Source of the DNA: an uncultured Oscillospiraceae bacterium
GTDB taxonomy: Bacteria; Bacillota; Clostridia; Oscillospirales; Ruminococcaceae
NCBI GenBank assembly: GCA_934481445.1
Contig: CAKSPC010000036.1
Coordinates: 1 to 26,654 of the forward strand
Reading direction: 5' to 3'
Length of the DNA stretch: 26,654 nucleotides
The position numbers and the translations under genes are program-made. Position 1 is the stretch's first letter. Every line of letters starts with the position of its first letter. Under the pieces are notes generated by a model, which did no database searches, was not told the DNA's origin, and saw only the letters and a program-made list of their open reading frames with translations. Positions 1 through 26,654 of this stretch are shown piece after piece.

Positions 1-67
1 TTACGAGGCTCGAACTCGCTACCTCCACCTTGGCAAGGTGGCGCTCTACCAGATGAGCTAAATCCGC
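1..67 (-). tRNA. tRNA-Gly (GCC), 3' end cut by window edge
   Basis: Reading the minus strand, the 5' acceptor arm GCGGATT starts at 67. It is followed by a D-arm with GCTC/GAGC, an anticodon stem CCACC/GGTGG around the loop TTGCCAA (anticodon GCC), and a T-arm with TTCGAGC. The last five acceptor bases and the discriminator lie outside the window. It is the last member visible of a Val-Asp-Phe-Gly cluster. Confidence 0.95.
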
Positions 68-71
68 ATAT

Positions 72-147
72 TGGTGCTTCCGGTCGGAATCGAACCAACG
101 ACACGGGGATTTTCAGTCCCCTGCTCTACCGACTGAGCTACAGAAGC
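72..147 (-). tRNA. tRNA-Phe (GAA)
   Basis: Full cloverleaf on the minus strand. The acceptor GCTTCTG pairs with CGGAAGC, the anticodon stem is GGGGA/TCCCC around the loop CTGAAAA (anticodon GAA), and the T-loop is TTCGATT. The discriminator is A and the 3' CCA is encoded (72-74). Only four bases separate it from the Gly gene, so the two are co-transcribed. Confidence 0.97.
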
Positions 148-153
148 ACACAA

Positions 154-230
154 TGGCGACCTGGATGGGACTCGAACCCACGACCTCCGCCGTGACAGGG
201 CGGCGTTCTAACCAACTGAACTACCAGGCC
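154..230 (-). tRNA. tRNA-Asp (GTC)
   Basis: Cloverleaf on the minus strand. Acceptor GGCCTGG pairs with CCAGGTC (one G-U), the anticodon stem CCGCC/GGCGG encloses CTGTCAC (anticodon GTC), and the T-arm is GTGGG-TTCGAGT-CCCAT. The discriminator is G, as expected for tRNA-Asp, and CCA is encoded. It lies between the Val and Phe genes. Confidence 0.97.
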
Positions 231-233
231 ATA

Positions 234-309
234 TGGTGGAAGTTATAGGGCTCGAACCTATGACCCTCTGCTTGTAAGGCAGATGCTCTCCCAGCTGAGC
301 TAAACTTCC
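234..309 (-). tRNA. tRNA-Val (TAC)
   Basis: First gene of the cluster on the minus strand. Acceptor GGAAGTT pairs with AACTTCC, the anticodon stem TCTGC/GCAGA encloses CTTACAA (anticodon TAC), and the T-arm is ATAGG-TTCGAGC-CCTAT. The discriminator is A and CCA is encoded. A consensus promoter lies about 60 bp upstream. Confidence 0.97.
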
Positions 310-366
310 ACATTTAACAGCCGCCGTCGTTTCTTTCGTTTTGCTTTCGTTTCAAGCGACTATTAT

Positions 367-395
367 ATTATACACACTTCAGCCCTAAATGTCAA
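367..395 (-). promoter_or_regulatory. Sigma-A promoter of the tRNA cluster
   Basis: Minus strand: perfect TTGACA (395-390), 17-bp spacer, perfect TATAAT (372-367), directly upstream of tRNA-Val. A fully consensus promoter fits a strongly expressed stable-RNA operon. No terminator is visible between hslO (stop at 415) and this site, so some read-through from hslO is possible. Confidence 0.9.
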
Positions 396-414
396 GGGTT
401 TTTTAAAACTTTTT

Positions 415-1296
415 TTAATTTTTTATCTCTTTGAGCAAGTTCAACAGTTCCCGTGTTGAAAACTCATACTTCTTATTGCAGAAGTGACAACAAACCTCTG
501 TAGTTTCCTGCTCATTGGCGAGTTTTTCAAGCTCTTTCCTGCCCAAAGATATCAGGACCTGCTCTGTTCTTTCCCTTGAGCAGTCGCAGTAATACTGCGC
601 ATCCCAGCTGTCGAGTATCTCCCCGCCCAGTCCTTCAAGAGCCATTACGGCTATTTTTTCGGGTTCCATCTTATTCTGAAGCATGGTCGTTATGGAATCC
701 ATATCGCGGATATTCTTCTCCAGCACATCTATCGCCTTATCCGATACCGGCGGCATTACCTGTACAAGATATCCCCCCGCCGCCTTTACGGTCGCGTCGT
801 CATTAAAGAGTATACCCAGCGCGCATACGGTAGGAAGCTGCTCGCTTATAGAATAGTATGCCGTGATATCCTCCGCAATATTCCCCGAAGTCAGCGGGAT
901 CTGCCCGCAGTACGGCTCTTTCAGTCCCATATCCTTTACAACGGTCAGCGAACCGTCCCTGCCCACCACAGCGGGAACATCAAGTCCCCCGTCGGGAGTA
1001 AGCGGCACCTCCGCCTTGGGGTCGCCCGCGCAGCATTTTACATTTCCGCGGTAATCCGACACCGCCATAAGCGTGCCGCAGGGGCCGCCGCCGTTTATCC
1101 TGAGCGTAAGCGTATCGCCCTCATATTTCAGCATGGCGCCCATTATGGACACCGCGGTCGTCATTCTGCCGAGGGCAGCGGTAACTACCGGCGATGTTTC
1201 GTGCAGCCTTGCCATTTCTCTGACCATGTCGGTCGAATCTATCGCCGAGCAAAGCACGCTGCCATCCTCGGACAGCGCTCTAACTATCTTTCCCAT
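415..1296 (-). CDS. hslO: Hsp33 redox-regulated chaperonin
   Basis: 293 residues, the usual length of Hsp33, a cytosolic holdase chaperone activated by oxidation. The C-terminal zinc-binding redox switch is intact: CDC at residues 237-239 and CxxC (C-H-F-C) at 270-273. The N-terminal domain has the family opening (IVRALSEDGSV) and a glycine-rich segment GGGPCGTLMAVSD. The start is supported by GGAG eight bases upstream of the ATG. It lies 36 bp after the methyltransferase stop and is the last gene of a three-gene minus-strand operon. The sequence shows a complete protein; the role in surviving oxidative unfolding is known for the family. Confidence 0.96.
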   Translation of the reverse strand: MGKIVRALSEDGSVLCSAIDSTDMVREMARLHETSPVVTAALGRMTTAVSIMGAMLKYEGDTLTLRINGGGPCGTLMAVSDYRGNVKCCAGDPKAEVPLTPDGGLDVPAVVGRDGSLTVVKDMGLKEPYCGQIPLTSGNIAEDITAYYSISEQLPTVCALGILFNDDATVKAAGGYLVQVMPPVSDKAIDVLEKNIRDMDSITTMLQNKMEPEKIAVMALEGLGGEILDSWDAQYYCDCSRERTEQVLISLGRKELEKLANEQETTEVCCHFCNKKYEFSTRELLNLLKEIKN

Positions 1297-1332
1297 ATCA
1301 TATCTCCATTATATGTTCTTTTTTATTTTTTG

Positions 1333-2064
1333 TTACACTTTTCTTGCCGCGAACAGCAGTTTTTCGCTGTTTTCCGTCGGCGGGTCATAGGTAAGGTAAT
1401 CGAACACCAGTTCTGTTTTAAATCCCGCCCCGGTCAGCATACTCTCGATTTCTTCGCGGCTGAATGCAATTTCCCTGAAATATTCCCCGCCGCGGGTGTA
1501 TGTTCCGTCCTCGTTTTCAAAGAAAAGGTCAAGGTCGATATCCACGCCGTTATCCTCGGGGCAGAAAGTATTCGTCCACGCGCAGTAAACCCCGTCCACA
1601 TCATATATGAACGTGTTGTCCGCCAGCACCTCGCGATGCTTATATATAGTATTTACGTCAAAAACGAAAACGCCGCCCGCCGCCATGTTCTGCGCGAGCC
1701 GCCCGAAGCAGCACTGTATATCTTCCGCACTTTCGAGGTGATTTATGCTGTCGAGGGTGGATATCGCCGCGTCTGCCTCGCCGTAAAGATCCGTTTCCGT
1801 CATGCTCTGGCATATCCACTGCACATCTGATGATTTCCCCGCGGCTATCGAAAGCATCTCCTCCGAAGCGTCCGAGCCGATGACATCGTACCCGAGCTCA
1901 GCCATTTTTACGGTGAGATTTCCCGTGCCGCAGCCGAGGTCAAGCAGAAGCTTACCCGCCCCGAGCTTCGTCAATATATTATTATAGTATACCGCTATCT
2001 CGTCGTATGGAACGTTTTCGGTCAGCAGGTCGTAAACAGAAGCAAATTCAGCGTATCCCGCCAT
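1333..2064 (-). CDS. Class I SAM-dependent methyltransferase
   Basis: 243 residues, soluble. The Rossmann SAM-binding motif I (LLLDLGCGTGNL) is at about residues 39-50, followed by the acidic strand-2 end (VIGSDASEEML) and a motif-IV-like segment AAISTLDSINHL. The rest fits the Methyltransf_25/11-type fold; the substrate cannot be told. The ATG overlaps the stop of the upstream yerC-like gene by one base (TAATG), so translation is probably coupled. It sits between a regulator and hslO, but this does not reveal the substrate; a small-molecule or tRNA target are both open. Confidence 0.85.
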   Translation of the reverse strand: MAGYAEFASVYDLLTENVPYDEIAVYYNNILTKLGAGKLLLDLGCGTGNLTVKMAELGYDVIGSDASEEMLSIAAGKSSDVQWICQSMTETDLYGEADAAISTLDSINHLESAEDIQCCFGRLAQNMAAGGVFVFDVNTIYKHREVLADNTFIYDVDGVYCAWTNTFCPEDNGVDIDLDLFFENEDGTYTRGGEYFREIAFSREEIESMLTGAGFKTELVFDYLTYDPPTENSEKLLFAARKV

Positions 2065-2351
2065 TATTCCTTATCCTTCATCCTCTCAAAAACTATCTTG
2101 TAGCCGCCCGCCGCCTGATAATTCAATGTTTTGTTGACGCGGGAGATGGTCGCCGTGGAGGCGCCTGTCTGCTTTACGATGTCGTTGTAAACGCGGTTTT
2201 CGGTCAGCAGCTTCGCCACATATAATCTCTGCGATATTGCTTTAAGCTCCTGCGGCGTGCAGAGGTCGTCAAAAAAAGCCTCGCACTCCTCGGGGGTTTT
2301 GAGCGTGAGTATCGCCTTATAAAGATATTCCATATTTTCATCCTTGGTCAT
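2064..2351 (-). CDS. TrpR-like YerC/YecD family DNA-binding protein
   Basis: 95 residues, the family's typical size. The pattern matches the TrpR-related YerC/YecD proteins of Firmicutes: N-terminal helices with LKTPEECEAFFDDLCTPQEL, a helix-turn-helix segment DIVKQTGASTATISRVNKTL at about residues 58-77, and a short basic tail. It probably binds DNA as a dimer; regulated genes and any ligand are unknown. RBS GGAGG lies seven bases before the ATG. A second Met at residue 7 is possible but less well placed. First gene of the operon with the methyltransferase and hslO, preceded by its own promoter. Confidence 0.88.
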   Translation of the reverse strand: MTKDENMEYLYKAILTLKTPEECEAFFDDLCTPQELKAISQRLYVAKLLTENRVYNDIVKQTGASTATISRVNKTLNYQAAGGYKIVFERMKDKE

Positions 2352-2389
2352 AATATACCTCCGTTCGATTTGTAAAAAGCATTAATTGT

Positions 2390-2418
2390 ATTTTAGCATA
2401 ATAAAGCAAAAAAGTCAA
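2390..2418 (-). promoter_or_regulatory. Promoter of yerC-methyltransferase-hslO
   Basis: Minus strand TTGACT (2418-2413), 17-bp spacer, TAAAAT (2395-2390), about 40 bp before the yerC-like ATG. The 2419-2571 stretch between this promoter and the divergent one holds no gene that I can support. Confidence 0.75.
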
Positions 2419-2571
2419 GCATAATTGCGCGATGATTATTCACATATTTTCGGTCAACACTTACTATGCAGCCACGCCGCCACAGGTCGTTATCTCCCAC
2501 AAAAAACCATGCATCGTCGGTCGTATTTTAGCAAAAGGAAACAAATACATGATTTAAAATCCCGAATATTG

Positions 2572-2600
2572 TTGCATATCCCCGTCAGATGTGGTATAAT
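2572..2600 (+). promoter_or_regulatory. Promoter of the glycosyltransferase/ligase operon
   Basis: TTGCAT, 17-bp spacer, perfect TATAAT with an extended -10 (TGG just before the hexamer). It lies about 60 bp upstream of the ATG at 2662. The pre-Shine-Dalgarno region has AAGGA at 2651-2655. Confidence 0.75.
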
Positions 2601-2661
2601 TAAGATGTATTATTGTGTAATTGCGATAATTTCCCACTAAACACTGCAATAAGGATATGTA

Positions 2662-5600
2662 ATGATAAAAGAAAACCAAAAACTGCTGAACAGGCTCAAT
2701 GTGCTTAGCGATGCAATTATCGGTTTCATCTCCGTTGCGGCGGCATTTTACATCGTTTTCAACCTGCTCGATTTCGACCGTAATTTCCCGCTCGTCGACT
2801 ATCTGAAACTTGCAGTCGTGTTTGTTCCCGTTCAGCTTATAACTTTTGCTTCTCTGGGACTGTACGACTCGTTCAGGACAAAAAAATTCTCTACGGAGAT
2901 AACCAAGCTTGCCAAAGCCTTTATTGCGGACGGAATACTGGTATTTACGCTGCTGTATATCGTCAAGATATTCAATTTCTCGCGATTTGCGCTGCTGGTA
3001 TTCCTCCTGCTTGACTTCATAGTCATATCGCTCAAGCGGTTTATCCTGCGAAAGTCCCTCCGCGCTTTCCGCGAAAACGGACTGAACCGAAAATACGTGC
3101 TCATTGTCGGAAACGATAATGCCGCGCGTGATTATATCAAAGCCATCACATCCGACCCATCCCTCGGGCTTGAATGCGCCGGATACATCGGCGAGAAAAA
3201 CGCACTTGACGCGCCGTGGGTCGGCGGTTATACCGATGTCCTCTCCGCCCTCGAAAAACACTGCTACGACGAAGTTGTCTGTGCGCTGGACGGAAACGAG
3301 GTCGACCACCTCGCGGATGTCGTGGAAGCCTGCGAGCTGACGGGAACGAAAATTTCCGTTATTCCCGCCATATATAAGTATATGTCGGTGTCTTCCTCAA
3401 TTGATGTCGTTGGCAATATGCCGCTGATGAACATCCGCCGCGTCCCGCTGGACAACATCGGAAACGCGTTTCTTAAGCGCACGGTGGATATAATCGGCTC
3501 GCTTGTTCTTATAATACTTACCTCGCCGATAATGCTTGTAAGCGCGCTGGTAATAAAGCTCACCATGGGCGGCAAGGTGATATTCAAGCAGCAGCGCGTC
3601 GGTCTTAACAAAAAGACCTTCACGATGTATAAGCTTCGCTCCATGCGCGACAGCAGCACATCCGACACTGCATGGAGCACAAACAACGATCCCCGCAAAA
3701 CGCCCTTCGGCTCCTTCATCCGCAAGTTTTCCATCGACGAGCTGCCGCAGCTCTTCAACGTGCTCAAAGGCGACATGAGCCTTGTTGGTCCCCGCCCCGA
3801 AATACCGTATTATGTCAACACCTTCAAGGACAAAATACCGATGTACATGATAAAGCATCAGGTAAAGCCCGGCATAACGGGTCTTGCGCAGGTGCACGGA
3901 TACCGCGGCGACACATCCATAGAAAAGCGCATCGAATACGACATTGAATACATAGAGAACTGGACGTTCTTCCTCGATGTTTCAATCCTGCTGCGCACGC
4001 TTTTCAGCTTTGTAAACAAGGAAAAAATCACAAACTCTAAACCGAAAAAGAAAAAATTTGATCCGGAGAAATTTTCTATGACAAACAAACAGAAAACGGA
4101 TATGACGTCGCTCGCCATATTCTTCCCGTCGGTGGTCGCCCTTGCGATCGTACCGATACTCATGCACGCGACGCTGGTCGCTTCCACGCTGAGGGATACG
4201 TTCAGGCTCTTCGGCGGCACGGAAATAGACGGCACCTATTATAACCCCGATACGTTCTCGCAGTGCAAGGCGTTCGCCATAGTGCTCATTGCGATAATCA
4301 TGATCGCGATGGCGCTGGTTTGCTGCGGGTTCATGTTCCGCCGCTCGGAAAAGCGCAGCCTTGTGCTGGTGGGCTTCTCGGCGGTGTATGTAGTGATGAC
4401 GCTGCTTTCGTCGCTGTTTTCCGATTACAGCGATATCGCATTCGGCGGCGTGTATGACCGCGCCGAGGGCTTCTTCACCATCGCCTGCTATTTCGTGATA
4501 TTCCTCTTCACGATGTACGCATTCAGAACCACTCAGAATTTCAAATATGTTATCTATGCGCTGTTCATCTGCGTCGGTGTCAACGCGCTGATGGGGCTTC
4601 TTCAGTTCACGGGAAACAACCCCGTAACATGGGACTGGTTCAGCACCCTCATCGTCGACAGAAAATACAGCGACTACCTCCAGCTTTCCAACGACATCAA
4701 CTACGGCTCCATGTACGGAATGCTGTATCATTACAACTACGTCGGCAGCTTCGTGGGACTTGTTATCCCGCTGTTCACCGTCATGCTTATCTTCGACGGA
4801 AAGACATCCCACAGAATTCTTTTTGCAATATTTGACGTACTCGCTGTATTCATGCTGATGGGAAGCTCCGCAAGAAGCGGCTTCGTTGCCATCGCCGCCG
4901 CCCTTATCGTCGGCATAATCGTTTTCGCAAGAGTTATAATCAAGCACTGGAAGCGCTCCCTTGCCGTGGTCTGCGCTGCGGCTGTGATAGTCGTCGGGGC
5001 AAACTTTGCCATGGGCGGCAGGCTGCTCGACCGTATCCCGTCGGTATTCAGCGACGCAGTGAGCCTTTTCACCCCCGCCAACGACACCGACCTATTCTCT
5101 GCCCTCCCGGTAAGGGAGATACTCCACAACGACGACGGAAGCCTTTCCTTTAAGGCACAGACCGACACCCTGACCCTCACATATCAGCCCATCACCGGCG
5201 GATATTCCTTCACCGACGCCGAGGGCAATACCGTCCCCGTGGCTTACGACGAAAAGGGCGTCGTAAAGATAAACGACAGCCGTTTCAACGGTATCTCGCT
5301 TCAGATACTCAGCTCCGAAGAGGGCATGGACTACAAGGATGTCATTTTCTTCTGGTTCAACGATGACGACACCTCCATCCTCACCTTCAAGCTTTTCAAC
5401 GAAAATCAGATACACATGATCGACGCCAACACCGGCGAGCGCATCACCCCCGTAAATGCCGAATCCTTCGGCTTCAAGGGCAAGGAAAAGCTCGGTTCCT
5501 CGAGAGGCTATATCTGGTCGAGGACCATGCCCATGCTGAAGAACTGCCTGCTTATAGGCTACGGCCCCGACACGTTCGCGTATGAATTCCCGCAGAACGA

Positions 5601-6237
5601 CTTCCTTGCAAAGTATTACTCCTACGACGAGGGCTTCAACATCGTGGTCGACAAGCCGCATAACCTCTATTTGCAGACATTCTACTCCAGCGGACTTATC
5701 GCCCTCATCGCGTTCCTCGCGATCTGCGGATACTACATCGTGGACAGTCTGCGGTTATATGCGCTGAAAAAGGAATACCGCGCCGAGCAGATCTTCGGCA
5801 TATCCGTTATGCTGGGTATAATCGGCTACCTCGCCGCGGGATTGTTCAACGACTCTGTCGTATCCGTGGCGCCCGTGTTCTGGATACTTCTCGGTGTGGG
5901 CTGCGCGCTCAACACCATCAACCGCCGCATGGACAGAAATCTACCCGTCGGCGATGAAGAGGAGGATGAAAGCGCCGTTCCTGTCCCCGTGTTCTCCGAA
6001 AAGGAAGCAACCATGGAAAAGCGCGCCGAGGACGCCGCAGTTGCGTTCGCGCAGAGCATCCGCAACAGCATAGACGTTGTTGAAAACACCCCGAAAAAGC
6101 CCGAGGAGCCCGTCACCAGGGAAAAGGTAGAGGATCTTCTTGCCCGCGTGCAGAAACTCACCACCTACACCGACGAACCCCCCGTGCAGGAGCAGAACAA
6201 CCCCGAAAATACCGACAACACAGACAACAAACAGTAA
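2662..6237 (+). CDS. Polyprenyl glycosylphosphotransferase / O-antigen ligase-polymerase fusion
   Basis: 1191 residues made of two normally separate envelope-glycan enzymes. Residues 1-270 hold four N-terminal membrane helices and a nucleotide-binding-like domain (YVLIVGNDNAAR). Residues about 270-455 are a bacterial sugar transferase domain (KRTVDIIGS, KQQRVG, KLRSMR, DELPQLFNVLKGDMSLVGPRP, KPGITGLAQVHGYRG), which transfers a sugar-1-phosphate to undecaprenyl phosphate. After a Lys-rich linker (458-470), residues 473-1090 form a multi-helix Wzy/WaaL-like ligase with an inserted extracytoplasmic domain (about 790-950) and the family motifs LIGYGPDTF (963-971) and DKPHNLYLQ (997-1005). The tail (1090-1191) is acidic and cytoplasmic. 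Probable role: starting and then polymerising or ligating a surface polysaccharide. Met473 has its own GGAG nine bases upstream, so separate translation of the second half is possible. First gene of an operon with pgsA. Confidence 0.9.
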   Translation: MIKENQKLLNRLNVLSDAIIGFISVAAAFYIVFNLLDFDRNFPLVDYLKLAVVFVPVQLITFASLGLYDSFRTKKFSTEITKLAKAFIADGILVFTLLYIVKIFNFSRFALLVFLLLDFIVISLKRFILRKSLRAFRENGLNRKYVLIVGNDNAARDYIKAITSDPSLGLECAGYIGEKNALDAPWVGGYTDVLSALEKHCYDEVVCALDGNEVDHLADVVEACELTGTKISVIPAIYKYMSVSSSIDVVGNMPLMNIRRVPLDNIGNAFLKRTVDIIGSLVLIILTSPIMLVSALVIKLTMGGKVIFKQQRVGLNKKTFTMYKLRSMRDSSTSDTAWSTNNDPRKTPFGSFIRKFSIDELPQLFNVLKGDMSLVGPRPEIPYYVNTFKDKIPMYMIKHQVKPGITGLAQVHGYRGDTSIEKRIEYDIEYIENWTFFLDVSILLRTLFSFVNKEKITNSKPKKKKFDPEKFSMTNKQKTDMTSLAIFFPSVVALAIVPILMHATLVASTLRDTFRLFGGTEIDGTYYNPDTFSQCKAFAIVLIAIIMIAMALVCCGFMFRRSEKRSLVLVGFSAVYVVMTLLSSLFSDYSDIAFGGVYDRAEGFFTIACYFVIFLFTMYAFRTTQNFKYVIYALFICVGVNALMGLLQFTGNNPVTWDWFSTLIVDRKYSDYLQLSNDINYGSMYGMLYHYNYVGSFVGLVIPLFTVMLIFDGKTSHRILFAIFDVLAVFMLMGSSARSGFVAIAAALIVGIIVFARVIIKHWKRSLAVVCAAAVIVVGANFAMGGRLLDRIPSVFSDAVSLFTPANDTDLFSALPVREILHNDDGSLSFKAQTDTLTLTYQPITGGYSFTDAEGNTVPVAYDEKGVVKINDSRFNGISLQILSSEEGMDYKDVIFFWFNDDDTSILTFKLFNENQIHMIDANTGERITPVNAESFGFKGKEKLGSSRGYIWSRTMPMLKNCLLIGYGPDTFAYEFPQNDFLAKYYSYDEGFNIVVDKPHNLYLQTFYSSGLIALIAFLAICGYYIVDSLRLYALKKEYRAEQIFGISVMLGIIGYLAAGLFNDSVVSVAPVFWILLGVGCALNTINRRMDRNLPVGDEEEDESAVPVPVFSEKEATMEKRAEDAAVAFAQSIRNSIDVVENTPKKPEEPVTREKVEDLLARVQKLTTYTDEPPVQEQNNPENTDNTDNKQ

Positions 6238-6256
6238 CTTTCCAAAGGAGCAAGGT

Positions 6257-6883
6257 ATGAACATCAATATCCGCGACATAACCAAGATACCGAATATCCT
6301 TTCAGTTATCCGTATTCTTCTTATCCCCATATTTGTTGTAGTATTCTTATGGGAAAATGGAGAGATACGTTACAACATCGACATCGGCGAGGAGGCGAAC
6401 GGATATATCATCGCTGCGGCGATAGTCATCCTTTCGGGACTGACCGACGCCGCCGACGGCTTTATCGCCCGCCGCTTCAATATGATAACCGACCTCGGAA
6501 AGGTCCTCGACCCATTCGCCGATAAGCTTACGCAGGCGGCGGTCGTAGTGTGCCTTTTCTTCCGCTACAAGGAGATATGGGCGCTTATAGCCGCGCTGCT
6601 GGCGCTCATCGTCGTAAAGGAAATAACCATGCTGGTAATGGGCGTGCTTTTTCTAAAAAAAGGGCAGGATCTCGGCGGCGCAAAGTGGTTCGGAAAGCTT
6701 GCAACGATAATATTCTATGTTCTGGTGATAGTGCTGCTCGGCGCACCGTCGCTCAGCACCCTCGCCGCGGTGATAATGATCTCCGTTATGATAGTGTTCA
6801 CGTCGCTGGCATTCGCGCTTTATCTTCGGGAATACTACCGTATGCGCCGCGAGCGCGATGCCGAACCGGACGGAAAGGATTAA
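6257..6883 (+). CDS. pgsA: CDP-alcohol phosphatidyltransferase (PgsA-like)
   Basis: 208 residues from the ATG at 6257, chosen because AAAGGAG lies six bases upstream; the open frame extends further left into the previous gene but without support. Integral membrane enzyme with about five to six helices. The catalytic CDP-alcohol motif is complete: D64-A-A-D67-G68-F-I-A71-R72, then G81, D85 and D89. PgsA makes phosphatidylglycerophosphate from CDP-diacylglycerol and glycerol-3-phosphate; sequence alone cannot exclude another acceptor such as a cardiolipin-type substrate. It follows the fusion gene by 19 bp and precedes the PHP gene by two bases, so it is in the same operon. Confidence 0.88.
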   Translation: MNINIRDITKIPNILSVIRILLIPIFVVVFLWENGEIRYNIDIGEEANGYIIAAAIVILSGLTDAADGFIARRFNMITDLGKVLDPFADKLTQAAVVVCLFFRYKEIWALIAALLALIVVKEITMLVMGVLFLKKGQDLGGAKWFGKLATIIFYVLVIVLLGAPSLSTLAAVIMISVMIVFTSLAFALYLREYYRMRRERDAEPDGKD

Positions 6884-6885
6884 TT

Positions 6886-7680
6886 ATGATCACCGCTGAT
6901 TTTCACACGCATTCTTTCTTCTCCGGCGACAGCGAGGAACCCACCGAAAACATCGTCCGCGCCGCATACGACCGCGGCATGAAAACCATCTGCCTTACCG
7001 AGCATATGGACTACGACTACCCCGAGGAAAATTTCGTCCTCAATACCGATAAGTACATGGCGGAGCTTGCCCGCGTGCGTGAGCTTTTCAAGGGGAAGAT
7101 AGAGGTGCTTTTCGGCGTTGAACTGGGGCTTATGGACTACCTTGCGCCGCGGCTTTACGACTACACATCCAAGTACGATTTTGATTTCATCATCGGTTCG
7201 TCCCATCTCGTCGACGGCGAGGATCCGTACTATCCCGAATATTTCGACAGGCTCGGCGACAAAAACGGTATCCTACGCTATTTCGAGAGCATCCTCGCAA
7301 ACATATCCGTGTATGACAACTTCGACGTCTACGGCCATCTTGACTATGCCGTGCGCTATTCCCATGCGAAAAACTACTCCCCCGCCGACTACCGCGACAT
7401 CACTGATGAAATTATAAAAAAACTCGTTTCCATGGGAAAAGGAATCGAGCTGAACACCGCGGGTCTTAAATATGGACTTGGCTGGGCGCACCCTCACCCC
7501 GATTTATTAAAACGGTGCAGGGAGCTTGGCGTTGAAATAGTGACCGTGGGCTCCGACGGCCATAAGGCGGAGCACATCGCATGGGAATTTGAAGCCGCGG
7601 GCGATATTCTCAAAGCCGCAGGTTTTGAATATTACGCCGTTTTCAGGCACAGAAAACCCGAGTTTGTGAAAATTACATAA
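6886..7680 (+). CDS. PHP-domain phosphatase, histidinol-phosphatase (HisK) family
   Basis: 264 residues from the ATG at 6886, two bases after the pgsA stop, with GGAAAGG upstream. PHP metal-binding motifs appear in order: DFHTHSFFSGD (H7, H9), LTEHMDY, GVELG, GSSHLVDG, GHLDYAVRY and GSDGHKAEH near the C-terminus. This is the layout of the HisJ/HisK-type histidinol phosphatase that completes histidine synthesis. No other his gene is nearby, so a different phosphoester substrate is possible. A soluble cytosolic protein and the last gene of the operon; no clear terminator follows. Confidence 0.85.
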   Translation: MITADFHTHSFFSGDSEEPTENIVRAAYDRGMKTICLTEHMDYDYPEENFVLNTDKYMAELARVRELFKGKIEVLFGVELGLMDYLAPRLYDYTSKYDFDFIIGSSHLVDGEDPYYPEYFDRLGDKNGILRYFESILANISVYDNFDVYGHLDYAVRYSHAKNYSPADYRDITDEIIKKLVSMGKGIELNTAGLKYGLGWAHPHPDLLKRCRELGVEIVTVGSDGHKAEHIAWEFEAAGDILKAAGFEYYAVFRHRKPEFVKIT

Positions 7681-7730
7681 AGCTCTTTGTGCAGAATGTT
7701 AAAAATCAGATGAAAATAGCGCACCACCTA

Positions 7731-7759
7731 TTGCATTTTTCATATAAATGTGGTACAAT
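7731..7759 (+). promoter_or_regulatory. Promoter of hpf
   Basis: TTGCAT, 17-bp spacer, TACAAT, with TGG before the -10 hexamer. The box arrangement and the ATGTGG just upstream of the -10 are the same as in the promoter at 2572-2600. Confidence 0.75.
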
Positions 7760-7833
7760 AAATACAGAGCAGCAAAGGTTACATAAGACAGACCGATCTG
7801 CTTTTCTACTAAATATCGGAAGGATGCGATAAT

Positions 7834-8352
7834 ATGAAAGTTATTATCTCCGCTAAAAAACTGAATATCTCCCAGTCTTTCACCGACTACGCCGAACAGA
7901 AGCTGAATACCAAGCTCGACCGTTTCTTCCCCGAAGAAGCGGAAGCAAGGATCACCCTTGCAGAGCGCCGCGACATGATAATCTTAGAGCTTACTGTTAA
8001 ATACAATGGAATCATCTACCGTGCCGAGCAGACCGCAAAGGACAAGAACGATGCCCTCGACGTTACAGTCGACCGCATCATCCGCCAGATAAGAAAGCAG
8101 AAGACCAAGGTCGAAAAGAATCTCAGGGCAGACGCATTCGTGGGTCTTGCTCCCGAGCCCGAGGAGAGCAATTATGAGGTCATTCGTTATAAGAAATTTG
8201 CCCTCCGCCCGATGAACGTTGATGAAGCTATCCTTCAGATGAACCTGCTGGATCACACGTTCTTCATGTTCAAGAACGCTGAAACAGGCGCCGTAAACGT
8301 AGTTTACCGCAGAGATGAAGGCAACTACGCCGTTTTGGTTCCCGAGGAATAA
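7834..8352 (+). CDS. hpf: Ribosome hibernation promoting factor, long form
   Basis: 172 residues with two parts. The N-terminal S30AE/RaiA domain (1 to about 100; MKVIISAKKLNISQSFTDYAE, ITLAERRDMIILELTV) binds the ribosomal decoding region. After a short linker comes the C-terminal dimerisation domain (about 115-172; YEVIRYKKFALRPMNVDEAI, then GAVNVVYRRDEGNYAVLVPE), diagnostic of the long form that joins 70S into 100S dimers in stationary phase. GGAAGGA precedes the ATG. It has its own promoter and a GC-rich hairpin 26 bp after the stop. Confidence 0.96.
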   Translation: MKVIISAKKLNISQSFTDYAEQKLNTKLDRFFPEEAEARITLAERRDMIILELTVKYNGIIYRAEQTAKDKNDALDVTVDRIIRQIRKQKTKVEKNLRADAFVGLAPEPEESNYEVIRYKKFALRPMNVDEAILQMNLLDHTFFMFKNAETGAVNVVYRRDEGNYAVLVPEE

Positions 8353-8377
8353 TTTTATTGAAACCTGAATAAACATT

Positions 8378-8404
8378 TCAGCCCTGCGCAGTCCGCGGGG
8401 CTGA
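8378..8404 (+). terminator. GC-rich hairpin after hpf
   Basis: 11-bp stem (TCAGCCCTGCG / CGCGGGGCTGA, one G-U) around CAGTC. No U-tract follows (TCGTGTATT), so this is at best a weak terminator, or an mRNA 3' structure allowing transcription into the next gene. Confidence 0.45.
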
Positions 8405-8434
8405 TCGTGTATTATCCCCGAGAAAGGAGCAGAC

Positions 8435-8950
8435 ATGACCGAAAAGAACGCGCTCTGCCGCGTGCTGATGATATCAAAGGCGGCATATTCGGAAGTAAGC
8501 GGCGGCACGGCGGAAAATCCCTGCGCCCTGCTCGACAGCCTGTCCGCCGCGCTCTCCCATGCCGGAAATGAAACGGCTCCCCTTGCAAAGCTCATGCGCA
8601 CGCTGAAGCGCGAGATAAAATCCAAAAACAAGCAGTTCTATCCCAAGGTAAAGCGGTATTTCTCGCGGCTCTACCCCGCCCTTGATTATGACTATGAAAA
8701 GGCGTTGAAGCATATCCCAGCTGTTATTTACGGCAACGACGCCGCCTGCGCCCGCATCGTTTCCGGAGAAACGGACAAGGCGCGCTCCATGTGCGACGCC
8801 CTCAAAAGCTACCCCGGGTTTCTTTTCGGGGAATTCGAAGTGCTCTCGGATGAGCAGTTCTACGACCTCGTTTTCGGCTACTATCCCAAGCTTTACGGCG
8901 AGGAATTCATGGAGCCGCAGCGCGTGCTGTTCATCGCCGACAATAATTAA
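8435..8950 (+). CDS. Hypothetical protein, 171 residues
   Basis: Not recognised. Good start: AAAGGAG six bases before the ATG. The coding base composition matches its neighbours, which argues for a real gene. The protein is soluble, without signal peptide or membrane helices, mixed alpha/beta in appearance, with a basic stretch (LMRTLKREIKSKNKQF) around residues 53-68 and several Cys (Cys8 and Cys31 in the N-terminal part). The C-terminal half has aromatic-rich segments (FEVLSDEQFYDLVFGYYPKLYG). It lies 82 bp after hpf behind a hairpin without a U-tract, so it may be partly co-transcribed with hpf. A GC-rich hairpin follows. Confidence 0.75.
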   Translation: MTEKNALCRVLMISKAAYSEVSGGTAENPCALLDSLSAALSHAGNETAPLAKLMRTLKREIKSKNKQFYPKVKRYFSRLYPALDYDYEKALKHIPAVIYGNDAACARIVSGETDKARSMCDALKSYPGFLFGEFEVLSDEQFYDLVFGYYPKLYGEEFMEPQRVLFIADNN

Positions 8951-8957
8951 ACAACTT

Positions 8958-8983
8958 TGCCCCGCAGGATATCCCGCGGGGCA
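8958..8983. terminator. Hairpin between convergent genes
   Basis: Perfect 8-bp stem TGCCCCGC/GCGGGGCA, loop AGGATATCCC. It sits between the plus-strand hypothetical (stop 8950) and the minus-strand spoVAE (stop 9004), so it may serve both. U-tracts are poor on either side. Confidence 0.55.
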
Positions 8984-9003
8984 TTCCATATTTAAAATTG
9001 TAA

Positions 9004-9378
9004 TTATTCGTTTATCTTGCTTCCGCTCTTGAATATCAGCGCCGCGATAAGCCCGAAGAAAACCGCTGCCGCTATGCCTGCCGCCGTGGAAGTAAATCCA
9101 CCCGTAAAGGCACCCAGCAGCCCCTTTTCAAGCACGGCTTCCTTAACGCCCTTGGAAAGCAGATAACCGAAGCCCGTCAGCGGCACTGTCGCGCCGCCGC
9201 CCGCGAAATCCACCAGCGGCTCATACAGCCCCACCGCGCCGAGGACGACCCCCGCCACAACATACGATGTCAGTATTCTCGCGGGAGTAAGCTTCGTCAG
9301 GTCGATAAGCACCTGCCCCACCGCGCACAGCGCCCCGCCGATAAGAAACGCCCATACATATTCCATCAAAGTATCCAT
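9004..9378 (-). CDS. spoVAE: Stage V sporulation protein AE (SpoVAE)
   Basis: 124 residues, the short SpoVAE(b) type. A hydrophobic protein with three to four membrane helices and the SpoVA signatures FLIGGALCAVGQVLID, LTPARILTSYVVAGV and GGGATVPLTGFGYLL. With SpoVAC and SpoVAD it forms the channel moving Ca-dipicolinate across the spore inner membrane. The Shine-Dalgarno GGAGGT overlaps the spoVAD stop (TAGGAGG), so the two are tightly coupled. Last gene of the operon. Confidence 0.95.
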   Translation of the reverse strand: MDTLMEYVWAFLIGGALCAVGQVLIDLTKLTPARILTSYVVAGVVLGAVGLYEPLVDFAGGGATVPLTGFGYLLSKGVKEAVLEKGLLGAFTGGFTSTAAGIAAAVFFGLIAALIFKSGSKINE

Positions 9379-9387
9379 GCAGACCTC

Positions 9388-10392
9388 CTATTTCGATGTT
9401 ATCTCCACCGCGTGCGCTATTCCGGGGATAGACCCGCCCTGCTGCACCATCGTCGGCGACATCAGCGCACCGGTGGCGCAGAAAAGAATGCGATTCAGTT
9501 CGCCGCTCTCCACCCGCTTCAGAAAATGCCCGCACATCATCGAAGCCGAGCATCCGCAGCCCGAGCCGCCCGCGTGAACATCCTGCTTTTCGCGGTCGAA
9601 AAGCAGCAGACCGCAGTCCTTATGATGCTGCTCCAGCGCTACGCCGTCGCGGCGGAAAAGCTCATACAGCATCTCGCTTCCGACCTGTCCGAGATCCCCC
9701 GTGATGATGAGATCGTAGCTTTCGGGATGAGTTCCCATATGGCGGAAATGCCTGCTTATCGTGTCATAAGCCGCGCCCGCCATCGCCGCGCCCATGTTGT
9801 TGAGATCCTTTATGCCCATATCCTGTATCTTGCCAATCGTCGCCGCGCGGATATAAGGAGCCTTAGGCGCGGAGGAAACTATCGCCGCACCCGACGCTGT
9901 TGCCGTCCACTGCGCCGTGGGCGTCCTCACGCCGCCGTAATTCAGCGGGAAACGGAACTGCCGCTCCGCCGAGGAATAGTGCGAGGACGTCACCGCCGCG
10001 GCGTTGTCCACATATCCCGCGTTGACCATCGCCCCCGCCAGCAGCAGCCCCTCTGCAAAGGACGAGCACGCGCCGTATATCCCAAGAAAAGGAATGTAGA
10101 AATCCTTCAATCCATAGGAAGAGCCGGTGCACTGGTTCAGCAGATCCCCCGCCAGCACAAGATCCATCTTCTCCGGGATAAGCCCCGCCTTGTCCATTGC
10201 GTGCCCGAGCGCTTTCTGCTGGAACAGCGCTTCCGCCTGCTCCCATGTTTCAGCGGTGCCCTTGTTGTCCTCTATCACCTCGTCGAATTCATCGCCGTAG
10301 GGTCCGTCGCTTTCAGCCTTGCCCGCTACTGCGGCATATGAAAGTATGGAAGCGTTGCTGTATCTGAATGTTTTTCCCTCGCAGACTGCCAT
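9388..10392 (-). CDS. spoVAD: Stage V sporulation protein AD (SpoVAD)
   Basis: 334 residues with a thiolase-like fold (PYGDEFDEV, AGDLLNQCTGSSYGL, FLGIYGACSSFAEGLLL, ITGDLGQVGSEML, GGSGCGCSASMMCG). It is a soluble dipicolinate-binding subunit on the spore inner membrane. Two starts are possible: GTG at 10395 and ATG at 10392. I prefer the ATG because the GGGGGG Shine-Dalgarno is six bases from it but only three from the GTG. The ATG overlaps the spoVAC stop (TGATG), indicating translational coupling. Confidence 0.96.
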   Translation of the reverse strand: MAVCEGKTFRYSNASILSYAAVAGKAESDGPYGDEFDEVIEDNKGTAETWEQAEALFQQKALGHAMDKAGLIPEKMDLVLAGDLLNQCTGSSYGLKDFYIPFLGIYGACSSFAEGLLLAGAMVNAGYVDNAAAVTSSHYSSAERQFRFPLNYGGVRTPTAQWTATASGAAIVSSAPKAPYIRAATIGKIQDMGIKDLNNMGAAMAGAAYDTISRHFRHMGTHPESYDLIITGDLGQVGSEMLYELFRRDGVALEQHHKDCGLLLFDREKQDVHAGGSGCGCSASMMCGHFLKRVESGELNRILFCATGALMSPTMVQQGGSIPGIAHAVEITSK

Positions 10393-10847
10393 CACGATCC
10401 CCCCATCATAAACACAGCGATATAATAAATTATCCCGTAAAGCACGGACGCGGATATTCCGTAAACAATTACGGGGCCCGCAATTGAAAACATCTTCGCG
10501 CCAAGCCCGAGGATAAATCCCTCGGATTTGAAATCAAGCGCGGGCGATACCATCGCGTTTGCAAATCCCGTTATCGGCACCAGCGTGCCCGCGCCGCCCC
10601 ACTGCGCTATCCTGTCATAAAGCTTCAGCCCCGTAAGCAGAGCGCTTAGGAATATAAGCGTCATTGACGTCAGCGCGCCCGCGTTGGTCTTTCCCATGCC
10701 GAGGTAGATATAAAGGTTCATCAGCGCTTCGCCGAGGGTGCATATCCCGCCGCCGATTACAAAAGCCATGGGGATGGTCCTGTACATTGCCGAGGGCGGC
10801 GAGTGGCGCTTCGCAAGCTCGCCGTATTCCTGATTAGATATATTCAC
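10392..10847 (-). CDS. spoVAC: Stage V sporulation protein AC (SpoVAC)
   Basis: 151 residues starting at GTG with GGAG eight bases upstream. Membrane protein with about four helices and the SpoVAC signatures YRTIPMAFVIGGGICTLGEA, GAGTLVPITGFANAMVSPALD and GFILGLGAKMF. It is known as the mechanosensitive-channel-like subunit of the dipicolinate transporter. First gene of a minimal spoVAC-AD-AE operon (no spoVAA, AB or AF here). A forespore sigma-G promoter is expected, but I could not place a convincing one. Confidence 0.96.
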   Translation of the reverse strand: MNISNQEYGELAKRHSPPSAMYRTIPMAFVIGGGICTLGEALMNLYIYLGMGKTNAGALTSMTLIFLSALLTGLKLYDRIAQWGGAGTLVPITGFANAMVSPALDFKSEGFILGLGAKMFSIAGPVIVYGISASVLYGIIYYIAVFMMGGS

Positions 10848-10937
10848 GGTAATTTCTCCTTTTTAGATGTATTGGTGCTATTATTTTGTCGGAATCCTGC
10901 GGAGAAATTCTGATTTTATTGTGGAAATTAATGCATG

Positions 10938-10963
10938 AAAAATGCCGCCGAATCAACGGCGGC
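10938..10963 (-). terminator. Intrinsic terminator of the duplicated membrane protein gene
   Basis: On the minus strand, perfect 7-bp stem GCCGCCG/CGGCGGC, loop TTGATT, then ATTTTTC. It lies 95 bp after the stop at 11058. The rest of the 10848-11057 gap shows only the spoVAC Shine-Dalgarno. Confidence 0.75.
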
Positions 10964-11057
10964 TCGTTCTGTTAAAAATCAAAGCTGTAATAAATCTCAC
11001 TGGCGGAAATATCATCCCCGCCCGCGTTTCTGTATCAGTTCATCAATTAATAACCGC

Positions 11058-12179
11058 TCATTCTTCATGCTCCACCAGAAGGACAAACGGAGTTTCGGCC
11101 GTCGGCACGGGTTCATTCCTGTTGGGAAACAGATAAGTAAACTCAAACGTCCGATACCTTGTCACGACCTCAACGTTGTACCCGAATTTCATAAAATACA
11201 GCGTAAGCGGGTAGTAATTTACCATCGTGACATCGCATTTGTATATTGACTGCCGCACACCGAAGCGGTCGTACGCGCTGAATTCTTTCCCGTCGAATTC
11301 GTATTTATTCGGTTCGCCGTTGTACAGCTTGTGTATAACGCGCAGGGTCAGCCACAGCCACACCAGAAACACCACCGTAAGCCCCGCCAGCGCCGTATCC
11401 GTCGCAAACCTGCGCAGGCCGTTGTTCATCGCAAGCGTGACGACGCAGTATACCATCCCGCCGAAAAGTATAAGCAGCACCGCCGAAAACACCGCCGTCA
11501 GCGGAAAATATTTTTTCAGCGGGGAATTGAATATCCCTTTAAGCGGCACGCCGCTCTTGCCCTTTTCGATGGAAATATCCCCGACGCCCTCGATGTGTTC
11601 CTTTTCCGTTTCCTCGTCAGAAAGCCGCGTGTACGCCTCGTATTTTTTCAGACCCGCGCGTTCCTCAATAATATTGAACGGTGTTTTTTCCGTGGGATAG
11701 CTCAGCCGCATTTTTTCGAACAGATACACAAAGGTTTTAGTGAAGCCTGTGGTTTCTATCCGCACCTTGTACCCGCGCTGATATTTGAAATAATACAGCG
11801 GCGTATAAGTCACGCTCTTCACCTGCGTGTATTCAAAAACAAGCACCTCGTCCTTGTATTTCGTTATAAATCTTTTCGCGTCCGCTGTGTAGGTATACCT
11901 CACGCCGCGCATCGCCATCTTTATCACCGAGGCGATAATAAAAAACCATGCCGCCTCGAACATCGCCGTCATTATCCCATAAAACAAAAATTCGTTCATA
12001 TTGGCGTGCGGCCCCAGTATCACTATATCCAGCACCACCGCGATTATCACAGCCGCAGTGTGCAGCACGATCATCGTTGCCGTGTCAAGCTCAGTCGCGC
12101 AGAGAAACGAACCCGTCGTCTGATACCCGAACCTCTCCTCTATCGGCGAAAAGCTCGAATCGTTCGAGTAATTCAGCAT
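11058..12179 (-). CDS. Membrane protein with two tandem membrane-pair/PH-like halves
   Basis: 373 residues from the ATG at 12179. An ATG at 12215 gives 385 residues, but it lies between the -35 and -10 of the promoter and lacks a Shine-Dalgarno, whereas the chosen one has AAAGGGGG. No family name is certain; it resembles YcxB-type hypothetical membrane proteins. It has two similar halves. Each has two hydrophobic helices, then a beta-rich soluble domain with a K-x-V-T-Y-x-P-L-Y-Y-like strand, a G-Y-x-V-x-x strand, a YLF strand, and an ending T-P-F-x-x-x-x-E. These fall near residues 45-185 and 235-373. A charged linker (SDEETEKEH) separates them. Function unknown; single-gene unit. Confidence 0.8.
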   Translation of the reverse strand: MLNYSNDSSFSPIEERFGYQTTGSFLCATELDTATMIVLHTAAVIIAVVLDIVILGPHANMNEFLFYGIMTAMFEAAWFFIIASVIKMAMRGVRYTYTADAKRFITKYKDEVLVFEYTQVKSVTYTPLYYFKYQRGYKVRIETTGFTKTFVYLFEKMRLSYPTEKTPFNIIEERAGLKKYEAYTRLSDEETEKEHIEGVGDISIEKGKSGVPLKGIFNSPLKKYFPLTAVFSAVLLILFGGMVYCVVTLAMNNGLRRFATDTALAGLTVVFLVWLWLTLRVIHKLYNGEPNKYEFDGKEFSAYDRFGVRQSIYKCDVTMVNYYPLTLYFMKFGYNVEVVTRYRTFEFTYLFPNRNEPVPTAETPFVLLVEHEE

Positions 12180-12205
12180 AGAAACCGCCCCCTTTTCATA
12201 TTTTA

Positions 12206-12234
12206 AGTATGACATATTTTTCAGTTTTTGTCAA
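12206..12234 (-). promoter_or_regulatory. Promoter of the duplicated membrane protein gene
   Basis: Minus strand perfect TTGACA (12234-12229), 17-bp spacer, CATACT (12211-12206; 4 of 6 match). It decides the start of the gene, because the upstream ATG at 12215 falls inside the spacer. Confidence 0.65.
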
Positions 12235-12309
12235 GTGATAAATGCCGTGCTGTCGGTAATTTAAACACACATCCCGCCGCGATGATGATATTTTTTGTTA
12301 TACCATGCA

Positions 12310-12338
12310 TTGATTATTCTATAAAAAGATGATATAAT
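12310..12338 (+). promoter_or_regulatory. Promoter of the ZIP transporter gene
   Basis: TTGATT, 17-bp spacer, perfect TATAAT. Transcription would start around 12345, immediately before or inside the palindrome at 12348-12363. Confidence 0.75.
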
Positions 12339-12347
12339 TATATTGTA

Positions 12348-12363
12348 GTTAGTTATAACTAAC
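12348..12363. promoter_or_regulatory. Perfect 16-bp palindrome, probable metalloregulator operator
   Basis: GTTAGTTATAACTAAC is a perfect inverted repeat placed at the predicted transcription start, ahead of the Shine-Dalgarno of the metal transporter. AT-rich dyads of TTAGTTA/TAACTAA shape are the style of DtxR/MntR-family sites (family knowledge; the actual regulator is inference). Confidence 0.6.
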
Positions 12364-12376
12364 AGAAAGGAAAACT

Positions 12377-13159
12377 ATGGACTCTGATATTTTCATCGGA
12401 ATACTTATTCCGTTCATCGGTACGACTTTAGGCGCCGCCTGCGTGTTTTTCATGAAAAACACGCCCCACAGAAACGTGCAGCGCTGCCTTACGGGATTTG
12501 CGGCGGGGGTCATGACGGCGGCTTCGGTATGGAGCCTGCTGATACCATCCATGGAACAGAGCGAGGGTATGGGGCGGCTCGCGTTTGTGCCTGCGGCGGC
12601 GGGATTTATCCTCGGCATACTGTTCCTGCTTGCCCTCGACAGGCTGATACCCCATCTACATATGAACTCCGACACCCCCGAGGGGCACAAAAGCAGCTTC
12701 GCAAAAACCACCATGCTCCTGCTTGCCGTTACGCTGCACAATATCCCCGAGGGCATGGCGGTGGGCGTCGTTTATGCCGGCCTCGCCTCGGACAATGCTT
12801 CGATAAGCGCTGCGGGTGCGCTTGCGCTGTCACTTGGCATCGCAATTCAGAATTTCCCCGAGGGCGCGATAATCTCTCTGCCGCTTAAAGGCGAGGGAAT
12901 GTCCCGCGGAAAGGCATTCGTTTTCGGCACCCTCTCTGGGGCGGTGGAGCCTGCGGCGGCGGTGCTTACGGTGCTGCTGGCAGGACTGGTGGTGCCCGTG
13001 CTTCCGTATCTGCTGAGCTTTGCGGCGGGAGCGATGATATACGTCGTTGTGGAGGAGCTTATCCCCGAAATGTCCGCCGAGCCGCACTCAAACCTCGGCA
13101 CCATCGCTTTTGCCGCGGGGTTTGTTGTGATGATGTGCCTTGACACGGCGCTGGGATGA
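12377..13159 (+). CDS. ZIP-family divalent metal transporter (ZupT-like)
   Basis: 260 residues with about eight membrane helices. The two ZIP metal-site motifs are present: L-H121-N-I-P-E-G and Q158-N-F-P-E-G. The His-containing segment HLHMNSDTPEGHKS in the loop between helices 3 and 4 is also typical. It imports Zn2+, Fe2+ or Mn2+ into the cytosol; the metal cannot be told. AAAGGA precedes the ATG. It has its own promoter and an operator-like palindrome. No terminator is clear after the stop. Confidence 0.92.
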   Translation: MDSDIFIGILIPFIGTTLGAACVFFMKNTPHRNVQRCLTGFAAGVMTAASVWSLLIPSMEQSEGMGRLAFVPAAAGFILGILFLLALDRLIPHLHMNSDTPEGHKSSFAKTTMLLLAVTLHNIPEGMAVGVVYAGLASDNASISAAGALALSLGIAIQNFPEGAIISLPLKGEGMSRGKAFVFGTLSGAVEPAAAVLTVLLAGLVVPVLPYLLSFAAGAMIYVVVEELIPEMSAEPHSNLGTIAFAAGFVVMMCLDTALG

Positions 13160-13220
13160 TTTTTGTGCATTATCACCGCGCGGGCGGCAGTTTGCACGGC
13201 ATGAATATTTATTAATTCCA

Positions 13221-13249
13221 TAGACATTGTATTTATTTTGTGTTATAAT
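13221..13249 (+). promoter_or_regulatory. Upstream promoter in the 13160-13394 gap
   Basis: TAGACA, 17-bp spacer, perfect TATAAT. The -10 is inside the left arm of a 29-bp dyad (13243-13271), so initiation would fall near the dyad centre. The nearest downstream gene is the rhodanese/PP-loop gene at 13395. Confidence 0.5.
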
Positions 13250-13271
13250 AAACGCATAGCGTTTATTATAA
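13243..13271. repeat. 29-bp perfect dyad over a promoter
   Basis: Perfect 13-bp arms, TTATAATAAACGC and its complement, separated by ATA. It covers the -10 of the promoter at 13221-13249. Could be an operator or, when transcribed, an AU-rich hairpin. Confidence 0.7.
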
Positions 13272-13283
13272 ATCAAAATGCCT

Positions 13284-13317
13284 TGCACATTCGTTCACCT
13301 CCGGTGAACTCCGTGCA
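13284..13317 (+). other. Two-part stem-loop in the leader
   Basis: Outer stem TGCAC/GTGCA and inner stem GTTCACC/GGTGAAC around TCC, separated by an internal loop. No U-tract follows. It would lie in the leader of RNA starting from the upstream promoter. Confidence 0.55.
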
Positions 13318-13327
13318 TATCGGCAAA

Positions 13328-13357
13328 TTATAACCTATCCTTGCGGATATGTTATAA
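13328..13357. repeat. 30-bp near-perfect dyad overlapping the proximal -10 box
   Basis: Arms TTATAACCTATCC and GGATATGTTATAA pair at 12 of 13 positions around TTGC. The right arm contains most of the TATAAT at 13353-13358, which is the probable proximal -10 of the rhodanese/PP-loop gene; its -35 is weak. Likely an operator. Confidence 0.6.
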
Positions 13358-13394
13358 TACTTTATTGGAAGCAAAATAATAAGGAGCCAATGTT

Positions 13395-14531
13395 ATGGAA
13401 ATAAATATAACCGAGCTGTCGCAGCTCTCCCCCGAGGAATACGCCCTCATCGACATACGCGACAAATACGCCTTTGAATACGGCCATATAGACCACGCCA
13501 TAAATATCCCGCAGGATGAATTCACCCCCGAAACCGCCGAGCCATACCGTGGAAAAAAGCTGATAATCTGCTGCCGCAGCGGCATAATCAGCCGGGAGAT
13601 CGCCGAGAATATGCGGGACGACGGCTGGGACGCATATAATCTGACGGGCGGCTACGCCGACTGGCTGCGCGGCCATCTTGCGGCGGAAAGCCGCGCGGAG
13701 GAAGTGGAGCGCTCGCTGCGCAAAAAGTTCCACAAAACAATTCTCAGCAAGTTTACAAAGGCGATAGTGGAATATCAGCTCGTTCAGCCGAACGACAAGA
13801 TCGCCGTCTGTATCTCCGGCGGAAAGGACTCCATGCTGATGGCAAAGCTGTTTCAGGAGCTCCGCCTGCACAACAAATTCCCGTTTGAGCTGACGTTCCT
13901 CGTAATGGACCCCGGGTACAGTCCCGAGAACCGCGCTATCATCGAGGGCAATGCAAAAATGCTAGGCATTCCGATACAGATATTTGAAACCCGCATTTTC
14001 GACTCGGTATTCAATGTAAAGAACAACCCCTGCTACCTCTGCGCGCGTATGCGCCGTGGGCATCTCTACAACAAGGCTAAGGAACTCGGCTGCAATAAAA
14101 TAGCCCTCGGGCACCACTACGACGATGTTATCGAAACGATACTCATGGGCATGATATACGGCGGTCAGGTTCAGACCATGATGCCGAAGCTGCACAGCGA
14201 CAACTTTGAGGGCATGGAGGTCATCCGCCCGATGTATCTCATCCGCGAAGCGGACATAATCAAGTGGCGAAACAGCAACGATCTTCATTTTATACAGTGC
14301 GCCTGCCGCTTTACGGATACCTGCTCCGTAAGCACGGGCAAGAGCAGCCCCACAGGATCGAAGCGCCTTGAGATAAAGCAGCTCATCGCAAAGCTTGCGA
14401 AGGGTAATCCGCAGATAGAGCAGAATATTTTCCGCAGCGTGGAGAATGTCAAGCTGGATACTATCATTTCTTATAAGAAGAACGGCGTGGTGCATAATTT
14501 CCTTGATGATTATGATGATTATGGGAAATAA
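13395..14531 (+). CDS. Rhodanese domain fused to TtcA-like PP-loop ATPase
   Basis: 378 residues. Residues 1-92 are a rhodanese domain with the active-site loop IICC60RSGIIS, which carries a persulfide. Residues about 105-378 are a TtcA/TtuA-family PP-loop protein: ATP-binding SGGKDS at 141-146, the CxxC pair C213/C216 (PCYLCARMRRG), GHHYDDVIET, and a Cys group C302/C304/C309. Such enzymes adenylate a tRNA base and insert sulfur through a 4Fe-4S cluster; the fused rhodanese suggests built-in sulfur delivery. The tRNA position (C32 or other) is inference. AAGGAG precedes the ATG and a terminator follows. Confidence 0.88.
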   Translation: MEINITELSQLSPEEYALIDIRDKYAFEYGHIDHAINIPQDEFTPETAEPYRGKKLIICCRSGIISREIAENMRDDGWDAYNLTGGYADWLRGHLAAESRAEEVERSLRKKFHKTILSKFTKAIVEYQLVQPNDKIAVCISGGKDSMLMAKLFQELRLHNKFPFELTFLVMDPGYSPENRAIIEGNAKMLGIPIQIFETRIFDSVFNVKNNPCYLCARMRRGHLYNKAKELGCNKIALGHHYDDVIETILMGMIYGGQVQTMMPKLHSDNFEGMEVIRPMYLIREADIIKWRNSNDLHFIQCACRFTDTCSVSTGKSSPTGSKRLEIKQLIAKLAKGNPQIEQNIFRSVENVKLDTIISYKKNGVVHNFLDDYDDYGK

Positions 14532-14551
14532 ATGACGGGCGTAATAAATTT

Positions 14552-14580
14552 AAGGGGGGACTTTCGTCCCCCTTGCTTTT
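14552..14580. terminator. Bidirectional intrinsic terminator
   Basis: Stem AAGGGGGGAC/GTCCCCCTT (one bulged G) with loop TTTC, followed by GCTTTT on the plus strand. It serves the plus-strand PP-loop gene and probably the convergent Fe-S gene (minus side TTAAATTTATT). Confidence 0.8.
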
Positions 14581-14581
14581 A

Positions 14582-15307
14582 TTAAATCGCGCGGCTCTCA
14601 ATGATCTTCCCGTCGATAGAAACAACATCCACGCTCGCGGGGATATTCTTCCCCGAATTCTCCAGCGCCTTTCTTACCGCCATTTCAAGCCCGCCGCAGC
14701 AGGGCACCTCCATGCGCACCACCTTGACGCTCCTGATATCGTTGTGCGTGAATATGCCGCTCAGCTTAACGGAATAGTCCTCGTCGTCAAGCTTCGGACA
14801 GCCTATCAGCGCCACCCTGTTCTTTATAAATCTCTCATGAAAATTCGCGAAAGCATACGCCGTGCAATCCGCGGCCACCAGCAGATGCGCCCCGTTGAAG
14901 AACTGCGCATTCACGGGCAGCAGCTTTATCTGCACCGGCCATCTTGTCAGCCTGCTCGGAAGCTCCGCATGGGCGCTTACGGAAGCGCTGTCCTCATGCG
15001 AAATACTCCTCGCCATCGTGCCGGGACATCCGCATGGAAGCTTTTCGCCCTGCGCGTGCTGTGCGTGCTTCGCCGCCATGTTAGCCTTTACCGCCGCTTC
15101 GTCGTATGCCGCTGCCTCGCGCTCGACAAAGGTTATCGCGTTCGTGGGACAAGCGGGCAGGCAGTCGCCAAGACCGTCGCAGTAGTCGTCGCGGAGAAGC
15201 TTCGCCTTTCCGTTTACCATTCCTATCGCGCTTTCGTGGCATGCCTTTGCGCAGGCGCCGCAGCCGTTGCACTTTTCTTCATCGATATGGATAATTTTTC
15301 TGATCAT
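14582..15307 (-). CDS. Iron-sulfur (ferredoxin-type) protein, 241 residues
   Basis: An N-terminal double-cluster ferredoxin domain. The first cluster has C13xxC16xxC19xxxC23. The second segment has C43, C49 and C53 in CDGLGDCLPACP, with Leu46 where the middle Cys of a canonical cluster would be; I recall this variant from related proteins. A linker with CGCPG leads to a C-terminal domain of about 130 residues with ALIGCPKLDDE and PCCGG. Probably a cytosolic electron-transfer or redox-sensing protein; the partner is unknown. It is divergent from a Crp/Fnr regulator, which suggests regulation by it. Confidence 0.85.
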   Translation of the reverse strand: MIRKIIHIDEEKCNGCGACAKACHESAIGMVNGKAKLLRDDYCDGLGDCLPACPTNAITFVEREAAAYDEAAVKANMAAKHAQHAQGEKLPCGCPGTMARSISHEDSASVSAHAELPSRLTRWPVQIKLLPVNAQFFNGAHLLVAADCTAYAFANFHERFIKNRVALIGCPKLDDEDYSVKLSGIFTHNDIRSVKVVRMEVPCCGGLEMAVRKALENSGKNIPASVDVVSIDGKIIESRAI

Positions 15308-15335
15308 ATTTTTTCACCTTTCTGTGTGGATGTAC

Positions 15336-15364
15336 TTGCGTTTACAATGATATTATAATATAAT
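15336..15364 (+). promoter_or_regulatory. Promoter of the Crp/Fnr regulator gene
   Basis: TTGCGT, 17-bp spacer, perfect TATAAT (15359-15364). The AT-rich region between the divergent genes also offers -10-like sequences on the minus strand for the Fe-S gene, but none is clear-cut. Confidence 0.6.
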
Positions 15365-15378
15365 AAAAGAAAAATGTC

Positions 15379-15394
15379 TGTTGTAAATCCAACA
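15379..15394. promoter_or_regulatory. Crp/Fnr-type inverted repeat
   Basis: TGTTG-N6-CAACA, the half-site spacing of Crp/Fnr dimers, located just downstream of the regulator's -10 and upstream of the Fe-S gene. Fits autoregulation plus control of the divergent Fe-S gene. Confidence 0.6.
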
Positions 15395-15411
15395 AAAAGG
15401 AGAAAATCATT

Positions 15412-16050
15412 ATGAAATTTTCGGAAGTCATACGCCGCTGCAAATTATTTTCCGATATCCCCGAAAACGAGCTGCCGCAGACCCTCGCGCAGCTCGTCCC
15501 CCGCGAAAAGGAATACCCCGCGGATTCGTTCATTCTCTCTGCGGGAGAGCGCACCCGCGTCATGGGACTGGTGCTTGAGGGCACGGTGATGGTGATACAG
15601 GAAGATTTCTGGGGAAACCGCAGCCTTATAGCGCGGCTGAGCGCGGGGGAGCTTTTTGCGGAGAGCTTCGCCTGCTGCCCCGAAACCCCGCTGAATGTAA
15701 GCGTCACCGCCGAAACCGACTGCCGCATACTCTGGCTTGACGCCGCCGCAATGCTTTGCGGCGGGGGCGCCCTCGTTCAGAAACTCGTATCCGAAATATC
15801 TTTCAAGAACCTAATGCTCAGCGAGAAGCTGACCCACCTCGGAAAGCGCACCACCCGCACGAAATTACTTTCCTACCTCTCCGCCGCCGCACAGCGAAAA
15901 AACTCCCGCGAATTTGAAATACCGTTCACGCGGCAGCAGCTCGCAGATTACCTCCTTGTGGAGCGCAGCGCCATGTCCGCTGAGCTTGGCAGGCTGAAAA
16001 AAGACGGCGTTATCGACTTTGAAAGAAACCGCTTCATCCTTAAAAGTTGA
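15412..16050 (+). CDS. Crp/Fnr family transcriptional regulator
   Basis: 212 residues. The N-terminal cyclic-nucleotide-binding-type beta barrel covers about 15-115 (ILSAGERTRVMGLVLEGTVMVIQ, LSAGELFAESFACCP). The C-terminal winged helix-turn-helix is at about 165-205 (FTRQQLADYLLVERSAMSAELGRLKKDGVI). There is no Fnr-type N-terminal Cys cluster, only scattered Cys (C10, the CC of ACCP, and others), so the signal is unknown. AAAAGGAG precedes the ATG. Divergent from an Fe-S protein. Its 3' end overlaps the convergent mntP stop by 11 bp. Confidence 0.92.
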   Translation: MKFSEVIRRCKLFSDIPENELPQTLAQLVPREKEYPADSFILSAGERTRVMGLVLEGTVMVIQEDFWGNRSLIARLSAGELFAESFACCPETPLNVSVTAETDCRILWLDAAAMLCGGGALVQKLVSEISFKNLMLSEKLTHLGKRTTRTKLLSYLSAAAQRKNSREFEIPFTRQQLADYLLVERSAMSAELGRLKKDGVIDFERNRFILKS

Positions 16051-16609
16051 TGACCCCGAGGTGCTCCAGAAGTATCTTAACGCCGATGAGCACCAGTATG
16101 ATTCCCCCGACAAACTCCGCCTTTGCCTTGTATTTCGCACCGAATACATTTCCGACTTTCAGTCCTGCCGCGGAAATGATAAAGGTCGTCGCGCCGATGA
16201 TACCAACGGAAGCGAAAATGTTTATCTCGGATATCAGCGCGAACGTAATTCCCACCGCGAGGGCGTCAATGCTGGTCGCTATAGCAAGCAGCAGCATGGA
16301 TTTGAACCCGAAATTTGCGTCAGCCTTTTCCTCTTCCCTGGAGAAGGACTCGCGAATCATGTTTCCGCCGATAAGCGCCAGCAATATGAACGCTATCCAA
16401 TGATCGACGCTTACTATGTATTTTTCAAATGTCGAACCGAGGAAATATCCGATGGTGGGCATCAGCGCCTGAAACCCGCCGAACCATGCGCCTGTGATAA
16501 GATAATGCTTCGGTTTAAGCTGCCCTACCGACAGCCCCTTACAGACGGACACCGCGAAAGCGTCCATGGACAGCCCTATTGCCAGTAAAAGTAATTCAAT
16601 GATTCCCAT
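16040..16609 (-). CDS. mntP: Manganese efflux pump MntP
   Basis: 189 residues from the ATG at 16609, chosen because GGAGG/AAAGG precede it and because the longer open frame (to 16654) reads through a terminator stem. Six-helix membrane exporter with the paired MntP signatures LAIGLSMDAFAVSVCKG and LAIATSIDALAVGITFA carrying the conserved Asp residues. It exports Mn2+ from the cytosol. A Mn2+ riboswitch in the leader supports the assignment. Its 3' end overlaps the convergent Crp-family gene by 11 bp with no terminator in between. Confidence 0.96.
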   Translation of the reverse strand: MGIIELLLLAIGLSMDAFAVSVCKGLSVGQLKPKHYLITGAWFGGFQALMPTIGYFLGSTFEKYIVSVDHWIAFILLALIGGNMIRESFSREEEKADANFGFKSMLLLAIATSIDALAVGITFALISEINIFASVGIIGATTFIISAAGLKVGNVFGAKYKAKAEFVGGIILVLIGVKILLEHLGVINF

Positions 16610-16624
16610 GCCTTTTTCCTCCGT

Positions 16625-16658
16625 AAAATAAAAAAATCGGGCGCATATCTGCACCCGA
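16625..16658 (-). terminator. Second leader terminator of mntP
   Basis: Minus strand stem TCGGGTGCA/TGCGCCCGA (9 bp, one G-U) with loop GATA-like, followed by seven T, A and four T. It lies after the riboswitch terminator and just upstream of the mntP Shine-Dalgarno. Confidence 0.75.
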
Positions 16659-16662
16659 ACAT

Positions 16663-16701
16663 AAAAAAAGACGCAGGTACAGCTATACTGTACTTGAGTC
16701 T
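16663..16701 (-). terminator. Riboswitch expression-platform terminator
   Basis: Minus strand AGAC...GTACAG-TATA-CTGTAC...GTCT followed by seven T. The 5' side shares bases 16692-16698 with the 3' strand of the aptamer's P1 stem, so terminator and Mn-bound aptamer exclude each other. Confidence 0.85.
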
Positions 16702-16778
16702 CGCTGTTTAATACAAGCCAGGCTTAACGCCGATGTGTTGACTTGTCACGCCTATTGCGCCATCTACTCCCTCAAAGT
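16690..16778 (-). ncRNA. yybP-ykoY manganese riboswitch aptamer
   Basis: Minus-strand leader of mntP. It has the yybP-ykoY hallmarks: P1 stem ACTTTGAG/CTCAAGT, a GGGAGTAG segment, GTCAACA, a GCCTGGC element and the GCGAGAC loop closing P1. This class binds Mn2+ and turns on exporters. The overlap of P1 with the following terminator indicates transcriptional antitermination by Mn2+. Confidence 0.92.
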
Positions 16779-16784
16779 TATCCC

Positions 16785-16813
16785 ATTGTAACATATTTTT
16801 AGTTGATTGTCAA
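16785..16813 (-). promoter_or_regulatory. Promoter of the mntP riboswitch transcript
   Basis: Minus strand perfect TTGACA (16813-16808), 17-bp spacer, TACAAT (16790-16785), just upstream of the aptamer. Confidence 0.88.
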
Positions 16814-16854
16814 GACATAAATGCTGTTGATATGAAAAATTTTCAGGAAAAACA

Positions 16855-16882
16855 AGCCGCGCAGGAAATAACCTGCGCGGCT
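16855..16882 (-). terminator. Terminator hairpin, distal copy beside repeat copy A
   Basis: Perfect 11-bp stem AGCCGCGCAGG/CCTGCGCGGCT with a 6-base loop. On the minus strand it is followed by TTGTTTTT, so it is a functional-looking terminator for minus-strand RNA. It is one half of a 28-bp direct repeat with 17103-17130 (one mismatch). Confidence 0.8.
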
Positions 16883-17102
16883 CAGACCGTCGAAAAATTC
16901 AAAACGGCAGAAAATTTGCAATAGACTGTGGGGGAAAACTCTTGTTTTCCCCCACACCCCTTTAGCGCCTTTGAAGCCGTAAAACCGCACTGCGTGCGGA
17001 GTGGCGGGGGCTCTGCCCCCACAACCCCCGCTTCCTTTTGTGTCAAAAGGAAGCGAAAACCAATACGCTACGCGGAAATTTTAAAGGTTTTTCGACAAGC
17101 TG
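16883..17102 (+). repeat. Terminator-associated stem-loop repeat, copy A (220 bp)
   Basis: Begins CAGACCGTCGAAAAA and ends TTTTTCGACAAGCTG; these are imperfect terminal inverted repeats (12 of 15). The interior differs from the other copies and holds four strong stem-loops, for example GTGGGGGAAAAC/GTTTTCCCCCAC, CCGCAC/GTGCGG, GGGGGC/GCCCCC and GCTTCCTTTTG/CAAAAGGAAGC. No coding sequence. It is bracketed by two copies of one terminator hairpin. Confidence 0.8.
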
Positions 17103-17130
17103 AGCCACGCAGGAAATAACCTGCGCGGCT
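17103..17130 (-). repeat. Terminator hairpin, proximal copy beside repeat copy A
   Basis: Copy of the 28-base hairpin at 16855-16882 with one change (G to A in one arm). On the minus strand it is followed directly by the repeat element, not by a U-tract. Probably the duplicated half of the insertion target. Confidence 0.8.
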
Positions 17131-17261
17131 GCGCTGTATCGTTTCGGGGGGAGTGTAAATTTTGCGAAAACGAAAACAGAAGAGTTTCGGGTAATTTCAG
17201 AGATCGTTACGATGATGAAAACAAAGCTTCAGTGAGGATATATGTCATCACTCCCCCTCTG
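17103..17261 (-). ncRNA. Candidate structured small RNA
   Basis: A minus-strand promoter (17267-17294) and a terminator hairpin bound a 130-bp stretch with no real gene. The predicted 5' end GGGGGAGTG (17257-17249) can pair with CACTCCCCC near the 3' end (17155-17147), closing the RNA as a long rod. An alternative 5' hairpin (AGTGA/TCACT, about 17229-17252) competes with it. A 13-codon frame (17207-17248) follows the G-rich run. A 6S-like RNA or a riboregulator is possible; I do not recognise a family. Confidence 0.45.
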
Positions 17262-17266
17262 AATAT

Positions 17267-17294
17267 ATTGTATCATAAATAATATAAAAGTCAA
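17267..17294 (-). promoter_or_regulatory. Promoter of the candidate small RNA
   Basis: Minus strand TTGACT (17294-17289), 16-bp spacer, TACAAT (17272-17267). It is oriented away from the DUF4097 gene stop and towards the terminator at 17130-17103. Confidence 0.6.
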
Positions 17295-17361
17295 TATAAG
17301 TAACAAAACTGTAATGGAACTGTAATTGCATTGTAACAATAATGAAACTTTTGTAATAATT

Positions 17362-17407
17362 TATCCCCGATAGCCCGTGTGTTTTATTCGCAGCGGGGTC
17401 GGGGATA
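17362..17407 (-). terminator. Terminator-like hairpin after the padR-DUF4097 operon
   Basis: 9-bp stem TATCCCCGA/TCGGGGATA with an extra inner CCCG/CGGG pairing, about 60 bp after the operon's last stop. On the minus strand AATTATT follows. Separates the operon from the candidate small RNA. Confidence 0.6.
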
Positions 17408-17465
17408 TGTTATTTATTATTAACCCTGTGCAGAAATGTGGCGTTTCCGCATGGGGATAATTTTT

Positions 17466-18308
17466 TTACTGCTGTGCCACGGTTACAATGCCGCTGGTAA
17501 GGCTTACGTTAAGCTTGTGCTTGTTTTCTCCGCCGAATTCGCCCGAGGTGCCCTTGCCAAGGTTCATGAAGCTGCCCTTTGCGTTTCCGATGTCGGTCTT
17601 GAGCATTCCCGAAATACCCGAGAAGCTTACGTCAAAGCCCGATTCCGCAGGGAGCGAAACATTCACGCTGCCGCTTATCGCGCTGATATTAAGGTCTCCC
17701 GCCCATTCCGCGTAGTTGACCTCCACTGTGCCTGATGTAACGGATATCTCGCCCGCGCCGCAAGCTCCGTTGTAGCAGGTCCTGCCGGATACAGAGTGTA
17801 CCGAGAACTTCTCCGCGCGGTAGCCGTTTATGCTTGCACTGCCTGATACGGCGCGGGTGCTGAGGGACTTTGCGGTGTTTTCCGTTGGGTTGGAAAGATT
17901 GATGCTGCCCGAAGCGGATGTTACCTTGATATTGTCAAAGTAGGAATTTACGTTTATCTCGCCGGAAGCGGTGTTGAGTTCAAAGTTTTCCGCATTGATG
18001 TTTTCGACGTCCGCGCCGCCTGACGTGGTGTTTATCTTTATCCTGTTATAGCATACCGCAGGCAGGAACACCGAAATCGTGTAGTCCTCCGCAGGCTTGT
18101 TTCCGATTATGCTGAAAGAAAGCAGCTCCTTTAAGGTAAGGGTCTTGCCGTTCAGCACCGCGCAGAATTCGGGGGTGTCTTTAGGGTTGTCGTACTCGAC
18201 ATACATGCCCTCCTCGTCATGCGGGCGGACGATTATTTTCGCGCCCATGGATGTTATTTCGATCGTGTCGATCTCGTTCGGAAATCTGTATATCTGCTTG
18301 TCTGCCAT
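17466..18308 (-). CDS. DUF4097-type beta-helix protein, cytoplasmic-looking
   Basis: 280 residues from the ATG at 18308 (AAAGGAG eight bases upstream); the frame could start at 18326, but without a Shine-Dalgarno. There is no signal peptide. Repeating strands of the type S-A-S-G-x-I-N, S-V-S-G-R-x and S-G-T-V-E-V-N, spaced about 20 residues, are the hallmark of DUF4097/DUF4098 right-handed beta-helix proteins. Their function is poorly known and often linked to envelope stress. Last gene of the padR-DUF1700-DUF4097-DUF4097 operon. Confidence 0.8.
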   Translation of the reverse strand: MADKQIYRFPNEIDTIEITSMGAKIIVRPHDEEGMYVEYDNPKDTPEFCAVLNGKTLTLKELLSFSIIGNKPAEDYTISVFLPAVCYNRIKINTTSGGADVENINAENFELNTASGEINVNSYFDNIKVTSASGSINLSNPTENTAKSLSTRAVSGSASINGYRAEKFSVHSVSGRTCYNGACGAGEISVTSGTVEVNYAEWAGDLNISAISGSVNVSLPAESGFDVSFSGISGMLKTDIGNAKGSFMNLGKGTSGEFGGENKHKLNVSLTSGIVTVAQQ

Positions 18309-18394
18309 AATGAATACTCCTTTCACTGCGGAATTATCCGCGCTTTTCCTATCGTAAGTGTGATTTTGCCTGTATTATGAGCGCACCCGTGGTT

Positions 18395-18419
18395 TACCGC
18401 ATGGTCATGCGGTATTTTT
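18395..18419. other. Intercistronic hairpin between the two DUF4097 genes
   Basis: Perfect 8-bp stem TACCGCAT/ATGCGGTA with a 4-base loop, 25 bp after the stop of the upstream gene. The T-tract is on the plus strand, opposite to the operon, so on the mRNA it is preceded by A and has no U-tail. Probably a stability or processing element rather than a terminator for the operon. Confidence 0.5.
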
Positions 18420-18438
18420 CGTGTGCGTTTTTGAACCG

Positions 18439-19500
18439 TTACATCTCCGTGACTTCCACTGCCTCAGCCTCGGCAAGAGTAGATATCACAACCTCTTCGT
18501 ATGCAGCTTCCTCAGCCGTTCCTACGTTCGGCTCCGATGTTACGCTGTCGGTGAACTTAATACTGCCCGAACCAAGCTTCGCCTTTATTTCGTATGCGCC
18601 GCCGTTGAGCGTTGCTTTCTGCCCGTCGTTAAGGTTTGCAGAAACTCCGCAGGCGTTGACGCGTATGCTGCCCGAACCGATGTCCGCCTTGATCACCGCG
18701 CTTGCGTCCGGCGGGATAACAATATTCAGCGAGCCGCTGCTTACATCCAGAACGGAATTTCCGTTCACCTCGCCGTAACGGATAGTGCCATTGCCGCTGC
18801 CCATGTCTATAACTCCGCTGCCCGAAAGCCCCGAAACATCAAAGCTTCCCGAGCCGACATTAATATCGTATCTCTGCGTCGCCGTGTTTTTAAGGCTGAA
18901 ATGTCCCGAACCGAGGTCTACGTTCATCTTATCCACAGTAAATCCATCCACGCCCGTGTAATAAAATCCGCCCGAGCCGATCGTTATGTCGTTCATCAGC
19001 GCCTGTAATCCTTCAACAGTGACGCTTCCGCTGCCCATGCTGATATCCAGCTTGTCATATACCTGCTGTGGAACGGTCACATCCAGCCTTGCCGTCGAGA
19101 AATCAAACACAAAGTTGTTCTTTATCCCGTCGGTTATGCGCCTGATAAGCTCGCTTACGCCGTGGAACGAAAAATACTCGTCAGCCGAAATTTTCAGCGT
19201 GCTGCCATTTATCTCCGTGGTCACATTGCCCTTGTAGTCCTTTGCCGTGAAATTCACAGTGGTTTCGCTGACGTCCGCAGGGGTCAGCACCAGATCAATT
19301 GCCCCCGTGTCGATTTCAATGTTTGTGTAGTCGCCCTCAAGCACCCTCGTCCATGTATCGCCTGCCGCCTCGGTGTAGCCGTCGCTGACAATATCCGAGG
19401 TAACCGCCTTTTCGGGTTTGCCCGCCACTGCAACAGAAATTCCAAAGGCAATAAAGCTGCATATGCACAGCGGTATGAATATTCCGAACAAATGCTTCAT
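18439..19500 (-). CDS. Exported DUF4097-type beta-helix protein
   Basis: 353 residues. The N-terminal hydrophobic segment (residues 5-26, LFGIFIPLCICSFIAFGISVAV) is a signal peptide or anchor. From about residue 45 come beta-helix repeats with a recurring G-S-G turn (SMGSGSVTV, TIGSGGFYY, DLGSGHFSL, NVGSGSFDV, DMGSGNGTI, KLGSGSIKF), about 20 residues apart. The tail is acidic (AEEAAYEEVV...EAVEV). GGAGG lies seven bases before the ATG. Third gene of the PadR operon, 12 bp after DUF1700. Surface or envelope role is inferred from family context. Confidence 0.83.
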   Translation of the reverse strand: MKHLFGIFIPLCICSFIAFGISVAVAGKPEKAVTSDIVSDGYTEAAGDTWTRVLEGDYTNIEIDTGAIDLVLTPADVSETTVNFTAKDYKGNVTTEINGSTLKISADEYFSFHGVSELIRRITDGIKNNFVFDFSTARLDVTVPQQVYDKLDISMGSGSVTVEGLQALMNDITIGSGGFYYTGVDGFTVDKMNVDLGSGHFSLKNTATQRYDINVGSGSFDVSGLSGSGVIDMGSGNGTIRYGEVNGNSVLDVSSGSLNIVIPPDASAVIKADIGSGSIRVNACGVSANLNDGQKATLNGGAYEIKAKLGSGSIKFTDSVTSEPNVGTAEEAAYEEVVISTLAEAEAVEVTEM

Positions 19501-19512
19501 TTTACTGCCTCC

Positions 19513-20718
19513 TTAAAGATCATACAGCGCCTTGACGTGCATAATGACTATCTTCTTTATCATGTTTACGATACCCTTTACCAGCAGGATACCCAGCATG
19601 AAAATTATCACGCCTAGGGAAATCAGCGCAATGCCGAGGAAAAGGTTGCTGATAAAAAAGTAGCTTCCGCTGAATATAATGCCGCATCCGGAGCCGACAA
19701 CGCCGAGCCCGCTGGTTATAATGCTTATCGCAATGCCGACCAGCATACTCAGCAGCCACGACCACAGCGCAACATCCATTATTATCGCGCCGAAAAGTTT
19801 TCCGAAATTCGGATTCATCTTCATTCCCTTGAGGTCGGCAAACTTGAAACCCTTTCCTGTGTTTATCGTCTGCCCCGACTGCGGCGGGATGTGACATTCG
19901 CGGTCGTCGGACTTGTTTTCCCTGAAGCTGTCGCTGGGGCGGGGAACATCATCGTTCTGCGCCTTGTGCTCGTTTTTCGCGTTTTCTGCAGCGGTTCGTA
20001 TCGCTTCCGCCGTGGCGTGGCCTGCGGTTTTGATAGCTTCCGCAGCGTTTCTGCCCGCGTCTTTCATGCTTTCGCTGCCGAATGCTTCCGCGATGGCATG
20101 ACCCGCAGATCTTGCTGCGCTTGCCGCCGCTGCACCTGCCGCCGCAAATGCGCCCGCAACGGTGTCGTTATTATTGCTGTTGTTATTGTTCTGCGTACCC
20201 GCCGGTTCGGCGTTATTTGTATCCTGTGCGGATGTATTCTCCGCGGTCTGCGCGGAGCTTTCGGGAGTTTCCGTGCCCTTGGAAAGATCCACCGAAGCGC
20301 TTTTGCTCTCGGGATATATCTCCTCGGAAATGTGCTCGGGGGTGTACTCGCGCAGGGGTGCGTCGGTGCTTTCCGCCGCAGGCTCCTGCATATCGGCTTC
20401 CCGCTTATCCTTTACAAGCGAGAGATCCGCGGGTACATCGCGGCCTGGCTTTGTAAGGCTCACATGGGGTCTGTCGGACTCTATCGCCTGCGCCACGATA
20501 CTGTTAAGACGGCTGCTTTCGATGTTGATATAGCTGCGCGCTATTTCCTTAACATCGCCGAGTCTGCGGCAGGTTTCCTCCTCGGAAAGCCCCTCCATGC
20601 TGCTTTCCTTGAAATGCTCCTCGAAATCCGCGAATATTTCTTCATCGGCGTCAACGCCTATCCTGTGAAGCTCGTTGTGGAGCTGAAACAAGAAATCATC
20701 CTTATTCTGTGCTACCAT
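19513..20718 (-). CDS. DUF1700/HAAS-domain membrane protein
   Basis: 401 residues in three parts. Residues 1-75 are the HAAS/DUF1700 alpha-helical domain (FLFQLHNELHRIGVDADEEI...FEEHF...GLSEEETCRRLGDVKEIA), which in this family is proposed to contact the partner PadR regulator. Residues about 80-300 are low-complexity: acidic and Ser/Thr-rich, an Asn run, then an Ala-rich amphipathic stretch (KDAGRNAAEAIKTAGHATAE). The C-terminal 110 residues hold membrane helices (WSWLLSMLVGIAISIITSGLGVV and two more). The start overlaps the padR end by 17 bp. Confidence 0.85.
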   Translation of the reverse strand: MVAQNKDDFLFQLHNELHRIGVDADEEIFADFEEHFKESSMEGLSEEETCRRLGDVKEIARSYINIESSRLNSIVAQAIESDRPHVSLTKPGRDVPADLSLVKDKREADMQEPAAESTDAPLREYTPEHISEEIYPESKSASVDLSKGTETPESSAQTAENTSAQDTNNAEPAGTQNNNNSNNNDTVAGAFAAAGAAAASAARSAGHAIAEAFGSESMKDAGRNAAEAIKTAGHATAEAIRTAAENAKNEHKAQNDDVPRPSDSFRENKSDDRECHIPPQSGQTINTGKGFKFADLKGMKMNPNFGKLFGAIIMDVALWSWLLSMLVGIAISIITSGLGVVGSGCGIIFSGSYFFISNLFLGIALISLGVIIFMLGILLVKGIVNMIKKIVIMHVKALYDL

Positions 20719-21037
20719 CTTTACCGTTATCCCCTTTCAAAAGCCTGTTGACGCTTTCCGTAAACTCAAACCATTCGTCCGTCAGGCGCTGTAATTCTTC
20801 TCTGCCGCTGTCGGTTATCCTATAATATTTACGCGGAGGTCCCTCCTGCGATTCCACGATGTAGCTGTCTATCATTCCTGCGTCTTTAAGGCGCTTCATC
20901 AGCGGGTACATCGTGCCCTCCGTTATCTGCATACACTCGGATATTTTGTTTACCAGCTCATATCCGTAGCAGTCGCTCCCGCTTACTATCGAAAGCACGC
21001 AGAGTTCCAACGTTCCGCGTTTAAGCTGAGAGTTCAT
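20702..21037 (-). CDS. PadR family transcriptional regulator
   Basis: 111 residues, the usual size of short PadR proteins. It has the winged helix features LKRGTLELCVLSIV, YGYELVNKI, ITEGTMYPLMKRLKDAGMI, GPPRKYYRITDSGREEL and a C-terminal dimerisation helix. GGAG precedes the ATG by nine bases. First gene of the operon, overlapping DUF1700 by 17 bp. Probable autorepressor: two copies of a 25-bp motif surround its promoter and leader. Confidence 0.93.
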   Translation of the reverse strand: MNSQLKRGTLELCVLSIVSGSDCYGYELVNKISECMQITEGTMYPLMKRLKDAGMIDSYIVESQEGPPRKYYRITDSGREELQRLTDEWFEFTESVNRLLKGDNGKDGSTE

Positions 21038-21096
21038 TCTTTCACGCTCCTATCAGTCCGCCTGCTCGGCGCTTTCCGAATAAGTCCCTTGTTTTT

Positions 21097-21121
21097 CAAG
21101 GTATTATGCGCTGCAAGGTAC
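21097..21121 (-). promoter_or_regulatory. PadR operator-like repeat, leader copy
   Basis: 25-bp motif that matches the one at 21171-21195 at 21 positions. Each contains two CAAGGTA heptamers in direct orientation, 17 bp apart. Next to it CCTTG-TTTTT-CAAGG (21087-21101) forms an inverted repeat. Confidence 0.6.
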
Positions 21122-21130
21122 CGTCCTCGG

Positions 21131-21152
21131 AAAAAAGGATACTTCCGTATCC
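21131..21152 (-). terminator. Attenuator-like terminator in the padR leader
   Basis: Minus strand GGATAC-GGAA-GTATCC followed by six T, i.e. a 6-bp stem with a GNRA-type loop and a U-tract. It is located between the padR promoter and the padR gene, so the operon would be partly terminated before the coding region. Confidence 0.65.
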
Positions 21153-21161
21153 GTTGATAAT

Positions 21162-21190
21162 ATTCTACCACAAGGTATTATGTTTTACAA
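21162..21190 (-). promoter_or_regulatory. Promoter of the padR operon
   Basis: Minus strand TTGTAA (21190-21185), 17-bp spacer, TAGAAT (21167-21162). The upstream operator copy covers the -35 and most of the spacer. Confidence 0.65.
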
Positions 21191-21195
21191 GGTAC
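21171..21195 (-). promoter_or_regulatory. PadR operator-like repeat, promoter copy
   Basis: 25-bp motif covering the -35 box and spacer of the padR promoter, repeated at 21097-21121 with four mismatches. Two CAAGGTA heptamers in direct repeat. Fits repression by blocking polymerase, with PadR as the most likely ligand (inference). Confidence 0.6.
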
Positions 21196-21290
21196 TGAAT
21201 AGACAAATTATAGCTGTATTTTCAAATCAAATTTATTGATATTGCACAAACAGCGGCGTTTTCCACAGAAAATATGCAAAAACCAGCAAT

Positions 21291-21315
21291 TAAAAAAGGA
21301 CCGAATTAACGGTCC
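21291..21315 (-). terminator. Intrinsic terminator of murA-walJ
   Basis: Minus strand GGACCG-TTAATT-CGGTCC followed by six T. It lies just after the stop at 21324. The 21196-21290 stretch beyond it holds no gene. Confidence 0.85.
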
Positions 21316-21323
21316 CCAAAAAA

Positions 21324-22115
21324 TCATATTGCTATGTACTGCCCCTCGGTAACGACCGGCGCGATATCCAGCGTGAAATCCCTCTCCACGACCAGTCCAC
21401 GCTTCGCCAGCAGGTCAGCCGTGCAGGCATAAGCCGTATCCGGGGTGTTGTTTTCCTTGCTCAAATGCCCGAGGATGATATGCTTCGTGCCGCCGCGCAC
21501 AAGCTTTTCCGCAAACTCCGCGCAGTCGCGGTTGGAAAGATGACCTATATTACTGGATATTCTCCGCTTGAGGTCAAACCCGTACCGCATATTTCTCCGC
21601 AGCATATCGGGGTCGTAGTTGCTTTCCAGCAGAACTGCCTCGCAATCCTTCAGCGCTTCCGCCGCTTCGTCGGTGACAACTCCCGTATCCGTGCAGACCG
21701 CAAAGCTGCGTCCGTTAAACTCAATACGATAGCCGACGCTCTCTGCCGCGTCATGCGATGTTCTGAAAGGCTTCACCTCGAACGAAGCGCTCTTGTACCC
21801 CGTTTCGGTGATATTGTAAACGCTCTTTCCCTCTGGGATCTTCCCCGCCGCCGCCAAGGCGGAAACGGTTCCACCCGTTGTAAAAACGGGCAGCGCAGTG
21901 TGCTTGAACACCTGCTCGATACCCTTTATGTGATCGTAATGCTCGTGCGTCAGAAACACTGCTTCAATTCCGTCGAAGTCCGTGTCGATAAGCGCCAGCG
22001 CATTTTTAAGCGCACGAAACGAGCACCCCGCGTCCACAAGGATACCATGCCCGCGGGTGCCGATGAATGTGCAATTGCCCTCGCTGGAGGAGCATATCGG
22101 AAATATCCGCGCCAT
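21324..22115 (-). CDS. MBL-fold metallo-hydrolase, WalJ/YycJ type
   Basis: 263 residues. Dinuclear-metal motif H57-E-H-Y-D61-H62, then FRTSHDAAESVGY, an Asp in CTDTGVV and GHLSKEN near the C-terminus. The opening ICSSSEGNCTFI and the layout fit the YycJ/WalJ branch, soluble exonuclease-like hydrolases linked in other Firmicutes to cell wall/replication coordination (WalRK locus). Here the partner is murA instead of walRK. The ATG overlaps the murA stop by one base (TAATG). A terminator follows. Confidence 0.88.
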   Translation of the reverse strand: MARIFPICSSSEGNCTFIGTRGHGILVDAGCSFRALKNALALIDTDFDGIEAVFLTHEHYDHIKGIEQVFKHTALPVFTTGGTVSALAAAGKIPEGKSVYNITETGYKSASFEVKPFRTSHDAAESVGYRIEFNGRSFAVCTDTGVVTDEAAEALKDCEAVLLESNYDPDMLRRNMRYGFDLKRRISSNIGHLSNRDCAEFAEKLVRGGTKHIILGHLSKENNTPDTAYACTADLLAKRGLVVERDFTLDIAPVVTEGQYIAI

Positions 22116-23410
22116 TATATAGCCTTTTTAGCGGGAGCGTCCGCCGCGGGGTCGGGTTCGTCGACCTTGATTATGTCGGCGCCGAGGCTGCGCAGCTTGA
22201 CTTCCATGTTTTCATATCCGCGCTCAACGTGGAATATGTCGTAAATCTCGGTTATACCATCTGCGCTGAGTGCCGCGATGATAAGCGCCGCGCCTGCACG
22301 CAGGTCGGTGGCTTTTACAGGTGCGCCCTTTAAGCGCTCCACGCCCTCTATAACAGCAACCCTGCCCTCAACGGAGATATTCGCGCCCATGCGGCGAAGC
22401 TCGTCAACATAGCGGAAACGGTTGTCGAAAATGCTCTCCGTTACCATGCTTGTGCCCTTTGCGCAGGTGAGCACCGCAGCCATCTGCGGCTGCATATCCG
22501 TCGGGAAGCCGGGATGCGGCTGGGTCTTTATACTGGTGCCGACATACTCGTTTCCGCCGATAACGCGCACCGCGTCGTCATACTGCTCCACCTGTACGCC
22601 TATCTTCAGCAGCTTGTTTGTGATGGGCTCAAGGTGCTTCGGGATGACGTTCTTTATCAGTATCTCGCTGCGGGTAGCCGCCGCGACTGCCATAAACGTT
22701 CCCGCCTCTATCTGGTCGGGGATAACGCTGTATGTTGTGCCGTGGAGATACTTCACGCCGCGTATCTTGATAACGTCCGTGCCCGCGCCGAGGATATCCG
22801 CGCCCATGGAATTAAGGCAGTTTGCAAGGTCGACAACATGAGGTTCCTTTGCGGCGTTTTCGATGATGGTAAGGCCGTCGGCCTTTACCGCTGCCATGAT
22901 ACCGTTTATCGTCGCGCCGACGGAGTTCTTGTCAAAGAAGATCTGATTTCCCGTGAGTTTGTCCGAGCGGAGATTTACCATGCCGCCATCGATATCGTAC
23001 GTCGCACCGAGGGCAGAGAAGCACTTGAGGTGCTGGTCAATGGGTCTGTCGCCAAGATTGCATCCGCCGGGCATGGAAACATGAGCCTCGTGGAAACGCC
23101 CGAGCAGCGTTCCGAGAAAATATGTGGTAGCTCTCATGAGCTTAGCCTTTTCGTAGGGAACAGACAGATCGTTCAGCGGACGCGTGTCGATCTCGACGGT
23201 GGTTTTGTTAAGCATACGGATCTTCGCGCCCATTTCGGACATGATCTGTAACGTAATGCTGACGTCGCTTATGTTGGGTATATTTTCAATGATGCAGGGT
23301 TCATCGGAAAGGATGGTTGCGGGCAGTATCGCAACAACGGCATTCTTTGCACCGCTTATCTCGACCTCGCCGCCAAGTTTCTTTCCGCCCCTGATAACGT
23401 ATTTCTCCAA
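22115..23410 (-). CDS. murA: UDP-N-acetylglucosamine 1-carboxyvinyltransferase (MurA)
   Basis: 431 residues, cytosolic, first committed step of peptidoglycan synthesis: adds enolpyruvate from PEP to UDP-GlcNAc. Key residues: K22 in ISGAKN and the catalytic Cys C117 in MPGGCNLGDRPIDQHL, which also implies fosfomycin sensitivity. The start is a TTG at 23410: no ATG is available in frame nearby, MEKYVIRGG is the normal family N-terminus and GGGGGGAAG stands about eight bases upstream. A small stem GCCCCT/AGGGGC (23427-23447) abuts this Shine-Dalgarno. Upstream gene of a two-gene operon with the WalJ-type hydrolase. Confidence 0.96.
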   Translation of the reverse strand: MEKYVIRGGKKLGGEVEISGAKNAVVAILPATILSDEPCIIENIPNISDVSITLQIMSEMGAKIRMLNKTTVEIDTRPLNDLSVPYEKAKLMRATTYFLGTLLGRFHEAHVSMPGGCNLGDRPIDQHLKCFSALGATYDIDGGMVNLRSDKLTGNQIFFDKNSVGATINGIMAAVKADGLTIIENAAKEPHVVDLANCLNSMGADILGAGTDVIKIRGVKYLHGTTYSVIPDQIEAGTFMAVAAATRSEILIKNVIPKHLEPITNKLLKIGVQVEQYDDAVRVIGGNEYVGTSIKTQPHPGFPTDMQPQMAAVLTCAKGTSMVTESIFDNRFRYVDELRRMGANISVEGRVAVIEGVERLKGAPVKATDLRAGAALIIAALSADGITEIYDIFHVERGYENMEVKLRSLGADIIKVDEPDPAADAPAKKAI

Positions 23411-23555
23411 AAAAACACTTCCCCCCGCCCCTCAATAAATTAGGGGCTGATTATTTGTATGTATATAAAAGCAGCATTTTGGGACATCCAGCCGCATTTG
23501 TAAATTCATAACAGTAGTTTTGTATTTTTCACACTATGGTTACTCACACTGATAT

Positions 23556-23584
23556 ATTATAGCACACTTTAATTAAAATTTAAA
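23556..23584 (-). promoter_or_regulatory. Probable murA promoter
   Basis: Minus strand TTTAAA (23584-23579), 17-bp spacer, perfect TATAAT (23561-23556). About 150 bp of untranslated leader precedes the TTG start. The stretch 23585-23690 beyond it is AT-rich with nothing I can name. Confidence 0.55.
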
Positions 23585-23706
23585 GGTCATTGAAGAAAAA
23601 AAATTAACTTTATCGCTATTTTGTAATAATGCACTAAAAAGCCGCAGGTATTTTTCAATATATTTTCCATCCTTATGAATTTTCCCGAACAGCTTTGTTC
23701 AGAAAT

Positions 23707-23981
23707 CAGCTTGTTGAAAAAATCGTCTTTGCCCGCGAAGCGGGCTTTTTAAATCCGTTTTTCGCCACGGGTCAAGGGTGACTGTGTCGACCCTGCCGGG
23801 TGCGAAAAACACTTCTATCCGCACAAGTGTGTTAGCGACAGCTTCGCTTTACGCTTAATTGTCGGCATAGCCGACAATGAGTGCGCGCAGTGTGCCTTTT
23901 GTTTTGCAAAAGGCGTAAGGCATGGCTTGCCATGCCAGTGGATGTACCCTGTCGGAAAAGTCGTAAGACTTTTTCGACAGA
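23707..23981 (-). repeat. Stem-loop repeat, copy D (275 bp, minus orientation)
   Basis: In reverse orientation it shares with copy B the hairpin GTCGAAAAAGTC/GACTTTTCCGAC, the GTCGGC-GCCGAC hairpin, the ACACTTGTGCGGATAGAAG segment and GGATTTAAAAAGCCCGC with its GCCCGC/GCGGGC stem, ending at AAGCTG. Extra stem-loops enlarge it: CATGGC/GCCATG and CCTTTTG/CAAAAGG. It is bracketed by the exact 12-bp direct repeat TTGTTCAGAAAT (23695-23706 and 23982-23993). It lies between the divergent murA and dapL promoters. No coding sequence. Confidence 0.8.
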
Positions 23982-24050
23982 TTGTTCAGAAATATTGTTG
24001 CCGCGAAATAATTTTTTAATCCCGCAGACGGCGAAATTCCGTATAAAGGA

Positions 24051-24079
24051 TTGACAAAAAGGCATTTTTATGATTAAAT
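24051..24079 (+). promoter_or_regulatory. Promoter of dapL
   Basis: Perfect TTGACA, 17-bp spacer, TTAAAT (4 of 6 to consensus). It stands about 60 bp before the dapL ATG and just after repeat copy D. Shine-Dalgarno AAAGGA at about 24119-24124. Confidence 0.65.
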
Positions 24080-24136
24080 ATAAAGTGGATGAATATCTGC
24101 TTCAAAAAAGCGGAAAAGAAAGGACGATAAAACAAA

Positions 24137-25345
24137 ATGGCAAAGCTTAACGAAAATTTTTTCAAGCTGAAAAAGAACTACTTGTTTATTGAAATTGCAA
24201 AGAGGATCAAGGCATACTCTGCTGAGCATCCCGAGGAAGCAAAGCGCCTTATCCGCATGGGTATCGGCGATGTAACACGCCCGCTGGCGCCCGTCGTAGT
24301 CGAGGCGATGGAAAAAGCGTGCCGTGAGATGGGTGTTAAGGAAACCTTCCGCGGATACGAGGACAGCGGCGCAGGCTATGACTTCCTGCGCGAGGCGGTT
24401 TCTAACTATTACAAGAGCTTCGGCGCGGATGTTTCCGCCGACGAAATACGCATTTCCGACGGCGCAAAGAGCGACTGCGGCAATATCATCGACATCTTCG
24501 GCACAGGCAACACAGTTCTCGTTACCGACCCTGCATACCCTGTATATGTTGACTCCAACATAATGAACGGAAACGACGTTATCTACGCCGATTCCACCGA
24601 GGAAAACGGCTTTGCTGCCATGCCCGACAAATCCGTAAAGGCAGACCTTATCTACCTCTGCTCCCCGAACAACCCCACAGGCTCCACCTACACCGCTGCG
24701 CAGCTCAAGGAATGGGTCGATTACGCCCTCAGCAACAACGCCGTGATCATTTACGACGCAGCATATGAAGCATTCATAACCGAGCCCGATATTCCGAGAA
24801 GCATTTTCTGCATCGAGGGCGCAAAGAAGTGCGCTATCGAGATATGCTCCCTGTCCAAGACGGCCGGCTTCACCGGCACACGCTGCGGCTACACGGTTGT
24901 TCCGAACGACCTTGTTCAGAAGAACAGCTCCGGCGAGGACGTAAAGCTTGCGGATATCTGGGGCAGACGCCAGGGCAGCAAGTTCAACGGCGTATCCTAC
25001 CCTGTCCAGCGCGGCGCGGAGGCTGTTTTCACCTCAGAGGGACAGAAGCAGACCCACGAAGCCATCGCATATTATCAGGAGAACGCACGCACCATCGCAA
25101 AGACCTGCGACGAGCTCGGCATCAAGTACACCGGCGGCATCAACTCCCCGTACATCTGGCTCAAGTGCCCGAACAACATGGGAAGCTGGGATTTCTTCGA
25201 TATGCTGCTGACCAAGATACAGGTTGTCGGCACCCCCGGCGCAGGCTTCGGCAAGAACGGCGACGGATGGTTCAGACTGACAGCGTTCGGTACTCATGAA
25301 GCTACCGCAGAGGCTATGGAAAGGCTCAAGGCGCTGCTCAAGTAA
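24137..25345 (+). CDS. dapL: LL-diaminopimelate aminotransferase
   Basis: 402 residues, a PLP fold-type I aminotransferase. Diagnostic segments: N-terminal KLNENFFKLKKNYLFIEIAKR, IRMGIGDVTRPLAP, GYEDSGAGYDFLREA, DGAKSDCGNI, PAYPVYVDSN, SPNNPTG, IYDAAYEAF, and the PLP-binding Lys K241 in SLSKTAGFTGTRCGY. DapL converts tetrahydrodipicolinate straight to LL-diaminopimelate, feeding lysine and peptidoglycan crosslinks, and dipicolinate biosynthesis branches from the same route. It is cytosolic, a single-gene unit, with a duplicated terminator downstream. Confidence 0.96.
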   Translation: MAKLNENFFKLKKNYLFIEIAKRIKAYSAEHPEEAKRLIRMGIGDVTRPLAPVVVEAMEKACREMGVKETFRGYEDSGAGYDFLREAVSNYYKSFGADVSADEIRISDGAKSDCGNIIDIFGTGNTVLVTDPAYPVYVDSNIMNGNDVIYADSTEENGFAAMPDKSVKADLIYLCSPNNPTGSTYTAAQLKEWVDYALSNNAVIIYDAAYEAFITEPDIPRSIFCIEGAKKCAIEICSLSKTAGFTGTRCGYTVVPNDLVQKNSSGEDVKLADIWGRRQGSKFNGVSYPVQRGAEAVFTSEGQKQTHEAIAYYQENARTIAKTCDELGIKYTGGINSPYIWLKCPNNMGSWDFFDMLLTKIQVVGTPGAGFGKNGDGWFRLTAFGTHEATAEAMERLKALLK

Positions 25346-25363
25346 TTTATAAATAATATTAGT

Positions 25364-25385
25364 GCCCCTGCCTGAATGCAGGGGC
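25364..25385 (+). repeat. dapL terminator hairpin, proximal copy
   Basis: Perfect 8-bp stem GCCCCTGC/GCAGGGGC with loop CTGAAT. It is 19 bp after the dapL stop but followed by only two T before repeat copy B begins. Together with its flanks it is a 26-bp direct repeat (25362-25387 with 25577-25602). Confidence 0.85.
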
Positions 25386-25387
25386 TT

Positions 25388-25576
25388 CAGACCGTCGAAA
25401 AAGTCCCGTTTGGACTTTTCCGACGAAACATCCGCCCTGCGCGCACGGTTTGTCGGCATTGCCGACAAACCGCACACTTGTGCGGATAGAAGTGTTTTTT
25501 GCCTCGGCAGAGCTGAGGCAAAAAACGGATTTAAAAAGCCCGCTTCGCGGGCAAATACTATTTTTTCGACAAGCTG
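25388..25576 (+). repeat. Terminator-associated stem-loop repeat, copy B (189 bp)
   Basis: Begins CAGACCGTCGAAAAA, ends TTTTTCGACAAGCTG. A chain of stem-loops: GTCGAAAAAGTCC/GGACTTTTCCGAC, GGTTTGTCGGC/GCCGACAAACC, CCGCACA/TGTGCGG-type, TTTTTTGCCTC/GAGGCAAAAAA and GCCCGC/GCGGGC. No coding capacity. It is the reference copy of the family and sits exactly between two identical dapL terminator hairpins. Confidence 0.85.
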
Positions 25577-25578
25577 GT

Positions 25579-25606
25579 GCCCCTGCCTGAATGCAGGGGC
25601 TTTTTT
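25579..25606 (+). terminator. dapL terminator, distal copy with U-tract
   Basis: Same 8-bp stem and loop as 25364-25385 but followed by six T, so this copy is a complete intrinsic terminator. Any RNA reaching it carries the whole repeat element. Confidence 0.9.
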
Positions 25607-25620
25607 ATATCCACTTTTAT

Positions 25621-25848
25621 TCATAAACACACCGCATAAAATCTCAGTCCATCGTCGGAGATTTTCAGCGGCAGGCCCTTTTCACCGAAGTATTCCACAA
25701 GAAAATATCGCAACTCCTTGCTGCTGGAATCCATGGTGAAATTCTGACCGCTGCAGGAACCGCTGTAATGCAGCTTTGCCGCAAACTGCCCGCTGACCGT
25801 CTTTTTCAGCGGTGACATTTTCTGAACGTTTATTATCCTTGCAGCCAT
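25621..25848 (-). CDS. Small hypothetical protein, 75 residues
   Basis: Not recognised. Basic N-terminal half (MAARIINVQKMSPLKK), a Ser/Gly-rich middle with one C-S-G-S-C-like segment (YSGSCSGQNF), then an alpha/beta-looking C-terminal half (ELRYFLVEYFGEKGLPLKISDDGLRFYAV). No signal peptide or membrane helix. It starts nine bases after the stop of the HD-domain gene without a clear Shine-Dalgarno, so it is probably translated by coupling. Codon composition resembles its neighbours, supporting a real gene. Confidence 0.6.
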   Translation of the reverse strand: MAARIINVQKMSPLKKTVSGQFAAKLHYSGSCSGQNFTMDSSSKELRYFLVEYFGEKGLPLKISDDGLRFYAVCL

Positions 25849-25857
25849 AATATATCA

Positions 25858-26424
25858 TTATGCAAATATGTTATATTCATCCTCGCAGCTTCTCATTGCA
25901 AGGATAGTATCCGATATCAGGTCGTCAAGGGAAACTCCCATAAGCTCTGCGCCGCGCTCGATGACTTCCCGCGAGCACCCCGCGGCGAAATTTGCGTTCT
26001 TATATTTTTTCTTCACCGACTTAAGTTCCATATCCTGCACGGATTTTGAGGGGCGCATAAGCGCAGCCGCGCCGATAAGTCCTGTAAGCTCGTCCACCGC
26101 GTACAGCACCTTTTCCATCTCGTGCTGCGGCTCAATATCAACTGTAAGCTTCCAGCCGTGGCTCGCCGTGGCGTGTATTATCCGCTCTCCGACGCCCTTT
26201 TCACGCATGATCTCCTGCTCCTTTATGCAGTGCTGCTCCGGATACATCTCAAAATCAAGGTCGTGCAACAGGCCAACTATCCCCCAAAGGTCTACCTCAT
26301 CGGTATACCCGAGCTTCTCCGCATACCACCGCATAACGCCCTCTACCGTAACGGCGTGTTTCAGGTGAAATGTGTCTTTGTTGTATTCTGTAAGCAGATC
26401 CCATGCTTCCTCGCGTGTTATCAT
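25858..26424 (-). CDS. HD-domain hydrolase
   Basis: 188 residues, a predicted metal-dependent phosphohydrolase. The HD motif is partly canonical: H23 (LKHAVTVEG), H54-D55 in GLLHDLDFEMYPEQHC, H-A-T-A-S-H in the ATASHG segment, and an Asp in AVDELTGLIGA. Small HD proteins of this type often act on nucleotides or tRNA-related phosphates; the substrate here is unknown. AGAAGGAGG precedes the ATG. First gene of a two-gene unit with the 75-residue protein, behind a near-consensus promoter. Confidence 0.85.
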   Translation of the reverse strand: MITREEAWDLLTEYNKDTFHLKHAVTVEGVMRWYAEKLGYTDEVDLWGIVGLLHDLDFEMYPEQHCIKEQEIMREKGVGERIIHATASHGWKLTVDIEPQHEMEKVLYAVDELTGLIGAAALMRPSKSVQDMELKSVKKKYKNANFAAGCSREVIERGAELMGVSLDDLISDTILAMRSCEDEYNIFA

Positions 26425-26469
26425 TTTATTTCCTCCTTCTAAAGCATACTAAATCTATAGGCTATATGT

Positions 26470-26498
26470 ATGATACAACATTCATGCTGAATTGTCAA
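26470..26498 (-). promoter_or_regulatory. Promoter of the HD-domain gene
   Basis: Minus strand perfect TTGACA (26498-26493), 17-bp spacer, TATCAT (26475-26470), about 50 bp before the ATG. Confidence 0.8.
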
Positions 26499-26543
26499 TA
26501 GCTTTTGAAAAAAATGTATTTCTGCAAATCCCGCAAAACATCG

Positions 26544-26572
26544 TTGACAAACCATATTGATCATGATATAAC
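26544..26572 (+). promoter_or_regulatory. Rightward promoter near the window end
   Basis: Perfect TTGACA, 17-bp spacer, TATAAC. It points out of the window; repeat copy C would lie in the 5' untranslated region of its transcript. Confidence 0.65.
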
Positions 26573-26604
26573 GCTTATTAGATCAGCAGGCAATAATACA
26601 TAAA

Positions 26605-26654
26605 CAGACCGTCGAAAAAGTCCCGTTGGGACTTTTCCGACGAAACATCCGCCC
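26605..26654 (+). repeat. Stem-loop repeat, copy C (left end, cut by window edge)
   Basis: First 50 bases of the element: CAGACCGTCGAAAAAGTCCC then GTT and the complementary arm GGGACTTTTCCGAC, then GAAACATCCGCCC. It matches the start of copy B at all but one position, a T to G change in the hairpin loop region. No terminator hairpin is visible on its left. The rest lies outside the window. Confidence 0.8.

Follow-up and report, generated by a model that had tools for sequence, protein, structure and literature searches.

The closest described relatives of the elements reported here are IS1272 and TnSha1 of staphylococci, in which a transposase of the IS1182 family directs insertion into a DNA hairpin or at its base; the targets include several terminators and share no conserved sequence (Furi et al., PMC4923244; Wan et al., PMC5678879). 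According to the available portions of these two papers, IS1272 inserts without target duplication and the hairpin is partly or wholly deleted, whereas the elements described below have it twice, once on each side. The same portions credit Siguier et al. with palindromic targets for some IS1182 members, and Figure 13 of PMC5678879 draws duplication of the whole stem-loop as a hypothetical pathway b, and of the loop alone as pathway c, in each case without data. Short, non-coding elements with IS1182-like ends that are thought to be mobilised in trans, as we propose for ours, are described in the accessible text on MITEPye1 of Paracoccus yeei (PMC11578231) and on MITEs of Methanosarcina (PMC3852290); there, these elements and ISPse1 (PMC3281130) have 4-bp repeats (0, by our reading of the table, for one Methanosarcina MITE) in place of the whole hairpins seen here. 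In the literature searched, palindrome targeting by IS1182 members and hairpin loss by IS1272 are thus already published, and duplication of an entire hairpin figures only as the hypothetical pathway of PMC5678879; the available portions of PMC4923244, PMC5678879, PMC10969869, PMC4596501, PMC9587614, PMC3281130, PMC11578231, PMC3852290 and PMC4940900 do not report it as an observed event.

The window, by which we mean the whole 26,654-nt stretch of DNA analysed here, carries an open reading frame at 24137..25345 (plus strand) for a class I/II aminotransferase of 402 aa (Pfam Aminotran_1_2, E 9e-35). The original prediction called this gene dapL; our tools bear out the aminotransferase family, which is as far as they go, and we keep the name as that of a dapL-like gene. 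Its terminator is the target of a 189-bp element, copy B (25388..25576, plus strand), which is abutted on both sides by an exact 26-bp direct repeat, GTGCCCCTGCCTGAATGCAGGGGCTT, at 25362-25387 and 25577-25602 (plus strand). The repeat is the hairpin GCCCCTGC-CTGAAT-GCAGGGGC with 2 additional bases per side, and the dyad lies at its centre. After the proximal hairpin copy there is no T-tract and the sequence continues CAGACC, whereas the distal copy has six T (25601-25606). Both the bracketing of copy B by the terminator hairpin and the retention of the T-tract at the distal copy alone had been predicted, and both are borne out. Group IIC introns also insert at terminator hairpins; unlike copy B, they are retroelements that insert after the hairpin and are not known to duplicate the target.

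The ends of copy B are CAGnnnGTCGAAAAA and TTTTTCGACnnnCTG. Its left terminal repeat, CAGACCGTCGAAAAA (25388..25402, plus strand), has the triplet ACC that is found at one end of an IS1182 copy on a Sutcliffiella plasmid, and its right terminal repeat (25562..25576, minus strand; TTTTTCGACAAGCTG read on the plus strand, CAGCTTGTCGAAAAA on the minus strand) has the CTT of the other end. Allowing at most 1 mismatch, we count the end motif CAGNNNGTCGAAAAA 7 times in the window; 100 shuffles contain it 0.10 times on average, and not one of them attains the count of 7. The anatomy would place copy B in the 3′ UTR of the dapL-like gene, where termination probably survives, since the T-tract stays on the distal hairpin copy. 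When positions 25346-25610 are folded as RNA, the result is far more stable than that of shuffled sequences (z -9.9; 0 of 200), and in the best predicted structure the two hairpin copies pair with each other around the element; the 3′ UTR would therefore gain a large structure. Empty dapL sites had been proposed as a check. Among eight related loci, four were readable (L116, L117, L118 and L120, in genomes G008, G007, G005 and G006), and by eye each has a hairpin after the gene, with no element and no second hairpin, which is weak evidence because the loci belong to other species.

A second copy, overlooked in the original prediction, reproduces the anatomy of copy B on a different 28-nt hairpin. 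This element (16883..17102, plus strand; 220 bp) has the same ends as copy B; the hairpin copy at 16855..16882 (minus strand) keeps its T-tract on the minus strand (AAAAA at 16848-16852 on the plus strand), and the copy at 17103..17130 (minus strand), 27/28 identical, has none. In the relative G008, the counterpart of this site (L188, 1192-1379) holds an oppositely oriented element of 188 bp, flanked on each side by G008's own hairpin. The same terminator may have been hit independently in the two genomes; as the G008 site is filled, it cannot serve as an empty site. A 2.9-kb query around the second site gave 45 matches in genome G006, most of which, among the matches listed, fall inside the element part, so that G006 seems to be rich in copies.

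The remaining copies in the window are less complete. Copy A (23707..23984, minus strand; 278 bp) is inverted relative to copy B, each of its ends is 1 mismatch off the motif, and its repeat is a 9-nt remnant, TTCAGAAAT; it lies between an EPSP-synthase gene (minus strand) and the dapL-like gene (plus strand), upstream of both, where no terminator is evident. Copy C (26605..26654, plus strand) is represented by its left end, being cut by the end of the window, and no hairpin is seen on the visible side. At the other end of the window, positions 1-309 hold four clustered tRNA genes, all on the minus strand, and the window end cuts the first of them; an Rfam scan of the window returned tRNAs only.

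Scanning of genome contigs for CAGACCGTCGAAAAAGTC yielded 105 stretches (L001-L105) with 107 pattern occurrences, under titles that are mainly those of Oscillospiraceae and other Clostridia MAGs. Before hairpins were counted, 16 of the 107 occurrences were set aside by hand on the basis of organism name; one Clostridium, C. sporosphaeroides (L064), and a Lentisphaeria MAG are among the sources of these 16, all of which lack a flush hairpin and which we take as chance matches. Among the other 91 element ends, 70 have a flush stem scoring at least 7, a measure that makes no use of the repeat; positions drawn at random from these loci do so in 59 of 1820 cases. Of the 21 without a flush hairpin at this score, several look like chance matches in genes and others like decayed hairpins. 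Pairing of ends across the window and L001-L105, limited to elements of 150-450 nt that have 30 nt or more of sequence to either side, gave 42 unique elements that are short, repeated, have inverted ends and encode no transposase, as expected of MITEs. With a hairpin repeat counted at 15 nt or more and at least 80% identity, 33 of the 42 have a hairpin as the direct repeat that brackets them; these repeats measure 21-36 nt, and 16 of them are exact. In 22 of the 33, complementarity (with G-T allowed) extends over all 7 outer pairs; letter shuffles achieve this in 8 of 6600 cases, and windows slid outward in 0 of 522. Five of the nine paired elements without a clean repeat are still flanked on both sides by related hairpins whose loops or arms have diverged (L017, L038, L054, L061, L091); the other four are L007 with two different hairpins, copy A of the window with its remnant, L060 with a hairpin on one side and L021 with none. 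Viral contigs gave no exact match to the MITE ends and no relative of the transposase.

Copy B encodes no transposase of the family; at 189 bp it has no room for one, and we therefore file it as a MITE of the IS1182 kind and not as an IS. Its terminal inverted repeats nevertheless point to that family: besides the end triplets shared with the Sutcliffiella element, which is itself bracketed by an exact 30-bp hairpin, the MITE start CAGACCGTCGAAAAAGTCC agrees by eye at 17/19 positions with CAGCCTGTCGAAAAAGTCC, the start of a plasmid-borne IS1182 copy of Thermocaproicibacter melissae. This organism belongs to the Oscillospiraceae, the family also named for several of the MITE-bearing MAGs. On its 19-kb plasmid, this IS1182 copy (L176, NZ_CP101828.1, 1-1951) has a type III-A cas10 gene as a near neighbour. 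The MITE-rich genome G001 has an internally deleted IS1182 transposase (profile positions 5-80 and 393-488) with ends near the motif, each end flush with a different hairpin. Searches of MITE genomes found no intact transposase with the exact MITE ends: the family cut-off was passed by 0 of 12 genomes and then by 3 of 27; G020 is the one clostridial MAG among these three, and for its two copies we found other ends (L157) or none (L145). Another candidate partner, the distant transposase L109 of G003, has a very long branch in the tree described below and was set aside.

We also compared 25 transposase-bearing copies from plasmids and phages (L175-L187, L199-L210), hand-picked from lists of 1019, 17, 324, 8 and 523 records. 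By tree or by ends, 17 of them belong to what we call the hairpin clade, and both ends are readable in 16, of which 14 are placed by the tree and two, L201 and L203, by their ends only, their transposase frames being broken and outside the tree. The ends of these 16 are similar, not identical; most start CAG, and L199 starts CAA. A hairpin of 17-47 bp stands on both sides in 13 of the 16, a proportion that, the copies having been hand-picked, is no estimate of frequency; 12 have exact direct repeats, and in L186 the loop is inverted. The three without a repeat are L177 and, each flush with two different hairpins, L176 and L200. No usable end pair was found for L145, L147, L178, L179 or L205, and L210 has ends without a repeat. 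Related copies that carry a transposase thus use their targets as copy B does, and, to judge from ends and targets, an IS1182 transposase probably moves MITEs of the copy B type in trans.

Several individual copies depart from this anatomy. In L186 (387-1973), L061 (5035-5278) and L017 (1503-1746) the loop is inverted on one side, such that the two flanking hairpins agree more closely when one is reverse-complemented than in direct comparison (21 vs 18 of 21, 22 vs 18 of 24 and 22 vs 19 of 24, respectively, with a 1-nt register shift allowed in the latter two); this could be a trace of hairpin opening in repair. Ends flush with two different terminator hairpins, and no repeat, are seen in L110 (1405-2136), L007 (5229-5473), L176 with L198, and L200, for which adjacent deletion or recombination between copies are possible explanations. 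In L036 (4764-4951) a T-A to G-C change distinguishes one hairpin copy from the other; it affects both arms, so that the stem stays paired.

At any single site, a hairpin that belongs to the element and moves along with it would be indistinguishable from a hairpin that has been duplicated. Across the 33 MITEs and 13 transposase-bearing copies that make up our geometry set (n=46), all 46 repeat sequences are different, and the filled G008 site described above is flanked by that genome's own hairpin. The three filled sites for which we have an empty counterpart, one record each and all from transposase-bearing relatives, already hold the hairpin when empty. In Bacillus pumilus, the site occupied by hairpin, element and hairpin in pBP-T2 holds just one 28-bp hairpin in plasmid pBP-33-3, the added repeat being exact between both anchors; an IncC plasmid of Shewanella has a single 18-bp hairpin at the Providencia site, again exact between both anchors; and a B. 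subtilis plasmid has a single 19-bp hairpin, which was read from context, the right anchor not being found exactly. A T-tract follows the single hairpin at all three sites. We accordingly regard a travelling hairpin as having a negligible chance of being correct, and for the autonomous relatives it is refuted.

An assembly artefact or an unrelated local duplication fares no better. The MITE loci come mostly from metagenome assemblies, and contig ends are close to many of the matches, which would suit such an origin; complete plasmids have the same anatomy, however, and the two B. pumilus records differ in length by exactly the element plus one repeat (8008-6432 = 1576 = 1548 + 28). This explanation, too, is refuted for the autonomous relatives and in general is barely credible. 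The original prediction had suggested that the element targets a terminator hairpin and duplicates the whole of it, and had named two observations that would count against this: relatives with a doubled hairpin and no element, seen at 0 of the 3 empty sites, and a hairpin carried to unrelated sites. Neither turned up, and the step from one hairpin with a T-tract to two, read from the three filled and empty pairs, joins the 33 of 42 hairpin repeats in upholding duplication. Replacement of the IS1272 type, with the hairpin deleted and nothing duplicated, is not what we see either: copy B and the second site each have two copies of their hairpin, and the empty sites of the relatives have one.

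Also evident in the 46 copies is the symmetry of the repeat, which in every case is centred on the hairpin dyad to within 1 nt. Repeat length ranges from 17 to 47 bp and is predicted to within 2 nt, in 43 of the 46, by the distance from dyad to element end; given the centring, the duplicated length follows the target. ISfinder lists long variable repeats for IS1182, so that some of this may be familiar to specialists. In 40 of 46 copies the first G-C pair is found 1-3 positions into the repeat, and in 31 of 46 the pairing could continue past the repeat, by at least 16 further pairs in L185; the joins are therefore placed just outside the G-C stem and not at the foot of the longest inverted repeat. 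This extra pairing beyond the joins is the strongest caution against a simple model in which insertion occurs at the foot of a cruciform. It also suits a reading in which the symmetric inverted repeat is recognised as B-form DNA with no extrusion, the variable stagger arising from two independent half-site contacts; symmetry alone, present in all 46 targets, could attract a dimer. Lengths of 17-47 bp are nonetheless hard to fit to one rigid transpososome, and the sister clade considered below duplicates mainly the loop, which suits a folded target. We consider recognition of B-form DNA unlikely, though not far-fetched.

An A- or T-tract lies outside the repeat in all 46 copies; at random positions the figure is 2396 of 9200, and at places lying 15-60 nt further out it is 181 of 450. 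The sites therefore look like terminators, at which transcription opens the DNA, and the folded target might accordingly be single-stranded DNA at a transcription bubble or a replication fork, and not a duplex cruciform. Target duplication requires joining on both strands, as is established in transposition chemistry, and this counts against a single-stranded target, which we judge quite unlikely. We favour a transposase that would read its target as a folded hairpin or cruciform.

The mode of duplication tracks the transposase clade. Among 25 transposases placed in a tree, all 11 of the hairpin-duplicating copies present fall in the hairpin clade (15 rows, 98/98), and loop-duplicating copies form a separate clade (4 rows, 98/97); L109, L204, L146 and L157 are long branches whose placement is less sure. 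L157, L207, L208 and L209, with ends GAGnCCACTGA or near it, have repeats of 8-12 nt (inexact in L208) at the centre of a palindrome. The pairing score of their flanking arms is reached by 1, 39, 0 and 4 of 2000 random positions, respectively, and L207, matched by 39, is therefore weak. Where repeats are 4-5 bp long the setting varies, with L206 inside a palindrome (1/2000) and L204 and L146 outside one (767 and 340 of 2000). Whole-hairpin duplication is thus the habit of one IS1182 clade, and a second duplicates mainly the loop; the two clades fit pathways b and c as drawn in the available portion of PMC5678879.

Copy B, we conclude, is very probably a MITE mobilised in trans by a hairpin-inserting DDE transposase of an IS1182 clade, with joins on opposite strands and gap filling that copies the hairpin. 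In the mechanism that we propose, this clade would insert into intrinsic-terminator hairpins and would mobilise the non-autonomous MITE as well. The two element ends would be joined on opposite strands, one on each side of the dyad and usually 1-3 A-T pairs outside the G-C stem, with strand transfer presumably at the 5′ foot of each strand's hairpin; gap filling would then copy the whole hairpin, and the duplicated length (17-47 bp in 46 copies) would follow the target. Since hairpin copies flank the element at dozens of sites, and flank full-size transposons too, the inverted repeat of the target seems to set the duplicated length. A broader proposal, which we hold to be evenly balanced, is that secondary structure in the target sets the length of duplication, and that one family produces all three outcomes of the PMC5678879 scheme through an attack point that shifts on a folded target: whole-hairpin duplication when the ends are joined to either side of an extruded terminator hairpin, loop duplication in a sister clade, and the hairpin loss of IS1272.

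The original prediction had likened this duplication to CRISPR adaptation, as a resemblance of topology only, and that reservation was well placed. In the available text of PMC4940900, a palindromic repeat is likewise duplicated around the insert when Cas1-Cas2 integrates a spacer; there it is one fixed repeat at one locus, whereas here there are many different terminators, and the ends match those of IS1182 DDE transposons, the family to which they point in place of CRISPR adaptation or a casposon. The same text gives most transposition systems a target duplication of one characteristic length. Lengths of 17-47 bp that track the hairpin offer a natural series with which to ask if transposases are able to recognise DNA secondary structure in vivo, and the hypothetical scheme drawn for IS1272 becomes a set of clade-specific, testable modes. 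Insertion into a terminator in a way that leaves a full terminator behind would let the element spread with little harm to its host, while adding folded sequence to 3′ UTRs.
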